The notes beneath the pieces were generated by a model. The model ran no database searches. It was not told the DNA's origin and was given only the letters and a program-made list of their open reading frames with translations. 64,000 bases of DNA, taken from positions 682,001-746,000 of the forward strand of contig NZ_AP024109.1 in NCBI RefSeq assembly GCF_016591715.1, written 5' to 3'. This DNA is from Mesorhizobium sp. J8. GTDB lineage: Bacteria > Pseudomonadota > Alphaproteobacteria > Rhizobiales > Rhizobiaceae. This document shows positions 1-64,000 of the stretch, in pieces. A program made the position numbers and the translations under genes. The first letter of the stretch is position 1, and each line of letters starts with the position of its first letter.

Positions 1-227
1 CCATGCTGCTCGATCTCCTTGGCGAAGAGCGGCACGAAAGCGGCGTTGAAGGCGCCTTCGGCGAACAGCCGGCGGAAGGTGTTGGGGAACTGGAAGGCGG
101 CGTTGAAGGCGTCGGCGACCGGCCCGGTGCCGAGGGCAGCCGCCATCAGCATCTCGCGGCCGAAACCCAGCGCGCGGCTCATCAGCGTGCCGGACGCGAC
201 GGTGGCGAATTTCTTGACGAGGCTCAT
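1..227 (-). CDS. murJ: MurJ lipid II flippase, N-terminal part (gene runs off the window)
   Basis: Only the first 75 codons are inside the window. The reverse strand from the ATG at 227 encodes MSLVKKFATVASGTLMSRAL and then a stretch with RRLFAEGAFNAAFVPLF. This is the highly conserved N-terminus of the MurJ/MviN family (first membrane segments and the RRLFAEGAF loop). MurJ is a polytopic inner-membrane protein that flips the peptidoglycan precursor lipid II to the periplasm. The gene follows glnD on the same strand after 40 bases, so the two are probably co-transcribed, as I recall for other rhizobia. Identity is secure; the C-terminal part cannot be judged here. Confidence 0.93.
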   Translation of the reverse strand, partial: MSLVKKFATVASGTLMSRALGFGREMLMAAALGTGPVADAFNAAFQFPNTFRRLFAEGAFNAAFVPLFAKEIEQH

Positions 228-267
228 GCTGGGAACGACTGCCAGAAAAATTGCGTCAATTGGATGG

Positions 268-3069
268 TCACTCGGCCGCCGCCTTGGCCTTGCCGGTGCG
301 TTCCGGCGAATTGCCTTCCAGCGTATCGATCAGCCGCTTGTGGATGGCGGCGGTGCGCGTCGGGCTGTCGATCTTCTGGCCGGTCAGGTCGGTGACATAG
401 AAGGTGTCGATGACCTTCTCGCCGAAGGTGGTGATATGCGCCGAGGCGATGTCGAGCGACAGGTCGGAGAGCGTGCCGGTGATCTCGGAGAGCAGGCCCG
501 GCCGGTCCAGCCCCTCGACCTCGATCACCGAGAAGCGGTTGGAGAGCGTGTTGCGGATCTCGGCGCGCGGCGGGATGCGGAACGCCTTGGCGCCGCGCTT
601 CGGCTTGGTGCGCTTCTCGATCATCTCAGGCAGCCAGCTCTTGCCGGAAAGCACGTCCTCGATCAGCCGGCCGACCCGCTCGGCGCGGCGCCGCTCGTCC
701 TCGTCGAGGTCGAACTCCCGGGAGATCAGGATGGTGTCCAGCGCGCGTCCGTCGGATGTGGTGAAGATTTGCGCGTCGACGATGTTGCCGCCGGCCGCGG
801 CGCAGGCTCCGGCGATGATCGACAGCAGGCGCGGATGGTCCGGCGCCAGCACGGTGATCTCGGTCACCGCCTCGAACTCATGCGTCTTGACCATGGTGGC
901 GAGCTTCTTTCCCGCCGCGTCGGCCTCGCGGATGAATTCGGCATGGCGGAGCTGGTCCGGCAGGTCGACGGTCAGCAGATAGTTTTCGTAGTGCTGGGCG
1001 ACATAGCGCTTGCGCTCCTTGGCCGGCCAGGCGCCAAGTGCCTCCGCCAGCCGCTCGCGCGCCGCGGCCGCACGCTCGGCGCGCGTGACCTCCGAAAAGC
1101 CGCCGGTAAGCAGCAGTTCGGTCTCGAAATAGAGCGTGCGCAGCAATTGCCCCTTCCAGCCGTTCCAGACACCGGGCCCGACGCCGCGGATGTCGCAGAC
1201 GGTGAGGATCAAAAGCAGCTTCAGCCGTTCCACCGACTGCACGATCGAGGCGAAATCCTCGATCGTCTTACGGTCGTTGAGGTCGCGCGTCTGCGCCGTC
1301 ATCGACATGACGAGATGGTTCTCGACCAGCCAGGCGACCGTCTCGGTGTCGGCGGCAGATAGTCCCATATGCGGGCAGATGCGCCGCGCAATGCGGGCGC
1401 CGGCCTCGGAATGATCCTCCGGCCTGCCCTTGGCGATGTCGTGCAGCAGCACGGCGACATAGAGCGCCTCGCGGCTCTTCTTCAGGCCCGGCATCAGCGA
1501 ATGCGACAGCGGATGCACCTTGGCGCCGTCGCCGCGCTCGATCTCGGCCAGCACGCCGATGCAGCGGATCAGATGCTCGTCCACCGTGTAGTGGTGATAC
1601 ATCGAGAACTGCATCATGGCGACGATCTTGCCGAAGTCGGGGATCAGCCTGCCGAGCAGCCCGGCCTCGTTCATGCGCCGCAGGTTGAGTTCGGCGTTGC
1701 GGTCCGACGTCAATATGTCGAGGAACAGCCGGTTGGCCTCCTCGTCGCGCCGGAGCGACTTGTTGACGAGACCCAGCGAGCGGGTGAGCAGCTTCAGTGC
1801 GTCGGGATGGAACTCCAGCCCGTGCTTGTCGGCGAACCAGAAGAGCCTCAGCAGATTGACCGGGTCGCGCTCGAACACGCTGTCGTCGGCGATATTGATG
1901 CGGTGGTTGTCGACGATGAAGTCGGAGGTGCCGGCAAGCTTGCGCTTGCGCCGCTGGAAGGTGAGGAAGATGCGATTGAAGCCCGGCACATGCTTGGCCT
2001 GCTCTTCCTCGAGCGCCGCGCAGAAGATGCGGGTAAGATCGCCGACATCCTTGGCTACGAGGAAATAATGCTTCATGAAGCGCTCGACCGCCGACAGGCC
2101 GGGATGCGTGGTGTAGCCGAGCCGTTCGGCGATCTCGCGCTGGATGTCGAAGTGCAGCCGCTCTTCCGCCTTGCCGGTGAGGAAATGCATGTGGCAGCGC
2201 ACGGCCCACAAAAAGTCCTCGGCCTTCTGGAATTCGCGGTATTCGGCGTCGGTGAAGACGCCCTTCTCGACGAGTTCCTCGCCAGTGCGCACGCGATAGA
2301 AGTATTTGCCGATCCAGAACAGCGTCTGCAGGTCGCGCAACCCGCCCTTGCCGTCCTTGACGTTGGGCTCGACCAGATAGCGGCTTTCGCCGGCCTTGGC
2401 ATGGCGCTCGTCGCGCTCGGCGAGCTTCGCCTGCACATATTCCGGCCCGGTCGTGCGCACCACCTCATGGTCGAAGCGGGTCAGCAGCTCGTCATAGAGC
2501 TTGCGTTCGCCCCACAGGAAACGTGCCTCGAGGATCGAGGTGCGGATGGTGATGTCGCTGCGTGAGAGCCTGAGGCATTCCTCGATGTTGCGGGTGGCAT
2601 GGCCGACCTTCAGCCCCATGTCCCACAGCATGTAGAGCATGTATTCGACGATCTGCTCGCCCCACGGCGTCTGCTTGTAGGGCAAGAGGAAAAGCAGGTC
2701 GATGTCGGAGCCCGGCGCCAGCGTGCCGCGACCGTAGCCGCCGACGGCCACGACCGCCATGCGCTCGGCCACGGACCGGTTCTTGACCCGGTAGACGTGG
2801 GTGGCGGCGAAATCATAGAGCGCCCGGATCAGTTCATCCATCAGATGCGAGAGCCGTTCGGCGCAGGCATTGCCGCCGCCATCCTGCTTGAGCATAGCCT
2901 CGGCGATCCTGCGGCCCTCCGCCAGCCTGCCTTTGAGCAATTGGAGGACGGCGGTGCGAACCGCCGGTCCCGAACCATCGCCGGCGCTTGTCGCCGTCAG
3001 CGCGGTCAGGTCGCGGCGCAAGGCTTCGCCATCGATGATTTCTTCGAGTTTCAGGGAGATCTTTGCCAT
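268..3069 (-). CDS. glnD: [Protein-PII] uridylyltransferase / uridylyl-removing enzyme GlnD
   Basis: 933 residues, full length for the family. GlnD is the glutamine sensor of nitrogen control. It adds UMP to PII proteins (GlnB/GlnK) under nitrogen limitation and removes it when glutamine is high. Domain order is as expected: nucleotidyltransferase domain with GGYGRG at 110-115 and GSDID at 120-124, the NDG-type [12 protein letters not shown] stretch near 238-249, an HD phosphohydrolase domain with LLHDIAKGR around 541-549 (HD at 543-544), and two C-terminal ACT domains that bind glutamine. The start is an ATG with a purine-rich AGGGAGAT site upstream. murJ follows on the same strand. In related genomes mutS lies close by; here it is displaced by about 6 kb. 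Confidence 0.97.
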
Positions 3070-3195
3070 TCGGCGGCGTCTATAGCCTGTTTTCGCGGCG
3101 CTGTGTATGGGGGGCGGGCGGTCGCGATTTGCCGTCGCGCGGAGGCGTGATCCGCAATCGCCCCGGTCGATTTTCGCAAAAGTCGAAACCGGCCC

Positions 3196-3226
3196 TTGAC
3201 CTTCCAGTTACTGGAAGGACTACCTC
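3196..3226 (+). promoter_or_regulatory. MerR-family (CueR/HmrR type) copper promoter-operator
   Basis: A -35 box TTGACC (3196-3201) and a -10-like TACCTC (3221-3226) are separated by 19 bp, longer than usual. The spacer region carries a perfect inverted repeat CCTTCCAG-TTA-CTGGAAGG (3200-3218). This is the hallmark of MerR-family copper promoters, in which the activator untwists an over-long spacer; it closely resembles the HmrR/CueR sites in front of rhizobial actP/copA genes. It lies 32 bp upstream of the copper ATPase start. No merR/hmrR gene is seen nearby, so the activator must act in trans. Confidence 0.88.
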
Positions 3227-3257
3227 CGCCTCAATTCGAGAATTCCGAGGTATTGCG

Positions 3258-5759
3258 ATGACCCATTCCGACCATCACCACCATCATGCGCATGGCGCCT
3301 GCTGCTCCGTGAAGAGCACCGCACCCGTCGCCGAGGCGGTGATCCGCGATCCTGTCTGCGGCATGACGGTCGATCCGGCGGCTGGCAAGCCGACGGCCGA
3401 GCATGGCGGCCGGACGTTCCATTTCTGTAGCGAGCGCTGCCGCGCGAAATTCCAGGCGGAGCCCGAGAGCTACCTGACGGCCACCGATCCCGTCTGCGGC
3501 ATGAGCGTCGATCGGGCGAGCGCGAAGCACTTCCTGCGTCATGAAGGGCAGGGCTTCTATTTCTGCTCCGCCGGTTGCAAGGGTAAGTTCGAGGCGGAGC
3601 CGGCAAAATATCTTGCCGGCCGCCCCGAGCCGCAGCCGATGCCGAAGGGCACGCAATACACTTGCCCCATGCACCCCGAGATCATCCGCGACAGGCCCGG
3701 TTCCTGCCCGATCTGCGGCATGGCGCTGGAGCCGATGGGCGTGCCGACCGGCGATGAAGGCCCTAACCCGGAACTCGTCGATTTCACGCGCCGGTTCTGG
3801 GTCAGCGCGGTGCTTTCCGTGCCGCTTCTGATCGTCGCCATGGCGCCAATGCTGGGCCTCAGCTTCGAAAGCCTCATCGACGGTCGCACGAAGACCTGGG
3901 CGGAACTGGCGCTGTCGAGCCCTGTGGCGTTGTGGGCGGCGTTTCCGTTCTTCCATCGTGGCTGGGAGTCGATCCTCAACCGCAGCCCGAATATGTGGAC
4001 GCTGATTTCGCTGGGCGTCGGCGCGGCCTATCTCTACAGCGTGGTCGCCGCCCTGTTCCCGGGCATCTTCCCGCATCAGTTCCGCGGGCACGACGGCACT
4101 GTCCCGGTCTATTTCGAGGCCGCCGCCGTCATCGTCGCGCTGGTCTTCCTCGGCCAGGTGCTGGAATTGCGCGCCCGCGAGCGCACCGGCTCGGCCATCC
4201 GCGCCCTGCTCGACCTTGCGCCGAAGACGGCGCGGCTGATCGGCGCCGACGGCTCCGAGAAGGACGTGCCGCTCGATCATGTCAAGACCGGAGATCGGCT
4301 TCGCATCCGCCCCGGCGACGCGGTGCCGGTCGACGGCATCGTGCTGGAGGGCCGCTCGGCGATCGACGAATCCATGATCACGGGCGAGCCGCTGCCAGTC
4401 GAGAAGACTGAGGGCGACAATCTTACCGGGGGCACGCTGAACAAGAACGGCTCGCTGGTCATGCGCGCCGAGAAGGTCGGCGCGGAAACCACGCTGTCGC
4501 GCATCGTCGAGCTGGTCGCCAAGGCGCAGCGTTCGCGCGCCCCGATCCAGGGCCTGGCCGACCGCGTGTCCTTCTATTTCGTCCCGGCCGTCGTGCTGGT
4601 CGCGGTCGTCGCCTTCATCGCCTGGGCGCTCCTCGGTCCTTCGCCCAGCCTGATCTTCGCCATCGTCTCGGCGGTGTCGGTGCTGATCATCGCCTGCCCC
4701 TGCGCGCTTGGCCTTGCCACGCCGATGTCGATCATGACGGCGACCGGGCGCGGCGCGCATGCCGGCGTGCTGATCAAGGAAGCGGCGGCGCTCGAACGCT
4801 TCGCCGCCGTCGACACGCTGATCGTCGACAAGACCGGCACGCTGACCGAGGGCAAGCCCCGGTTGACCGATGTCGTTGCTGCCGAGGGTATCGAGGAAAA
4901 CGAATTGCTGGGCCTCGCCGCCGCGCTCGAAAAGGGTTCGGAGCATCCGCTGGCCGAGGCGATCGTCGAGGGCGCCGCCGCGCGCGGCCTGAAGCTGGCC
5001 GATGCCGCCGATTTCGAAGCCGTCACCGGCAAGGGCGTTTCGGGCACGGTGTCGGGCCGGAAGGTGGCGCTCGGCAATGCGGCCATGATGGCGGATCTCG
5101 GCGTCGGAACGTCGGCGGCCAATGCCGAGGCGCTGCAGGCCGACGGCAAGACGGCCATGTTCGTGGCTGTCGACGGCGGCTTCGCCGGCATCGTCGCCGT
5201 CGCCGATCCGGTGAAGGCAACGACCACCGAGGCGATCAGGGCGCTGCATGACAAGGGCCTGAAGATCATCATGGCCACCGGCGACAATGAGCGCACGGCA
5301 AAAGCCATCGCCGGCAGGCTCGGCATCGACGATATCCGCGCCGGCCTGCTGCCGGACGGCAAGAGCGCGCTGGTGGAAGAGTTGCGCGGCAAGGGCGCTG
5401 TCGTCGCCATGGCCGGCGACGGCGTCAACGACGCGCCGGCGCTGGCCGCAGCCGATGTCGGCATCGCCATGGGCACCGGCGCCGATGTCGCGGTCGAAAG
5501 CGCCGGCATCACGCTGGTCAAGGGCGACTTGTACGGCATCGTCAGGGCGCGCACGCTTGCCCAGGCGACGATCCGCAACATTCGCCAGAACCTGTTCTTC
5601 GCCTTCCTCTACAACGTGCTCGGCGTTCCGGTCGCCGCCGGCGTGCTCTATCCGCTCACCGGCACGTTGCTGTCGCCGATGATCGCCGCGGCGGCGATGA
5701 GCCTCTCATCGGTCTCGGTGATCGGCAACGCGTTGCGGCTGAGGACGTTGAAACTCTGA
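3258..5759 (+). CDS. Copper-translocating P1B-type ATPase with tandem YHS domains
   Basis: 833 residues from the ATG at 3258, which has a GAGG site seven bases upstream; the frame stays open further upstream, but the operator lies inside that stretch. This is an inner-membrane copper exporter (CopA/ActP class). The order is: a His-rich tip (HHHHH at 6-10, CC at 15-16), YHS domain 1 (DPVCGM 31-36, HFCSERC 55-61), YHS domain 2 (DPVCGM 77-82, YFCSAGC 101-107), a heavy-metal-binding motif YTCPMHPE...CPICGM (134-155), membrane helices, the CPC motif 480-482, the phosphorylated Asp in DKTGTLT (D524), and GDGVNDAPAL in the ATP domain. There is no HMA domain; the YHS/TCPMHP modules replace it. Copper responsiveness is inferred from the upstream operator. 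Confidence 0.95.
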   Translation: MTHSDHHHHHAHGACCSVKSTAPVAEAVIRDPVCGMTVDPAAGKPTAEHGGRTFHFCSERCRAKFQAEPESYLTATDPVCGMSVDRASAKHFLRHEGQGFYFCSAGCKGKFEAEPAKYLAGRPEPQPMPKGTQYTCPMHPEIIRDRPGSCPICGMALEPMGVPTGDEGPNPELVDFTRRFWVSAVLSVPLLIVAMAPMLGLSFESLIDGRTKTWAELALSSPVALWAAFPFFHRGWESILNRSPNMWTLISLGVGAAYLYSVVAALFPGIFPHQFRGHDGTVPVYFEAAAVIVALVFLGQVLELRARERTGSAIRALLDLAPKTARLIGADGSEKDVPLDHVKTGDRLRIRPGDAVPVDGIVLEGRSAIDESMITGEPLPVEKTEGDNLTGGTLNKNGSLVMRAEKVGAETTLSRIVELVAKAQRSRAPIQGLADRVSFYFVPAVVLVAVVAFIAWALLGPSPSLIFAIVSAVSVLIIACPCALGLATPMSIMTATGRGAHAGVLIKEAAALERFAAVDTLIVDKTGTLTEGKPRLTDVVAAEGIEENELLGLAAALEKGSEHPLAEAIVEGAAARGLKLADAADFEAVTGKGVSGTVSGRKVALGNAAMMADLGVGTSAANAEALQADGKTAMFVAVDGGFAGIVAVADPVKATTTEAIRALHDKGLKIIMATGDNERTAKAIAGRLGIDDIRAGLLPDGKSALVEELRGKGAVVAMAGDGVNDAPALAAADVGIAMGTGADVAVESAGITLVKGDLYGIVRARTLAQATIRNIRQNLFFAFLYNVLGVPVAAGVLYPLTGTLLSPMIAAAAMSLSSVSVIGNALRLRTLKL

Positions 5760-5799
5760 GCAAAACCCCCAGATACGAAATCCAACAAAGGAGACCTGA

Positions 5800-6189
5800 A
5801 TGACCCTGGCCAAGAAAATCGTGCTGCTTTTGATGGCGGCGGGAATGCTGCTTGCCGTCTTCCTCGAAAGCGTGCCGGCCTCGTCCGAGGAGATGAAGCA
5901 CGACATGTCCAAGATGGCGATGGGCGCCCGGAGCCCGGCCACTGCGGGCTACGAGGCGGCGATGAAGAAGATGCACAAGGACATGATGATCAAATACACC
6001 GGCAATGCCGATGTCGACTTCGTCCGCGGCATGATCCCGCATCACCAGGGCGCCATCGACATGGCCAAGGTGGTGATCGCCAACGGCAAGGACCCCGAAA
6101 TCCGCAAGCTCGCCGAAGGCGTGGTCAAGGCGCAGGAGGCCGAGATCGAGGAAATGAAGGACTGGCTCGCCAAGCACCCGGTAAAGTAG
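5800..6189 (+). CDS. Exported DUF305 protein, Met/His-rich, probably copper-binding
   Basis: 129 residues. An N-terminal signal or anchor segment (about residues 5-27) precedes a Met/His-rich stretch (EEMKHDMSKMAMG) and the DUF305 signature MIPHHQGAIDMA near 77-88. DUF305 proteins are periplasmic ferritin-like helical proteins often encoded with copper efflux genes. The gene starts 40 bases after the ATPase stop with a strong AAAGGAGA site and is followed by a hairpin, so it is very likely the second gene of the copper operon. A periplasmic copper-binding role is an inference from composition and context. Confidence 0.88.
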   Translation: MTLAKKIVLLLMAAGMLLAVFLESVPASSEEMKHDMSKMAMGARSPATAGYEAAMKKMHKDMMIKYTGNADVDFVRGMIPHHQGAIDMAKVVIANGKDPEIRKLAEGVVKAQEAEIEEMKDWLAKHPVK

Positions 6190-6197
6190 CCACTCCG

Positions 6198-6236
6198 GGA
6201 AATCCAGGCGGCCAGGCGGCTTTGGCCTGGATTTCC
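6198..6236 (+). terminator. Hairpin terminator after the copper operon
   Basis: Perfect 12-bp arms GGAAATCCAGGC (6198-6209) and GCCTGGATTTCC (6225-6236) with a 15-base loop, beginning eight bases after the DUF305 stop codon. The T-run is poor (GACTTTGG), so termination may be only partial. Confidence 0.6.
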
Positions 6237-6278
6237 GACTTTGGCTGTGCTGCGATCCGGCCTCGCGCGGAGAAAGCC

Positions 6279-7124
6279 ATGCCGTCAACAGTCAGAACCC
6301 TCAAGCTGCCGTCCGGCGAAGCCGTTCCGGTGCTGGGCCAAGGCACCTGGAAGATGGGTGAGGACCGCCGCCGCCGCGCCGAAGAGGTGGCGGCGCTGAA
6401 GCATGGGCTCGACCTTGGCATCACGCTGATCGACACGGCCGAGATGTATGCCAGCGGCGGCGCCGAGGAAGTGGTGGCGGAGGCGATCGCCGGGCGCCGC
6501 GACGAGACCTTCCTGGTCTCCAAGGTGCTGCCCTCCAACGCTTCGCGCGCCGGCGTGAAACGCGCCTGCGAGAGCAGCCTGAAGCGGCTTTCCACCGATC
6601 GCATCGATCTCTATCTCTTGCATTGGCCGGGCAGCGTGCCGCTGTCCGAAACCGTTGAAGCCTTCGAGGCCCTGAAGGCTGAAGGCAAGATTCGCCACTG
6701 GGGCGTCAGCAATTTCGATACCCACGAGATGGAGGACCTTGTCGGTCTGTCGTCCGGCGGCAATGTCCAGACCAATCAGGTTCTCTACAACCTGTCGCGG
6801 CGCGGCCCCGAATTCGACCTCGCCCCGTGGTGCGCGGAGCGCGGCATCCCGCTGATGGCCTATTCGCCGGTGGAGCAGGGCGCGCTGGCCCGCAATGCCA
6901 GGCTCGAGACCGTAGCCTCGCGCCACAACGCCACCGCCGCGCAGATCGCGCTCGCCTGGGTGATGGCGCAACCGGGCGTCATCGCCATCCCCAAGGCCAG
7001 CCGGCAGGAGCATGTCCGCCAGAATGCAGCCGCGCTCGACGTCAAGCTGACGCCTGAGGATTTCGCCGATCTCGACCGCGCCTTCCCGCCGCCCACGCGC
7101 AAGCGCGGCCTGGAGATGATCTAG
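6279..7124 (+). CDS. Aldo/keto reductase
   Basis: 281 residues from the ATG at 6279, which has GGAG six bases upstream and puts the family-typical KLPSGEAVPVLGQGTWKMG near the N-terminus. The AKR catalytic tetrad is visible: D52 and Y57 (LIDTAEMYASG), K82 (VSKVLPSN) and H115 (LLHWPG). The NADPH-binding stretch IAIPKASRQEHVRQN is near the C-terminus. It is a soluble NADPH-dependent carbonyl reductase of the COG0656 type; the substrate cannot be told. It follows the copper operon on the same strand but is separated by a hairpin, so it may be transcribed independently. Confidence 0.93.
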   Translation: MPSTVRTLKLPSGEAVPVLGQGTWKMGEDRRRRAEEVAALKHGLDLGITLIDTAEMYASGGAEEVVAEAIAGRRDETFLVSKVLPSNASRAGVKRACESSLKRLSTDRIDLYLLHWPGSVPLSETVEAFEALKAEGKIRHWGVSNFDTHEMEDLVGLSSGGNVQTNQVLYNLSRRGPEFDLAPWCAERGIPLMAYSPVEQGALARNARLETVASRHNATAAQIALAWVMAQPGVIAIPKASRQEHVRQNAAALDVKLTPEDFADLDRAFPPPTRKRGLEMI

Positions 7125-7166
7125 CCGAAAACGTCGATCCGGATTGTAACTGGATAGAGAGCAGGC

Positions 7167-7970
7167 ATGGAACGAATTTCAGCCGGACCCCATCACACGG
7201 CCTACAAAATCGGCGACTTGACCGTCACCTCGCTGCGCGATGGTTATGTCGACATGCCGGTCCGGCGGCTGCATAAGCCGGGAGGCGAGCCATTCGGCAA
7301 CGATCTGCCGTCGCAGGTGCCACTCTTCGACCGCGCGCTCAGATTGTCGGTCAATGCCTTCGCCATCGATGACGGCCAAGACATCACGCTCATCGATACG
7401 GGATCCGCGAACGCCTGGCACCCGACGATGGGCTTTCTGCCGCAGGCGTTGGACGAGGCGAGGATCGCCGTCGAACGGATCCGCACGGTTGCATTCACCC
7501 ACACGCATCTCGACCATATCCACGGGCTTGTCCTTGCCGATGGTCGCGACGGTTTCCCGCGGCTCTCCCGCCTGTTTGTCCCTCGAGCCGAGCTCGACAT
7601 GTTCCGATCGGTAGCGAGGTTGAGCCGCTTCCGCGCAGAACCGTTGGACCCTGGGCAGCGCCTGAGCGCGAATATCGAGGCGATCGCGGCGCCGGGCCAC
7701 GAAATCGGTCACACATGCTTTCGAGTCACGAGCGGCGGCGAAACATTGTTGGTCTGGGGCGACCTCGTGCATGTGCCGTCGCTTCAGTTCGAGCGGCCGG
7801 AGGTCGCATGGGAGTTCGACGCCGACCAGGAACAGGCGCGGGCGACCCGGTTGCGCATCTTGGCCCTTGCCGCCGACAACGCCTGGTGCGTTGCCGGAGC
7901 GCATCTCGATTCACCGGGTGTCGGCCGGGTTTCGCGAGGCGAAACAGGCTTCCGCTTCCAGCCGCTGTAG
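7167..7970 (+). CDS. MBL-fold metallo-hydrolase
   Basis: 267 residues. The metallo-beta-lactamase signature HTHLDHIHG gives metal ligands H112, H114, D116 and H117. A later GHEIGHTCF and an AHLDSPG near the end supply further ligands. This is the broad family of lactonases, thioesterases and glyoxalase-II-like enzymes that bind two metal ions; nothing here fixes the substrate. It starts 42 bases after the aldo/keto reductase and is probably transcribed with it. It converges with the TetR gene, leaving nine bases between the stops. Confidence 0.88.
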   Translation: MERISAGPHHTAYKIGDLTVTSLRDGYVDMPVRRLHKPGGEPFGNDLPSQVPLFDRALRLSVNAFAIDDGQDITLIDTGSANAWHPTMGFLPQALDEARIAVERIRTVAFTHTHLDHIHGLVLADGRDGFPRLSRLFVPRAELDMFRSVARLSRFRAEPLDPGQRLSANIEAIAAPGHEIGHTCFRVTSGGETLLVWGDLVHVPSLQFERPEVAWEFDADQEQARATRLRILALAADNAWCVAGAHLDSPGVGRVSRGETGFRFQPL

Positions 7971-7979
7971 CGGCTGGCC

Positions 7980-8543
7980 CTACGTCTTGGCCAGCAGCCT
8001 TATCCGCAGTCGCCGCAATGCCCTTGAAAACACGTCAAGGTCGTTGGCCGCGCGGGCCAGCGTGAGCGCGCCCTGGATGGCCGCGACGGCTTCCTCGGCC
8101 AATTCGCCGGCCTCGACCGGTGGGTGCCCGGATCGCTCCAGCGCACCGGCAAGATGCACGACCCAGCGGCCGAAATAGCTTCCGATCTGGCCCGCGAAGA
8201 GATCGCGCGATTCATCGAGCGCAAAGGCGCCGATCAGGCAAACCCGCCGCCCCGAGCGGAAATAGCTGTCCGTCGCCGCGAGCATCTGTTCGATCCCGGC
8301 CAGCGGATCGGCGCCGTCGCGCAGGGTCGCAAACACATTGTCCTCGAACCAGCCGTCGATATGAGCAATGACGGCTCGCGCCATCTCCTCCTTGCCGCCG
8401 GGAAAGAAGTGGTAGAGGCTTCCCTTGCCGAGTCCCGTCGCTTCGCCGATCAGGGCAAGGCTGGCGCCCTCATAGCCGTGCTCGCGGAAGACTTCGGCAA
8501 TGATCCCCAGCAACTGGTCGCGATCCGGAGCGATGCGTCGCAT
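7980..8543 (-). CDS. TetR/AcrR-family transcriptional regulator
   Basis: 187 residues. The N-terminal helix-turn-helix is typical of TetR: HGYEGASLALIGEATGLGKGSLYHFFPGGKEEM at about residues 20-52. The C-terminal half is a variable ligand-binding domain. It lies downstream of the NTF2-like gene on the same strand with a 59-base gap containing an inverted repeat. A good TetR-type palindrome sits over the promoter of that NTF2-like gene, so this protein may repress its own two-gene unit. The ligand is unknown. Confidence 0.92.
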   Translation of the reverse strand: MRRIAPDRDQLLGIIAEVFREHGYEGASLALIGEATGLGKGSLYHFFPGGKEEMARAVIAHIDGWFEDNVFATLRDGADPLAGIEQMLAATDSYFRSGRRVCLIGAFALDESRDLFAGQIGSYFGRWVVHLAGALERSGHPPVEAGELAEEAVAAIQGALTLARAANDLDVFSRALRRLRIRLLAKT

Positions 8544-8562
8544 GCTTAGTGTTCTTGTTTGG

Positions 8563-8601
8563 GCATGATCCGAAATCCGTCACACACTTTTTGGATCACG
8601 C
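8563..8601. repeat. Short intergenic inverted repeat
   Basis: GCATGATCC (8563-8571) is repeated in inverted, nearly perfect form as GGATCACGC (8593-8601). It sits between two same-strand genes. Sequences of this shape (GCATGATCC ... GGATCATGC) recur between genes of Mesorhizobium-like genomes; whether it acts as a terminator or an RNA-processing site is unknown. Confidence 0.5.
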
Positions 8602-8602
8602 T

Positions 8603-9067
8603 CTAAAGCCCAAGTTCCGAAAGGCCGGGATGGTCGTCGGGCCGCCGGCCGAGCGGCCAGTGGTATTTCCGCTCGCGCTCCGTGATCGGCAGGTCATTGA
8701 TGCTCGCCACGCGACGGCGCATCAGTCCGGCTTCGTCGAACTCCCAGTTCTCGTTGCCGTAGGAGCGGAACCAGTGGCCGCTGTCGTCGCGCCATTCATA
8801 GGCAAAGCGCACCGCGATGCGATTGTCGTTCCAGGTCCACACCTCCTTGATGAGGCGGTAGTCCAGTTCGCGCGCCCATTTGCGCTTGAGGAAGCCGACG
8901 ATCTCGCCGCGGCCTGAGATGAATTCGGCCCGGTTCCGCCAGACGCTGTCTTCGGTATAGGCGAGCGAGACCCGTTCGGGATCTCGGCTGTTCCAGGCGT
9001 CCTCCGCAAGGCGCGCCTTTTGCGCCGCTGTCTCGGCCGTGAAAGGCGGCAATGGCGGGCGGCTCAT
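8603..9067 (-). CDS. NTF2-like protein, DUF1348 family
   Basis: 154 residues from the ATG at 9067, which has AGGAGA at the right distance. The sequence has the NTF2-like cone fold pattern of DUF1348 (SnoaL-related): [26 protein letters not shown], then [16 protein letters not shown], then [24 protein letters not shown]. The biochemical role of this family is not established. It is the first gene of a likely two-gene unit with the TetR regulator, and its promoter carries the 9104-9125 palindrome. Confidence 0.88.
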
Positions 9068-9102
9068 GGAGATCTCCTGTCGGTTTCGATCGTCGATAAC
9101 CG

Positions 9103-9131
9103 ACATTGTACCGATTGGTACAATGAGTCAA
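9103..9131 (-). promoter_or_regulatory. Promoter with embedded TetR-type palindromic operator
   Basis: On the reverse strand a -35 TTGACT (9126-9131) and a weak -10 CAATGT (9103-9108) are spaced 17 bp apart. Between and overlapping them is a perfect palindrome CATTGTACC-GATT-GGTACAATG (9104-9125). A repressor bound there would block polymerase. The TetR protein at 7980-8543 is the obvious candidate. Operator function is inferred. Confidence 0.65.
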
Positions 9132-9146
9132 TGGCCAGCCTGTTTC

Positions 9147-11885
9147 TTACTGCTTCGTCGCCAGGCCCTTCAGCCGGTAGAGCGCCTCCAGCGCCTCGCG
9201 CGGCGTCATCTCGTCCGGATTGATCGCGCCGAGCGCTTCGCCCAGCGCGTCGCTCTTGACCGGCTTCGGCGCTTCGCGCTTCACCGCCACCGAAAACAGC
9301 GGCAAATCGTCGACCAGCCGGTTGGTCTTGCCAGAGACCTCGCCTTCCTCGAGCTGATGCAGCACCTCCTTGGCGCGGGCGACGACCGCCTCGGGCAGCC
9401 CGGCGAGCCGCGCCACCTGCACGCCGTAGGAGCGGTCGGCCGCGCCCTTGCCTACCTCGTGCAGGAAGACGACGTCGCCTTCCCATTCCTTGACCCGCAT
9501 GGTGACGTTGTGAAGCCGGGGGAGCTTGCCGGCCAGCGCCGTCATCTCGTGAAAATGCGTGGCGAAGATCGCCCGGCAGCGGTTCTTCTCATGCAGATAT
9601 TCGACCGCCGCCCAGGCGATCGACAATCCGTCGAACGTGGCGGTGCCACGGCCGATCTCGTCGAGGATGACCAGCGCCCGCTCGCCGGCCTGGTTGAGGA
9701 TCGCCGCGGTCTCTACCATCTCGACCATGAAGGTCGAGCGGCCGCGCGCCAGATCATCCGAGGCGCCGACGCGCGAGAACAGCCGGTCGACGACGCCGAT
9801 ATGGGCGCTTTGCGCCGGCACGAAGGAGCCGGTCTGCGCCAGGATAGCGATCAGAGCGTTCTGCCTGAGAAAGGTCGATTTACCGCCCATATTGGGGCCG
9901 GTGAGCAACCAGATCGCGCCGGCCTTGGCGCCGCCTTCGGGCGACAGATCGCAATCATTGGCAACGAACGGCCCTTCGCCGGAACGCCTGAGCGCCTGCT
10001 CGACCACCGGGTGGCGCCCGCCGGCAATCTCGAAGGCGAGGCTCGAGTCCACCAGCGGCCGGCACCAGCCCTCGCTCTCGGAAAGCAATGCCAGGGCAGA
10101 CGAAACATCCAGGGCCGCAAGCGCGTCTGCGCCGGCGCGGATCCGTTCGGCCTCGCCCACCACCTCCGCGGTCAGCCGCTCGAAAGCGGCGAGCTCGATG
10201 CTCAGCGCCCGGTCGGCGGCGTTGGCGATCTTCGATTCCAGCTCCGCCAGCTCGGTCGTGGTGAAGCGCATGGCGTTGGCCATGGTCTGGCGATGGATGA
10301 AGCGCGCCTTGGCGGCGTCGCTGCCGGTCATGATCGAGTGGTGGTTGGCCGTTACCTCGATGTAGTAGCCGAGCACATTGTTGTGCCGGATCTTCAGCGA
10401 GCGGATGCCGGTCTCCTCGATCAGCGAGCGCTCCAGGCCGGCGATCACTTTTCGCGATTCGTCGCGCAACGCCCGCATCTCGTCGAGCTCGGCATTGTAT
10501 CCAGACCGCACGAAGCCGCCGTCACGCTTGATCAGCGGCAGCTCGTCGTCGAGCGCCTCGCTGAGATGGCGGGCGAGCGCCTCCGGCAAGGCCTTGATCG
10601 CCGCCAGCGCCGCGGCGAGCTCGGCCGGCAGGTCGGCCGCCGCGAACAATTCGGCGATCGCGCCGGCCGCCTCGAAGCCGGCGCGCAACGCGCCAAGATC
10701 GCGCGGTCCGCCGCGGTTGAGCGCCAGCCTGGACAGTGCCCTCGGCATGTCGGCGACACTTTTCAGGCTCGCCCGCAAGCCCTGGCAGAGCCGCGTTTCG
10801 GAGCGGAAGAAGGAGACGGAATCCAATCGCGCTCCGATCGTAGCCGGGTCGGTCAGCGGCGCCATCAGCCGGTCGGCGAGCAAGCGCGCGCCGCCGCCCG
10901 TGACGGTGCGGTCGATCGCCTTGAACAGCGAGCCGTCGCGGCTGCCGGAGAGCGTGCGCAGCAGTTCCAGATTGGCGCGCGTCGCCGGATCGATGAACAG
11001 CGTCGAGCCCTGCTCCTCGCGCTCGGGGCGGGACAAAGGCGGGCGTTCGGCCTTCTGCGTCTTTTCGACATAGGCGATGGCGCCCGAGATCGCCGACAGC
11101 TCGGCGCGCGAGAAGGTGCCGAAACTGTCGGGCGTCGCGACCTCGAAGAAGCGGGCGATGCGGCCCGTGGCCGAGGCCGAATCGAACAGCGACGGCGGCT
11201 GCGGATTGGCGACCCGGCCGAGAACGTCGAAGACCGGTCGCAAGTCCGGATCGTGGAAAACCGGTTCGGCGACGATCAGCTCGCGCGGATCGACGCGGAA
11301 GATGTCGGCAAGCAGCCGCTCGGCGCTCGTCTCGGCGACACGGAAGGCGCCTGTCGAAATGTCGATCCAGGCGAGGGCAAAGCTCGCCTGGCTGGCCGCT
11401 GCACCGGCCTTTACCCGGCCGAGCGCCATCAGGAAACTCGATTCCGAGGGCGCAAGCAGCTTGTCCTCGGTGATGGTGCCGGGCGTCACCAGCCGCACCA
11501 CGTCGCGGCGCACCACCGATTTGGAGCCGCGTTTCTTGGCTTCTGCCGGGTCCTCGATCTGCTCGCAGACGGCGACGCGAAAGCCTTGCGCGATCAGCTT
11601 CTGCAGATAATCGTCCGCCGCATGCACCGGCACGCCGCACATCGGGATGTCGTGGCCCTGATGCTTGCCACGCCTGGTTAGGACGATGCCGAGCGCCTGG
11701 CTAGCCTTCTCCGCATCGTCGAAGAACAGCTCGTAGAAATCGCCCATGCGGTAGAAGAGCAGCGAATCCGGGTTTGCCGCCTTGATCTTGATATATTGCT
11801 CCATCATCGGCGTAACGCCTCCGGTGACGGGCGCAGGCGTCGTCGCCTCCTGGGCGTCGTTGTCTGTCGGTATGTGCATGTTCAT
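9147..11885 (-). CDS. mutS: DNA mismatch repair protein MutS
   Basis: 912 residues, full length. MutS recognises mismatches and starts repair with MutL. The mismatch-binding domain I shows [16 protein letters not shown] (Phe-x-Glu motif) near the N-terminus. The C-terminal ATPase has Walker [10 protein letters not shown] at about residue 660, the Walker B region [16 protein letters not shown], and the ATHFHE switch. The N-terminal 26 residues before [10 protein letters not shown] are non-conserved, so the true start could be slightly downstream of the ATG used. It is divergent from the glycosyltransferase gene. Confidence 0.97.
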
Positions 11886-12066
11886 GCCGGGACGCTAGCA
11901 GATGTGGCAGCCCGGTTTAATGCCGGCGGCGCGAAAAGCAGGGGAAGACCGTCGCGGCGTCGCGACAGGCTCCGGTTGCGCCGGGCCGGCCGAGCACTCT
12001 ATGGTTCCCTTGGGCAAGGCGGCGGGGATCTGGGTGGATCGCGATAAGCAGGAGACTTTCGACGAA

Positions 12067-13215
12067 ATGGTCGGCCCGGCCGGTTCGGCCGCCGAGCGCC
12101 TCTGGCTGCTGGCGACGCGGCGCGCTCACCGAACCGCCAACAAGCTGAGGGTTTCGGCGCGCAAGCGGTTTCCTTATATCCTGCCGGCGCGCGGACCCTT
12201 GTCCGATCTCGACGGCGGCATCGAGATGTCGGCGCACATATTCAGCCGCGATCCGCTGGTGCTGTACATCCCGGTCGGCGGACCTCGTCCGCTCTATCCG
12301 TTGGCGGCCATGGGCCGGCGCCTGGCGGCGCGGCGCGCCACCTTCCTGCTGATGCCGATGTGGACGATGGAGAGGCCGGCCGTCGTCGCCCAGATGGGTC
12401 GCGATCTTGCCTGGTATGCCAGGCGCTTTCCGCTTCATGAGGTCATCTTCCTCTGCAACAACGAGGAGGAGCGTCGTCTCATCGCCGCGGTCGGCGGCAA
12501 CGCCATGTTCTCCAATCACAATCTGATGATATCGGAGGACGTCTTCCGGCCATTGCCGGACGTGCTGGTCGAATTCGATGCCGTCTACAACGGCCGCATC
12601 TCGCCGATGAAGCGCCATTATCTCGCCTTCGAGATCGACCGGCTGGTTCACGTCACCTATTCGATCGGCGAATTGACGCCGTCGGCCGCGCGCGCCTTCA
12701 TACGCCGCCTTCAGGCGCAATCGCCGCGTCACCGCATCGCCAATCCGCTTGTCGACGGCCTGCCCGGCAGGTTGACCTCCGCGGAGGTCAACCATGTCTA
12801 CAATCAGGCTGCCGTCGGCCTGTGTCTGTCCGCGGTCGAAGGGGCGATGTATTCCAGCATGGAGTACCTGATGGCCGGCCTGCCGATCGTCTCGACGCCG
12901 AGCCTTGGCGGGCGCGACGTCTATTTCGATCCGGACTATTGCCTGATCGTCGAGCCGGAGCCGACGGCCATTCGCCGCGCCGTCGAGCGGCTTCGGGATC
13001 GCGCCATACCGCGCGAGGAGATTCGCGGCAGGACGCTTGCGAAGGTTCGCGCGCAGCGCCTGGAGCTAACGGCGTTCCTCTCGGCGCTTCTGCGGCGCAA
13101 GGGCAGCACCGCGCCCCCGCTGGAGACGTGGCCGTTCTCCGGCACGGAAGGCTTGATGCGCTGGGCCACCGTGCGGGAAATTGCCGCGCTCGTCAGCGAG
13201 CCGGACCGGGCCTGA
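12067..13215 (+). CDS. Glycosyltransferase, GT4-like
   Basis: 382 residues from the ATG at 12067, which has AGGAG about 12 bases upstream; an in-frame ATG at 12001 and a GTG at 12034 are alternatives. The C-terminal half has the nucleotide-sugar-binding pattern of GT-B enzymes: AVGLCLSAVEGAMYSSMEYL followed by AGLPIVSTPSLGGRDVYF, equivalent to the EX7E motif. It presumably moves a sugar from an activated donor to an envelope acceptor. No other polysaccharide genes are nearby, so the acceptor cannot be guessed. It lies between mutS and the malic enzyme gene. Confidence 0.75.
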   Translation: MVGPAGSAAERLWLLATRRAHRTANKLRVSARKRFPYILPARGPLSDLDGGIEMSAHIFSRDPLVLYIPVGGPRPLYPLAAMGRRLAARRATFLLMPMWTMERPAVVAQMGRDLAWYARRFPLHEVIFLCNNEEERRLIAAVGGNAMFSNHNLMISEDVFRPLPDVLVEFDAVYNGRISPMKRHYLAFEIDRLVHVTYSIGELTPSAARAFIRRLQAQSPRHRIANPLVDGLPGRLTSAEVNHVYNQAAVGLCLSAVEGAMYSSMEYLMAGLPIVSTPSLGGRDVYFDPDYCLIVEPEPTAIRRAVERLRDRAIPREEIRGRTLAKVRAQRLELTAFLSALLRRKGSTAPPLETWPFSGTEGLMRWATVREIAALVSEPDRA

Positions 13216-13316
13216 CCGCTTGGCCGTTTACAGCGCTGCCGTGTAGCCTTAATCCGAAGGCACATAAACACGCGCCTGCCTCAAGGGTGCGCGAAGGTGA
13301 GGAAACCAAAAGCATC

Positions 13317-15596
13317 ATGGCCAGGAAAACCGAAAGCAGCGGCCCCTCCGTCAGTCCCGAGGAGGCGTTGGAATTCCACGCCATGGGACGAGCCGGCAAA
13401 CTGGAGATCGTCGCCACCAAACCGATGGCGACGCAACGCGATCTGAGCCTTGCCTATTCGCCAGGCGTCGCCGTTCCCGTGCGCGCCATCGCCGAGGATC
13501 CAAGCCGCGCCTTCGACTATACGACGCGCGGCAACATGGTCGCCGTCATCTCCAACGGCACGGCCATTCTCGGTCTCGGTAATCTCGGCGCGCTGGCCTC
13601 CAAGCCGGTGATGGAAGGCAAGGCGGTGCTGTTCAAGCGCTTCGCCGATGTCGATTCCATCGACCTCGAAGTGGCGACCGAGGACGCCGACGAGTTCATC
13701 AATTGCGTGCGCTTCCTCGGGCCTTCCTTCGGCGGTATCAATCTCGAGGACATCAAGGCGCCGGAGTGCTTCATCATCGAGCAGCGGCTGCGCGAGCTGA
13801 TGGACATTCCCGTCTTCCATGACGACCAGCACGGCACGGCAATCATCTCGGCCGCCGGCCTGATCAATGCGCTGGAGATCACCGGCCGCGACATGAAGAC
13901 CACGAAGATGGTCTGCAACGGCGCGGGCGCCGCCGGCATCGCCTGTATCGAACTGATGAAGGCGATGGGTTTTTCGCCGGAAAACATCATCCTGTGCGAC
14001 ACCAAGGGCGTGGTCTTCCAGGGCCGTACCGAAGGCATGAACCAGTGGAAATCTGCGCACGCGGTCAAGACCGAGGCGCGCAGCCTCGCCGAGGCGCTGG
14101 ACGGGGCCGACGTCTTTCTCGGCCTTTCCGCCAAAGGCACGCTGACGCCTGCCATGGTGCAGTCGATGGCGAAGAACCCGATCATCTTCGCCATGGCCAA
14201 TCCCGACCCGGAGATCACGCCCGAGGAAGTCGGCGAGATCCGTACCGACGCCATCATGGCCACCGGCCGCTCGGATTACCCCAACCAGGTCAACAACGTT
14301 CTGGGCTTCCCCTATATCTTCCGGGGCGCGCTGGATGTGCGCGCCACAACCATCAATGACGAGATGAAGATCGCCGCGGCGCGTGCGCTGGCCGAGCTGG
14401 CGCGCCAGGACGTTCCGGACGACGTCGCCGCCGCCTATCAGGGCAACCGGCCGAAATTCGGCCCCAACTACATCATCCCGGTGCCCTTCGATCCGCGCCT
14501 TATATCGGCGATCCCACTGGCGGTGGCGAAGGCTGCGATGGAATCCGGCGTCGCCCGCAAGCCGATCCTCGATCTTGACCGCTACGCGCAGGAGCTGTCC
14601 GCCCGCCGCGACCCGATCGCCTCCACCTTGCAGCGCATCTACGACCGCGTGCGCCGCCAGCCCAAGCGCATCGTCTTCGCCGAGGGCGAGGAGGAGCAGG
14701 TGATGCGCGCCGCCGTCTCCTACGTGAACCAGAAGCTCGGCACGGCAATCCTGCTCGGCCGCGACGACGTCATCAAGGACAATGCCAGGAATGCCGGCAT
14801 CGATCTCAACAAGCCGGGCCTCGAGATCATCAATGCCAGGCTGTCGCGCCGCAACGGCATCTACACCGACTATCTCTACGAGCGCATGCAGCGGAAGGGT
14901 TTCCTGTTCCGCGACTGCCAGCGGCTGATCAACAACGACCGCAACCATTTCGCGGCCTGCATGGTGGCGCTGGGCGACGCCGACGGCATCGTCACCGGCG
15001 TCACCCGCAACTATTCCACCGCGCTCGACGACGTGCGCCGCATCATCGACGCCAAGCCCGGCCATCGCGTCATCGGCGTGTCGATCGTGCTCGCGCGCGG
15101 CAGGACGGTTCTCGTCGCCGACACCGCCGTGCACGACATGCCGAACGCCGAGCAGATAGCCGACATCGCCGAGGAAGCGGCCGGCTTCGCCCGCCGCATG
15201 GGTTATGAGCCGAGGCTCGCCATGCTCGCCTATTCCACCTTCGGCCATCCGCAGGGCGAGCGCTCCGAGCGCGTGCAGGAAGCGGTGAGGATCCTCGACA
15301 AGCGCCGCGTCGACTTCGAGTATGACGGGGAGATGGCGGCCGACGTGGCGCTGAACCCGCGCGCCATGGCGCAATATCCGTTCATCAGGCTCACCGGCCC
15401 GGCCAATGTGCTGGTGATGCCGGCCTTCCACTCGGCCTCGATCTCGACCAAGATGCTGCAGGAACTCGGCGGCTCCACGGTCATCGGCCCGCTGCTGGTC
15501 GGCCTCAACAAGCCGGTCCAGATCGTGTCGTTGAACGCTAAGGACAGCGATATCGTCAACATGGCGGCGATCGCGGCCTATACGGCGGGGAATTGA
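13317..15596 (+). CDS. tme: Malic enzyme with C-terminal phosphotransacetylase-like domain
   Basis: 759 residues from the ATG at 13317 (GGTGAGG upstream, MARKTESSGPSVSPEEALEFH). It oxidatively decarboxylates malate to pyruvate. The malic domain carries SLAYSPGVAVPVRAI, the metal site HDDQHGTAI, the dinucleotide fold CNGAGAAGIAC and FAMANPDPEI. From about residue 430 a phosphotransacetylase-like domain follows, typical of long proteobacterial malic enzymes and thought to be regulatory. From memory, in Sinorhizobium meliloti the NADP-linked tme gene lies next to mutS, which favours tme over dme; cofactor preference cannot be read from the sequence alone. Confidence 0.93.
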   Translation: MARKTESSGPSVSPEEALEFHAMGRAGKLEIVATKPMATQRDLSLAYSPGVAVPVRAIAEDPSRAFDYTTRGNMVAVISNGTAILGLGNLGALASKPVMEGKAVLFKRFADVDSIDLEVATEDADEFINCVRFLGPSFGGINLEDIKAPECFIIEQRLRELMDIPVFHDDQHGTAIISAAGLINALEITGRDMKTTKMVCNGAGAAGIACIELMKAMGFSPENIILCDTKGVVFQGRTEGMNQWKSAHAVKTEARSLAEALDGADVFLGLSAKGTLTPAMVQSMAKNPIIFAMANPDPEITPEEVGEIRTDAIMATGRSDYPNQVNNVLGFPYIFRGALDVRATTINDEMKIAAARALAELARQDVPDDVAAAYQGNRPKFGPNYIIPVPFDPRLISAIPLAVAKAAMESGVARKPILDLDRYAQELSARRDPIASTLQRIYDRVRRQPKRIVFAEGEEEQVMRAAVSYVNQKLGTAILLGRDDVIKDNARNAGIDLNKPGLEIINARLSRRNGIYTDYLYERMQRKGFLFRDCQRLINNDRNHFAACMVALGDADGIVTGVTRNYSTALDDVRRIIDAKPGHRVIGVSIVLARGRTVLVADTAVHDMPNAEQIADIAEEAAGFARRMGYEPRLAMLAYSTFGHPQGERSERVQEAVRILDKRRVDFEYDGEMAADVALNPRAMAQYPFIRLTGPANVLVMPAFHSASISTKMLQELGGSTVIGPLLVGLNKPVQIVSLNAKDSDIVNMAAIAAYTAGN

Positions 15597-15637
15597 CGCG
15601 GCAGCAGTGCGGCCGTTTCCTGTGCTTGAGCCAAGCA

Positions 15638-15666
15638 AAAGGCCCGCGGCGATGCCGCGGGCCTTT
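15638..15666. terminator. Bidirectional Rho-independent terminator
   Basis: Perfect 13-bp stem AAAGGCCCGCGGC / GCCGCGGGCCTTT with a three-base loop GAT, with A/T ends on both sides. It lies between the convergent malic enzyme and porin genes and can terminate both. Confidence 0.9.
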
Positions 15667-15688
15667 CCTTCGTGATCTTTACGCTCGA

Positions 15689-16792
15689 TCAGAAGTTGCG
15701 CTGGAAGCGAACGATGCCGCCCCAGCTGTTCTTCTTGTCGGCCTTGGTGAAGTTGTAGTCGTCGGCCTGACCGAACTTGCCGTCGTGGTAGTAGTCGACT
15801 TCGGTCGTGACCGTGAAGCCCGAAACGATCGTGTAGGCTACGTTTGCCGCGACGGCGAAGTTCTTGGCGTCGTCGGCCGAAACCTGGAGGTTGAAGGCGG
15901 TCTTCGGGTTGAACTTGTAGGTGCCGCCGCCCCAGACGGCCCAGTTGCCGCCCCACGGCTTGTAGAAGCCGCGACCGCTGCCGTGATCGACGAGGTTGTC
16001 GTCGGTGCCGTAGCCGCCCATCAGGAACAGCGACAGGTCCTTGGTGACGTTGACGTCGAGGCGAACCTTGCCGGCCACTTCCTCGTAGTTGCTGTCATAA
16101 GCCACGACGCCGGTGATCGCGCCCCAGTCGCCCTTGTACTTCAGGCCGCCGACGACATGCGGTACATAGCTGTCGATCAAGCCGATGATTTTGCCGGTGT
16201 TCGCACCCTCTTCGAGCGAGATCACGCCTGAGAAGCCGCTACCTGCGTCGAAATAATAGCTGACGACGTTGGTGACCTTGATGCCGTACGGGATGATCGT
16301 GTCCTGCACGACATTGCCGGCGTAGCCGATGAACTGGTCGTAAGGCGTTTCATCCACACCGACGCGCAGGCCGCCGAGCTGGATCCAGCCGAACTCCAGG
16401 TTTACCGCCGAATCGCCGTTCTTGAAGTTGAATCGGGTCTCGGTATAGGTCTTCAACGTGCCGAGCTCGGTTTCCTGACCGGTCCAGGTCCTGAGCGCGA
16501 AGCGGGCGTTCTTGTTCCAGCTGTTCTGCGGGTCGCCGTCCATGACGTCGGTCGTCTTGCGGCCGTCGAGGGTGCCGGGATCGCCGAAGCCGGCGTCGTA
16601 GCGGATGTAGCCGCCGACACGCAGGCAGGTCTCGGTGCCGGGGATGTAGAAGTAGCCGGCGCCATAGACGTCGCAGATCTTGACGTATTCGGCCGGTTCC
16701 GGCTCGGCGACGGTCACGGCGTCGGCGGCGCGCGCGCCCGAAACTGCGATCAGGGCCGCAGCGGAGCCGAGAAGAAGGCTCTTGATGTTCAT
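15689..16792 (-). CDS. Outer-membrane porin, RopA/Omp2 type
   Basis: 367 residues. A clear signal peptide (MNIKSLLLGSAAALIAVSG, cleavage after about ARA, residue 23) is followed by the conserved start of alphaproteobacterial porins: AEPEPAEYVKICDVYGAGYFYIPGTETCLRVGGYIR. The protein ends in phenylalanine (FQRNF), the outer-membrane beta-barrel assembly signal. It should form a trimeric 16-strand diffusion channel. It has a GGAG site ten bases before the ATG and a long AT-rich upstream region suited to a strong, regulated promoter. Confidence 0.94.
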   Translation of the reverse strand: MNIKSLLLGSAAALIAVSGARAADAVTVAEPEPAEYVKICDVYGAGYFYIPGTETCLRVGGYIRYDAGFGDPGTLDGRKTTDVMDGDPQNSWNKNARFALRTWTGQETELGTLKTYTETRFNFKNGDSAVNLEFGWIQLGGLRVGVDETPYDQFIGYAGNVVQDTIIPYGIKVTNVVSYYFDAGSGFSGVISLEEGANTGKIIGLIDSYVPHVVGGLKYKGDWGAITGVVAYDSNYEEVAGKVRLDVNVTKDLSLFLMGGYGTDDNLVDHGSGRGFYKPWGGNWAVWGGGTYKFNPKTAFNLQVSADDAKNFAVAANVAYTIVSGFTVTTEVDYYHDGKFGQADDYNFTKADKKNSWGGIVRFQRNF

Positions 16793-17160
16793 TTTCTTGA
16801 ATCTCCAGTCAAAGGTTCAAGACAGGCCTGACATGCCGTTCGGCTTTTGCCACCCCCGTCCCCATCGTTGAAAAAGTCGCGCACCGGCGCCGCTTCTTCG
16901 CCTTGGACATGGCTTAATCGGCCGTCACGTACAACAGAGATTGTGTCTGGAAGGCGGCTTTCCGACTCTTAGGAAGATCTTGTTGCCAAAAAATCACGTC
17001 ATATATTTGTAAAAATGGCACATATTGCACGATATATACAATCGAAACGCGTAGAAAGGCACAAGAATGTGCCAAATGTGCCAATTATTACAGATTTGTG
17101 ACAATGAGTTTGCCGGCTAACTTACAAGCGGACACGCGAAAATGTGACGCCGGCAGAAGG
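16793..17160. other. Porin upstream region, 368 bases without a gene
   Basis: This stretch is the upstream region of the porin gene. It is much more AT-rich than its surroundings, above all 16980-17100 with several ATATAT-type runs. It contains a cluster of GGCACA/TGTGCC hexamers (separate entry). I find no open frame or known RNA here. Confidence 0.7.
17018..17083. promoter_or_regulatory. Cluster of GGCACA/TGTGCC sites
   Basis: Four copies of the hexamer occur within 66 bases: GGCACA at 17018, a perfect inverted pair GGCACA-AGAA-TGTGCC at 17059-17074, and TGTGCC at 17078-17083. They lie in the AT-rich region upstream of the porin and just beyond the 3' end of the MbcA-like gene. A regulator-binding role is inferred from the repetition. 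Confidence 0.45.
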
Positions 17161-17871
17161 TCAGGACAGGGCGCGGGCGGCCCGGATAACGTCCTCGACC
17201 ATGTCTTCCCTCAACATCTCGATGGGGACGCGGCCGCCGAGCTCGGGCGAGGGCCGGCTCAGCCAGAACCAGGCAAGCCTCGGATTGGCGATCGCTGAAA
17301 GCACGTCGCCGATCCCCGGAACCGGCCTGCCGTCGATGAACTGGGCCAATGGGAAGACATGCTTGCGACCGCCCTTGCGCAGGGCAACGACCTCGCCGCG
17401 CCTTTGCCAGCGATGCAGCGTCGAACGCGGGATTCGCAGCTTCTCTTCCAGATAGGTCGAGCCGGCGACCTCGCCGGCCCAATCCTCGATCAGCATCGAT
17501 TGCAGCTCCGCGGCCCGCTCGGCGATCGGCTGGGCCATCGGCCTCCCCGATTCCGGCTTTGACAACATGCTCACAAGGGCGGCGTCGGATATGGGCGAAC
17601 CGTCGCTCGTAATTCTCTCTGCCATTATTCGGAAAAAATCGGACGCAAGGCTGCCCCAGTCGCCCTTGAAGGAACCGACCGCGAGGCGCTGTCCTTGTGG
17701 CAGGAAAGGAAGGGCAGCAGCTACGTGGCCGGCGACCTTGCTGGCCGACGCCAGCGCCTCGGTATCGAGCAGGACACCGTGCTTGGTCAGGGCCTGTTCC
17801 ACTGCTTCGGCCACCAGGCCTGCCAAGGCCTCTCGTGAAATCCCTTCAGACGGGCTCTGGAATCTGGTCAT
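17161..17871 (-). CDS. Orphan MbcA/ParS-like antitoxin-fold protein
   Basis: 236 residues. The last ~100 residues read as a DNA-binding helix (YLEEKLRIPRSTLHRWQRRGEV) followed by a short domain with ANPRLAWFWLSRPSPELGGRVPIEMLREDMVEDVIRAARAL, close to the toxin-binding C-terminal domain of Xre/MbcA/ParS antitoxins (LGG-x-P-hydrophobic pattern). The N-terminal ~120 residues are unfamiliar. Such proteins normally precede a RES-domain toxin; none is adjacent, since downstream is the porin. It may be a stand-alone regulator derived from an antitoxin. No strong ribosome site precedes the ATG. Confidence 0.6.
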   Translation of the reverse strand: MTRFQSPSEGISREALAGLVAEAVEQALTKHGVLLDTEALASASKVAGHVAAALPFLPQGQRLAVGSFKGDWGSLASDFFRIMAERITSDGSPISDAALVSMLSKPESGRPMAQPIAERAAELQSMLIEDWAGEVAGSTYLEEKLRIPRSTLHRWQRRGEVVALRKGGRKHVFPLAQFIDGRPVPGIGDVLSAIANPRLAWFWLSRPSPELGGRVPIEMLREDMVEDVIRAARALS

Positions 17872-18105
17872 GCATTCATCTTGCGGCCGCGCTCCTCCCC
17901 AAGCGCCGGCGGTTGCTGAAATCTTCTATAACGGAAAGCAAAAATCGCGACGACAACAGGCATCGCGGCCCGGCAGCTTGCTGGCTTGCATCTTCACACC
18001 CCTGGTTTGGCGTGCCGAAATGTCAGTCACGGAACGCCCCACAGTGCCTGTATGAGCGCTCTGTGACAGGCGTGCGACAAGCAAGCCGCGGCGTCGAAGC
18101 TGTCG

Positions 18106-19098
18106 CTACAGCAGCCCGGCCTGCTCGGCCTCGCGGCGCAGGTTCTGGCGTGGGCGCGGGCCGATCTGCTGGATCACCAGACCGGCGGCCAGCGAGCCGA
18201 GGTCGCCGCAATCCTTGAGGCTGCGCCCGGTCGTGTAGCCGTAGAGGAAGCCGGCGGCATAGAGGTCGCCGGCGCCGGTCGTGTCGACCAGTTCCTTGAT
18301 CTTGGTCGCCTCGATGATAACGGTTTCGTCGCCGCGCACGATCACCGAGCCTTTTTCGGAACGGGTCACGGCGGCTATCCTGCAATCCTTGCGGATGGCG
18401 GCGAGCGCCTCCTCGAAGGAGGCAGTCTGGTAGAGCGATTTGATCTCGTGGCTGTTGGCAAAGACGATGTCTACGGTGCCCGACCGCATCAGCTCGAGGA
18501 ACTCGTCGCGGTAGCGGTCGACGCAGAAGGAATCCGACAGCGTCATCGACACTTCGCGCCCCGCCGCATGCGCGAGCCGGGCGGTCTGCCGGATCGCCTC
18601 CTTGGCGCGCGGCGGATCCCACAGATAGCCCTCGAAATAAGTCACCTTGGCGCCGGCGGCCTTGTCGGCCTCGACATCCTCGGGGCCAAGCTCGACGCAA
18701 GCGCCGAGATAGGTGTTCATCGAGCGCTCGCCGTCGGGGGTGACGAAGATCATCGAGCGTGCGGTCGGCGGTTCGCCCGCGAGCGGCCTGGTCTCGAAGG
18801 CAACGCCTTGTGCGTGGATGTCATGGGTGTAGATGTCGCCCAGCGCGTCGTTCGACACCTTGCCGAAGAAGGCTGCGCGTCCGCCGAGACTGGCGACCCC
18901 GGCCGCCGTGTTGCCGGCGCTGCCGCCGGAAGCCTCGATCGCCGGTCCCATGCGGCTGTAAAGCAATTCGGCGCGCCTGGCGTCGATGAGGTTCATCGCT
19001 CCCTTGATGATGCCGTTAGTCTCGAGAAAAGCCTCGTCGCACTGCGCGATGATGTCGACAATGGCATTGCCGATGCAAAGCACGTCATATTCCGGCAT
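18106..19098 (-). CDS. Adenosine kinase (PfkB family)
   Basis: 330 residues from the ATG at 19098, with GGAG six bases upstream; the frame continues to a TTG at 19113 but that is less likely. PfkB-family carbohydrate kinase signatures are present: GGSAGNTAAGVASLGG near residue 58 and the C-terminal anion hole/catalytic DTTGAGDLYAAGFLYG. The overall sequence (MPEYDVLCIGNAIVDI, CVDRYRDEFL) matches the alphaproteobacterial adenosine kinase group, which phosphorylates adenosine to AMP for purine salvage. A related nucleoside or sugar kinase specificity cannot be fully excluded. Confidence 0.88.
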   Translation of the reverse strand: MPEYDVLCIGNAIVDIIAQCDEAFLETNGIIKGAMNLIDARRAELLYSRMGPAIEASGGSAGNTAAGVASLGGRAAFFGKVSNDALGDIYTHDIHAQGVAFETRPLAGEPPTARSMIFVTPDGERSMNTYLGACVELGPEDVEADKAAGAKVTYFEGYLWDPPRAKEAIRQTARLAHAAGREVSMTLSDSFCVDRYRDEFLELMRSGTVDIVFANSHEIKSLYQTASFEEALAAIRKDCRIAAVTRSEKGSVIVRGDETVIIEATKIKELVDTTGAGDLYAAGFLYGYTTGRSLKDCGDLGSLAAGLVIQQIGPRPRQNLRREAEQAGLL

Positions 19099-19375
19099 CA
19101 AAATCTCCGCCAAGAGCCAATCAGGCTTCCGGCCGGCTATCTGGCATGCCGGCCGGGCGCGGGTCTAGCGGCTTGGCGCTGCTTTGCCTACCCCGAAAAT
19201 CGCCATCGTCTTCCGTGACGCCGACCTCGGCGCCGATTGTTCGCCGCTGCGGCAGCGTTCGCGTCGAACTGGCTCATATCGGCGGCGGCGCTGGCGACTA
19301 TGGTTCCACCACGATTGAAACCTCTTTGCGGCGTGGTGAGCTACAAGCGGATCGTTCCCGCAATGGAAGGCAGAA

Positions 19376-20287
19376 ATGTCCGAAAAGACCGAAATGTCCA
19401 CCGACCTCGCGCTGCTCGGCGTGCTCGCGGTGCTGTGGGGCGCTTCCTACACCTTCATCAAGATCGGCGTCGAGACGATCCCGCCCGTCACCTTCATCGC
19501 CGCCCGGACGCTGATCGCCGGGGCTATTCTCCTTGCCGTCATCCGCTGGCGCGGCCTTGCCATGCCCGCCGACGCCGCGACATGGCGCCGCTTCGCCTTC
19601 CAGGCCTGTCTCAACAGCGTCGTGCCGTTCACGCTGATCGCCGCCGCCGAGCGCTCGGTCGACGCCGGCCTTGCCACCATCCTCAATTCGACATCACCGA
19701 TTTTCACCTTCCTGCTGACGGCGTTGATCACGCGCCATGAGCCGGCCACGGCGCGCAAGCTCGTCGGTGTCGGCGCCGGCATCGTCGGCATCTGCCTCAT
19801 CATCGGCACGCAGGCGCTCGGCGGGCTTGGCCATCAATTGTGGGCGCAGCTTGCGATCGTCATCGCCACGGTCTCCTATGCCGGGGCGGCGATCTTCGGC
19901 CGCGGCTTCAAGGGCCTCGATCCGATGATACCCGCCGCGGGTTCGATGCTTTGCGGCGCAGTCATCCTTGTGCCGCTGAGCCTTGTCGTGGATCAGCCAT
20001 GGACGCTTGCGCCGTCGGCCGCATCGATCGTGGCCCTGCTCGGCCTGTCGGTCTTCTCGACGGCGCTGGCCTTCGTCATCTATTTCCGCCTGATCCACAC
20101 GCTGGGCTCGGTCGGCACCACCTCACAGGCCTATTTGCGCGTGCCGATCGGAGTCGGTATCGGCGCCGTCTTCCTGGGCGAAAGCCTGGGACCGACGGCG
20201 TGGGTGGGAATGGGTTTCGTGGTCGCGGGCGTTGCGGCAATGACCATTCCTGCCAGGCGGGCAGGAGCGGCCCCGGGAAAAGCGTGA
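19376..20287 (+). CDS. DMT-superfamily (EamA) transporter
   Basis: 303 residues with ten hydrophobic segments in two five-helix repeats, each an EamA domain. The first helix shows LLGVLAVLWGASYTFIKIGVE, typical of the drug/metabolite transporter superfamily. These are inner-membrane exporters of amino acids, metabolites or drugs; the substrate is not readable. A GGAAGG site precedes the ATG. The next gene starts about 95 bases later on the same strand and may be co-transcribed. Confidence 0.92.
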   Translation: MSEKTEMSTDLALLGVLAVLWGASYTFIKIGVETIPPVTFIAARTLIAGAILLAVIRWRGLAMPADAATWRRFAFQACLNSVVPFTLIAAAERSVDAGLATILNSTSPIFTFLLTALITRHEPATARKLVGVGAGIVGICLIIGTQALGGLGHQLWAQLAIVIATVSYAGAAIFGRGFKGLDPMIPAAGSMLCGAVILVPLSLVVDQPWTLAPSAASIVALLGLSVFSTALAFVIYFRLIHTLGSVGTTSQAYLRVPIGVGIGAVFLGESLGPTAWVGMGFVVAGVAAMTIPARRAGAAPGKA

Positions 20288-20381
20288 ACGGTCGGTCCGC
20301 GATCTCGCCTTGCAGTTGCGCCGCTCTCCCTTGCCGCCTATCTCGGGGGCGTCGTTTCTCGATGAGGGGCCTGGACCTGCC

Positions 20382-21077
20382 GTGATCCTGGAAGCTGCCC
20401 GCGCCGCCGCCAGCCGGCTGTTCTCGCCTGAATTCCGTACCGTCTTCCTGAAGACGCTGGGGCTGACGCTGCTCGCCCTTGTGGCGCTTTGGCTCGGCTT
20501 GGAGAGCCTGCTCGAATGGCTGGCCTGGCCGTGGCTGCAAACGCTGCTCCCGGGCCTGCCGTCCTGGGCCGGTTGGCTGGGCGGCATCATCGCCGGCATC
20601 GTTCTGGCTGTGGGGCTGGCCTTGCTCGTCGCGCCGGTGACGGCGATCGTCGCCGGCCTTTTCCTCGACGATATTGCCGAAGTGGTCGAGCGCACCGACT
20701 ATCCCAACGATCCGCCCGGCCGCGCCGTGCCGGTGCTGCATTCGCTGGTGCTGGCGATCAAATTCTTCGGCGTGGTGGTCCTCGGCAACATCGTCGCGCT
20801 GCTCCTGCTTCTGGTGCCGGGCATCAACATTGCCGCTTTCTTCATCGTCAACGGCTATCTGCTTGGCCGCGAATTCTTCGAGTTCGCCGCCATGCGTTTC
20901 CGCCCCGAGGCCGAGGCCAAGGCACTTCGCCGCAAATATGCCGGCACGGTTTTCCTGGCCGGGCTGGTCATCGCCCTGTTCCTCGCCGTGCCGCTGCTCA
21001 ACCTTCTGACGCCGCTTTTCGCGGCCGGCATGATGGTGCATCTGCACAAGGCGGTTTCGGCGCGGGAGCCGATCTAG
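20382..21077 (+). CDS. EI24-domain (CysZ-like) membrane protein
   Basis: 231 residues from the GTG at 20382; the frame runs further upstream but the family N-terminus (MILEAARAAASRLFSPEFRTVF) begins here and a GAGGGG lies 12 bases before. Four or more hydrophobic stretches (around LTLLALVALWLGLESLL, GWLGGIIAGIVLAVGLALLV, LVLAIKFFGVVVLGNIVALL) and FFIVNGYLLGREFFEF near residue 155 fit the EI24/CysZ family. CysZ transports sulfate in enteric bacteria; the function of alphaproteobacterial members is less certain. It converges with the next gene with one base between stops. Confidence 0.85.
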   Translation: MILEAARAAASRLFSPEFRTVFLKTLGLTLLALVALWLGLESLLEWLAWPWLQTLLPGLPSWAGWLGGIIAGIVLAVGLALLVAPVTAIVAGLFLDDIAEVVERTDYPNDPPGRAVPVLHSLVLAIKFFGVVVLGNIVALLLLLVPGINIAAFFIVNGYLLGREFFEFAAMRFRPEAEAKALRRKYAGTVFLAGLVIALFLAVPLLNLLTPLFAAGMMVHLHKAVSAREPI

Positions 21078-21078
21078 T

Positions 21079-21888
21079 CTAGCCCTGCTCCTTATCTTCC
21101 CGGAACAGCGCCTGCAGTTTGCCGAACGGCATCGCCGCCCGGGTGAAGCCGAAAGTGCCGTCCTGCTGGATTTCGCGCGCGGCCGTCTCCAGCATGCCAT
21201 AGGCGAAATTGGTCAGCCACGGTCCGAGCGAAATGCGCTTGACGCCGGCCATGGCAAGGTCGGCGATGGTGAAACCGGGTCGGGCCATCACATTGACCGG
21301 CCGGCTCACCGACGAGCAGATCGTGCGCACCATTTCGACGTCGGCGATGCCAGGCGCATAAAGCACGTCGGCGCCGGCTTTTTCGAAGGCCTGCAGCCGC
21401 TTGATCGTGTCGTCGAGGTCGGTTTTGCCCCATAGGAAATTCTCGGCCCGCGCGGTGAAGACGAAATCGTGCTTGAGCGCCCGGGCCGCCTCGACGGCGG
21501 CCGCGACGCGTTCCACGGCGTGCGAGAAATCGTAGATCGGATTGGCGGGGTCGCCGGTGTGGTCCTCGATCGAGCACCCGGCGAGACCGGCGGCTTCCGC
21601 CGCGAAGATGGTCTCGGCGGCCTGCTCGGCGCTGTCGCCCTTGCCGCGCTCCAGATCGGCCGAAACCGGCAGGTCGGTCGCCGCAGTCACCTCGCGGCAA
21701 TGGTGGATCATGGCCTCGAAGGTCACGGCGCCGTCCGGCAGGCCGCGCGAGAAGGCGAAGCCGGCGCTGGTCGTGGCCAACGCCTTGAAGCCGAAAGAAG
21801 CGAGAAGCTTGGTTGTGCCTATGTCCCAGGGGTTGGGCATGACGAAGGTGGAGGCATGCAGATCGCGAAAAATCTTGCCCTTGTCCAT
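21079..21888 (-). CDS. Isocitrate lyase / PEP mutase family protein
   Basis: 269 residues forming the TIM-barrel of the ICL/PEPM superfamily: VMPNPWDIGTTKLLASFGFKALATTSAGFAFS at the start, the metal-binding DLERGKGD (in place of the classic D-x-D/GYG loop), and GCSIEDHTG carrying the conserved Glu-Asp. Members split or form carbon-carbon or carbon-phosphorus bonds of oxaloacetate-like acids. Lacking the KKCGH loop of isocitrate lyase, it is more likely a carboxy-PEP mutase-type or oxaloacetate-hydrolase-like enzyme. The exact reaction is unknown. Confidence 0.87.
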   Translation of the reverse strand: MDKGKIFRDLHASTFVMPNPWDIGTTKLLASFGFKALATTSAGFAFSRGLPDGAVTFEAMIHHCREVTAATDLPVSADLERGKGDSAEQAAETIFAAEAAGLAGCSIEDHTGDPANPIYDFSHAVERVAAAVEAARALKHDFVFTARAENFLWGKTDLDDTIKRLQAFEKAGADVLYAPGIADVEMVRTICSSVSRPVNVMARPGFTIADLAMAGVKRISLGPWLTNFAYGMLETAAREIQQDGTFGFTRAAMPFGKLQALFREDKEQG

Positions 21889-21967
21889 GGCGGATCCTCA
21901 ATCATGATCGGGTTGTGCGGGCAAATCTATCGCGGTCGCTTGAACCGGGCAAACGAATGCGTCCGGC

Positions 21968-22819
21968 TCAGAAGCGTTTCTCGTTCTCTGCTGACAAACG
22001 TTTGAGGGCGTCTGAATCCGCCACGTAGCGCGATGCTTGTCCGTTCCAACGGTAGGTGACGGATATGTCTTTTGACGACGCCTTGGGTGGCGCGTCGTCG
22101 CAGCTTTCCCCGCTCGGCACCGTTGCGTCGGTAACCGTGACCTTGATGGCCGCATGGGGTTGGCCACTCCCAACGACGTGAAACGCGATATCCTGCTTGC
22201 GGCTGTAAGCGCATAGCCTTTCATCGAATGTGTAGATCATGTCGATCAGCTCGAACTTGTCGTCGCGCACCATGATCAGCGGCGTGATCACATAACCCTG
22301 GCTTGAATTGAAATGCGCGCTCATGGTGATGAGCACGTCGTCGCCGGGCCCGACGGACAGTTTGTTCGGTTCGCGGAAATAGGTGCTGCGATCGACGGCG
22401 ACATTGACGGCATCAAGCAGCGCCGGCTTGCCGGTCAGATCGTAGAGCGCCAGCACCGCATAGCCCTCGGCGCTGTCGGGAGAGTCGCCGAGATCGAACA
22501 GCATGGCCAGCCGGTCCTTGCCGCCGGCCTTGATGGGCAGCACCGCGGCATTGGGCAGGCTCGATGTTTCGGGTGGCGAGCCGCCGCTGTCCGGTCCCTC
22601 GATGTGCCGCATCTCGATCGGCAAGGTGCCGTGGTAAAGACCGTCGGCGTTCGACGCCAGGTCGGGGATGACCATCCTGGCGAGATCGAGATAGGTGACG
22701 TCGTTGTGCCCGGGGATGGCGCTGCCAAGCTCCGGAAAGACGACCTCTTCCGCGCTCGCCGGAAGCCAAAGCCGGGACAGAAGCACAAGAGCGAAAGCTA
22801 GGCGAAGAATGGGTCTCAT
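21968..22819 (-). CDS. Exported protein of unknown function
   Basis: 283 residues. The first 23 residues are a clear signal peptide (MRPILRLAFALVLLSRLWLPASA, cleaved before EEVVFPELG). The mature part contains GHNDVTYLDLARMVIPDL, an LFDLGDSPDSAEGYAVLALYDLTG segment and a C-terminal VTYRWNGQASRYVADSDALKRL. I do not recognise a named family; homologues probably exist as rhizobial hypothetical proteins. It should be periplasmic. Its upstream side carries the 102-bp repeat. Confidence 0.75.
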   Translation of the reverse strand: MRPILRLAFALVLLSRLWLPASAEEVVFPELGSAIPGHNDVTYLDLARMVIPDLASNADGLYHGTLPIEMRHIEGPDSGGSPPETSSLPNAAVLPIKAGGKDRLAMLFDLGDSPDSAEGYAVLALYDLTGKPALLDAVNVAVDRSTYFREPNKLSVGPGDDVLITMSAHFNSSQGYVITPLIMVRDDKFELIDMIYTFDERLCAYSRKQDIAFHVVGSGQPHAAIKVTVTDATVPSGESCDDAPPKASSKDISVTYRWNGQASRYVADSDALKRLSAENEKRF

Positions 22820-22852
22820 GCGGCGCGCTTCCGGCGGTCTGAGGCATGCAGG

Positions 22853-22954
22853 CTAAAGCATTTCACCGTTTCACGGAAACGGTGAAATGCTCTATCTCCT
22901 TGTTTTTACGCAATTCCGGACGGAAAACCGCTCACACTTTTCCTGGAATTGCTC
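22853..22954. repeat. 102-bp two-hairpin intergenic repeat, copy 1
   Basis: Two palindromic modules side by side. The first (22858-22892) has perfect arms AGCATTTCACCGTTTC / GAAACGGTGAAATGCT around three bases. The second (about 22909-22953) is closed by GCAATTCC / GGAATTGC. The reverse complement of the whole unit recurs at 61449-61551 with only about three differences. Size, structure and intergenic position fit a rhizobial intergenic mosaic-type element. Here it lies between the starts and ends of two reverse-strand genes. Confidence 0.85.
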
Positions 22955-22983
22955 CAGCACGGAAGATTTCGCCGGGCAGCCGA

Positions 22984-23643
22984 TCAGCGGATGGGCACGA
23001 GGTCCGCGAGTTCGCACATGTCGTCGAACAAGATGCCGCCGGCTGCCGCCAGGCCGTCGCGGTCGGAGAACGGATCGGCGTGGTAGGAGAACACCCGCAT
23101 GCCGGCGGCAACGCCGGCTTGCGTTCCCGCGACGCTGTCCTCGATGACGATGCTGTCGGCCGGCGCGAAGCCCATCGTTGCTGCCGCATGCAGGAATAGG
23201 TCCGGGAAGGGCTTACCCCGCGAAACCATGGTGGACGAGAACATCGCGTGCTCGAACAGCGGCAGCAGTCCGGTCTGGCCGAGCGTGATATGCATCTTCG
23301 ACACCCGCGCCGAGGAAGCGACGCAATAGGCGATGCCCGCGGTGCGAACCGTCTCGATGAGGTCGCGCACATGGGGAATCGCCTCGACGCCGTGCGAAAA
23401 GAGGTCCGGCAGGCCGGCATTCCAGCGCTCGACGAAGTCGGCGCCGAGCCTGATCTCGGTTGTCTCTTCGATCTCCTTCTGCACCGAGACCATGCTGCGG
23501 CCGGAAAAATGTCTGCGGCAATATTCGAAACTGGTCGCAAAGCCAGCGGCGGTCAGCCATTCGGCGAGGCGCCGATTGGCAAGGTTCTCGGTATCGACCA
23601 AAACCCCGTCGCAGTCGAAGATGACCAGCTTTGGAACTTGCAT
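22984..23643 (-). CDS. HAD-superfamily phosphatase, subfamily IA
   Basis: 219 residues. HAD motif I DCDGVLVDTE is at residues 10-19 (nucleophile D10, acid D12), motif II is VASSARV, and motif IV is IVIEDSVAGTQAG. The cap is the helical type 1 of the beta-phosphoglucomutase/phosphoglycolate phosphatase group. The substrate is unknown. Its ATG overlaps the dut stop codon by one base (TAATG), which suggests translational coupling; a housekeeping phosphate-removal role next to dUTPase is plausible but unproven. Confidence 0.9.
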   Translation of the reverse strand: MQVPKLVIFDCDGVLVDTENLANRRLAEWLTAAGFATSFEYCRRHFSGRSMVSVQKEIEETTEIRLGADFVERWNAGLPDLFSHGVEAIPHVRDLIETVRTAGIAYCVASSARVSKMHITLGQTGLLPLFEHAMFSSTMVSRGKPFPDLFLHAAATMGFAPADSIVIEDSVAGTQAGVAAGMRVFSYHADPFSDRDGLAAAGGILFDDMCELADLVPIR

Positions 23644-24128
23644 TAGGCCGTGCCGGTCGACCCGAACCCACCGGCTCCGCGCGTCGTACCGCCGGCAAGA
23701 GCGCGCTCCTCGACCGTAACCTGCGTCACCGGGGCGAAGACGATCTGGGCGATGCGCATGCCCCGCGTCACCGCGAAATCCTCGTCGCCGAGATTGACCA
23801 GCAAGACTTTCACCTCGCCGCGATAGTCGCTGTCGACGGTGCCGGGCGAGTTGAGGACGGTGAGCCCATGTTTGAAGGCAAGGCCCGAGCGCGGCCGCAC
23901 CTGACCTTCCATGCCTTCCGGAATTTCCAGCACAAGCCCGGTCGGCACCAGCGCGCGTTTCCCCGGCAGGATGAGCAGCGGCCGGTCTTCCGGCACCGCG
24001 GCGCGCAAATCCATGCCGGCGGCGCCCGCGCTCTCATAGGCCGGCAGGGGCAGGCCTTCGCCATGCGGAAGCCTGACGAAACCGACGGTGGGGCCGATGA
24101 CGGAGGAAGAATGGACAGCCGTGCGCAT
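23643..24128 (-). CDS. dut: Deoxyuridine 5'-triphosphate nucleotidohydrolase (dUTPase)
   Basis: 161 residues from the ATG at 24128 with AGGAG seven bases upstream; a GTG two codons earlier is too close to that site. It hydrolyses dUTP to dUMP, keeping uracil out of DNA and feeding dTMP synthesis. All five trimeric dUTPase motifs are seen: AGMDLRA (38-43), RPRSGLA (78-84), [11 protein letters not shown] (96-106), [11 protein letters not shown] (124-134) and the C-terminal [10 protein letters not shown] (150-159). It is coupled to the HAD phosphatase downstream. Confidence 0.96.
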
Positions 24129-24278
24129 GAGCACACTCCTATCGGCGCGAATGCCGATTCGGTCAACTCGACCGTGACGCTATCCAAGGCTTTCTTTGAG
24201 GCGTCACGATGACCTGAGATGTGTTGAGGCTCAGTGCAGGCTGTTCGCAGGCCGGCATCGCCTGAATATCATCACACC

Positions 24279-24749
24279 TCAGCGCAGTTCCACTGGCACT
24301 ACAGTCGTCTCCTTGATCTCCTCCATGACGAAGGAGGCGGAGACATCCGACAGCGCCACCTTGGCGATCAGCCGCTGGTAGAGCCGGTCATAGGCCTTCA
24401 CGTCGGCGACGCGGGCCCTCAGAACGTAGTCGAGGTCGCCCGACATGCGGTAGACGCCGGTGATCTCGGCAAAGCCGGTCACTGCGGCGCGGAACTTCCG
24501 CAGCCAGTCCGGGTCATGGTTGGAGGTGCGGATCAGGATGAAGACGGAGAGGCCGAGGCCGAGCTTGTCGGCATCGACCAGCGCCACGCGGCCGGTGATG
24601 ACGCCATCCTCCTCCAGCCGCTTGACACGTCGCCAGCAGGCATTGCGCGACAGCGCCACCCGTTCCGACAACTGGTCGACCGAAAGGGTGCCGTCGCGCT
24701 GCAGCTCGGCCAGCAATCTTCGATCGATTTCATCAATATCGGCAGCCAT
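24279..24749 (-). CDS. Lrp/AsnC-family transcriptional regulator
   Basis: 156 residues from the ATG at 24749. The N-terminal winged helix reads IDEIDRRLLAELQRDGTLSVDQLSERVALSRNACWRRVKRLEEDGVI. The C-terminal AsnC/RAM domain includes GVYRMSGDLDYVLRARVADVKAYDRLYQ, the effector- and oligomer-forming part that usually senses an amino acid. It is divergent from the DUF6356/glutamine amidotransferase genes with 115 bases between, a region containing inverted TTGGGA/TCCCA-type sites. It probably controls itself and that divergent unit. Confidence 0.93.
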   Translation of the reverse strand: MAADIDEIDRRLLAELQRDGTLSVDQLSERVALSRNACWRRVKRLEEDGVITGRVALVDADKLGLGLSVFILIRTSNHDPDWLRKFRAAVTGFAEITGVYRMSGDLDYVLRARVADVKAYDRLYQRLIAKVALSDVSASFVMEEIKETTVVPVELR

Positions 24750-24750
24750 A

Positions 24751-24800
24751 TTGGGATAAATGTCCCACCAATTAGCCAAACGCAAGGACAAATTGGGACC
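24751..24800. promoter_or_regulatory. Candidate Lrp operator between divergent genes
   Basis: Related, mutually inverted elements occur in 50 bases: TTGGGA (24751-24756) facing TGTCCCACCAATT (24761-24773), and AAATTGGGACC (24790-24800). They lie directly upstream of the lrp-type gene and before the divergent DUF6356 gene. Lrp/AsnC proteins commonly autoregulate through such imperfect palindromes; the assignment here is an inference. Confidence 0.5.
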
Positions 24801-24864
24801 GATGAACCAAAGCTGTATGACACGATACTCACCATCGGGGCTTATCCCGGCAGGAGGGATCACC

Positions 24865-25122
24865 ATGACGACCACCAGGCTTACGGCACTCTTCACCGCG
24901 CACCCGGAAAAGGTCGGCGAGACCTATTTCGGCCACATGGCCTTCGCCGCCTGGTTCTGCTCGCGCCTGTCGATGGCGGCGGCCGCCGCGCTCGTTCACG
25001 CTTTTTTGCCGTTTCTGTTCGAAACTACGGCCAGCCGAATCGTTCGCGAGCTCTATGAGCGCACGCAAAACAGAGGCTCACACGCGGTCAAGCAGCCTCA
25101 GGCTGTGATGGACCGCGCCTGA
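24865..25122 (+). CDS. Small DUF6356-family protein
   Basis: 85 residues from the ATG at 24865, with a strong AGGAGG eight bases upstream. The pattern LFTAHPEKVGETYFGHMAFAAWFCSRLSMAAAAALVHAFLPFLFETTASRIVRELYER matches the small DUF6356 proteins found in rhizobia: a conserved HP-x2-VGETYF-x2-HM motif, one hydrophobic segment and a basic end. The function is unknown. It starts a likely operon with the first glutamine amidotransferase (16-base gap) and is divergent from the Lrp gene. Confidence 0.78.
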   Translation: MTTTRLTALFTAHPEKVGETYFGHMAFAAWFCSRLSMAAAAALVHAFLPFLFETTASRIVRELYERTQNRGSHAVKQPQAVMDRA

Positions 25123-25138
25123 TAGATGGTGGCAAGCG

Positions 25139-25939
25139 ATGTGCCGGTGGGCGGCCTATCTTGGTGAAGCGGTCTTCCTCGAAGACATCATCACCGTGCC
25201 CTGCCACTCGCTGATCGCCCAAAGCCACTGCGCCCAGGAAGCCAAGTCGCCGACCAATGGCGACGGTTTTGGCCTCGCCTGGTACGGCGACCGGCCGGAG
25301 CCCGGGCTCTACCGCGATATCCTGCCGGCTTGGTCCGATCCTAATCTCAAAAGCCTGTGCCGGCAGATCAAGTCCGGGCTGTTCCTGGCCCATGTGCGCG
25401 CCTCGACCGGCGGCGCCACCAGCCGCATGAACTGCCACCCTTTCGTCTCCGGCCGCTGGTCCTTCATGCATAACGGCCAGATCGGCGGCTTCGAGAAGAT
25501 CCGCCGGGCGCTGGAGAACTCGCTTTCGGATGAGGTCTTCGACCAGCGCGAGGGCACCACCGATTCCGAGCTCTTTTTCCTGGTGATGCTCGACGAGGGG
25601 CTTGCAGATGATCCGCAAGGCGCGGTGTCGCGCGCCACGGTTCGCGTCATCGAGGCCTCGCGCCGAGCCGGCATCGAGCCCGCGCTGAAACTGACCGCGG
25701 CCTTTTCCGATGGCGATGCGCTCTACGCCGTGCGCTACGCTACCGACGACCATGCCCCGACGCTCTATACCGGCGCCTTCGCGAGGCGCGATGGTCGTTG
25801 CATCGTGTCCGAGCCCTTCGATCGCGACGGCGGCGACTGGCAGGCGATCCCGCCATCGAGCTTCGTCACCATGACCAGGGCCGGCACCAGCATCCGGCCA
25901 TTCGCGCCGGCGGCAAGCAAGCTGGCACTCGTCGGCTGA
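25139..25939 (+). CDS. Class II glutamine amidotransferase, copy 1
   Basis: 266 residues beginning MCRWAAYLGE. After removal of Met1, Cys2 is the N-terminal nucleophile of class II (Ntn) glutamine amidotransferases of the YafJ/GATase_4 group. Supporting motifs: HVRASTGGATSRMNCHPF, SFMHNGQIGGF and EGTTDSELFF. It should release ammonia from glutamine or act on a gamma-glutamyl amide; the acceptor is unknown. It is about 80% identical, without gaps, to the next gene. It follows the DUF6356 gene by 16 bases. Confidence 0.9.
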   Translation: MCRWAAYLGEAVFLEDIITVPCHSLIAQSHCAQEAKSPTNGDGFGLAWYGDRPEPGLYRDILPAWSDPNLKSLCRQIKSGLFLAHVRASTGGATSRMNCHPFVSGRWSFMHNGQIGGFEKIRRALENSLSDEVFDQREGTTDSELFFLVMLDEGLADDPQGAVSRATVRVIEASRRAGIEPALKLTAAFSDGDALYAVRYATDDHAPTLYTGAFARRDGRCIVSEPFDRDGGDWQAIPPSSFVTMTRAGTSIRPFAPAASKLALVG

Positions 25940-25970
25940 AACAGACCCGTCGAGACGCTCTCCGGGCAAA

Positions 25971-26001
25971 GATCAGCAAAACGTAAGCGCGGCGTAAGGA
26001 C
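25971..26001 (+). promoter_or_regulatory. 31-bp bipartite motif, copy 1
   Basis: GATCAG (25971-25976), seven variable bases, then TAAGCGCGGCGTAAGGAC (25984-26001). The second block contains a direct repeat of TAAG with an 11-bp period, as expected for OmpR-type winged-helix dimers. The same arrangement recurs at 29924-29954 next to the TPR regulator gene. It lies 90 bases before the second amidotransferase start. Confidence 0.65.
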
Positions 26002-26090
26002 GTCCAAGCTTCCCCCTGTCATCTGTGGCGCCCGAACGAGCGGCGAATCATTCGCGCGCTCAAGAACGTATCGACAAGGATCACAGGACA

Positions 26091-26891
26091 ATGTGCAGGT
26101 GGGCTGCCTATCTCGGCGACGCGATCTTCCTGGAGGACGTCATCGCCGCGCCCTCCCATTCGCTGATCGTTCAGAGCCGTGAGGCGCGGGAGGCGAAATC
26201 GCCGACCAATGCCGACGGTTTCGGCGTGGCCTGGTATGGCGATCGGCCGGAACCCGGCCTCTACCGCGACATCCTCCCGGCCTGGTCCGATGCCAATCTC
26301 AGGAACCTTGGACGCCAGATAAAATCCGGCCTGTTCCTGGCCCATGTGCGCGCTTCGACGGGCGGCGCCACTAGCCGTGCGAACTGCCATCCCTTCGTAT
26401 CCGGTCGCTGGTCGTTCATGCATAACGGCCAGATCGGCGGCTTCGAGCGGATCCGCAGGATGCTGGAGAATTCGCTCTCGGATGCGCTGTTCGACCAGCT
26501 TGAAGGGACCACCGATTCCGAACTCTTTTTCCGCATGATGATCGGCGAAGGCCTTGCGCAGGATCCGCAAGGCGCGGTGTCGCGTGCCACCAGCCGCGTG
26601 CTCGAGGCTGCGCGCCGCGCCGGCATCGACCCGTCCCTGAAGCTGACCGCCGCTTTCAGCGACGGAAAGGCGCTTCATGCTGTTCGCTACGCCACCGACG
26701 ACCAGGCTCCGACGCTCTATACCGCCGCCTTCGCCAAGGGCGTTGGTCGCTGCATCGTCTCCGAGCCGTTCGATCGCGATGGCCGAACTTGGCACGAGAT
26801 TCCGCAATCGAGCTTCGTGACGATGACCCGGGACCGCACCGCCATCCGGCCGTTCGCGCCAGCGGTCATCGAGTGGGCGCTGGCAAGCTGA
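26091..26891 (+). CDS. Class II glutamine amidotransferase, copy 2
   Basis: 266 residues from the ATG at 26091, preceded by AAGGATCACAGGA. Like its upstream twin it starts MCRWAAYLG (nucleophile Cys2) and keeps HVRASTGGATSR, SFMHNGQIGGF and EGTTDSELFF; I count about 53 differences in 266 positions. The two are a tandem duplication with diverged surface positions. Unlike copy 1, this copy has its own upstream region with the 31-bp motif, so the copies are probably expressed under different conditions. Confidence 0.9.
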   Translation: MCRWAAYLGDAIFLEDVIAAPSHSLIVQSREAREAKSPTNADGFGVAWYGDRPEPGLYRDILPAWSDANLRNLGRQIKSGLFLAHVRASTGGATSRANCHPFVSGRWSFMHNGQIGGFERIRRMLENSLSDALFDQLEGTTDSELFFRMMIGEGLAQDPQGAVSRATSRVLEAARRAGIDPSLKLTAAFSDGKALHAVRYATDDQAPTLYTAAFAKGVGRCIVSEPFDRDGRTWHEIPQSSFVTMTRDRTAIRPFAPAVIEWALAS

Positions 26892-26907
26892 GGCCTGAGC
26901 GCACCTT

Positions 26908-26930
26908 CTGCCGGCGGTTTCGGCCGGCAG
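26908..26930. terminator. Hairpin between convergent genes
   Basis: Perfect 8-bp arms CTGCCGGC / GCCGGCAG with a seven-base loop between the convergent amidotransferase and oxidoreductase genes. It lacks a T-run, so it may be a stability stem or a weak terminator. Confidence 0.4.
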
Positions 26931-26935
26931 CGGGG

Positions 26936-28009
26936 CTACTGGGCGAAGCGGGACAGGGCGTAGGGCGCGAGCAACGCATCGCGCTCGCCATCGAGGATCT
27001 CGCGGGCGGCGAACAGTCCCACGGCCGGCGCCAGTGTGATGCCGGAATGGGTGACTGCGATGTAGAGGTCGCCGACACCGTCGGCGCGGCTGACGATCGG
27101 AAAACCATCGGCCGGCGTCGGACGGTAGCCGATGGTGTGGAAGTCGAGTTCCAGACCGTCGGCGCCGCGCAGCATCGCTTTCATAGCTTCGAAAAGCGCG
27201 CTCGCATCGGCCTGCGGGTTCTCGCCCGGCTCGCCTCCGCCGAAGTCAGAGCCGGCGATGATGCGGCCCTCCGCCGTTTGGCGCATATGAAGTTTCTCGG
27301 CCAGCACCAGGCCGTTGAGCAGTTTCTTGTAGGGGCGCGAATGCACGATCAGACCGGGCGGCGTCTCGATCGGCAGCTCGATGCCCGCCGTCGCGGCGAT
27401 CGCCGGAGCCCCGGCGCCCGCCGCAATCACCACCTCGTCGGTGGCTTTGCTCTCCCCCGAAACGACGACGCCCGTCACCTTGCCGTTGGACAGCGTCAGC
27501 CTGTCGACAGTTCCGGTGACGACCCGCGCGCCGCGCCGTTCGGCGTCCGCCAGCAGCGCTTGTGTGGTCGCCACAGGCTCGGCCACGCCTTCCTCTGCGA
27601 CGTGAAGCGCAAACTCGGGAAGGTCCGCCAAAGAGGGCTCGATGCGCGCCGCTTGTTCGCTCCCGACCCGCTCGATGCCGTACCCCCAGGACGAATGCTC
27701 GGCTGCGTAGGCTTCGAGCCTGTCTGCGGGCAGGTCAAAGCACAGGCCGCCGCACATGGCGAGCGGCAGGCCCGGCAGTTCGTTCGCCAGCCGTTCCCAT
27801 TCGGCCATGGCGCGGATGCGCAACCGGAAATAGGTTTCCGGATTGCCCCAGCTCGCATTGATCCAGGCAAATGAATTCGGCGTCGCGATGCCGCCGGCGC
27901 CGCTTGCCGAGACGACCGTCACGCGCGCGCCGGCTTTCGTCAGATGCCAGGCGATCGACGCGCCGATAATACCGGCTCCGATAACGATGACTTGCTTTGC
28001 AGTGCTCAT
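26936..28009 (-). CDS. FAD-dependent oxidoreductase, DAO/DadA-like
   Basis: 357 residues. The N-terminal FAD-binding fold is VIVIGAGIIGASIAWHLTKAGARVTVVSA (residues 7-35), and the C-terminal GYRPTPADGFPIVSRADGVGDLYIAVTHSGITLAPAVG is typical of the D-amino-acid oxidase/glycine oxidase family. It likely oxidises an amine or D-amino acid to an imine. It follows the winged-helix/TPR regulator on the same strand after 51 bases, so it is a candidate target or co-transcribed partner of that regulator. Confidence 0.88.
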   Translation of the reverse strand: MSTAKQVIVIGAGIIGASIAWHLTKAGARVTVVSASGAGGIATPNSFAWINASWGNPETYFRLRIRAMAEWERLANELPGLPLAMCGGLCFDLPADRLEAYAAEHSSWGYGIERVGSEQAARIEPSLADLPEFALHVAEEGVAEPVATTQALLADAERRGARVVTGTVDRLTLSNGKVTGVVVSGESKATDEVVIAAGAGAPAIAATAGIELPIETPPGLIVHSRPYKKLLNGLVLAEKLHMRQTAEGRIIAGSDFGGGEPGENPQADASALFEAMKAMLRGADGLELDFHTIGYRPTPADGFPIVSRADGVGDLYIAVTHSGITLAPAVGLFAAREILDGERDALLAPYALSRFAQ

Positions 28010-28060
28010 GCAGGACCTTTGGGGAGATTTCCCCTCTCATGCCATCGAGCCGGCCAGACC

Positions 28061-29890
28061 TCAAGCGAGAGGCGGCCAGGCGCCGCTCACCGCTACCGCC
28101 TCCGCGCCGGCAATTAGGTCCTTCAGCTCTTCGCAGCGCCGCATGAGCCGGGAAGAGTCAACTTTCCTCGCAACCGCCAACGCCGTGCCGAGCTCCAGCT
28201 CAGCACCGGAAAGATCCCCGGTCTTGATGAGCAGCGCCGCAAGCGACAACCTGGCGTCGGCGGCATTGATCGGCGAGCCGATCTCGTTCCAGCGCGAGCA
28301 TGCGATCTGCAGCTCCCGGGCGGCCTCGGCGAGGCGCTCTTCCTGTATGAAAAGCTCCGCCTTGGCTTCGGCGGTCAGCGCCTGGATGGAAGCCATCGGC
28401 CAGCGCTGCGGCTGCGTCTCCAATTCGGCGATCACCTCTTTCGCCCGCTCGCGCCGGCCGGTGCGTGCCGCCACCTTGGCAAGCGTGGCAAGGACCATGC
28501 CTCGCCGCTGCAGGGTCGGCCAGCCGTTGCCTATCAGGGAACGTTCGAGAGCGCTGAAGGCGGCCTCCGCCTGTCCTTGCTCGAGTTGCAGAAGCGCAAG
28601 TCCGGGCTGAGGATCCCAACCCGCCGCATGCGACGCGCGATATGCGGTTTCGGCTTCCGTGAATTCTCCGGCCGCGAGGTGGATGTCGCCCAGCACGCGC
28701 AAGGCATCGCCGGTCGCCCAGGGCGCGTCGAGGGCGAGTTGATCAAGGGCGGCGCGCACAAGCGCCTCGGCCTCTTTCAGCGTGCCATGAACGCCGAGCA
28801 CTTCGGCGCGGTGCAGCCGGCACGAGCCTGAAAGGTCTTCCAGCCCGTGTCCCCTGCACCAGTCCTCGTAACCTAACGTCCATTGGTTGGCACGCGACCA
28901 GTCGCCGAAATTCCGGCAGGCCCACAGTATGTTGCAGTAGAGGATGCCGCCGACGATCGGATCGACGTCGCTGGAGAGGCCGAGCGCCGCCGCGAGGTCC
29001 TGATCCTCCTGCCCGGATTTGGTTTCGCCGAGGCAAAGCTTGAAGAAGCCGCGGTAGATCAGGCCGAGCGACTCCACCACCGGATCGTCGAGATGCCTGC
29101 CGACTGCGAAGGCCTGCTCGGCGAGCGCTAGCGCCTGTTCCGGTTCGGCTTCCGCGCCCATGATGCGCGCGCCCATCCAGCACCACAGGCCATGTTCCCG
29201 GCTATCGGTGGCGGTATCGATCAACTGCGCGGCGCGCTTGTGCCAGCCTTTGGCAACGGCAAGCTCGCCTCGCTCAAGGTGAATCCTGGCAAGGGTGATT
29301 GCGGGGGAAGCCGCGCGCAAGCGCTCGCCGGCAACGCCGTAGGCCGTCACCGCGCGCGCCAGAAGCGGGATGGCTTCGGCCGGACGCCCCATGCATTCCA
29401 GCGCCAGACCCCATTCTTCGAGGTCGGGTGTCAGCAGCTCGTCGGCGGCATCCGCTCTTGCGAAGGAAACCGCGGCCTCGTGCCATTTCCTGCCTGCAAC
29501 GGCCGCACGTGCCGACAGGATTGACGAGCCTGGGCTCGAAAGCCTGTGGCCCGCATCCGCCGGAGCTGCTCCGTTTTCCGGAGCAACCGCCTGGTCGAGG
29601 CAAATCCGGTAGCCGAAGCGGGGCAGGTTGCGCAGTGCGCTCTCCAGGCCGCCTTGGCGAAGGATGCTCCGGGCAAGGCTCGCGACGCGTTGCAGCGAAG
29701 CCTCGGTCACCGTCACGCCGGGCCACAGTGTTTCAAGCAATTCGTCCTTGCTCATCGCCCGGTCCTGGTGCCGCAGCAAAATGGCGAGGAAATCGAAGAC
29801 GAGGGGCTGTGCCTCGACCTCGCTTCCGGCGAGACGAAGGGCGCGGGTATCCTCGTTGAGTTCGAAGTCGCCGAAGCAATAAATTCCCAT
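28061..29890 (-). CDS. Winged-helix (CadC/OmpR-type) regulator with TPR-rich C-terminus
   Basis: 609 residues from the ATG at 29890. The N-terminal ~100 residues form an OmpR-type winged helix (CFGDFELNEDTRALRLAG ... DELLETLWPGVTVTEASLQRVASLARSIL ... RNLPRFGYRI). The rest is a long run of helical hairpins of the tetratricopeptide kind (repeats such as AAVSFARADAADEL, EALVRAALDQLAL, FTEAETAYRASHAAG). There is no membrane segment or receiver domain, so it is a soluble one-component regulator. The 31-bp motif lies 34 bases upstream of its start. It is followed by the DadA-like gene. The signal is unknown. Confidence 0.86.
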   Translation of the reverse strand: MGIYCFGDFELNEDTRALRLAGSEVEAQPLVFDFLAILLRHQDRAMSKDELLETLWPGVTVTEASLQRVASLARSILRQGGLESALRNLPRFGYRICLDQAVAPENGAAPADAGHRLSSPGSSILSARAAVAGRKWHEAAVSFARADAADELLTPDLEEWGLALECMGRPAEAIPLLARAVTAYGVAGERLRAASPAITLARIHLERGELAVAKGWHKRAAQLIDTATDSREHGLWCWMGARIMGAEAEPEQALALAEQAFAVGRHLDDPVVESLGLIYRGFFKLCLGETKSGQEDQDLAAALGLSSDVDPIVGGILYCNILWACRNFGDWSRANQWTLGYEDWCRGHGLEDLSGSCRLHRAEVLGVHGTLKEAEALVRAALDQLALDAPWATGDALRVLGDIHLAAGEFTEAETAYRASHAAGWDPQPGLALLQLEQGQAEAAFSALERSLIGNGWPTLQRRGMVLATLAKVAARTGRRERAKEVIAELETQPQRWPMASIQALTAEAKAELFIQEERLAEAARELQIACSRWNEIGSPINAADARLSLAALLIKTGDLSGAELELGTALAVARKVDSSRLMRRCEELKDLIAGAEAVAVSGAWPPLA

Positions 29891-29923
29891 CGGCAGCAAT
29901 CCCTGTATCGGCAATAGGCAAAG

Positions 29924-29954
29924 GATCAGAAGAAGATAAGGGCGGCGTAAGGAC
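29924..29954 (+). promoter_or_regulatory. 31-bp bipartite motif, copy 2
   Basis: GATCAG (29924-29929), seven variable bases, then TAAGGGCGGCGTAAGGAC (29937-29954). It differs from copy 1 at one base of the 18-base block and shares the GATCAG and the spacing exactly. It lies between the TPR regulator (start 34 bases away on the reverse strand) and the DUF4242 gene (start 140 bases away). It is probably the regulator's operator. Confidence 0.65.
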
Positions 29955-30094
29955 TGTCGGCCGCCTCTTTTCGTAATTCTCCGTCTGCCTGGCGTGCCAA
30001 ACCGCAGTTTAGCGCAGCGGCCCCCGGGATGTCACCGGCACCCGACCTGATCAGGCGTCCGGTGCATTTGAACCCAGATCAAGGAGATTGCAAA

Positions 30095-30376
30095 ATGCAG
30101 AAATACATCATCGAACGGGAGATTCCCAAGGTCGGCACCTTCGAGCGCCAGCAGCTTCGCGACGCATCCAAGGCCTCGAATGCCGTTCTGGCCGAGCTCG
30201 GCCCGGACATCCAGTGGGTCGAATCCTTCGTGGCCGACGACAAGACCTTTTGCGTCTATCTGGCCAAGGACGAGGCGATCATCCAGCGCCACGCCAAGAT
30301 GAGCGGCTTCCCGGCGACGAAGATCACCGAGGTCAAGCGGCTCTTCGATCCGACGACGGCTTACGCCGCTGCGTGA
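30095..30376 (+). CDS. DUF4242-family small protein
   Basis: 93 residues from the ATG at 30095 with AAGGAGA upstream. MQKYIIEREIPKVGTFERQQL and WVESFVADDKTFCVYLAKDEAIIQRHAKMSGFP fit DUF4242, a ferredoxin-like dimeric alpha/beta-barrel family; from memory, a Streptomyces member was described as nickel-binding. The role here is unknown. It is divergent from the TPR regulator, downstream of the 31-bp motif, and 16 bases before the exported protein gene, so the two are likely one operon under that motif. Confidence 0.82.
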   Translation: MQKYIIEREIPKVGTFERQQLRDASKASNAVLAELGPDIQWVESFVADDKTFCVYLAKDEAIIQRHAKMSGFPATKITEVKRLFDPTTAYAAA

Positions 30377-30392
30377 CGGGGAGGGGTCGATC

Positions 30393-30908
30393 GTGAAGCG
30401 CTTTGCGGAAATTGTCCTTGCCGTAGGCGTAGCTGCGCTGTTTTACGGCACCGCGGCCGCCCATGACATGCCCGATCCAGTGCTCAATCGGTCTCGGGAG
30501 ATGGCGGCCAAGTACCTCGACATCAAGGTCGCCAAGGCGGACGGCTACCGGCAACTGTTCGAATGCACGATGCATGACGAGCACGGCACGATGGGTGTCC
30601 ACTTCATCCATCCCGGCCGCGCCGGCGACGGCAAGCTGGTGCTCGGCGAACCGGACGTGCTGACCTACGAACCGGAAGCCGATGGCTCGATGCAGCTCGT
30701 CGGGATGGAGTACATCGTCTTCGAGAAGGACTGGAGGGGCAAAGGCGTGCCCGAATTCCTCGGCCGCACCCTTCAGCGCAAGACGACGGTGGGCGTCCAC
30801 CCGGTGGATCCCTATTACGAGCTTCATGTCTGGCACTGGCGGCACAATCCGGCCGGCATGTTCGCCGACTGGAACCCGTATGTGAGCTGCGAGCACGACC
30901 GATCCTGA
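30393..30908 (+). CDS. Exported His-rich protein of unknown function
   Basis: 171 residues from a GTG with GAGGGG eight bases upstream. A signal peptide (MKRFAEIVLAVGVAALFYG, cleaved near AAA) leads into a mature domain with MAAKYLDIKVAKADGY, TMGVHFIHPGR, PDVLTYEPEADGSMQLVGMEYIVF and a striking end, YYELHVWHWRHNPAGMFADWNPYVSC. I recognise this as a widespread but unnamed family; the conserved His and Trp suggest a metal or haem site, which is an inference. It is co-transcribed with the DUF4242 gene. Confidence 0.78.
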   Translation: MKRFAEIVLAVGVAALFYGTAAAHDMPDPVLNRSREMAAKYLDIKVAKADGYRQLFECTMHDEHGTMGVHFIHPGRAGDGKLVLGEPDVLTYEPEADGSMQLVGMEYIVFEKDWRGKGVPEFLGRTLQRKTTVGVHPVDPYYELHVWHWRHNPAGMFADWNPYVSCEHDRS

Positions 30909-30986
30909 AAGGCGTGACGCGCAGCGTCCTCGGGAGGGCCACGCAAGGCCCTCCCGATCCCGTCGTTCAGACCAGGGAAAATGATC

Positions 30987-31238
30987 ATGCCAACCCTTCT
31001 CACGGGAATGAAGCCCATCGCCCGTCGGTCAGTTAACCGACGTTTCTTGGCGCCAGCCGCGGAAATATGCCGCTCCTGCTTGCGCCTGCCCGCGCGAACC
31101 GTCCGCATCCGCAGGGATCGCGCCTGGCTGGACGAGCTGCCGGATTATCTGCTGCGCGACATCGGTATCGAACGCTCGGAAATCTCGCTGGCCGTCTGGT
31201 TCGGCGGCAGGACCCGTCGCGGCGGTCCGTGGATTTGA
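30987..31238 (+). CDS. DUF1127 small basic protein
   Basis: 83 residues from the ATG at 30987 (an ATG two codons earlier is too close to the AGGG site). The C-terminal RAWLDELPDYLLRDIGIERSEI is the DUF1127/YjiS-like signature; the rest is very basic. In alphaproteobacteria DUF1127 proteins have been linked to phosphate or carbon stress and small-RNA turnover, from memory. It is separated by 78 bases from the exported-protein gene, so co-expression is possible. Confidence 0.85.
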   Translation: MPTLLTGMKPIARRSVNRRFLAPAAEICRSCLRLPARTVRIRRDRAWLDELPDYLLRDIGIERSEISLAVWFGGRTRRGGPWI

Positions 31239-31252
31239 AGACCAGGGTCCCT

Positions 31253-31311
31253 TGTCGACGGTACGGCTCTCTGCTCGCCGGTCGAACCTGTCATCTCCAA
31301 AACCGTCGACA
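31253..31311. repeat. Long-loop inverted repeat before prfC
   Basis: Perfect 10-bp arms TGTCGACGGT (31253-31262) and ACCGTCGACA (31302-31311) with a 39-base loop, lying between the DUF1127 stop and the prfC start. It may be a protein-binding site or an RNA stem; no T-run follows. Confidence 0.4.
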
Positions 31312-31361
31312 GGCCGGGCAAGCGCTGCTAGAAGCCCGCGCCACAGACAGGATTCCAGAAA

Positions 31362-32954
31362 TTGGCAGAAGACATCGAACAGGCGGTAGCGCGCCGCCGT
31401 ACCTTCGCGATCATCGCGCACCCGGACGCCGGCAAGACCACGCTCACCGAAAAGCTGCTTCTGTTCGGCGGCGCCATTCAGCTTGCCGGCGAGGTCAAGG
31501 CCAAGAGGGACCGCATCCAGACGCGCTCCGACTGGATGAAGATCGAGCGCGAGCGCGGCATCTCGGTTGTCACCTCGGTGATGACCTTCGAATATGACGA
31601 CAACGTCTTCAACCTGCTTGACACGCCCGGCCACGAAGACTTCGCCGACGACACCTATCGCACGCTGTCGGCGGTGGATTCGGCCGTCATGGTCATCGAC
31701 GCCGCCAAGGGCATCGAGCCGCGCACGCTGAAGCTGTTCGAGGTCTGCCGCTTGCGCGACATCCCGATCATCACCTTCGTCAACAAGATGGACCGCGAGA
31801 GCCGCGATCCGTTCGAGATCCTCGACGAGATCGAGCAGAAGCTGGCGCTGGACACCGCGCCCGTCACCTGGCCGATCGGCCGCGGCAAGACGTTTTCGGG
31901 CACCTATCACCTGGCGCAGAACGCGGTGCGCCGCAGCGACGATGAGAAGGAGCGCACGCCGGTCAACGGCCCCGATTCCAACCGCGTCGCCGGGCTTTTG
32001 CCGGAAAACGAGCGCAACGACTTCATCGAGGAACTGGAGCTCGCGCGGGAGGCCTGCCGGCCTCTTGATATCGACGCCTTCCGTGAAGGCCATCTGACAC
32101 CGGTCTATTTCGGCTCGGCGCTGCGCAACTACGGCGTGCGCGACCTGATCGAGGCGCTCGGCGCCTACGGCCCGCCGCCGCGCGCCCAGGAGGCCGATGA
32201 GCGTACGGTCGAGGCGACCGAGGACAAGATGACCTCCTTCGTCTTCAAGATCCAGGCCAACATGGACCCCAACCATCGCGACCGCATCGCCTTCGTGCGC
32301 GTCTGCTCTGGCAAGCTGGAGCGCGGCATGAAGGCCAAGCTGGTGCGCACCGGCAAGCCGATGAGCCTGTCGGCACCGCAATTCTTCTTCGCCCGCACCC
32401 GCGTCACCGCCGACGAGGCCTTTGCCGGCGATGTCGTCGGCATCCCCAACCACGGCACGTTGCGCATCGGCGACACGCTGACCGAAGGCGAGGAGATCCT
32501 GTTCCGCGGCGTGCCGAATTTCGCCCCGGAAATCCTGCGCCGCGTGCGCCTCGGCGATGCCATGAAGGCCAAGAAGCTGAAGGAAGCGCTGCACCAGATG
32601 GCCGAGGAGGGCGTGGTGCAGCTGTTCTCGCCCGAAGACGGCTCGCCGGCCATCGTCGGCGTCGTCGGCGCGCTGCAGCTCGACGTGCTCAAGGAGCGGC
32701 TCAACATCGAATACACGCTGCCGGTGGATTTCGAGATGTCGCGCTTCTCGGTCTGCCGCTGGATCTCAGCCGACGAAAAGGCGGAGGTGCAGCGCTTCAT
32801 CGAATCGCATCGCGGCGACATCGCCCGCGATCTCGACAATGACCCGGTCTTCCTCGCCCAGCACGCCTTCTCGCTGAATTACGAAGCCGAGCGCTGGAAG
32901 GCGATCCGCTTCACCGCGGTCAAGGATTACCAGGTGCGTGATAAGGCGGCGTAG
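31362..32954 (+). CDS. prfC: Peptide chain release factor 3
   Basis: 530 residues. RF3 is the GTPase that recycles RF1/RF2 from the ribosome after termination. G1 is AHPDAGKTTL (about 17-26), the G2/switch region is RERGISVVTSVMTF, G3 is DTPGHEDF and G4 is NKMD, followed by the RF3-specific domains ending DPVFLAQHAFSLNYEAERW. The only plausible start is a TTG at 31362, matching the family N-terminus AEDIEQAVARRRTFAIIAHP; the ribosome site is weak. A TTG start would lower expression. Confidence 0.95.
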   Translation: MAEDIEQAVARRRTFAIIAHPDAGKTTLTEKLLLFGGAIQLAGEVKAKRDRIQTRSDWMKIERERGISVVTSVMTFEYDDNVFNLLDTPGHEDFADDTYRTLSAVDSAVMVIDAAKGIEPRTLKLFEVCRLRDIPIITFVNKMDRESRDPFEILDEIEQKLALDTAPVTWPIGRGKTFSGTYHLAQNAVRRSDDEKERTPVNGPDSNRVAGLLPENERNDFIEELELAREACRPLDIDAFREGHLTPVYFGSALRNYGVRDLIEALGAYGPPPRAQEADERTVEATEDKMTSFVFKIQANMDPNHRDRIAFVRVCSGKLERGMKAKLVRTGKPMSLSAPQFFFARTRVTADEAFAGDVVGIPNHGTLRIGDTLTEGEEILFRGVPNFAPEILRRVRLGDAMKAKKLKEALHQMAEEGVVQLFSPEDGSPAIVGVVGALQLDVLKERLNIEYTLPVDFEMSRFSVCRWISADEKAEVQRFIESHRGDIARDLDNDPVFLAQHAFSLNYEAERWKAIRFTAVKDYQVRDKAA

Positions 32955-32964
32955 TGCTGCTTTC

Positions 32965-33107
32965 CCTTCCCCCTTGTGGGGGAAGGTGGCCTCGCGAAGC
33001 AAGGTCGGATGAGGGGTGTCCCAGGGAAAGCACTTCGCTGGAGCACCCCTCATCCGTCTCGGCGCCGACGCGCCGATCCACCTTCTCCCACAACAAGGGG
33101 AGAAGGA
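32965..33107. repeat. Large palindromic intergenic repeat, copy A
   Basis: About 143 bases with nested inverted repeats. The outer arms are TTGTGGGGGAAGGTGG-like (32974 on) facing CCACCTTCTCCCACAA (33079-33094). The inner arms are CGGATGAGGGGTG (33006-33018) facing CACCCCTCATCCG (33044-33056). Its right half is nearly the inverted copy of the left half of the 35709-35856 element. It lies between prfC and the convergent VOC gene. Confidence 0.8.
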
Positions 33108-33116
33108 ACGTCGCGC

Positions 33117-33584
33117 TCACCCCTTCGCCGCTTCCTCGATCTTGTCGATCTCGATCTTGCCCATCTGCATCATCGCCGACATCACGCGACCGGCCTTGGC
33201 CCTGTCCGGATCCTGAAGCAGGCGCGGCAGTTGCTCCGGCACGACCTGCCAGGAAACGCCGAACTTGTCCTTCAGCCAGCTGCAGCGTCCCGGTTCGCCG
33301 CCTTCGGTGAGCCTCTCCCAGAAATGATCCACCTCTTCCTGCGTCTTGCAGTCGATCGACAGCGAGATCGCTTCGGTGAACTTGTATTGCGGTCCGCCGT
33401 TCAGCGCTTGGAACTGCACGCCGTCCAGCTCGAAAGAGGCGACCAGCACCTGGCCTTCCTGGGGATGGCCCTTGGGCCAGCGCGTCACGCTCAGCACCTT
33501 CGAATTCTTGAAGATGGAGATGTAGTGGTTCATGGCCTCCTCGGCCTGGTTGTCGAACCACAGGAAGGTGGTGATCTTCTGCAT
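33117..33584 (-). CDS. VOC-family protein, PhnB/3-demethylubiquinone methyltransferase-like
   Basis: 155 residues from the ATG at 33584 with GAGGAG six bases upstream. MQKITTFLWFDNQAEEAMNHYISIFKNSKVLSV is the start of the PhnB-like branch of the vicinal-oxygen-chelate superfamily, and CSWLKDKFGVSWQVVPEQLPRLL is its typical second half. Database names (3-demethylubiquinone-9 3-methyltransferase) for this group are probably historical errors; a metal-dependent or binding role is more likely. The substrate is unknown. It lies between two copies of the large palindromic repeat, together with ilvD. Confidence 0.9.
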   Translation of the reverse strand: MQKITTFLWFDNQAEEAMNHYISIFKNSKVLSVTRWPKGHPQEGQVLVASFELDGVQFQALNGGPQYKFTEAISLSIDCKTQEEVDHFWERLTEGGEPGRCSWLKDKFGVSWQVVPEQLPRLLQDPDRAKAGRVMSAMMQMGKIEIDKIEEAAKG

Positions 33585-33854
33585 GCCTTGCTCCTCGGGC
33601 TTCATGTTGGCTTTCGTTGTCAAACGGCTCGCCGGCAATTTCGTGCCATTTCGATGCCGTCTGCCTCAAGGACGGCTCGGCGAGGCATTATCCGACAGCG
33701 GCTGCAAAATTTCCTGAACAGCTTAAATTTCCGGAGGCGTGCTGGTGCAGCGCAAAATTGTGGTCAGGCCGGATCATGGCCGCTATAACCGCTGCCGACT
33801 AAATTGAGCGCCGCCCGCCGCGCGTCGGCGCGGCCAGCCAGCAAGGACAATACG

Positions 33855-35699
33855 ATGCCTGCCTATCGTTCCCGCACCACCACCCATGGCCGCAACATGG
33901 CCGGCGCCCGCGGCCTGTGGCGCGCCACGGGCATGAAAGATTCGGATTTCGGCAAGCCGATCATCGCCGTGGTCAATTCCTTCACCCAGTTCGTGCCGGG
34001 CCACGTGCATCTGAAGGATCTCGGCCAGCTCGTCGCGCGCGAGATCGAGAAGGCCGGCGGCGTCGCCAAGGAATTCAACACCATCGCGGTCGATGACGGC
34101 ATCGCCATGGGCCATGACGGCATGCTCTATTCGCTGCCGTCGCGCGAGCTGATCGCCGATTCCGTCGAATACATGGTCAACGCGCATTGCGCCGACGCCA
34201 TGGTCTGCATCTCCAACTGCGACAAGATCACCCCCGGCATGCTGATGGCCTCGCTCCGCCTCAACATCCCGACCGTCTTCGTCTCCGGCGGCCCGATGGA
34301 GGCCGGCAAGGTGGTGCTGGCCGGCAAGGCGCAGGCGCTCGACCTGGTCGACGCCATGGTCGCGGCCGCCGACGACAGGATCTCCGACGAGGACGTGAAG
34401 GTCATCGAGCGCTCGGCCTGTCCGACCTGCGGTTCGTGCTCCGGCATGTTCACCGCCAATTCGATGAACTGCCTGACCGAGGCGCTAGGCCTGTCGCTTC
34501 CCGGCAACGGCTCGACCTTGGCCACTCACGCGGACCGCAAGCGGCTGTTCGTCGAGGCCGGTCATCTGATCGTCGATCTCGCCCAGCGCTATTACGAGCA
34601 GGACGACGAAAGCGCCCTGCCGCGCAGCATCGCCTCCAAGGGCGCGTTCGAGAATGCCATGGCCCTCGACATCGCCATGGGGGGCTCGACCAACACGGTG
34701 CTGCATATCCTGGCCGCCGCCCATGAGGGCGAGGTCGACTTCACCATGGAAGACATCGACCGCTTGTCGCGGAAAGTGCCGGTGCTGTGCAAAGTGGCGC
34801 CGGCCAAGTCCGACGTGCACATGGAGGACGTCCACCGCGCCGGCGGCATCATGGCGATCCTCGGCCAGCTCGACCAGGCCGGGCTGATCAACCGCGACCT
34901 GCCGACCGTGCACACCGCCACGCTCGGCGAAGCGCTCGACCATTGGGACATTGCCCGCACCTCGGCCGAGAATGTCCGCGAGTTCTTCCGCGCCGCCCCC
35001 GGCGGCGTGCCGACGCAGGTCGCTTTCAGCCAGGACCGCCGCTGGGACGAGCTTGATCTTGATCGTGAGAAAGGCGTCATCCGCTCGGCCAAGACGCCGT
35101 TCTCCAAGGACGGCGGCCTTGCCGTGCTGAAAGGCAATCTGGCCCTCGACGGCTGCATCGTGAAGACCGCCGGCGTCGACGAGTCGATCCTGAAATTCAC
35201 CGGCCCGGCCCGCGTCTTCGAAAGCCAGGACGCCTCCGTCAAGGCGATCCTCGGCAACGAGATCAAAGCGGGCGACATCGTCGTCATCCGCTATGAAGGG
35301 CCGCGCGGTGGTCCAGGCATGCAGGAGATGCTCTACCCCACCAGCTATCTGAAATCGAAGGGCCTCGGCAAAGCCTGCGCGCTGATCACCGACGGCCGCT
35401 TCTCCGGCGGCACGTCGGGCCTGTCGATCGGCCATGTTTCGCCCGAAGCCGCCGAGGGCGGCGCGATCGGCCTGGTCCAGGAAGGCGATACGATCGAGAT
35501 AGACATTCCCAACCGCACCATCCGCCTCGCCATCAGCGACGCCGAGCTCGACGCGCGGCGGGCGGCGATGAACGCCAAGGGCGCCGACGCCTGGAAGCCC
35601 GCCGAGAAGCGCAAGCGCAAGGTAACGACGGCGCTGCGCGCCTACGCCGCCTTCGCCACGAGCGCCGACAAGGGCGCTGTCAGGAAAGTGCCGGAGTAG
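33855..35699 (+). CDS. ilvD: Dihydroxy-acid dehydratase
   Basis: 614 residues from the ATG at 33855 ([27 protein letters not shown]). It dehydrates dihydroxy acids to 2-keto acids in isoleucine and valine synthesis using an iron-sulfur cluster. The cluster cysteines are visible in [12 protein letters not shown] and [25 protein letters not shown], with the C-terminal [22 protein letters not shown]. It is longer at the C-terminus than the 560-residue type, as usual in proteobacteria. It stands alone, with palindromic repeats on either side of the VOC-ilvD block. Confidence 0.97.
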
Positions 35700-35708
35700 G
35701 CTGGGCTC

Positions 35709-35856
35709 CCCCTTCTCCCCTTGTGGGAGAAGGTGGATCGGCGCGCAGCGCCGAGACGGATGAGGGGTGTTCCAGCGGAGTGAGACGCTGGTGGCATCTG
35801 GAACACCCCTCATCCGTCGCCTTCGGCGACACCTTCTCCCACAAGGGGAGAAGGGG
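35709..35856. repeat. Large palindromic intergenic repeat, copy B
   Basis: About 148 bases. The outer arms are CCTTCTCCCCTTGTGGGAGA (35711 on) facing TCTCCCACAAGGGGAGAAGG (to 35854). The inner arms are CGGATGAGGGGTGTTCCAG facing CTGGAACACCCCTCATCCG. Same family as copy A, partly rearranged. It lies between the convergent ilvD and ABC exporter genes and could serve as a two-way terminator. Confidence 0.82.
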
Positions 35857-35864
35857 GCGCTCCG

Positions 35865-37664
35865 TCACGGCATCAGCTGATACTCATAAAGCTTCTGATA
35901 GAGCCCGCCCTGCTTGAGCAGGGTCTTGTGCGGGCCGCTCTCCAGCACTTTGCCCTTTTCCAGCACCACGATCGTGTCGGCCTGATGCACCGTGGAAAGC
36001 CGGTGCGCGATGACGATCGTCGTGCGCCCGGCGGTCAGTTGCTGCAGCGCGTCGCGGAACAGCGCTTCCGACTCGGCGTCGAGCGCGCTGGTCGCCTCGT
36101 CGAGCAACAGGATCTCGGCGTTGCGCAGCATGGCGCGTGCGATCGAGATGCGCTGGCGCTGGCCGCCGGAGAGCAGCGAGCCGTTTTCGCCGACCTCCGT
36201 GTCGTAGCCCTTGGCCATCGCGCTGATGAACTCATGCGCGTTGGCGGCCTTGGCGGCGGCGATCACCTCCTCGTCGGTCGCACCTTCGCGGCCGAGGCGG
36301 ATATTGTTGATGATGGTGCCGGCGAACAGGAACGTGTCCTGGCTGACATAGGCGATCCTCTGCCTGAGCGAATCCAGCGTCGCGAACGAGATGTCCTGGC
36401 CGTCGAACATCACCCTGCCGGTCTGCGGGTCGTACATGCGCATGATCAGGTTGAGAATCGTCGACTTGCCGCTACCCGAGGGTCCGACGAGCGCCGTCAT
36501 CTTGCCGGCGGCCAGCGTCAGGTTCAGGCCCTCGAACACCGGCGGGCTTTCGGGATAGGCGAAGCTCACATTGTCGAAGCGGATTTCGCCCGGCCCGGGT
36601 TGCAGCGGCGTGGCGCCGGGTTTCTCGGCGAGCGTCAGCGGCCGGTCGGCAAGTTGGAACATCATGCGCACGCCGACGATGCCGGTCTCCAGCGAAATGC
36701 GCACGCGCGCCAGCCGCTTCGCCGGCTCATAGGCCAGCAGAAGCGCCGCGATGAAGGCCATGATGTTGCCGGGCATCTGGCCGCCCTGCAGCACCAGCAG
36801 GCCGCTGACCAGCACTGCGCCGGCGATCGCCAGCCCCGCCAGCGTTTCCATCACCGGACTTGTGGCGGCTTCCAACGTCGCGATGTTGTTGGCGCGGGTT
36901 TCGACGTCCGCCACCGCCTTGTGCATGCGCTTGCGCATCGCGGCTTCGAGATTGAAGGATTTGACGACGCGCACGCCGATCGCCGTCTCCTGCATCACAT
37001 GCACGATCTGGCCGAGCGAGACGAATTCCATCGCCGCGATCTTGCGCACGCGTTTGAGGATGCGGTTGACGCCATAGATCGCCACCGGGCCGACGACGAA
37101 GCAGATCAGCGACAGCGCCGGCTGTTGCCAGACCATGACTCCGACCAGGACGATCAACGTCACCAGGTCGCGCACATAGGAGGTGACGACGAGGTCGAGC
37201 ACGCTACGCGCGGCCTGCGCGTTGTTGGTCATGCGGGCGATCAGGTCGGCCGACGAGGTCGAATGGTAGAATTCGATGCCTTGCGCCAGGATCCGGTCAT
37301 AAATCCGGCGCTGCCGGTCGGCGATGATGGCGTTGCCGACGCGGCTCATGAAATAGGCCTGGACGAAGCTGGCAAAGCCCTTGAGCAGGAAGATCGCCGC
37401 GACGCCCGCCGCGATCAGGTTGACGCGGTCGAGCCTCTTGAAGACGACGAATTCGTTGGTGATCTCGCGCAGGATCCAGGCGCTGGCGCCGGTCATGGCG
37501 GCCACCACCAGCATCGACAGGATGGCCGCGCCATAGCCGAATTTATGCTCGTGGAAGGATTCCCTCACCAGCCTGGCAATAAGGCGTTGGTTTTCCGTCG
37601 AGCGGAAGAAGCGAAACAACGGCCGATCCTGTGTCTGGCTTGCAAAGAATTTCGGATTCGCCAC
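35865..37664 (-). CDS. ABC exporter (MsbA-like), fused permease and ATPase
   Basis: 599 residues from a GTG at 37664 with no better start nearby. The N-terminal half has six membrane helices of the type I exporter fold. The C-terminal half is a nucleotide-binding domain with Walker A GPSGSGKST, the Q-loop YVSQDTFLF, signature [15 protein letters not shown], Walker B ILLLDEATSALD and the H-loop IAHRLSTV. It probably works as a homodimer exporting a lipid or hydrophobic compound; MsbA itself moves lipid A, but specificity cannot be assigned. It is divergent from the amidohydrolase. Confidence 0.93.
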   Translation of the reverse strand: MANPKFFASQTQDRPLFRFFRSTENQRLIARLVRESFHEHKFGYGAAILSMLVVAAMTGASAWILREITNEFVVFKRLDRVNLIAAGVAAIFLLKGFASFVQAYFMSRVGNAIIADRQRRIYDRILAQGIEFYHSTSSADLIARMTNNAQAARSVLDLVVTSYVRDLVTLIVLVGVMVWQQPALSLICFVVGPVAIYGVNRILKRVRKIAAMEFVSLGQIVHVMQETAIGVRVVKSFNLEAAMRKRMHKAVADVETRANNIATLEAATSPVMETLAGLAIAGAVLVSGLLVLQGGQMPGNIMAFIAALLLAYEPAKRLARVRISLETGIVGVRMMFQLADRPLTLAEKPGATPLQPGPGEIRFDNVSFAYPESPPVFEGLNLTLAAGKMTALVGPSGSGKSTILNLIMRMYDPQTGRVMFDGQDISFATLDSLRQRIAYVSQDTFLFAGTIINNIRLGREGATDEEVIAAAKAANAHEFISAMAKGYDTEVGENGSLLSGGQRQRISIARAMLRNAEILLLDEATSALDAESEALFRDALQQLTAGRTTIVIAHRLSTVHQADTIVVLEKGKVLESGPHKTLLKQGGLYQKLYEYQLMP

Positions 37665-37798
37665 GAGGGCGAGAGGCGGCTTATAGAGCGAGTTGCGGCG
37701 CGATGGAACCTTTCGGCCGCAGGCGAAAGAAAAGGCTGCGCCAGGCTGACTTTTCGGCCACGATGAATACAGATTCTTGGAGAAAGGGGTGACGACGG

Positions 37799-39079
37799 AT
37801 GGATTTCGACCTGATCGTGCGCGGCGGCACGCTGCCGGATGGCAGGATTGCCGATATCGGCATTGCCGGCGAGACCATCCGCGCGATCGAGCAGAAACTG
37901 CCGGGCTCCGCGCCGACCGAGATCGACGCCCGCGGCAATCTGGTCTCGCCGCCCTTCGTCGACCCGCATTTCCACATGGACGCCACGCTTTCCTACGGCA
38001 TTCCGCGCATCAACGCATCGGGCACGCTTCTCGAAGGCATCGCGCTCTGGGGCGAACTGAAGCCGCTGCTGACGCATGAGGCCGTGCGCGAGCGCGCGCT
38101 CGCCTATTGCGACTGGGCCGTGTCGATGGGCCTGCTCGCCATCCGCACGCATGTCGATGTCTGCGACGACCGGCTGCTCGCGGTGGAAGCCCTGCTCGAC
38201 GTCAAGAAAAGCGTCGCGCCCTATATCGACCTGCAGCTCGTCGCCTTTCCGCAGGACGGCCTCTATCGCTCGCCGACGGCGTTGAAGAACACTGTCCGGG
38301 CGCTCGACATGGGCGTCGACATCGTCGGCGGCATCCCGCATTTCGAGCGCACCATGGCCGACGGCACGCGCTCGGTGACGGAGCTTTGCGAGATCGCCGC
38401 CAAACGCGGCCTGATGGTCGACATGCATTGCGACGAGACCGACGATCCGCTGTCGCGCCATATCGAGCAACTGGCCTATGAAACCCAGCGCCTCGGCCTG
38501 CAGGGCAGGGTGGCCGGCTCGCATCTCACCTCCATGCATTCGATGGATAATTACTACGTCTCGAAGCTCCTGCCTCTGATCGCGGAGGCCGGCGTCTCGG
38601 CAATCCCCAACCCGCTGATCAACATCATGCTGCAGGGGCGCCACGACACCTTTCCGAAGCGGCGCGGCCTGACCCGGGTCAAGGAGATGCTGGCGCTCGG
38701 CATCCGCGTCGGCTGGGGCCAGGATTGCGTGCTCGACCCCTGGTATTCGCTGGGCACCGCCGACATGCTCGACGTCGCCTTCATGGGCCTGCACGTGGCG
38801 CAGATGTCGAGCCCGGCCGACATGGCGCGCTGCTTCGACATGGTCACCAACGTCAACGCCGCCATCATGGGTCTCGACCATCTCGGCCTCGCCGTCGGCA
38901 AGCGCGCCAGCCTCGTCGTGCTCGACGCCGGCAATGCGATCGAGGCCGTGCGCCTGCGTCCGGAGCGCCTTTGCGTCATCGCCAGGGGCAAGGTGGTGGC
39001 TGAGCGGACGAAACAGGAGACCAGGCTGTCGATTACGGGCCGGCCGGCGCAGGTCAACCGGCGGCATAAGGCGGGCTAG
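37799..39079 (+). CDS. Cytosine-deaminase-like amidohydrolase
   Basis: 426 residues. Metal-dependent hydrolase signatures of the cytosine deaminase/CodA branch: PPFVDPHFHMDATL (metal-binding H-x-H near 60-62), MVDMHCDETDDPLSRH, GSHLTSMHSMD and GQDCVLDPWYSLGTADMLD with the catalytic Asp. It should deaminate a pyrimidine, creatinine-like or other ring substrate. No nucleoside transport gene is adjacent; a DMT exporter follows after about 80 bases on the same strand. Substrate is uncertain. Confidence 0.9.
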   Translation: MDFDLIVRGGTLPDGRIADIGIAGETIRAIEQKLPGSAPTEIDARGNLVSPPFVDPHFHMDATLSYGIPRINASGTLLEGIALWGELKPLLTHEAVRERALAYCDWAVSMGLLAIRTHVDVCDDRLLAVEALLDVKKSVAPYIDLQLVAFPQDGLYRSPTALKNTVRALDMGVDIVGGIPHFERTMADGTRSVTELCEIAAKRGLMVDMHCDETDDPLSRHIEQLAYETQRLGLQGRVAGSHLTSMHSMDNYYVSKLLPLIAEAGVSAIPNPLINIMLQGRHDTFPKRRGLTRVKEMLALGIRVGWGQDCVLDPWYSLGTADMLDVAFMGLHVAQMSSPADMARCFDMVTNVNAAIMGLDHLGLAVGKRASLVVLDAGNAIEAVRLRPERLCVIARGKVVAERTKQETRLSITGRPAQVNRRHKAG

Positions 39080-39160
39080 AACCAGCCGATTTCCGCCGCT
39101 GGTCTTACCGATGCTCCGGATTTCCCTCGTCAAACCGGCCGCTTGCGGCTAGGGAGCGGC

Positions 39161-40084
39161 ATGGTCCAGACCATCGCCCGCAATTTCACGATCAGGAACA
39201 TGTTGCTCGCCGGCATCCTTTTGATGCTGGCCGGCGACTTCATGTTCGCGCTGAACGACGCGATGGGCAAATGGCTGGTCGCCTCCTTCTCGGTCGGACA
39301 AGTGGTGCTGATCCGCTCGATCGGCGCCTTCATCGTGCTCGGCCCGATGATCGCCAACCAGGGCACTGGCAAGCTGTTCCACATGGACCGGCCGCTGTTG
39401 CAGGTCCTGCGCGTCGTGGCCACCACCACCGATACCGGGCTTTTCTACGCCGCGGTCGTCTACCTGCCGCTGGCCGACGTGATGAGCTTCTATATGGCCG
39501 GCCCGATCTATGTCGCGGCGCTGTCGCACCTCTTGCTCGGCGAAAAGGTCGGCTGGCGGCGCTGGCTGGCAATCCTGGTCGGCTTCTGCGGCGTGCTGAT
39601 CATCCTGAAGCCGTCCTCCGCGGCTTTCTCCATGTCATCCGGCTTCGCGCTGGTGGGCAGCATCGCCTTCGGCTTCGCCATCATCCTCGGCCGCCTCCTG
39701 CGCGGCACCAGCGACACGACCTTGGTCACCTGGCAGACGATCGGCACGCTGGTCGTCGGCGGCGTGCTTACCATCGGCACCTGGCGCACGCCCTCGGCCC
39801 TCGATTTCGGCGCCATGCTGCTGCTCGGCGTCGTCTCCTGCGCCGCGCATCTGATGATCACGAGGGCGCTGAAGCTGGCGCCGGCCTCGACGCTGGCGCC
39901 GCTGCATTACACGCTGCTCCTATGGGCTGTGGTCTTCGGCCTCGTGTTCTTCGGCGATGTCCCGGGGCCGCGCATATTGATCGGCGCGGCGATCGTCGTG
40001 CTTGCCGGCCTGTTCATCTTCCATCGTCAGAAGGTGGTTGAGACCGAGGTGCCGCCCGAGAACGTGCCGAAGGGCGTGAATTAG
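39161..40084 (+). CDS. DMT-superfamily (EamA) transporter
   Basis: 307 residues from the ATG at 39161 with AGGGAG just upstream. It has ten hydrophobic segments in two EamA repeats, for example LLAGILLMLAGDFMFALNDAMGKWLV at the start and LIGAAIVVLAGLFIF near the end. It is an inner-membrane transporter of unknown substrate. It may be co-transcribed with the amidohydrolase. It converges with the phosphotransferase with three bases between stops. It is not close in sequence to the other DMT protein at 19.4 kb. Confidence 0.92.
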   Translation: MVQTIARNFTIRNMLLAGILLMLAGDFMFALNDAMGKWLVASFSVGQVVLIRSIGAFIVLGPMIANQGTGKLFHMDRPLLQVLRVVATTTDTGLFYAAVVYLPLADVMSFYMAGPIYVAALSHLLLGEKVGWRRWLAILVGFCGVLIILKPSSAAFSMSSGFALVGSIAFGFAIILGRLLRGTSDTTLVTWQTIGTLVVGGVLTIGTWRTPSALDFGAMLLLGVVSCAAHLMITRALKLAPASTLAPLHYTLLLWAVVFGLVFFGDVPGPRILIGAAIVVLAGLFIFHRQKVVETEVPPENVPKGVN

Positions 40085-40087
40085 GAC

Positions 40088-40987
40088 CTAGCCGGCGCGA
40101 ACAGACGCCAGATGCAGTGAAAACTCCGCCGTTTCCATCAGCGCCTTACAGCGGGCGAAGCGGCCGTCGGCATAGGCGCGGAAATCGTCGGCCGGATTGT
40201 CGTTGGCGAGCTGGATCAGTCCCCACAGCGTCCAGAGCAGGTCGCACATCGCCTTATAGATGACGACGCGGCCGCGCTCTGCCGGCCGCGCCTCGCCGCC
40301 GAAATAGGCGCGCATCAATTCCTCGTCCTGGCCCGCATCGAACCTGCCCTCGACCGAGAGGTCGCCGAGGTCCCACAGCGGATCGTTCATGCCGGAATAT
40401 TCCCAGTCGACGATCCACATGCGATCGCCCGTATCGAGGAAGTTCTCGCACAGCGGATCGCAATGGCAGGCGGCGAGCGGGATCGGATGGGCGGCGAGCG
40501 CGTCCCGCACGCTGTCCGCCTCGCTCACCACGTCGTGATAGCCCGAAGGCAGCGCGACATCCTTGGTCGACAGCACTCTTAGATAGTCGTCGATCATGGC
40601 AAACAGCTCGAAGCGGAAGGGAAAGACGGCGCCCGATGAATGCAGCTTGCGGAAGGCTTGGCCTGCCCGCGCGGGGCTGCCCGGCCGCGCCTTGAATTTC
40701 TCCGGCGACATCGTCTCGGCGCCGGCGATGAAGCGCGTCGCCATCAGGCCGGATGCGGGATCGAAATAGAGCACCTCTGGGCTGACGCCGGCCTTGGCCG
40801 CCTCGCGCGCCGCCACTGCCTCGTTGGCGCGGTTGATATATTCTTCGGTACCCTTGCCGGGAATGCGCAGACACGCTCCGCCGGCCCGGTAGACCCTATT
40901 GGTCAGGCCTCCCAGACGTTCCAGCGGTCCGTCATACCCTGCCAGCACCGGTATGGCCGCCAGCGCTGCGTGCAGCTCGTCGGTCAT
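40088..40987 (-). CDS. Choline/aminoglycoside-kinase-fold phosphotransferase 1
   Basis: 299 residues from the ATG at 40987 with GGGGA six bases upstream. Kinase-fold motifs: ATP-loop region LERLGGLTNRVYRAGG, catalytic ACHCDPLCENFL (Brenner motif H-x-D-x4-N) and the metal-binding IVDWEYSGMNDPLWDL. This matches the choline/ethanolamine kinase (LicA-like) branch. It is divergent from a methyltransferase gene, with 101 bases between starts. A second enzyme of this fold lies at 44.2-45.1 kb. Substrate could be choline, ethanolamine or a thiamine-like alcohol. Confidence 0.86.
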   Translation of the reverse strand: MTDELHAALAAIPVLAGYDGPLERLGGLTNRVYRAGGACLRIPGKGTEEYINRANEAVAAREAAKAGVSPEVLYFDPASGLMATRFIAGAETMSPEKFKARPGSPARAGQAFRKLHSSGAVFPFRFELFAMIDDYLRVLSTKDVALPSGYHDVVSEADSVRDALAAHPIPLAACHCDPLCENFLDTGDRMWIVDWEYSGMNDPLWDLGDLSVEGRFDAGQDEELMRAYFGGEARPAERGRVVIYKAMCDLLWTLWGLIQLANDNPADDFRAYADGRFARCKALMETAEFSLHLASVRAG

Positions 40988-41088
40988 GTCGTGTCCCCGT
41001 TCACGCCATTCTTCTGGCTCGGACGGTTCCACAGTTTTAGCGGCTTGGCTATGATCCTTTGCAGGTGAATCGGCTTCGAGGGGCGACG

Positions 41089-41721
41089 ATGACGGACGGC
41101 AAGCACAACGGCTCACTAAGCGCGGCCTATGCCGCGACCCGGCCGGACGAGGTCGCCGCGGTCTATGACAGTTGGGCCGAGACGTACGACGCCGACATGT
41201 CGGCCGCCGGCTATCGCCATCCGACGATCTGCCTGGCGCTGCTGGCCCGCCACCTGCCGCGCGCCGCCGAACCCTTGCTCGACGCCGGCGCCGGCACCGG
41301 CCTGATCGGCGAGTGGCTCGCCATCACCGGCTATCCGAGGGTCGAGGCGCTCGACATCTCGCAAGGCATGCTGGACAAGGCCGGCGCCAAGGGCGTCTAC
41401 GCGGCGCTGCACCGCCTGGCGATGGGCGATGCTCTGCCCTTCGCCGACGGCGCCTATGCCGGCGTCATTTCGGCGGGTGTCTTCACCTCGGGCCATGTCG
41501 GGGTCGAGGGCCTGGACGAACTGATCCGCATCTGCCGCCCGGGCGGCGTCATCGTGCTGACGGTAAAGAACACGCTGTGGGATGCCGGTTTCGCGGAGCG
41601 GATCGCCGAGCTGGAAGCCCGCGGTGCGATAAGCCGCCTCGAAGAGACACGGCCCTATGCCTCGATGCCCGGCGAGGGCGACACCGTGCCGAGCCGTTGT
41701 CTGGCGCTGCGCGTCGGCTGA
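41089..41721 (+). CDS. Class I SAM-dependent methyltransferase
   Basis: 210 residues from the ATG at 41089 with GAGGGG before it. The SAM-binding motif I is EPLLDAGAGTGLIGEWL, followed by VEALDISQGMLDKA (acidic ribose binder) and GVISAGVFTSGHVG. The fold is the Ubie/williams-type small-molecule methyltransferase. The substrate is unknown; proximity to two choline-kinase-fold enzymes and a dimethylglycine-dehydrogenase-like protein makes a methylated-amine substrate possible but unproven. It converges with that oxidoreductase. Confidence 0.88.
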   Translation: MTDGKHNGSLSAAYAATRPDEVAAVYDSWAETYDADMSAAGYRHPTICLALLARHLPRAAEPLLDAGAGTGLIGEWLAITGYPRVEALDISQGMLDKAGAKGVYAALHRLAMGDALPFADGAYAGVISAGVFTSGHVGVEGLDELIRICRPGGVIVLTVKNTLWDAGFAERIAELEARGAISRLEETRPYASMPGEGDTVPSRCLALRVG

Positions 41722-41736
41722 CCCGCGCTGCGCGGA

Positions 41737-44190
41737 TCAGGCCTTTATCTTCGTCCCGGCCGGGTCGTACAGCGCCTCGAGATGGATTTTTGCCGGCGTG
41801 CGCTCCATCGCCACCACCAGCTCGTAGTCGCCCGAGGCGAGAAACGCGTCGCTGATGCCCTCGGCATTGCGCACATAGCCATAGCCGATGTTCTTCTCCA
41901 CCGTGTAGCCATACCCGCCGCTGGTGAGGTAGCCGACGGGCTCGCCATCGCGCAGGATCGTCTCGCGCCCGACCAGCACGATGTCAGGGTCGTCCACCGT
42001 GAAGCCGGCAAATCGCTTCGTCGGCGCCTTGCCGGCCGCTTTCTCCAGCGCTCTCCGTCCGACGAAGTCGGTGTTCTTGCGAAGCTTCACCGCCCAGCCG
42101 AGCCCCGCTTCCAGCGGCGTGTCGTTCGGCGTGATGTCGGAGCCCCAGGCGCGGTAGCCCTTTTCCAGCCTGAGCGACTCCAGCGCCCGGTAGCCGACCG
42201 GGCGAATGCCATGCGCCTTGCCCGCCGTCATCAGCGCATCGAAAACCTCGCCGGTTGCCGCGATCGGCACATGCAGCTCCCAGCCGAGCTCGCCGACATA
42301 GGTGACGCGAAGCGCCTTCACGTTGTGGCCGGCAATCTGGATTTCGCGAGCATGGCCGAAGGGGAAGGCGGCATTCGAGACATCGGCCTCCGTCACCGCA
42401 GACAGCACGTCGCGGGCGCAGGGCCCCATCAGCGACAGCGTGCCGTACTCCTCCGTGACGTCCTTCAGCCTGGCGTCGAGGCCGGAGCCGATATGATCGC
42501 TTATCCAGGACAGGTCATGCGTGCGGAAGCCGGTGCCGGTAACGATGTAGAACCGGTCCTCGCCGAGCCGCGACACGGTGAGATCGGCCTCTATGCCGCC
42601 GCGCGTGTTGAGAAGCTGCGTGTAGGTCAGCCGTCCGACCGGTTTGTTGATGTCGTTGGCGCAGATCCAGTCGAGCGCCTTCGACGCGTCCGAGCCCGTC
42701 AGCTCGTATTTGGCGAAGGAGGATTGGTCGAAGATGCCGACCTTCTCGCGCACGTGCCGGTGCTCCTCGCCGACAGCGCCGAACCAGTTCTGGCGGCCCA
42801 TCGAATAGGCATCTTCGGGCTCCATCCCTTCGGGCGCGAACCAGTTCGGCCTTTCCCAGCCGAGCTTGGAGCCGAACACTGCGCGGTGCGTCTTCAGCCG
42901 CTCATAGAGCGGCGAGACGATGCGCGGACGCCCGGATAGATATTCCTCGTGCGGGAAGCCGATCGTGTAATGCTTGCCATAGGCTTCCAGCGTGCGGTCG
43001 CGGACCCAGTCGCGGTCGCGATAGAGGCTGGAGAAGCGCCTGATGTCGACCACCCACAGGTCGAGCGGCGCCTCGCCGTCCACCACCCATTGCGCCAGCA
43101 CCCAGCCGGCGCCGCCGCCGGATGCGATGCCGAAGGCGTTGAAGCCGGCCCCGACGAACATATTCGCGCATTCCGGCGCGACGCCGAGGATGAAATTGCC
43201 GTCCGGCGTGAAGCTTTCGGGCCCGTTGATCATCTGCTTGACGCCGGCGGTTTGCAGCGCCGGAACACGCGCGATCGCCTGGCTCATATGCTGCTCGAAA
43301 TGATCGTAGTCGTCGTCGAACAGGCGGAACTCCCAGTCGTTGGGGACGTCGCCGCCGGGAAGTCCGGTCGCCCAGGGCTGCGGGTTGGGCTCATAGCCGC
43401 CCATGACCAGCCCGCCGACCTCCTCCTTGAAATAGGTGCGGCGGTCGGGGTCGCGGATCGTCGGCGCGTCGGCGGCCAACCCTTCGATCTTCTCGGTGAT
43501 GATGTACTGGTGCTTGACCGGCTGCAGCGGCACGTTGATACCGGCCATCGCGCCGACCTGCCGCGCCCATTGCCCGGCGCAGTTCACCACCTTGTCGCAG
43601 GCGATGTCGCCTTTTGAAGTCCTCACCGCCGCGATGCGGCCATCCTTCATCGCAAAACCGGTGACGCGCACGTCCTCGAACAGTTTCGCGCCATGCATGC
43701 GCGCGCCCTTGGCCAGCGACTGGGCGATGTCGGAGGGGCTTGCCTGCCCGTCGGTCGGCAGCCAGGAAGCGCCGACCAGGTCGCCGGTCTCCATCAGCGG
43801 CCACATGCGCTTCACTTCCGCCGGTGACAGAAGCTGCATGTCCATGCCGAAGCTCTTGGCAGTGGTGGCCAGCCGCTTGAACTCGGTCCAGCGGTCGGCA
43901 TTGGTCGCCAGCCGCAGGCAGCCGGTCATCTTCCAGCCGGTCGCCAGGCCAGTCTCGGCCTCGAGGCCCTTGTAGAGTTCGACCGAATATTTGAGCACGC
44001 GCGTGATCGAGGCCGACGAGCGCAACTGTCCGACCAGGCCGGCTGCGTGCCAGGTCGAGCCGGAAGTCAGCTTGCCCTGCTCGAGCAGCACCACGTCCGC
44101 CTTGTGGTCGCGCGCCAGGTGATAGGCCGTGGAACAGCCGATGATCCCGCCGCCGATGACGACGATTTCGGCATGGCTGGGCAAAGTCAT
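41737..44190 (-). CDS. Dimethylglycine/sarcosine-dehydrogenase-like flavoprotein with GcvT domain
   Basis: 817 residues from the ATG at 44190. The domain order is FAD-dependent DAO (IVVIGGGIIGCSTAYHLA at 9-26), the flavinylation-type His in SGSTWHAAGL near 50, an FAO_M linker, then the tetrahydrofolate-binding aminomethyltransferase (GcvT) domains ending in GYLTSGGYGYTVEKNIGYGYV. It should demethylate a methylated glycine and hand the one-carbon unit to folate. Its ATG overlaps the stop of the upstream kinase gene by four bases (ATGA), so the two are translationally coupled. Confidence 0.92.
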   Translation of the reverse strand: MTLPSHAEIVVIGGGIIGCSTAYHLARDHKADVVLLEQGKLTSGSTWHAAGLVGQLRSSASITRVLKYSVELYKGLEAETGLATGWKMTGCLRLATNADRWTEFKRLATTAKSFGMDMQLLSPAEVKRMWPLMETGDLVGASWLPTDGQASPSDIAQSLAKGARMHGAKLFEDVRVTGFAMKDGRIAAVRTSKGDIACDKVVNCAGQWARQVGAMAGINVPLQPVKHQYIITEKIEGLAADAPTIRDPDRRTYFKEEVGGLVMGGYEPNPQPWATGLPGGDVPNDWEFRLFDDDYDHFEQHMSQAIARVPALQTAGVKQMINGPESFTPDGNFILGVAPECANMFVGAGFNAFGIASGGGAGWVLAQWVVDGEAPLDLWVVDIRRFSSLYRDRDWVRDRTLEAYGKHYTIGFPHEEYLSGRPRIVSPLYERLKTHRAVFGSKLGWERPNWFAPEGMEPEDAYSMGRQNWFGAVGEEHRHVREKVGIFDQSSFAKYELTGSDASKALDWICANDINKPVGRLTYTQLLNTRGGIEADLTVSRLGEDRFYIVTGTGFRTHDLSWISDHIGSGLDARLKDVTEEYGTLSLMGPCARDVLSAVTEADVSNAAFPFGHAREIQIAGHNVKALRVTYVGELGWELHVPIAATGEVFDALMTAGKAHGIRPVGYRALESLRLEKGYRAWGSDITPNDTPLEAGLGWAVKLRKNTDFVGRRALEKAAGKAPTKRFAGFTVDDPDIVLVGRETILRDGEPVGYLTSGGYGYTVEKNIGYGYVRNAEGISDAFLASGDYELVVAMERTPAKIHLEALYDPAGTKIKA

Positions 44191-45071
44191 GACTTGGTCC
44201 CGTATTTCGTCCGATAGTTCTCCAGCGCGGCGTCGAGCCGGACGAGGTTTTCCTCGGTATAGGCGACGTAGTCGATGCCTGGCGCGTCGAGACAAAGTTC
44301 GGAGACCATGCTCCACATCGCCTCGCGCAGCAGCGAGGCACATTGCATGGCGGCGTGCGAACGGCGGATCTCGCCGTCCGGCTCCTTCATGAAATAGGCG
44401 GTCAGGAACGCGAAGGATTCGTCATCGCTCAGCCCGGCATTGGAGGCGGCGCCGGCGAGATCGAACATCGCCGTGTTGAAGCCGGCATATTCGAAATCGA
44501 TCAGCCACAGCCGCTTGCCGTCGTCGAGAATATTGGCCGGCAAAAGATCGTTGTGCCCGAAGACGATCGGCAGCAGCTTCTGCGCCCGCTCGAGTTCGTC
44601 CGCCAAGGTCAGGTAGCGCGGCAGCTCGCCCTTCTTGCGGCTGCCGCCTTCGTCCAGCGTGCGCGCATAGTCGCGGATGACGTGGAACACCCAGAACATG
44701 AAGCCGGCGCCGGAGACGTGGTTCGGCATCTCGCGATGGAAGCCGCGCAGCAGCCCCGCGACACGGTCGAGATTGGCCCGCACGTCTTCAGCGAGGAAGG
44801 TCTTTGCGCCGAGGAATTCCGTCACCAGTATGCCGGGCTCGGCATAATGCACGGCCGGCGCGAAGCCCGCCGCATGCGCCGCACGCGCCGTCATCACCTC
44901 GCGCTCGCGAAAGACGTGGTGGAACGGGAAGTCCTGGCCGAAGCGCACGACATGCCGCCCGGCCGCATCGGTGACGACATAGTTGGCGTTGCTGAGGCCG
45001 CCCGGCAGCGGCTCGATCTGGATACTGCCGTTCCAGCACGGCAGGACGCGGATGCGGTCTTCGGCACTCAC
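44187..45071 (-). CDS. Choline-kinase-fold phosphotransferase 2
   Basis: 294 residues from a GTG with GGAG eight bases upstream. Motifs: EPLPGGLSNANYVVTD (nucleotide loop), VFGHNDLLPANIL (catalytic H-N-D-x4-N) and LWLIDFEYAGFNTAMFDLAG (metal binding). It is the choline/ethanolamine kinase branch. It is the first gene of a two-gene unit with the dimethylglycine-dehydrogenase-like flavoprotein, overlapping it by ATGA. A terminator hairpin of a putative RNA lies about 60 bases upstream, so expression may depend on read-through. Catabolism of choline-derived compounds is a reasonable guess. Confidence 0.87.
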   Translation of the reverse strand: MSAEDRIRVLPCWNGSIQIEPLPGGLSNANYVVTDAAGRHVVRFGQDFPFHHVFREREVMTARAAHAAGFAPAVHYAEPGILVTEFLGAKTFLAEDVRANLDRVAGLLRGFHREMPNHVSGAGFMFWVFHVIRDYARTLDEGGSRKKGELPRYLTLADELERAQKLLPIVFGHNDLLPANILDDGKRLWLIDFEYAGFNTAMFDLAGAASNAGLSDDESFAFLTAYFMKEPDGEIRRSHAAMQCASLLREAMWSMVSELCLDAPGIDYVAYTEENLVRLDAALENYRTKYGTKS

Positions 45072-45123
45072 GGCTTCGCTCCGGCCTCAGCCGGTCCCGC
45101 GGAAAACGACGATGGGACAAAAT

Positions 45124-45320
45124 AAAAAAGCCTCGTCGGTGCGAGACGCCAGGATCGGTATCCCGCACCGCACCGACGAGCCCCTTGGCCAGGTATAATA
45201 TCCCGGCATCCGCCCCCGCGGATTCGATAAAAGCTCGCGCCTGGCTGGTTCCAGACGATCTGGTCACTAGGTTGCGGCTCTGCCATCACCCTCCCGTGGC
45301 AGCTCCGAGCCTGTCACGAT
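45124..45320 (-). ncRNA. Candidate structured RNA (small RNA or leader with terminator)
   Basis: Reverse strand. A TTGACA -35 (45348-45353) with a 17-bp spacer to TGAGAC (45325-45330) would start a transcript near 45318. The transcript then contains a hairpin of 36 bases (45276-45311, arms GGCTC...TGCCA), a perfect CCAGA-loop-TCTGG hairpin (45251-45263), a perfect ATCCGC-loop-GCGGAT hairpin (45208-45223) and a 12-bp stem CTCGTCGGTGCG / CGCACCGACGAG (45132-45180) followed by GGCTTTTTTATTTT. It does not match any riboswitch class I know. It could be a stand-alone small RNA or a regulatory leader of the kinase gene. Confidence 0.55.
45132..45180 (-). terminator. Rho-independent terminator of the structured RNA
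   Basis: On the reverse strand, 12-bp perfect arms enclose 25 bases and are followed within two bases by a six-T run and further T-rich sequence (45121-45130 region). Polarity is clear, since the opposite strand has no T-run after the stem. Confidence 0.7.
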
Positions 45321-45324
45321 ACCA

Positions 45325-45353
45325 GTCTCATGCCGCGGCGGCAGAGCTGTCAA
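45325..45353 (-). promoter_or_regulatory. Candidate promoter of the structured RNA
   Basis: Reverse-strand TTGACA (45348-45353) is a perfect -35 box; 17 bases later TGAGAC (45325-45330) is a poor -10. It lies just upstream of the first hairpin of the candidate RNA. The divergent DeoR gene starts about 100 bases away on the other strand. Confidence 0.45.
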
Positions 45354-45455
45354 TCAAAAGCTGTGACCTTTTTTGGGTGTTTTGCCCGAAAATATAAGCG
45401 GCTCCTTTCAAAGCGTTGCTAAAACCTTAAATTCGGTCAAAATTCCCGGAAGCCC

Positions 45456-46220
45456 ATGATCCATTCGAAGCGGCATGCCGAAATCCTGCGGCTCCTCAGC
45501 GAAGAGGGCACGATCAGCATCGCCAGCCTCGCCGAACGTCTCGGCGTCTCGCTGGAAACGGTGCGGCGCGACGTCAAGCCGCTCGCCGATGACGGGTCGG
45601 TGCTGAAGATGCATGGCGCCGTTGGCCTTGCCTCGATGGTGGGCGAGGCGCCTTTCGAGCGGCGCATGCGCGAAAATGCGGAAGCCAAGCGCCTGATCGC
45701 CAGGATGGTCGCGGCTACGATCCGCGATGGCGAGGCGATCATGCTCGATACCGGCACGACCACATCCTTTCTCGCCCGCGAGCTGTTAGGGCACCGCCGG
45801 CTGACGGTGGTCACCAATTCCTCCGACATCGCCCGCACGCTGGCGACGGTCAACGGCAACAAGGTCTATATGGCGGGCGGCGAGCTGCGCAGCGATTCGG
45901 GTGCTGCTTTCGGCATCTCGGCGATCGAGTTCGTCAGCCGTTTTTCGGTCGATCATGCGGTGATCTCGATCGGCGCGGTCGACGCCGCCGCCGGCCTGAC
46001 CGACTACGAGCTGGAGGAGGCGGAGTTCGCCCGTATGGTGCTGTCGCGCGGCCAGCGCTCGGTGGTCGTCACCGACCATACCAAGTTCGGCCGCCAGGGC
46101 CTGGTCCGGGTCTGCGGCTTCGACGGCTTTTCCGAGCTTGCCACCGACCGGCCGCCGCCGCCCGACATCGTCGCCGCGCTGAGCCATGGCGGGGCGCGCC
46201 TGACCATCGCGACGGCTTGA
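45456..46220 (+). CDS. DeoR/GlpR-family transcriptional regulator
   Basis: 254 residues. The N-terminal DeoR helix-turn-helix is HSKRHAEILRLLSEEGTISIASLAERLGVSLETVRRDVKPLADDGSVLKMHGAV (3-56). The C-terminal sugar-phosphate sensor domain shows IMLDTGTTTSFLARELL, TVVTNSSDIARTLA and VYMAGGELRSDSGAAFG. It normally represses a sugar or polyol catabolic operon and responds to a phosphorylated sugar. The divergent kinase/flavoprotein unit is 384 bases away; none of its genes is a sugar enzyme, so the target is open. Confidence 0.92.
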   Translation: MIHSKRHAEILRLLSEEGTISIASLAERLGVSLETVRRDVKPLADDGSVLKMHGAVGLASMVGEAPFERRMRENAEAKRLIARMVAATIRDGEAIMLDTGTTTSFLARELLGHRRLTVVTNSSDIARTLATVNGNKVYMAGGELRSDSGAAFGISAIEFVSRFSVDHAVISIGAVDAAAGLTDYELEEAEFARMVLSRGQRSVVVTDHTKFGRQGLVRVCGFDGFSELATDRPPPPDIVAALSHGGARLTIATA

Positions 46221-46267
46221 TCCCGCCCGAGGGAACAGGAAGCTCGCCGAACACCAAGACTGCTACA

Positions 46268-47620
46268 TCAGGCCGGAAAGATCATCCGGAAGCAGGCTCC
46301 GCCTTGCGTGCCGTCGAGCACCTCCACCTTGCCGCCATGCAGTTGCATCAGGTCGCGGACAAGGTTGAGGCCGAGGCCGGCGCCATGATCCCGCGGGTGC
46401 AGGCGGTAGAAAGGCTCGAATATCCGCTCGCGTTCGCATGCCGGCACGCCGTCGCCTTCGTCCAGCACCTCGATAACCGCGGGCAGGCATACGCTGATGG
46501 TGATGCGACCGGCTTTGCCGCCGTGGTCGATCGCGTTCTGGACGAGATTGGTCACCGCGCGCTCGATCGCCGTGCGGTCGCCGCGCACGACAAGCTTGTC
46601 CCTGGCCGGCTCGAACGCCATTTCGTAGCCGGCGGCGAAGGCCAACGGCGCCAGGTCGACCACGACGTTGCGGGCAAGGAGGACCAGGTCGACCGGCCCG
46701 AAATGCTCCGCCTGGCGATCGAGCCGCTGCAGGTCGAGCAATTGGTCGGCCAGCGTCGACAGCCGCGCGGCGTCCTGCAGGAGCCTGGCGCGTTCGGGCG
46801 TTGCCGGCAGCGCGGCGAGCCGCGTGTTGAGGATGGCGATCGGCGTCCTGAGCTCATGCGCGGCGTCGGTCAGGAACCGCTTGTGCCGCGCGTAGCCGGC
46901 ATCGAGGCGCGACAGGGCGGCGTTGACCGCGTCGACCAGCGGCGTGACTTCCTTCGGCACGCCGTCCAGCGGCAGTTGCACGCCGCGCTTGTCGATTTCG
47001 ATCTGCTCCGCTGCGCGCGCCGCGTTGCCGAGGCCGGAAAGCGCGCCGCGCACCACCCAGGGCGTCGCGAACAGCGTCGCCAGCGCCATCAGCCCGGCCA
47101 GCGGCAGGATCCCCTGCAGGAAGAGGGCGGGCGCCTGCCCGAGAACGCGCAGCAGCGAGAGCTCGCCCTTGGTGCCGCTCATGATCTGGACATTGCCGGC
47201 CGCCGTGTCGGTCCAGCGGATCTTGCCGCCCGGCGGCGCGGCTTCGCCGATGGCAAGGTCGATGCGGGCATCGCTGATGTTGTCCAGCAATCCGACGAAC
47301 GGTTGGTAGGCAACCGGCACGGTGCCCTGCTGAAGCCGGTGTCCGTCCTTGTCGCGTATGATGAACCAGAGGTCCGGGACATCCGACCGCAGCTTGGTCA
47401 GATCGGAATTTTCCTTCAGCACCAGCGCCCCGCTGGCGTCGCGCGCCACCGCATCCGCCAGCACGTCCATCGTGCCGTCCTCATAGTCGTGCGGGATGAT
47501 GCCGGTGGCGAGCATTGCGCCGATGATGCCGGCGATGATGAGCGTCAGCATCACGCATTGCAGGATGGCGATGCGCAGCACCAGGCTCCATTTCAGCGAG
47601 CGCGGACGGCGAACCTTCAT
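46268..47620 (-). CDS. Sensor histidine kinase
   Basis: 450 residues. A transmembrane helix at about 17-40, a periplasmic domain (about 41-165), a second helix (about 168-190), HAMP-like linker, then the dimerisation domain with the phosphorylated His in AAHELRTPIA (H255) and the ATPase domain with NLVQNAIDHG (N box), DEGDGVP (G1) and GAGLGLNLVRDL (G2). It is the partner of the response regulator whose gene overlaps it by four bases (ATGA). The stimulus is unknown. Confidence 0.94.
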   Translation of the reverse strand: MKVRRPRSLKWSLVLRIAILQCVMLTLIIAGIIGAMLATGIIPHDYEDGTMDVLADAVARDASGALVLKENSDLTKLRSDVPDLWFIIRDKDGHRLQQGTVPVAYQPFVGLLDNISDARIDLAIGEAAPPGGKIRWTDTAAGNVQIMSGTKGELSLLRVLGQAPALFLQGILPLAGLMALATLFATPWVVRGALSGLGNAARAAEQIEIDKRGVQLPLDGVPKEVTPLVDAVNAALSRLDAGYARHKRFLTDAAHELRTPIAILNTRLAALPATPERARLLQDAARLSTLADQLLDLQRLDRQAEHFGPVDLVLLARNVVVDLAPLAFAAGYEMAFEPARDKLVVRGDRTAIERAVTNLVQNAIDHGGKAGRITISVCLPAVIEVLDEGDGVPACERERIFEPFYRLHPRDHGAGLGLNLVRDLMQLHGGKVEVLDGTQGGACFRMIFPA

Positions 47621-48291
47621 GTCGTTTCGCGCAGCAGGTAGCCGACGCCGCGTATGCCGTTGATGACGACCCCGCTGTCGGCTTCGCTGAGCTTGCGACG
47701 CAGCCGCGAGACATGGGTATCGAGCGCGTTGGACTGGATCTCGTCGTCCAGCCCGAACACGGCCTCCATCAAGGCCTCGCGCTGTACCATGCGCCCCGTC
47801 CGCCGCATCAGCGCTTCCAGCACCAGCAATTCGCGGCGCGGCAAGGCGAGCGGCTCGCCGCGGATCGAGGCCTCGCGGTGGCCGACATCGAGGGAAAGAT
47901 GGCCGGCACGGATCGTCTGCGTCTCGATCGCCGCCGGGCGTCGCAGCAATGCCCTCAGCCGCGCCAGCAGTTCCTCGAAGGCGAAAGGCTTGGCCAGATA
48001 GTCGTCGGCGCCCATGTCGAGCCCGTCGACCTTGTCGGCGGTGTCGCCCCGTGCCGTCAGCATCAGCACCGGCGTCGTGTTCCTGGCGTCGCGAAGCTTA
48101 GGCACCAGCGTCAACCCGTCGCCGTCCGGCAATTGCCGGTCGAGCAGGATCGCGTCATAGCCGTCGACGGCGACGAACCCTTCCGCTTCCAGCAGCGAGC
48201 CGGCATGGTCGACCACCATGTCGTGCCGCCTCAGCGCCGCCCGCAGCGCCGAAACCATTTCCGGCTCGTCCTCGACCAGCAGGATACGCAT
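47617..48291 (-). CDS. OmpR-family response regulator
   Basis: 224 residues from the ATG at 48291. The receiver domain has the acidic pocket VEDEP (7-9), phosphorylated D51 in ILLDRQLPDGDG and the switch lysine in YLAKPF. The C-terminal OmpR-type winged helix ends with ALDTHVSRLRRKLSEADSGVVINGIRGVGYLL. It precedes and overlaps the sensor kinase gene, forming a classical two-component operon transcribed away from the PmtA-like gene. Confidence 0.95.
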   Translation of the reverse strand: MRILLVEDEPEMVSALRAALRRHDMVVDHAGSLLEAEGFVAVDGYDAILLDRQLPDGDGLTLVPKLRDARNTTPVLMLTARGDTADKVDGLDMGADDYLAKPFAFEELLARLRALLRRPAAIETQTIRAGHLSLDVGHREASIRGEPLALPRRELLVLEALMRRTGRMVQREALMEAVFGLDDEIQSNALDTHVSRLRRKLSEADSGVVINGIRGVGYLLRETT

Positions 48292-48505
48292 TGAAGACCT
48301 CTTGCAGTCCCATCTCTTATAATTCTTGCCTCGCCGACTATCGCGCCAAGATTGCATAAACATGGCGCCACTTCTTGCCGCCGTCGGCGAACTTTTTCTT
48401 TCGCGAAGCCATGCCCTTCGCAATGTCCATGCAATCCGCGGCCTCCAAACAGCGCCTCGTCCATGCCGGGCAACTCGAATCGCCCGCGCAAGCAATGAGG
48501 TCAAC

Positions 48506-49105
48506 ATGCCTGCAAATGACGCTTTGTCCTTCCTGAAGGCCTGGACCCTGGCGCCCTTCCGGGTGGGCTCGGTCACGCCCTCCAGTCCAAGTCTCGCGGC
48601 GCTGATGACGCGCGAGATCGGCCCCGACACGGGGCCGGTGCTGGAACTCGGGCCGGGCACCGGTCCATTCACCCGCGCCCTGCTGCAGCGCGGCGTGCGC
48701 GAAAACGACCTGACGCTGGTCGAGTCCGATCCCGATTTTGCCGCGCTGCTCGCGCGCCGTTTCCCGTCGGCGCGCATCGTCGAGATGGACGCGGTCGGCC
48801 TGCGCCATCTTTCGCTGTTCGATGGCCCCGTCGTCGGCTCGGCGGTCAGCGGATTGCCGTTCCGGCTGATATCACCGCGCAAATCATCCGCGATCCTGGA
48901 AGGCGTCTTTGCCTGTCTGCGGCCGGGCGCGGCCCTCTACCAGTTCACCTTTGGCCGTCGGTGTCCTTTCGAGCAAACGGTGCTGGACAGGCTCGACCTC
49001 GAGGCGGTGCGCATCGGCGGCACCCTCCGCAACTTCCCGCCGGCGACGGTCTATCGTGTTTCACGCATCAAAGGTCTCGACACCTATGACTGGCGTTTCG
49101 CATGA
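48506..49105 (+). CDS. SAM-dependent methyltransferase, PmtA/phospholipid N-methyltransferase-like
   Basis: 199 residues from the ATG at 48506. SAM motifs: GPVLELGPGTGPFTRALLQRGV, LTLVESDPDFAALLARRFP and VVGSAVSGLPFRLISPRKSSAILE, which follow the Sinorhizobium-type PmtA/rRNA-dimethylase-like pattern. PmtA methylates phosphatidylethanolamine to phosphatidylcholine at the inner membrane; this copy may do that or act on another lipid. Its stop overlaps the DedA start by four bases. It is divergent from the two-component operon, which may regulate it. Confidence 0.8.
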   Translation: MPANDALSFLKAWTLAPFRVGSVTPSSPSLAALMTREIGPDTGPVLELGPGTGPFTRALLQRGVRENDLTLVESDPDFAALLARRFPSARIVEMDAVGLRHLSLFDGPVVGSAVSGLPFRLISPRKSSAILEGVFACLRPGAALYQFTFGRRCPFEQTVLDRLDLEAVRIGGTLRNFPPATVYRVSRIKGLDTYDWRFA

Positions 49106-49725
49106 GCGATCTCCTGTCCGCGGCATTGGGGCTTGGCCTGTTCGGCGCCGCCTGCCTGGCCTTCACCGAAAAGATCCTGCCGGCGCCGCCGTCGCATGTG
49201 CTGCTGTTGTTTCTCGGCATGACCAGGGCTCGTGACTTGGCGGCGCTCGGTTCCCTGCTGGCGGTGACGACCCTGGCTTCGACGGTTGGCTGCCTGTTCT
49301 GGTACGCTCTGGGCGGCCGGCTCGGGCCGGTGCGCGCCGGCGCCCTGCTCGGGCGTTTCGGCCGCTACATCTTCCTGCGCCGCGAAACCTATCTGCGTTT
49401 CTCCGCCGCCTACCGCCGCAACCACATGCGGGCCTCGCTGCTGGCGCAGTTCGTGCCGACGGTGCGCAATTATCTGCCGATCGCCGCCGGCGCGCTGCGC
49501 CTGCCGGCTCTGCCCTTCGCCTTGGCCACCATGCTTGGCGCTATGCTGTGGAACGCCGGCTTCCTTGTTGCCGGCTACGCGATGCGCGACAGCGTCCACG
49601 ATCTGCGTGCGGTGGCGTTCCGCATCATGGCGGTCGTGCTCGCGCTGGAAGTCGCGTTGCTCATCGGACTGCGCTCCCACTGGCGCCGAGCCAGACCCGC
49701 AAGAGGCTGGAATTCACCGGCGTAA
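49102..49725 (+). CDS. DedA/VTT-family membrane protein
   Basis: 207 residues. Several hydrophobic segments and the DedA pattern: FTEKILPAPPSHVLLLFLGM, SLLAVTTLASTVGCLFWYALGGRLG, LLGRFGRYIFLRRETYLRF and AQFVPTVRNYLPIAAGALRL (the conserved R-x3-P loop). DedA proteins move lipids or keep membrane potential and envelope integrity. The overlap with the phospholipid-methyltransferase-like gene suggests they act on the same envelope lipids. Confidence 0.88.
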   Translation: MSDLLSAALGLGLFGAACLAFTEKILPAPPSHVLLLFLGMTRARDLAALGSLLAVTTLASTVGCLFWYALGGRLGPVRAGALLGRFGRYIFLRRETYLRFSAAYRRNHMRASLLAQFVPTVRNYLPIAAGALRLPALPFALATMLGAMLWNAGFLVAGYAMRDSVHDLRAVAFRIMAVVLALEVALLIGLRSHWRRARPARGWNSPA

Positions 49726-49779
49726 AACAAAGGCTTGTGCCGGCTTTCCTTCCCGCGCGCGCCGGTGTTTAGTCCGGCC

Positions 49780-50691
49780 ATGGCCTTCACCATCCGCCAA
49801 TTGCAGTTCTTCGTCGCCGTCGCCGAGCAGGGCACCGTCTCGGGCGCCGCGCAGAATCTGTCGATTTCCCAGTCCTCGGTCACCGAGGCGATCAAGGAAT
49901 TGGAGAGCGATCTCGGCGTCGAGCTGTTCGAACGCCATCCGCGCGGCTTGAACATCACCCATAAGGGCCACCAGTTCCTGCGCCACGCCACCAAGATCCT
50001 GGCCGATGTCTCTGACGCGCGCCGTTCCTTCTCCAGCGAGCAGGCCACTGCAAGCGGTCGCCTGCAACTCGGCGTCACCTCGCTGGTCGCCGGCTATGTT
50101 CTGTCGGATCTGCTTGCCCGCTACCGCCGCGCCTATCCCGGTGTCGAGGTCTCGGCCATCGAGGACAATGGCGACTATCTCGAGCACCTTCTGGTCGGCG
50201 GCAAGCTCGATATCGCCGTCATGGTGACGTCCAACCTGCGCGACCGCACGGCGCTGCAGTCCGAAATCCTGGAAGTCTCGGCCTACCGGCTGTGGATCCC
50301 GCTCAGCCACAGGCTCGCCAGCGCCGACATCATCTCGATCGGCGATATCGCGTCGGAGCCGCTGATCATGCTCACCGTCGACGAGATCGAGGAAAACACC
50401 GGCAAGCTGCTGTCGGCGATCGGCGCCCGGCCGCATGTCGCCTTCCGCACCCGCTCGGTCGAGGCGGTGCGCAGCCTGGTCGCCACCGGCGCCGGCGTGG
50501 CGCTGCTGCCCGACCTCGTCTACCGGCCCTGGTCGCTGGAAGGCGACCGCATCGAATCGCGCGACATTTCCGGCTCGTTGCCTGTCGTCCAGGTCGGCAC
50601 CGTCTGGCGCCGCGGCTCCGGCCTGCCGCAGGCCGCGCGCGACTTCATCGGCCTTGCGCAGTCGCAGCGGATGGCGCGGCAACGGCTTTGA
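49780..50691 (+). CDS. LysR-family transcriptional regulator
   Basis: 303 residues from the ATG at 49780. The N-terminal LysR helix-turn-helix reads FTIRQLQFFVAVAEQGTVSGAAQNLSISQSSVTEAIKELESDLGVELFERHPRGLNITHKGHQFL. The remainder is a periplasmic-binding-like effector domain. It lies just upstream of and in the same direction as the polyamine-type ABC importer operon, making that operon its probable target. A half copy of the 102-bp repeat follows the stop. Confidence 0.93.
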   Translation: MAFTIRQLQFFVAVAEQGTVSGAAQNLSISQSSVTEAIKELESDLGVELFERHPRGLNITHKGHQFLRHATKILADVSDARRSFSSEQATASGRLQLGVTSLVAGYVLSDLLARYRRAYPGVEVSAIEDNGDYLEHLLVGGKLDIAVMVTSNLRDRTALQSEILEVSAYRLWIPLSHRLASADIISIGDIASEPLIMLTVDEIEENTGKLLSAIGARPHVAFRTRSVEAVRSLVATGAGVALLPDLVYRPWSLEGDRIESRDISGSLPVVQVGTVWRRGSGLPQAARDFIGLAQSQRMARQRL

Positions 50692-50694
50692 TCA

Positions 50695-50745
50695 AAGCGA
50701 TTCCAGGAAAAGTGTGAAGCGGCTTTCCGGCCGGAATTGCGTCAA
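50695..50745. repeat. Half copy of the 102-bp repeat
   Basis: GCGATTCCAGGAAAAGTGTG (50698 on) continues through CGGCTTTCCGGCCGGAATTGCGTC. It matches the GCAATTCC...GGAATTGC module of the 22.9 and 61.5 kb repeats but lacks the second (AGCATTTCACC) hairpin. It lies between the LysR and substrate-binding protein genes. Confidence 0.7.
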
Positions 50746-50879
50746 GCACAAGTATCGGAAAAACCGATATCGGCTTTCTGATAAATGAATTTGCGAAACC
50801 GGATTTTTCACAGCACTTTTTTGCCCAGGGAACATAGCTGCGCCCTGAGAGCGCTGCCCCTAGCAATGGGAGATCGACG

Positions 50880-52034
50880 ATGAATGCATTCCTGAAGTCG
50901 TGCACCGCGCTGACCGTCGCGCTGACTTTTTCCGGTCAGGCGATGGCTCAGGTCAAGGAACTCGGCAAGGGCGAGGGGCAGGTCAACATCGTTGCCTGGC
51001 CGGGCTATATCGAGCGCGGCGAAACCGACAAGAACTATGACTGGGTGACGGCTTTCGAAAAGGAAAGCGGCTGTAAGGTCAACGTCAAGACCGCCAACAC
51101 CTCCGACGAGATGGTCTCGCTGATGAACGAGGGCGGTTTCGACCTCGTCACCGCTTCGGGGGATGCCTCGCTGCGCCTCGTCGCCGGCAAGCGCGTGCAG
51201 CCCATCAACACCGACCTCATCAAGAGCTGGAAGACCGTCGACGACCGGCTGAAGGACGCGCCCTGGTTCACCGTCGACAAGGTGCATTACGGCGTTCCCT
51301 ACCAGTGGGGCCCGAACATCCTGATGTACAACACCGACGTCTTCAAGGAAGCGCCCAAGAGCTGGAACGTCGTCTTCGAAGAGATGAAGCTGCCCGACGG
51401 CAAGTCGAACAAGGGCCGCGTCCAGGCCTATGACGGTCCGATCCACATTGCGGATGCCGCCAATTACCTGATGTTCCACAAGCCCGAGCTCGGCATCAAG
51501 GACCCATACGAGCTCAACGAGGACCAGTACAAGGCGGCGCTCGACCTGTTGCGCACGCAGCGCACGCTGGTCGGCCGCTACTGGCACGATGCCGCGATCC
51601 AGGTCGACGACTTCCAGAATGAAGGCGTGGTCGCCTCCGGCTCATGGCCCTACCAGGTCAACACGCTGGTCGCCGCCAAGAAGCCGGTCGCCTCGACCGT
51701 GCCGGAGGAGGGCGTCACCGGCTGGGCCGACACCACCATGATGGAGGCCGACGCCGCCCATCCGAACTGCGCCTATATGTGGCTCGAGCATTCCCTCTCG
51801 CCGAAGGTCCAAGGCGACGTCTCGGCCTGGTTCGGCTCGCTGCCGGTGGTGCCCGCTGCCTGCAAAGGCAACGAGCTGCTCGGCGACGAGGGCTGCAAGA
51901 CCAACGGCTACGAGAATTTCGACAAGATCAAGTTCTGGAAGACGCCGGTGTCGAAATGCGCCAGCCAGAACGACCAGTGCGTGCCCTACTATCGCTGGGT
52001 GTCGGATTACATCGGCGTCATCGGCGGGCGGTAA
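50880..52034 (+). CDS. ABC transporter substrate-binding protein, polyamine/YdcS type
   Basis: 384 residues with a signal peptide (MNAFLKSCTALTVALTFSGQAMA, cleaved before QVKELG). The mature protein follows the PotD/PotF family: VNIVAWPGYIERG, SGDASLRLVAGKRVQPI, VPYQWGPNILMYNTDVF. E. coli YdcS is of similar length. The C-terminal region is unusually rich in cysteine (CKGNELLGDEGCKTNG, SKCASQNDQC), which may form disulfides. It is the first gene of the importer operon. The ligand is probably a polyamine or related amine. Confidence 0.92.
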   Translation: MNAFLKSCTALTVALTFSGQAMAQVKELGKGEGQVNIVAWPGYIERGETDKNYDWVTAFEKESGCKVNVKTANTSDEMVSLMNEGGFDLVTASGDASLRLVAGKRVQPINTDLIKSWKTVDDRLKDAPWFTVDKVHYGVPYQWGPNILMYNTDVFKEAPKSWNVVFEEMKLPDGKSNKGRVQAYDGPIHIADAANYLMFHKPELGIKDPYELNEDQYKAALDLLRTQRTLVGRYWHDAAIQVDDFQNEGVVASGSWPYQVNTLVAAKKPVASTVPEEGVTGWADTTMMEADAAHPNCAYMWLEHSLSPKVQGDVSAWFGSLPVVPAACKGNELLGDEGCKTNGYENFDKIKFWKTPVSKCASQNDQCVPYYRWVSDYIGVIGGR

Positions 52035-52043
52035 CGCTCTTTA

Positions 52044-52160
52044 CCCTCCTCCTTGTGGGGAGGGGCCGACGCGCAAGCGTCGGGGTGGGGACTGTCTGAT
52101 AGGTTCGCGCTAGCCACCCCACCCGCGGCTTCGCCGCGACCTCCCCCATCAAGGGGGAGG
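52044..52160. repeat. Palindromic intergenic repeat, smaller type
   Basis: About 117 bases. The outer arms are CCTCCTTGTGGGGAGG facing CCTCCCCCATCAAGGGGGAGG. Inner parts are GGGGTGGGG facing CCACCCCACCC and a CGCGGCTTCGCCGCG stem. It resembles copies A and B in plan (TTGTGGG outer arms) but differs in sequence. It lies inside the importer operon between the substrate-binding protein and ATPase genes and may reduce downstream expression. Confidence 0.75.
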
Positions 52161-52214
52161 TATGATGCCGCGCGAACTCGCCTTCGTTCAACCGGAACTG
52201 AACTGACGGGGCCC

Positions 52215-53213
52215 ATGACCTCTGCCGTTTCCTTCAAAAAAGTCTCTCGCCATTTCGGCAGCGTGCGCGCCGTCGACGCGGTGGATCTGGAGATCGCGCC
52301 GGGTGAGTTCTTCGCCATGCTCGGGCCGTCCGGTTCCGGCAAGACGACCTGCCTGCGCCTGATCGCTGGCTTCGAGCAGCCGACGGCGGGCTCGATTTCC
52401 ATCTTCGGCGAGCGCGCCGAAGGCGTTCCGCCCTATCGCCGCAACGTCAACACCGTCTTCCAGGACTATGCGCTGTTCCCGCATCTCAACGTGCTCGACA
52501 ACGTCGCCTATGGCCTGATGGTCAAGGGCGTCGGCAAGGCCGAGCGCTTGAAGGCGGCGGAAGAGGCGCTGTCGCTGGTGCGCCTGCCGGGCTATGGCGC
52601 GCGCCGCCCCGGCCAGCTCTCCGGCGGCCAGCGCCAGCGCGTCGCGCTCGCCCGCGCGCTGGTCAACCAGCCCAAGGTGCTTTTGCTCGACGAGCCGCTC
52701 GGCGCGCTCGACCTCAAGCTGCGCGAGAACATGCAGGAGGAATTGAAGTCGCTGCAGAAGGCGCTCGGCATCACCTTCATCTTCGTCACCCACGATCAGG
52801 GTGAGGCGCTGTCCATGGCCGACCGCGTCGCCGTCTTCAACGACGGCAGGATCATGCAGGTCGGCACGCCGGAGGATATCTACCAGCGCCCGAACACGCG
52901 CTTCGTCGCCGATTTCGTCGGCTCGTCCAACGTGTTGCCGCCGGATTTCGTCCAGCGTTATTCCGGCCAGCGCCGCTGGGGAAGCCTGCGACCGGAGTCC
53001 ATCCGCGTCGCCAGCGCGACCAGCGGCGACGGCGTTGCCGCGCGCCTTGTCGGCACCAACTATCTCGGCGCCACCACAAGGCTGGCGCTCGATGCCGAGG
53101 GGTTGAGGCTGCATGCGGTCGTGCCGGCGGGAACGACGCTGCCGGCGGAAGGCGAAGCGGTGATGCTCACCTTCAACCGCGACAGCCTGCATCTGATGGA
53201 TGAGCCGGCATGA
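52215..53213 (+). CDS. ABC transporter ATP-binding protein, PotA-type
   Basis: 332 residues from the ATG at 52215. Walker [11 protein letters not shown]-loop [12 protein letters not shown], signature [15 protein letters not shown], Walker [13 protein letters not shown], and a C-terminal TOBE-type domain ([11 protein letters not shown] ... [10 protein letters not shown]). It powers the importer. Its stop overlaps the next start (ATGA). The homologue in the E. coli layout is YdcT. Confidence 0.95.
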
Positions 53214-54178
53214 GCCTCGACGCCGTCGTCTCGCGCGCGCCCACCCCCGCCATCCTGCCCGGCAGCGGCGGCATGCGCGGAGCGCTCTCCGACCTCTTCT
53301 GGCGACGGCCGAAATTCCTGCTCACCCTGATGCTCGCGCCGCCGCTTCTGTGGCTGGGCATCGTCTATATCGGCTCGCTCTTTGCCCTTCTGGCGCAGAG
53401 CTTCTTCTCGATCGACGAGTTCTCCGGCCTCATCAACCGCCAGTTCACGCTGAAAACCTATGGCGACCTGTTCCAGGCAGCCAATCTCGACATCATCCTG
53501 CGCACCGTGACGATGGCGGCGCTCGTCACCCTCGCTTCGGCGGTCATCGCCTTCCCCATCGCCTATTACGCGGCGCGCTATGCGCGCGGCCGCTGGAAGG
53601 CGCTGTTCTACCTCGGCGTCATGCTGCCGCTGTGGTCGAGCTATCTGGTCAAGATCTACGCCTGGAAGCTGATCCTCGCCAAGGAAGGCATCCTCACCTG
53701 GCTGCTAGCCAAGCTGAACCTCTTGTGGCTGCTCGACGGCTGGCTGTCGCTGCCGATCGTCGGCGGCAACTCGCTGTCGGTCTCCTTCACCGGCACCTTC
53801 ATCGTCTTCGTCTATGTCTGGCTGCCCTTCATGATCCTGCCGGTTCAGGCGGCGCTGGAGCGCGTGCCCGGCAATCTGGTCGAGGCCTCATCCGATCTGG
53901 GCGCCTCGCCCGGGCAGACCTTCCGCAACGTGCTGTTCCCGCTGGCGCTGCCGGGCATCGTCGCCGGCTCGATCTTCACCTTCTCGCTGACGCTCGGCGA
54001 CTACATCATCCCGCAGATCATCGGCACCTCGCGGCTCTTCATCGGCCAGGCCGTCTATTCGCAGCAGGGCACCGCCGGCAACATTCCTTTGGCCGCCGCC
54101 TTCACCGTGGTGCCCATCGTCATCATGGGCTTCTATCTCTGGGGCGCCAAGCGCATGGGGGCTTTCGATGCGCTCTGA
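53210..54178 (+). CDS. ABC transporter permease 1, PotB/YdcU-type
   Basis: 322 residues with six hydrophobic segments and the permease EAA loop [30 protein letters not shown]. The N-terminus has an extra ~35 residues before the first membrane helix ([20 protein letters not shown]). It pairs with the next permease in the inner membrane. Start overlaps the ATPase stop by four bases; its end overlaps the next gene by eleven bases. Confidence 0.93.
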
Positions 54179-54983
54179 CCGTGGCCAATCCGCTCCGCTC
54201 GGCCTGAAGATCGCCGCCGCCTGCGGCCTGCTCTTCCTGCATCTGCCGATCTTGCTGATCTTCGTCTACGCCTTCACGACCGAAGAGAAGAGCTTTGTGT
54301 GGCCCCCGCCGGGGCTCACCACGCAGTGGTTCGCCGTCACCTGGAACCGGCCCGACGTCTGGGATGCGCTGTCGCTCTCGGTGCGCGTCGCTGCCATCTC
54401 CACGGCGATCGCGCTGGTGCTGGGCACGCTCTGCGCCGCCGCCGTCTCGCAAACCCGCTTCTTCGGCCGCGAGGCTATCTCGCTCTTGGTTATCCTGCCC
54501 ATCGCGCTGCCCGGCATCATTACCGGCATCGCGCTGCGCTCGGCCTTCGCGCTGGCCGATATTCCCTTTTCGTTCTGGACGATCGTGCTCGGCCACGCCA
54601 CCTTCTGCGTGGTCGTCGTCTACAACAACGCCGTCGCCCGCTTCCGCCGCACCTCGGGCTCGATGATCGAGGCCTCGATGGACCTCGGTGCCGATGGTTT
54701 TCAGACCTTCCGGCATGTGGTGCTGCCGAACATCGCGACCGCATTGCTTGCCGGTGGCATGCTCGCCTTCGCGCTGTCCTTCGACGAGGTCATCGTCACC
54801 ACCTTCACCGCCGGCCAGCAGCAGACCGTGCCGATCTGGATGCTTGAGGAGCTGATCCGCCCGCGCCAGCGCCCGGTCACCAATGTCGTGGCCATGGTCG
54901 TCGTGCTGGTGACGCTGCTGCCGATCTTGCTTGCCTATTACCTGACCCGCGACGGCGACCAGATCGCCGGCAGTGGAAAATGA
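54168..54983 (+). CDS. ABC transporter permease 2, PotC/YdcV-type
   Basis: 271 residues with six hydrophobic segments and the EAA loop [29 protein letters not shown]. It is the second half of the membrane channel. The start overlaps the previous gene by eleven bases, so translation is coupled. A repeat-rich hairpin region separates it from the aldehyde dehydrogenase gene. Confidence 0.93.
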
Positions 54984-54990
54984 AAACAGC

Positions 54991-55056
54991 GGTAGCGAAT
55001 AGCGAGTAGCGAATAGGGTTCGGCCGTCGATCTCCCTATTCGCTATTCGCTACTCC
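54991..55056. repeat. TAGCGAA-rich inverted repeat
   Basis: GGTAGCGAATAGCGAGTAGC (54991 on) and a second stretch CCCTATTCGCTATTCGCTAC (55034 on) are inverted copies, each built from 7-8 base TAGCGAA/TAGCGAG units. The central part is about 15 bases. It sits between the second permease and the aldehyde dehydrogenase within one operon. It could fold into a long RNA hairpin that tunes the expression of the last gene. Confidence 0.75.
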
Positions 55057-55085
55057 CTATCCGCTCCTAACCAGGGAGAACCCCG

Positions 55086-56513
55086 ATGGACACCCAGATG
55101 CTGATCGGCTCGAAATTCGAGAAGGGCACCGAAACCGAGGAGCCGATCCTCAATCCGAAGACCGGCGCGACCATCCTCAACCTGCCGGAAGCAAGCCCGG
55201 CGCAGATCGAAGCCGCGGTGGCGGCGGCCGGGAGGGCGTTCGTCGGTTGGTCGCGCACCACGCCGGCGCAGCGCTCGGGCTACCTGCTCAAGATCGCGGA
55301 TCGCATCGAGTCCGAGGCGAAGGAGTTCGCCGCGCTCGAAGCGCTGAACTGTGGCAAGCCGATCAACGCCGTGCTCAATGACGAGATCCCGGCGATCGTC
55401 GATTGCTATCGTTTCTTTGCCGGGGCGGTGCGCTCGATGCCCGGCCAGGTCGCTGGCGAATATCTTCCGGGGCACACCTCCATGGTCAGGCGTGATCCCG
55501 TCGGCATCGTCGCTTCCATCGCGCCTTGGAACTATCCGCTGATGATGATGGCCTGGAAGCTGGCGCCGGCGATCGGCGGCGGCAACACGGTCGTCTTCAA
55601 GCCGTCGGAGCAGACGCCGTTGACCGCCCTGAAGCTGGCAAAGGTCCTTGCCGAGATACTGCCCGAAGGCGTCGTCAACGTCGTGCTTGGCCGTGGCGAC
55701 AGCGTCGGCAACACGCTGATCAACCATGCCAAGGTCAACATGATCTCGATCACTGGCGATGTCGCCACCGGCAAAAAGGTGCTGCAGGCGGCCGCCAAGT
55801 CGGTCAAGCGTACGCATCTGGAACTCGGCGGCAAGGCGCCGGTGATTGTGTTCGACGATGCCGACCTCGGCGCCGTGGTCAACGGCCTGCGCGCCTTCGG
55901 CTACTACAATGCCGGCCAGGACTGCACCGCCGCCTGCCGCATCTATGCCGGCAGCAAGATCTACGACAAGCTGGTCGCGGACCTCTCCTCCGCCGTCTCG
56001 ACCATCAAATACAACCAGCCCGACGACACCGAGAACGAGATCGGCCCGCTGATCTCGCGCCGTCAGCGCGACCGCGTATCGAGCTTCGTCGAGCGCGCCT
56101 CGGAGTTGAAGCACATCGAGATCACCACCGGCGGCAAGCCGGGCGAGGGCTCGGGCTTCTACTACCAGCCGACGGTTGTCGCCGGTGCGCTGCAGGAAGA
56201 CGAGATCGTGCGCCGCGAGGTGTTCGGTCCGGTCGTCTCGGTCACCCGTTTCTCGGATGTCGACGAGGCGGTGAACTGGGCGAATGACAGCGACTATGGC
56301 CTTGCTTCGTCGGTGTGGACGAAAGACGTCTCGCGCGCCATGGCGACCGCCGCCCGCCTGCAATATGGCTGCACCTGGATCAACACCCACTTCATGCTGA
56401 CCAACGAGATGCCGCATGGCGGATTGAAACAGTCCGGTTATGGCAAGGACATGTCGCTCTACGCGCTGGAAGACTACACCGCCGTTCGCCACGTGATGGT
56501 GGCGCACGGCTAG
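55086..56513 (+). CDS. Gamma-aminobutyraldehyde dehydrogenase-like aldehyde dehydrogenase
   Basis: 475 residues. Aldehyde dehydrogenase motifs: [14 protein letters not shown]-binding FKPSEQTP, the Rossmann glycine segment [13 protein letters not shown], catalytic Glu in HLELGGKAP and catalytic Cys in [14 protein letters not shown]. The overall sequence and length match E. coli PatD (YdcW), which oxidises 4-aminobutyraldehyde to GABA in putrescine breakdown. Being the fifth gene of a YdcSTUV-like importer operon supports a polyamine role. Confidence 0.92.
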
Positions 56514-56600
56514 AGCACCTTGTGGGACGGGTCGAATTGCCCGATTTGCCCTTAGCTGATCGGTTGGCAATCCGACCTCTAACCCGTGTCGGCGTAAAAA

Positions 56601-58010
56601 CTAAGCAGCAGTCCTGCCCTGCACCTCCGATGCCGCGGGCTTGATGTTCTGGTTGACCCTGAAGATGTTCAAGGGGTCGTAGATGCGCTTCACCTGGCTC
56701 AGCCGCTCGTAGTTCGCGCCGTAGCTCGCCTGCACGCGTGCTTCTCCTTCGTCCTCCATCATGAAATTCACGTAGCCGCCCTCGCCATTGTGCGGATGGA
56801 CGCTCGCCCAGTAGTTCCTGGCCCATTTGGTGAGGTCGGCGGCCTTGGCCGGGTCGGGATCGATCCCGGCAATGACCATCGACCAGGTTGCGTCGCGCGC
56901 ATTCCATGCCGTCTCGTGCTTGCCGACGCGGCGAACGGCGCCGTCGATCGGGTAGAGATGCATGAGCGACAATTCGCTCGGCGCCTCGGCCGCCTGCGCG
57001 ATATGGGTGGCGATGGCTTCGTCAGGGAGTGACCTGACGAAATCGCCCTTCCAGTACCATTGCAGGCCTTTCGGAAGCAGCGGGTCGAACATGGCCTGCA
57101 AGGCCGGAAACGGCATCACGCCCATCCAGTTGAAGATCGGCGGCGGCAGGTTGTCGAGCAGCGGCGCCATGGCCTTGCGGCCATCCTCCTCGGTGCCGTT
57201 GTAGCAGGAAATGATGGCGCAGGCGCGCTTGCCCCAGTATTCGCGCGGGAAGGGATCGGTCGAGGGAACCGTCTTCAGGCCGACAAAGGCGCCGAGATCT
57301 TCCGGCGCTTCCGGGAGGTAGTCGCGATAGGTCTGCATGACCGCCAAGGCATCCTTGGCCTCCCAGAACACCGGGCCGCCGAAGATCATGTTCACGGGAT
57401 GGGCCTGGAACAGGAAGCTCGTCACGATGCCGAAATTGCCGCCGCCGCCCCGAAGCGCCCAGAACAGGTCGGGGTTCTCGGCCTTGCTCGCCGTCACCAC
57501 GCTGCCGTCGGCCAGCACCAGATCGGCTTCGACCAGATTGTCGATGGTGAGGCCGAATCTGCGCGTGAGATAGCCTGTTCCGCCGCCGAGCGTCAGGCCG
57601 GCAATGCCCGTGGTCGAGACGATGCCGGCCGGAACAGCGAGCCCGAAAGGATGGGTGGCATGGTCCACGTCGCCCGAATTGCAGCCGGGCCCGACCCTCA
57701 CGGTGCGCGTTTTCGCATCGACATGGACTCCCTTCATCATCGACAGGTCGATGACGAGGCCGTTGTCGCAAATCCCCAGCCCGGCGCCGTTGTGCCCACC
57801 GCCGCGCACGGCGATCAGCAGGTCGTTGTCGCGCGCGTATTTAACGGCGGCGATCACGTCGGCGACGTCGGCGCAGCGCGCAATCAGAAGCGGCCGCTTT
57901 TCGATCATGCCGTTATAGACCCTGCGGGCCTCGTCATAGCCGGCATCGTCACGCAGGATCACCTCTCCGCGCAGGCTTTCACGCAGTTTTGCATGGGCTT
58001 CGTCGGTCAT
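56601..58010 (-). CDS. BBE-type FAD-binding oxidoreductase
   Basis: 469 residues from the ATG at 58010 with AAGGAG upstream. The PCMH FAD domain has LLIAVRGGGHNGAG, where H73 is the covalent flavin site, and the BBE (berberine bridge) domain ends with YGANYERLSQVKRIYDPLNIFRVNQNI. The second cysteine used for bicovalent flavin in many relatives is not seen: the region reads VPAGIVSTTGIAGL. It would oxidise sugars or secondary metabolites. It is the last gene of a reverse-strand group behind the LuxR-type regulator. Confidence 0.92.
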   Translation of the reverse strand: MTDEAHAKLRESLRGEVILRDDAGYDEARRVYNGMIEKRPLLIARCADVADVIAAVKYARDNDLLIAVRGGGHNGAGLGICDNGLVIDLSMMKGVHVDAKTRTVRVGPGCNSGDVDHATHPFGLAVPAGIVSTTGIAGLTLGGGTGYLTRRFGLTIDNLVEADLVLADGSVVTASKAENPDLFWALRGGGGNFGIVTSFLFQAHPVNMIFGGPVFWEAKDALAVMQTYRDYLPEAPEDLGAFVGLKTVPSTDPFPREYWGKRACAIISCYNGTEEDGRKAMAPLLDNLPPPIFNWMGVMPFPALQAMFDPLLPKGLQWYWKGDFVRSLPDEAIATHIAQAAEAPSELSLMHLYPIDGAVRRVGKHETAWNARDATWSMVIAGIDPDPAKAADLTKWARNYWASVHPHNGEGGYVNFMMEDEGEARVQASYGANYERLSQVKRIYDPLNIFRVNQNIKPAASEVQGRTAA

Positions 58011-58340
58011 CGGTTTGCTCCTTGATTGCGCCCAACGCCATGCGGCGTCGGCGCGACGCATTTGTTGCTTCGTTATGCCGCCTCGGCGGGCGGTGCGTTG
58101 GATGGTGCAGGAAGCGCACAGTGCACCAATCCGGCGTGCGCCGCTTCGCCCGAAAGGACCAGCAGCGCATGGCCCGGGAGAGCCATGACACGGCAGCCAG
58201 GGCCGCCGCTGGGCTGCCAGCGCTGGGACGCTCGGTCCCTGGTCTCATCGACCTCCCAACGAGTGGCCACAGGCGTCGCAGCCACTCGTGCCACGGTGCT
58301 CGCCGGCAGGTCTCTCAGCCTCGGCTCTTCGACCGTGCGG
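58011..58340. other. 330 bases without an assignable gene
   Basis: This gap lies within an otherwise compact reverse-strand gene group. A reverse-strand open stretch (about 58073-58330) codes for a low-complexity Ala/Arg/Pro-rich sequence with no start site or family resemblance. It may be a gene remnant or long intergenic DNA. I see no repeat, terminator or RNA. Confidence 0.5.
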
Positions 58341-58655
58341 CTATTCCACGATCCGGAAGATCTGCCACTGGCTGGTGCCCGACACCACATAGGGCTCCAA
58401 CTCCTTGCCCCATTTGGCGTGCGCGTCGATCTTGGCGATCTTGGCGAAGAACGCCTCCAACTGGGCCAGGCTTTCGACCTCGTGATGGGATTCGATCGTC
58501 GCTTCGCGTGCGCCGATCGAGCCGGTCATGAGCCGGAAATTCAAGTCAGCGAGCCCGACCTGCGAGCCGATCTCTCGCTCCCATTTCCGCATCAGCTCAA
58601 GTGCGGTCTGCTTGTGCCCGAATCGGGCGTCGATCTGCCATCTGGCGCTGAACAT
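58341..58655 (-). CDS. Small protein, possible dimeric alpha/beta barrel
   Basis: 104 residues from the ATG at 58655 with GGAG upstream. The sequence MFSARWQIDARFGHKQTALELMRKWEREIGSQ, then NFRLMTGSIGAREATIESHHEVESLAQLEAFFAKI, and the end GTSQWQIFRIVE resembles the NIPSNAP/antibiotic-monooxygenase style ferredoxin-like fold (beta-alpha-beta-beta with a W-x-I/F-R end). I do not recognise an exact family. It is in a reverse-strand group with an NTF2-like and an AhpD-like gene. Confidence 0.72.
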   Translation of the reverse strand: MFSARWQIDARFGHKQTALELMRKWEREIGSQVGLADLNFRLMTGSIGAREATIESHHEVESLAQLEAFFAKIAKIDAHAKWGKELEPYVVSGTSQWQIFRIVE

Positions 58656-58725
58656 GTTTGCTCTCCCTCATCATCGCGGCCCAAGTCCGCTGTTGATTGG
58701 CCGCTGTTGATTTGTCCGCGACTTG

Positions 58726-59088
58726 CTATTCGTCCCAGGCCTGCACGACGGTCTGCCGCGCGATCCGACCGTTCTTCAGCTCCACCATTGCCGCGCAGTA
58801 CACTTTCGTGCCGTCCGGATAGGCGCAGGCCTGCATGAAGGCGAGATTGTCCCCCTCGGCGACGGTGGTATCCACCTTGTGAGTCATCGCCCGGCTGCAG
58901 ATGTCGTCCCAGAAGGTGCTGATCGCCGCGCGGCCGCGGATCTCGCGCGGCTTGCTCGGCGGATTGTTGCGATCGATTACCCGCACCAGCGCATCGTCAT
59001 TGTAGAAGCTCGACAAGAGCTTGCCGTCACGGCCCTCGATCGCCTTCTTGATCGCGGCGCCGTCCACCTTTCCTGTCTTGGTCAGCAT
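58726..59088 (-). CDS. NTF2-like (SnoaL/SgcJ-type) protein
   Basis: 120 residues from the ATG at 59088 with GGAGG five bases upstream. VDGAAIKKAIEGRDGKLLSSFYNDDALVRVIDRNNPPSKPREIRGRAAISTFWDD followed by AYPDGTKVYCAAMVELKNGRIARQTVVQAWDE is the NTF2-like cone fold. Substrate or role is unknown. The ribosome-site context (ATGGAGGATGAxATG) is repeated almost exactly in front of the next upstream gene, suggesting a copied translation-initiation region. Confidence 0.8.
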   Translation of the reverse strand: MLTKTGKVDGAAIKKAIEGRDGKLLSSFYNDDALVRVIDRNNPPSKPREIRGRAAISTFWDDICSRAMTHKVDTTVAEGDNLAFMQACAYPDGTKVYCAAMVELKNGRIARQTVVQAWDE

Positions 59089-59168
59089 GTCATCCTCCAT
59101 ATGCCCATCGTCTTGGGCGGTTGATGCGCGAAAGTGCCGCTCGGCGCTTATCGCCGCGCAGGGATTGC

Positions 59169-59642
59169 TCATTGCGACTTGGCTTTGACTGCCGCGAACA
59201 GGTCGTCGGTCTGCTTCTTGAAGGTCGCCAGATCGACCTGGCTGCCATTGAGCATCGTTGACCAGTGGCGCACGATCGCGGCCATCGCGATGGCCTCCTT
59301 GATCTCCTCGTCGCTCGCGCCGTTGGCCTTGGCCGCCAGCGTGTGGAAGTAGATGCAGTACTGGCAGGGGATCTGCGAGGCGACCGCGAGACCCATCAGC
59401 TCCTTGGTCTTGCCGTTGAGGGCCGTGTTCGGATTGAGCTGCACGCCCTTGATTTCGGCCCAGGCGCCGGCCACCGCCACATCGGGCAAGGTCTTGAACA
59501 TGTCCGGCACCGTGCCGAGCGTCGCCTGGATGTCCTTGAAGGCGGCGGTGGCGGAAGCGTCTTCGGCCATCGCCGGGGGGATGGCCAGCAACGCGCCCGC
59601 GGCAAATGCCAGCAATCCGATCTTGCGACTGAGTTTCAGCAT
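59169..59642 (-). CDS. Exported AhpD-like carboxymuconolactone-decarboxylase-fold protein
   Basis: 157 residues from the ATG at 59642 with GGAGG upstream. A signal peptide (MLKLSRKIGLLAFAAGALLA, cleaved after AMA) is unusual for this fold, which is normally cytoplasmic. The redox motif PCQYCIYFH (C93, C96, H100) is the AhpD peroxidase/disulfide pattern. So a periplasmic peroxidase or thiol-linked role is likely. It is the first gene of the group, 98 bases downstream of the LuxR-type regulator on the same strand. Confidence 0.85.
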   Translation of the reverse strand: MLKLSRKIGLLAFAAGALLAIPPAMAEDASATAAFKDIQATLGTVPDMFKTLPDVAVAGAWAEIKGVQLNPNTALNGKTKELMGLAVASQIPCQYCIYFHTLAAKANGASDEEIKEAIAMAAIVRHWSTMLNGSQVDLATFKKQTDDLFAAVKAKSQ

Positions 59643-59740
59643 TTCATCCTCCATTCGCAGTGCCTTTCTGGCTGCCTGCATGGGGAGAATTGATACCTCC
59701 TATGGCCCTGCCACCGCTTCGCCCGAAAGCGCCATGGCTC

Positions 59741-61294
59741 TCATGGCCCGTCCGGGCCAGCATGTCTGGCCGAGAATGCAGCCGCCGCCGCGCGCGACGG
59801 CAGGTCGAGCTTGAGCAAGATGTTGGCGACGTGCCGCTTGACCGTGTGCTCGCTGAGTTCAAGTTCAGCGGCGATCGCGGCATTGCTCTTGCCGTCGGCA
59901 ATCAGGCTCACCACCTCGCTTTCGCGGGCCGTCAGCGTCGTCGGCTCAGTCGGCTTGGGCTTGGGACGGCAGGCCGGTTCCAGATGCTGTTCGGCCGTCA
60001 CCTGCACCAGCGCCAGCGGCTCGTCCAATTCGTCGAGGCTGATGCGCCCGGCATCGGTGAAATGCAGCCCGGATCCCGCGGCCAGATCCGCGACCAACCG
60101 TGAGCAGAGGATGTGGCCGCGTTCGGCATGGGCGGCAAGCTGCATGGCCACGCGCGCCGTCAGCCCCGTCGGCGGTCCCCGCACCTCGATCTCGCCGACA
60201 TGCGCTCCTTGCGCACTCGCCACGCCGATCTCCTGGGCTGCCTCCCGCAACAGCGCCGCGCAGCGCACGGCGCGGGCCGGGCCGTCGAAGCGCGCGATCA
60301 TCAGTTCGCCATGCGTGCCGGCGACGCGCCCGCCATGGCGGCCGACCAGCATGCGCCAGTTCTCCTGGAAGCGCAGGCTGCGTTCGCTCCACAAGCGGTC
60401 GCCAAGCCGCGCGGTGTCGTAGATGCGTGTCACCAGAAGTGCCGCGAGCACGCGTTCCACATCGGCCACTGCCGGTTCTCCGGTCAGGAATTCCTCGATC
60501 AGGTCGGCTACGCGGTCGACGTCGCCGGTCCAGATCGGATGGTCTCGCCCCGAAATCTCGACCAGGCGGGCGCCGGGGATCTTCCTGGCCAGGAAGCGGC
60601 TGGCGTCAGGATCGACGCGGGCGTCGTTGCGGCGATGGATCAGGTATGTCGGCACGCTGATCGTCCCGAGCATGTCGCGCACGTCTATGCCGGCATTCAT
60701 GCGGGCAAGCGCCGCCGCGGCCGTCGGGCTGGCCGACAGCCGCTCGAACCGGGCCCACCATTGAGTGAAATGGCTATCATCCACTCGGCCGGGCGCGAAA
60801 TTCGGCAGAGTCGCGCCGGTTCCCCAGGATGTTTCCGCCGTTTCGATGAAAGCTTCCAGCCGCTCCGGCGGCATCACCCATCGATGGAAATGCGCATAGC
60901 CGCCATAAAGCACCAGCGCCCGTGTCCGCTGCGGATAGGTCGCGGCGAACAGCATTGCCATCGGCGCGCCCTCCGAGGCGCCGAGGATCGCCGCCCGGCC
61001 GCTGCCGGCGGCGTCCATCACCGCGCGCACGTCGTCCATGCGTGTTTCGAGGCTGGGCAGGTGTTGGCTGTCGACTCTGTCGGAGAGCCCGGTGCCGCGC
61101 TTGTCGAACAGGATCAGTCGCGAGAAGGCCGAGAGCCGCTTCAACAGGCGGCTGTAGCCTTCGTCTTCCCAATGCAGGTCGAGATTGGAGATGAAGCCCG
61201 GTACGAAGACCAGATCGAACGATCCCTGGCCGACCACCTGATAGGCGATCCGCACATCCCCGCTTCGAGCGTATCTGGTCTCGATCGGCCTCAC
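59741..61294 (-). CDS. Hydrolase / degenerate cyclase / LuxR fusion regulator
   Basis: 517 residues from the GTG at 61294 (GGGG eight bases upstream; ATG at 61330 is an alternative). It has three parts. An alpha/beta hydrolase (1-270) has VPGFISNLD, nucleophile S107 in GASEGAP, and the RNDARVDP/GRDHPIW Asp and His. A class III cyclase-like domain (about 275-430) shows TRIYDTARLGDRLW and GTHGELMIARFDGPARAVRC. A LuxR helix-turn-helix (about 445-505) reads LTARESEVVSLIADGKSNAAIAAELELSEHTVKRHV. The metal-binding Asp of active cyclases is replaced by Arg, so that domain is probably a sensor. It likely controls the genes downstream. Confidence 0.85.
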   Translation of the reverse strand: MRPIETRYARSGDVRIAYQVVGQGSFDLVFVPGFISNLDLHWEDEGYSRLLKRLSAFSRLILFDKRGTGLSDRVDSQHLPSLETRMDDVRAVMDAAGSGRAAILGASEGAPMAMLFAATYPQRTRALVLYGGYAHFHRWVMPPERLEAFIETAETSWGTGATLPNFAPGRVDDSHFTQWWARFERLSASPTAAAALARMNAGIDVRDMLGTISVPTYLIHRRNDARVDPDASRFLARKIPGARLVEISGRDHPIWTGDVDRVADLIEEFLTGEPAVADVERVLAALLVTRIYDTARLGDRLWSERSLRFQENWRMLVGRHGGRVAGTHGELMIARFDGPARAVRCAALLREAAQEIGVASAQGAHVGEIEVRGPPTGLTARVAMQLAAHAERGHILCSRLVADLAAGSGLHFTDAGRISLDELDEPLALVQVTAEQHLEPACRPKPKPTEPTTLTARESEVVSLIADGKSNAAIAAELELSEHTVKRHVANILLKLDLPSRAAAAAFSARHAGPDGP

Positions 61295-61448
61295 GCAAAC
61301 TACCCCGCCGGCCAGACGACTTCCTGGCATCAAGCATAGCAGAGGCAGGCCGCTTGCGGCAGACAAACTTTAGAGAGTTGGAATGTAAGTATCCTTGGCG
61401 CCGCCGGAACCGCGCTCGCACCACCAGCGCGAAACGGCCTCCAGCCTA

Positions 61449-61551
61449 GAGCAATTCCAGGAAAAGTGTCAGCGGTTTTTCCGTCCGGAATTGCGTAAAA
61501 ACAAGGAGGTAGAGCATTTCACCGTTTCCGTGAAACGGTGAAATGCTTTAG
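61449..61551. repeat. 102-bp two-hairpin intergenic repeat, copy 2 (inverted)
   Basis: The reverse complement of the 22853-22954 element with about three differences (one base inserted, two substituted). It has the GCAATTCC/GGAATTGC module (61451-61494) and the AGCATTTCACCGTTTC/GAAACGGTGAAATGCT hairpin (61513-61547 region). It ends inside the stop codon of fdsD: the last bases of the element provide the TAA. Confidence 0.85.
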
Positions 61552-61835
61552 GCCGGCCTGGCGTAGCCAAGGCTCTTGTCGGCCTGCTCCGGCGCCAGTG
61601 GCCGCTTGATCTTGGCCGAGGCGGCGATGACCAGTTCATCGAAATCCTCCGCATCGCCGTCGAGCATCTCGAAGAGCTGGCGCCGCATCCTGGGCTCCCA
61701 GAATTTGTTGATGTGCTCGGCCAGCCCCGTAATGCCTTCCTCGCGCGGCTTCGAATGGAAGAAGGTGGCGATCTGGTTGGCCATGCGCACCAGTTTTTCC
61801 TTGGTGCTGGCGATGTGGTCTTCGTCATGCGACAT
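61548..61835 (-). CDS. fdsD: NAD-dependent formate dehydrogenase delta subunit
   Basis: 95 residues from the ATG at 61835. The FdsD pattern KLVRMANQIATFFHSKPREEGITGLAEHINKFWEPRMRRQLFEML is clear. The delta subunit is a small protein needed for assembly or stability of molybdenum-dependent, NAD-linked formate dehydrogenase. The start overlaps the fdhD end by eleven bases, and the stop codon lies at the edge of the repeat, so the C-terminal residues after SLGYARPA were probably shaped by the repeat's insertion. Confidence 0.92.
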   Translation of the reverse strand: MSHDEDHIASTKEKLVRMANQIATFFHSKPREEGITGLAEHINKFWEPRMRRQLFEMLDGDAEDFDELVIAASAKIKRPLAPEQADKSLGYARPA

Positions 61836-62655
61836 GCTTGGCAACTCCGGAAGCCACCCGTTCGGGGTGGGTGAAAATATCGAAATCGTCGCCGCGCACC
61901 AGCGCCACCAGCGTCATGCCGGCGGCCTCGGCCGTGCGGATGGCAAGCGCGGTCGGCGCGGAGACGGCCATGATGATCGGAGCGCCGATGGCGGCCGTCT
62001 TCTGCACCATCTCGACTGAGACGCGCGAGGTCACCACGACGGCGCCGCTGGCGCCGTCGATGCCGGCCTTGGCCAGCGCGCCGGCGAGCTTGTCCAGCGC
62101 GTTGTGCCGGCCGACATCCTCGCGCGCCATCACGATGCCCTTGCCGGGAACGTAGAAGCCGGCAGCATGCACCGCGCCGGTCTCCGTGTGCAGCGGCTGT
62201 TGCTTCGACAGCAGGCGAACGGCGCTGGTGACGTCCTCCGCCTGAAGCGTAAGTCGCGACGCACCGACGGCGTCGACCGAGCGCATTGCTTCCTCGATCG
62301 ATTCGATGCCGCACAAGCCGCACCCGACCGGCCCGGCCAGCCGGCGCCGCCGCGCCTGAAAGCGTGTGTTGGCCTTGTCCTTCAGCCTGATCTGGATGTC
62401 GATGCCGGCGCCGAGATCCTCGATCTCGATCGCCTCGATCTCCGCCGGGTCGGTGACGATGCCCTCCGTCAGCGAGAAGCCGAGCGCGAAGTCCCCGAAG
62501 TCGGCGGGGCTAGCCATCATCACCGCATGCGTGGTGCCGGCATAGGAGAACGCCACCGGCGTCTCTTCCGGCACCATGCGGCTCGCGGCCGCGGTACCGC
62601 CGGCGCGATGCGCGAGACGAGAGATTTGCGTCGTGGCTTTGCGGCGCGCGGCCAA
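61825..62655 (-). CDS. fdhD: Formate dehydrogenase accessory sulfurtransferase FdhD
   Basis: 276 residues from a TTG at 62655, three bases after the fdsA stop, with GGAG in range; the first ATG (62577) would remove conserved sequence. FdhD passes sulfur to the molybdenum cofactor of formate dehydrogenase. The catalytic cysteine pair is GCGLCGIE (C112, C115); further motifs are GFSLTEGI and REDVGRHNALDK. It is coupled with fdsA and fdsD. The TTG start is inferred from the overlap-type spacing. Confidence 0.94.
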   Translation of the reverse strand: MAARRKATTQISRLAHRAGGTAAASRMVPEETPVAFSYAGTTHAVMMASPADFGDFALGFSLTEGIVTDPAEIEAIEIEDLGAGIDIQIRLKDKANTRFQARRRRLAGPVGCGLCGIESIEEAMRSVDAVGASRLTLQAEDVTSAVRLLSKQQPLHTETGAVHAAGFYVPGKGIVMAREDVGRHNALDKLAGALAKAGIDGASGAVVVTSRVSVEMVQKTAAIGAPIIMAVSAPTALAIRTAEAAGMTLVALVRGDDFDIFTHPERVASGVAKHVA

Positions 62656-62658
62656 GAA

Positions 62659-64000
62659 CTACTCCGCCGCTTCCAGCGGTGCGATGCGCCGGCTCTGCCT
62701 GGCCTGCTCGTTATAGTCCTTCTGCCAGTCGGTCGGGCCGTTGGACGGCGCCACCTGCACTGCGGTGACCTTGTATTCCGGACAGTTGGTCGCCCAGTCC
62801 GAAAAGTCGGTGGTGATCACGTTGGCCTGCGTGTCCGGATGGTGGAAGGTCGTGTAGACGACACCGGGCGAGACGCGGTCGGTGATCAGCGCGCGCAGCG
62901 TGGTTTCGCCGGAACGGCTCGCCAGCCGCACCCAGTCGCCGTCGCGGATGCCCCGGACTTCGGCATCGTGCGGGTGGATCTCCAGCCGGTCCTCGGCATG
63001 CCACGTGACGTTTTCGGTGCGCCTGGTCTGCGCGCCGACATTGTACTGCGACAGGATACGGCCGGTGGTGAGCAGCAGCGGATAACGCGGGCCGGTCCGC
63101 TCGTCCGTCGCTACATATTCGGTGCGGATGAACTTGCCCTTGCCGCGCACGAAGCCGTCGACATGCATGATCGGCGTGCCGAGTGGCGCCTTCTCGTTGC
63201 AGGGCCACTGCACCGAGCCGACGCGGTCGAGCAGTTCGAAGGAGACGCCGGCGAAGCTTGGCGTCGTCTTGGCGATCTCGTCCATGATCTGCGAGGGATG
63301 GGTATAGTTCCAGTCGAGCCCGATGGCGCGGGCAAGCTCCTGCGTCGCTTCCCAATCGGCGTAGCGCGCCTTCGGCTCGATCACCTTGCGCACCATGTTG
63401 ATGCGGCGCTCGGCATTGGTGAAGGTGCCGTCCTTCTCGAGGAAGGTCGAGCCCGGCAGGAAGACATGCGCGTAATTCGCCGTCTCGTTGAGGAAGAGGT
63501 CGTGCACCACCACGCATTCCATCGCGGCGAGGCCGCCGGCGACATGCTTGGTGTCGGGATCGGACTGCAGGATGTCCTCGCCCTGGATGTAGATGCCCTT
63601 GAACGAGCCGTCGACGGCGGCGTCCAGCATGTTGGGGATGCGGAGCCCCGGCTCGTCGTCGAGCTTCACACCCCACAGGCTCTCATAGATGTCGCGCACC
63701 GCGTCGCCGGAGATATGGCGGTAGCCCGGCAGCTCATGCGGGAAGGAACCCATGTCGCACGAGCCCTGCACGTTGTTCTGGCCGCGCAGCGGGTTCACGC
63801 CGACGCCCGGACGGCCGATATTGCCGGTGGCCATAGCGAGGTTGGCGATCGCCATCACCGTGGTTGAGCCCTGGCTGTGTTCGGTGACGCCGAGGCCGTA
63901 ATAGATCGCGCCATTGCCGCCCTTGGCATAGAGGCGCGCGGCGCCACGGATGGCTTCCGGATCGACGCCGGACAACTTGCCGACCGTCTCCGGGCTGTTT
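62659..64000 (-). CDS. fdsA: NAD-dependent formate dehydrogenase alpha subunit, C-terminal part (runs off the window)
   Basis: About 447 codons are present; the 5' part, with the iron-sulfur and formate-site motifs, lies beyond 64000. Visible motifs are of the molybdopterin oxidoreductase C-terminal half: YYGLGVTEHSQGSTTV, GNIGRPGVGVNPLRGQNNVQG, MFLPGST-like FLPGSTFLEKDGTFTNAERRI, and the dinucleotide-binding end HPHDAEVRGIRDGDWVRLASRSGE. It catalyses formate oxidation to carbon dioxide. fdsG and fdsB are expected upstream of it. Confidence 0.94.
   Translation of the reverse strand, partial: NSPETVGKLSGVDPEAIRGAARLYAKGGNGAIYYGLGVTEHSQGSTTVMAIANLAMATGNIGRPGVGVNPLRGQNNVQGSCDMGSFPHELPGYRHISGDAVRDIYESLWGVKLDDEPGLRIPNMLDAAVDGSFKGIYIQGEDILQSDPDTKHVAGGLAAMECVVVHDLFLNETANYAHVFLPGSTFLEKDGTFTNAERRINMVRKVIEPKARYADWEATQELARAIGLDWNYTHPSQIMDEIAKTTPSFAGVSFELLDRVGSVQWPCNEKAPLGTPIMHVDGFVRGKGKFIRTEYVATDERTGPRYPLLLTTGRILSQYNVGAQTRRTENVTWHAEDRLEIHPHDAEVRGIRDGDWVRLASRSGETTLRALITDRVSPGVVYTTFHHPDTQANVITTDFSDWATNCPEYKVTAVQVAPSNGPTDWQKDYNEQARQSRRIAPLEAAE

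Follow-up and report, generated by a model that had tools for sequence, protein, structure and literature searches.

The window analysed here, a stretch of 64,000 nucleotides from Mesorhizobium sp. J8, contains a minus-strand gene (28061..29890) for a regulator with Pfam Trans_reg_C and TPR_12 domains. On the plus strand lie the second of two copies of an EgtC-like class II glutamine amidotransferase (amidotransferase 2; 26091..26891), a DUF4242/SCO4226-like protein (30095..30376; PF14026, 83.2 bits against a cut-off of 28.5), an exported protein in which no Pfam family was matched (30393..30908) and a small DUF1127 protein (30981..31238; PF06568). The exported-protein gene probably belongs to an operon headed by the DUF4242 gene, and the DUF1127 gene is probably its last member. 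A DadA-like oxidoreductase gene follows the regulator at a distance of 51 bp on the same strand.

Two plus-strand sites, putative operators A (25971..26001) and B (29924..29954), punctuate this region. A sequence-only reading had described them as a 31-bp repeat with 23 of 24 fixed positions identical and an equal seven-base gap, which we find exactly so at 25971 and 29924. Each copy consists of three tandem units that recur every 11 bp, TCAG-N7-TAAG-N7-TAAGGAC; operator A reads GATCAG-N5-CGTAAG-N5-CGTAAGGAC and operator B GATCAG-N5-GATAAG-N5-CGTAAGGAC. The units begin with TCAG at 25973 and 29926, TAAG at 25984 and 29937, and TAAG at 25995 and 29948, and the terminal GAC occupies 25999-26001 and 29952-29954. 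Of the two-part motif originally proposed, the TAAG pair with its 11-bp period stands, while GATCAG is not a separate element, being the first of the three units. Copy A ends 89 bases before the ATG (26091) of amidotransferase 2, and copy B lies between the divergent regulator (ATG 29890, minus strand), 33 bp upstream of that ATG, and the DUF4242 gene (ATG 30095).

The array is rare. Within the window, TAAGCGCGGCGTAAGGAC (25984-26001) and TAAGGGCGGCGTAAGGAC (29937-29954), both on the plus strand, are the sole matches at up to three mismatches, and none of 100 dinucleotide shuffles of the window yielded two. Across the genome (one contig of 6,690,860 bases) the exact pattern occurs only at copies A and B, the next best place having two mismatches; at up to three mismatches there are 49 places, fewer than the 124 of a reversed-pattern control. 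TMAG-N7-TAAG-N7-TAAG likewise has two exact genomic matches, A and B, and five places with at most one mismatch against 11 for its reversed control. Among relatives, the 15 core columns of operator A are 0.991 identical (15 sequences) against 0.736 in the rest of the intergenic region, ranking first of 120 placements. The core of operator B reaches 0.997 (24 sequences) against 0.882, first of 173 placements; since its intergenic region is well conserved throughout in the genus, conservation of B within Mesorhizobium is by itself weak evidence.

The arrays are oriented toward the target gene at all 19 aligned sites, and all 19 end in TAAGGAC or a one-base variant of it. By eye, we assigned a putative -10-like element to each promoter: TCATCT (26019..26024, plus strand) for amidotransferase 2, 17 nt past GAC and within a conserved block of fixed spacing, and TAATTC (29974..29979, plus strand) for the DUF4242 gene, 19 nt past GAC, or 18 nt in relatives that lack one base there. 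Both the orientation of the arrays and their terminal GAC, located 17-19 nt ahead of a -10-like element, fit a class II activator site that borders the -35 position. Some sites depart from this pattern, a point against it: the first unit is decayed in three of the 19 sites (L107-L109, on the DUF4242 side), and single variants comprise TCGG as the first unit of L106, TCAG as the third unit of L104 and a GGAT end in L097. In addition, the second arrays of L108 and L109 are followed by weak -10-like elements (CAATTT and CATTTT).

The regulator is predicted by AlphaFold2 (mean pLDDT 92) to consist of an N-terminal OmpR-type winged helix (residues about 1-97), a flexible linker and an all-helical TPR superhelix, with residues 3-96 forming a sheet, three helices and a hairpin. 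Trans_reg_C (PF00486) is matched at 28.5 bits against a gathering cut-off of 26.2, and at 51.2 bits in orthologue L102; profile matches of the winged helix include CadC (5ju7) and PhoB (1gxp). The kind of site associated with PF00486, a tandem direct repeat with a 10-11 bp period, is present at A, at B and at the loci of remote orthologues. A Pfam scan at E 0.001 detected Trans_reg_C and TPR families only, and no receiver domain, BTAD or nucleotide-binding domain. The putative recognition-helix residues S65, L66, Q67, R68, S71 and R74 are invariant in 38 relatives, and in the TPR part C166, C319, C357 and H360 are invariant in the alignment of relatives. Where relatives carry names, among the 120 of 380 matches listed, these are domain names or “hypothetical protein”, and full-text literature searches that paired the terms winged helix and TPR with either Mesorhizobium or rhizobia yielded no paper.

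Close regulator orthologues (at least 81% identity) occur in 29 of 146 Mesorhizobium genomes, and in all 29 operator B lies between the regulator and the DUF4242 gene; ten of the 29 matches contain one stop inside the matched stretch. At the loci of remote orthologues (41-52% identity, in five other lineages) the array precedes a DUF4242-type gene in 14 of 14 cases, with different spacers; these comprise 6/6 loci of a second Mesorhizobium group and 8/8 full-length orthologues in other families. Chance matches arose at each remote locus in 1 to 10 of 2000 shuffles of 300 bp, which sums to an expectation of about 0.04 loci against the 14 seen. An exact remote-type array was also found by pattern alone at the start of a contig of G180, with a DUF4242 gene to one side and, to the other, an incomplete (cut) relative of the remote regulator. 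Conversely, 15 other TPR matches (14 at 27-31% identity and one partial copy at 48%) have neither array nor DUF4242 gene in flanks of up to 1.5 kb, and at 11 loci without the regulator amidotransferase 1 is kept and the array was not found. The latter were counted as loci, two of the genomes (G165 and G126) carrying a remote orthologue elsewhere. A class-level scan of 385 genomes returned no further regulator orthologue, so the evidence comes from one order.

These distributions bear out the sequence-only reading in part. The search of the genome and of relatives shows a motif that is not scattered at random and is conserved beside regulator orthologues, so that the refuting condition which that reading had set itself turned out in its favour. 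Its central inference, the tie between the shared operator and the winged-helix/TPR regulator, is well supported by sequence comparison (array beside the regulator at 29/29 and 14/14 loci, and at 0/11 without it), with the DUF4242 gene and amidotransferase 2 as the genes that the element marks. The proposed joint control of the DadA-like oxidoreductase fared differently. That gene has no array of its own and is present at nine of the 11 regulator-free loci, one of the other two being cut by a contig end; we therefore reject it as a direct target, and the most that it may share with the regulator is a transcript on which it comes second.

The DUF4242 gene co-occurs with the regulator. At an identity of at least 91%, it occurs in exactly the 29 regulator-bearing genomes of the 146, plus a truncated version in G226, and the DUF1127 gene is present at 19 of 20 regulator loci and at none of the 11 without it; the exported-protein gene is present at 11 of 20. 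More distant DUF4242 relatives (35-54% identity) occupy 15 further places in the genus, mostly in genomes without the regulator, and the family therefore does not need it. At nine of the 14 remote loci (L096-L101, L107-L109) the DUF4242 array is found downstream of the regulator, both on one strand, which argues that the conserved target is the DUF4242 gene and that autoregulation, though possible via copy B, is not conserved.

Of the 146 genomes, 22 have two amidotransferase copies; 21 of them carry the regulator and the remaining one a remnant of it. The second copies form a single clade in the tree (97/95), which at the level of sequence establishes a single origin. Operator A stands before the second copy in each of the 21 regulator-bearing genomes that have both copies and is absent in all eight that bear the regulator with one or no amidotransferase. 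In G226 it is kept without an intact regulator, and there amidotransferase 2 and the DUF4242 gene are damaged too. Neither enzyme reaches the cut-off of TIGR03442, the model for EgtC of ergothioneine biosynthesis (193.4 and 184.1 bits against 218.65); the nearest solved sequence to copy 2 is 3mdn.

We propose, with a probability of roughly 80%, that A and B are operators of the adjacent winged-helix/TPR protein, acting as a one-component activator whose targets would be the DUF4242 operon and a captured amidotransferase 2. Winged helices would bind head-to-tail on three 11-bp units (GATMAG-N5) along one face of the DNA. The array would adjoin a weak -35, to which its conserved terminal GAC would belong, and RNA polymerase would be recruited, as in class II activation, to the -10 located 17-19 nt downstream. 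Sensing of the signal would fall to the TPR superhelix. As its conserved target the regulator would have the DUF4242 gene, together with those for the exported protein and DUF1127. Once, in a single Mesorhizobium lineage, this promoter element would also have landed before a tandem duplicate of a core class II amidotransferase, bringing this enzyme into the regulon.

Repression, with the array as the regulator's operator covering the -35 until a signal frees it, is the strongest competitor, though we consider it unlikely. It is consistent with the third unit abutting the -35 position and with copy B lying 33 bp ahead of the regulator start, as in auto-repression, but the three units reach past the -35 in the upstream direction without covering the -10, and the -35 itself is poor (xxGACx), as at activator-dependent promoters. 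Furthermore, the OmpR-type direct-repeat arrays of SARPs activate (PMC10936776, PMC5930380).

It is improbable that another OmpR-family response regulator binds the array and that the TPR protein is merely its neighbour. The winged helix does resemble PhoB and CadC by sequence, and direct repeats of 11-bp period are used by many response regulators; against this, the genome's two exact arrays are both at the regulator locus, the array accompanies the TPR protein in five other lineages, and the 11 loci without it have no array. We hold it just as doubtful that operator A is a promoter copy devoid of regulatory meaning. In the deepest amidotransferase 2 lineage (L022, L177 and L178, with L022 and L178 taken as one genome) A and B are alike over about 85 bp, both flanks included, and in L015-L017 there is likeness in the upstream flank only. 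At the other 12 of 18 loci, however, neither flank shows a likeness above that of shuffles (at most 5 of 300) and the operator is retained, its core standing well above its surroundings (0.991 against 0.736); copying accounts for the origin of operator A, not its retention. An RNA element or coding coincidence is least credible of all: although many Mesorhizobium genomes have TAAGAACGGCGTAAGGAC within a conserved gene, both copies are intergenic, their 11-bp units are constant whereas the columns of the spacers vary, and Rfam gave no match over 25900-30150 at E values up to 0.5.

The array is a variant of the known OmpR/SARP direct-repeat operator, of which the full-text searches made returned no description. 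SARP operators in Streptomyces (PimR, AfsR) are tandem direct repeats with an 11-bp period, the main PimR operator having three 7-bp repeats with 4-bp spacers (PMC5930380, PMC10936776). The likeness lies in the OmpR-type direct-repeat operator and its period, whereas the unit (GATMAG) and the alphaproteobacterial host differ, the SARP 3' repeat is 8 bp from the -10 rather than the 17-19 nt after GAC estimated here by eye, and the BTA(D) domain behind the SARP winged helix has no counterpart among the Trans_reg_C and TPR families detected at E 0.001. BTAD is helical and TPR-like, so a remote relation is possible. Response regulators such as PhoB and OmpR have the same winged helix by sequence, and PhoB uses direct-repeat boxes upstream of a poor -35; in place of their receiver domain, unmatched here at E 0.001, stands a TPR superhelix, which points to a one-component system without a phosphorelay. 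HilA/EilA and CadC also have an N-terminal OmpR-type winged helix, but have other targets and show weak NCBIfam similarity, the equivalog scores falling far below their cut-offs (25.6 against 589 and 21.8 against 400). SCO4226 is a nickel-binding protein of Streptomyces coelicolor; the DUF4242 target shares its Pfam family (PF14026), but SCO4226 was not among the seven PDB sequences that the target matched at E 10, and no alignment to the solved structure resulted.

Sequence alone thus appears to yield a small undescribed circuit, with its regulator, operator, promoter geometry and conserved target, and a probable case, which the tree traces to one origin, of a duplicated enzyme brought under a regulator's control. 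This opens DNA binding, polarity and signal to direct testing, and the pattern can be sought with related regulators. More tentatively, three GATMAG units plus GAC might be the operator code of an undescribed Hyphomicrobiales winged-helix/TPR group whose regulons grow by capture of promoter modules. A second, different regulator has TCAG-N7-TCAG-N7-TCAGGAC just upstream at 7/7 loci fetched, its array occurring in 13 genomes; the winged helices of the two compared are 37-38% identical. In another family the array precedes an EamA transporter with a PALP-glutaredoxin fusion, which, if this reading is true, would be a captured module like amidotransferase 2 in Mesorhizobium. Such genes give a hint that the signal is thiol, gamma-glutamyl or metal stress, and in the TPR part C166, C319, C357 and H360 would be candidates for sensing it.

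Of 86 motif places, 45 are operators A and B, including operator A of G226. The TAAGAACGGCGTAAGGAC places (36) were set aside as coding coincidence, the eight inspected sharing flanks and the motif encoding part of a protein (PKNGVRT) in the one ORF examined; L092 and L095, with similar flanks, were dropped as such, and L091, L093 and L094 for having no part of the module nearby. Shifted-register matches in G178, G196, G199 and G225 are operators A and B themselves. Weak matches with one mismatch occur at G197:C1:3978705, on G204:C111 and on contigs C10 and C37 of G234. Finally, G525:C7 and G403:C1 have a common TCAG/TAAG/TAAGCAC array upstream of a gene that, named by eye, is outer-membrane-protein-like.

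The two copies of the 31-bp operator described in the sequence-only reading, A (25971..26001, plus strand) before amidotransferase 2 and B (29924..29954, plus strand) between the regulator and DUF4242 genes, were found in place, and the 6.69-Mb genome contains no further exact match. The operator is better read as three units with an 11-bp period, TCAG-N7-TAAG-N7-TAAG, followed by GAC, which extends the earlier description. In a column profile built from 19 aligned sites of six lineages, the three units carry T in 19/19, A in 18-19/19 and G in 16-19/19 sites, GA precedes units one and two in 17-18/19, and the array ends with G and A in 19/19 and a final C in 18/19; the spacer columns are variable, except for an A in the first spacer (17/19). 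With the three TMAG units plus GAC taken as core columns, and with L033 (failed extraction) left out of the B sequences and L020 (truncated by the extraction rule) out of the A sequences, core identity was 0.997 at B vs 0.882 elsewhere in the intergenic region (24 sequences) and 0.991 at A vs 0.736 (15 sequences), the true core placement ranking 1 of 173 and 1 of 120, respectively. Among 121 sampled genomes of the family, the window's own alone has the exact pattern TAAGNGCGGCGTAAGGA.

The regulator (28061-29890, minus strand) combines an OmpR-type winged helix (Pfam Trans_reg_C, 28.5 bits) with TPRs (TPR_12, 38.5 bits), and no receiver domain was matched in it. Its AlphaFold2 model (mean pLDDT 92) shows winged-helix strands and helices over residues 3-96 and helices over residues 122-602, joined by a linker of low confidence (100-117). 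Behind operator B, on the plus strand, lie the DUF4242 gene (PF14026, 83.2 bits), an exported protein (30393-30908) of no Pfam family and a DUF1127 gene. The exported protein family has 13 invariant residues across 45 sequences and a confident AlphaFold2 model; neither Foldseek nor VIA gave it a clear PDB match. Amidotransferase 1 sits immediately upstream of operator A and amidotransferase 2 behind it; both are EgtC-like and score under the EgtC cut-off.

Regulator relatives occur in 35 of 146 genus genomes (E 1e-100), 29 at ≥81% identity and six at 43-45%. In the 20 regulator-bearing loci fetched, the window motif was present at B in all 20 with ≤2 mismatches, and at A only in the 15 with two amidotransferases (L016 has 4 mismatches there, its three-unit array intact); DUF1127 is found in 19 and the exported protein in 11. 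Searched as TMAG-N7-TMAG-N7-TAAGGAC with one mismatch allowed, the array stands at B in 29/29 and at A in 21/29 genomes with a close regulator. The amidotransferase is present in 121/146 genomes and double in 22, namely the 21 with an array at A, plus G226. DUF4242 at ≥91% identity is confined to exactly the 29 close-regulator genomes plus a truncated copy in G226, with relatives of 35-54% identity at 15 further places. In G226 (L090, contig C199) most of the regulator is gone, as are operator B and the 5' part of DUF4242, and an internal stretch is missing from amidotransferase 2, as if the circuit decays together; these losses could be an assembly fault.

Eleven regulator-free loci were also fetched (L167-L176, L182), nine from genomes without a regulator match and two from genomes with a remote orthologue elsewhere (G165, G126). 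AsnC, DUF6356 and amidotransferase 1 are kept in all 11, and none has an array, second amidotransferase, DUF4242, exported protein or DUF1127. The oxidoreductase and prfC are both kept in nine; L167 stops at the contig start, and L175 has prfC and lacks the oxidoreductase. The regulator and operator B, together with the DUF4242, exported-protein and DUF1127 genes, therefore appear to form a single insert that separates the oxidoreductase gene from prfC. The proposal that the TPR regulator controls the DadA-like oxidoreductase along with the other genes is not supported. The observation of a shared operator is confirmed and the core of its interpretation holds, extended by the three-unit array, its conservation at remote loci, a class II promoter geometry and the capture of a promoter by a duplicated gene.

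The association extends to remote orthologues. Regulator, array and DUF4242-like gene follow one another on one strand in 6/6 remote Mesorhizobium loci (43-45% identity), and a seventh array of this type, an exact one detected by pattern alone (G180, contig C47; L163), has on one side a remote-regulator relative truncated at the contig start and on the other a DUF4242 gene with 91% identity to the remote one. In G180 a close-type circuit at C17 thus coexists with the remote-type one, which stands at the start of C47. Of 397 genomes of the order, 16 had a regulator match at E 1e-30; outside the genus, the array precedes a DUF4242-type gene at 8/8 full-length orthologues (41-52% identity, four families). 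Over the 14 remote loci, about 0.04 chance hits in sum were expected (2000 dinucleotide shuffles per locus of the 300 bp preceding the DUF4242 match, with hits counted on its strand). Array and DUF4242 were both absent from the flanks, up to 1.5 kb, of 15 other TPR matches (L002-L008, L110-L117), and no further orthologue turned up at E 1e-60 among 385 genomes sampled across the class. Variant units are TCGG (first, L106), TCAG (third, L104) and a GGAT end (L097); in L103-L105 the DUF4242 promoter carries an additional TCAG unit, the fourth, placed another period upstream. In three of the eight loci, all of one genus (L153-L155), a second array faces a divergent operon, and the first unit at the DUF4242 site is decayed. 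In L154, the only one scanned for domains, this operon (minus strand, upstream of the regulator) encodes an EamA transporter together with a pyridoxal-phosphate enzyme (PALP) fused to glutaredoxin, and relatives of both occur in L153 and L155; their recruitment is independent of the amidotransferase one.

The 16 second amidotransferase copies form one clade (support 97/95, tree of 47 amidotransferases) and therefore have one origin; the regulator-free rows require four changes on this tree, so module presence is not one simple clade. In L022, L177 and L178, out of 18 loci, the likeness of A and B spans about 85 bp and takes in both flanks; L022 and L178, whose contigs have the same length (727,086), are counted as one genome. 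The pattern suggests that one of the two promoters is a copy of the other. The deepest second copies are those of the same three loci. Likeness is upstream only in L015-L017, and in the remaining 12/18 the operator alone stands out.

At the 19 sites a -10-like hexamer, picked by eye, begins 17-19 nt past the terminal GAC (TATAGC, TAATTT, TAGTTT, TAATTC, TCATCT and the like; weakly CAATTT and CATTTT at the second arrays of L108 and L109), as would be expected if GAC were part of a -35. No consensus sigma-70 promoter was found around operators A and B; blocks conserved in the genus adjoin them (TGTCATC at A, GTAATTCT at B). The arrays are oriented toward the gene each precedes. The layout is that of a class II activator, repression by the regulator being the less likely alternative. 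SARPs, notably PimR (PMC5930380, PMC10936776), are like the window regulator in their OmpR-type domain and kind of array, but differ in array position relative to the -10 and in domain set.

SCO4226 of Streptomyces, which belongs to the same Pfam family as the DUF4242 protein, has low affinity for nickel, and its authors leave its function in the cell to future work (PMC4186839); the gene is lowered in oxidative stress via HbpS-SenS-SenR (PMC4991794). In a full-text collection lacking most subscription papers, DUF4242 (3 papers) and SCO4226 (6 papers) gave no rhizobial title, and a winged helix with TPRs gave nothing for Mesorhizobium or rhizobia.

A similar array, TCAG-N7-TCAG-N7-TCAGGAC, occurs elsewhere in 13 Mesorhizobium genomes, with no site in the window's genome at ≤3 mismatches. 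In 7/7 loci fetched (L156-L162, where the array sits near 5.7-6.0 kb), a small ORF (80 aa and uncharacterised in L156) and then a second winged-helix/TPR regulator lie 3' of it on the same strand; the regulator frame is split in two pieces in L158. The winged helices of the second and window regulators are 37-38% identical (two compared). Two further patterns were noted: in many genomes of the genus TAAGAACGGCGTAAGGAC falls within a conserved protein-coding stretch (L062 and similar loci), where it can mislead motif searches, and a TCAG/TAAG/TAAGCAC array common to two genomes (L164 at 5443, L165 at 5184) stands upstream of an outer-membrane-protein-like gene.
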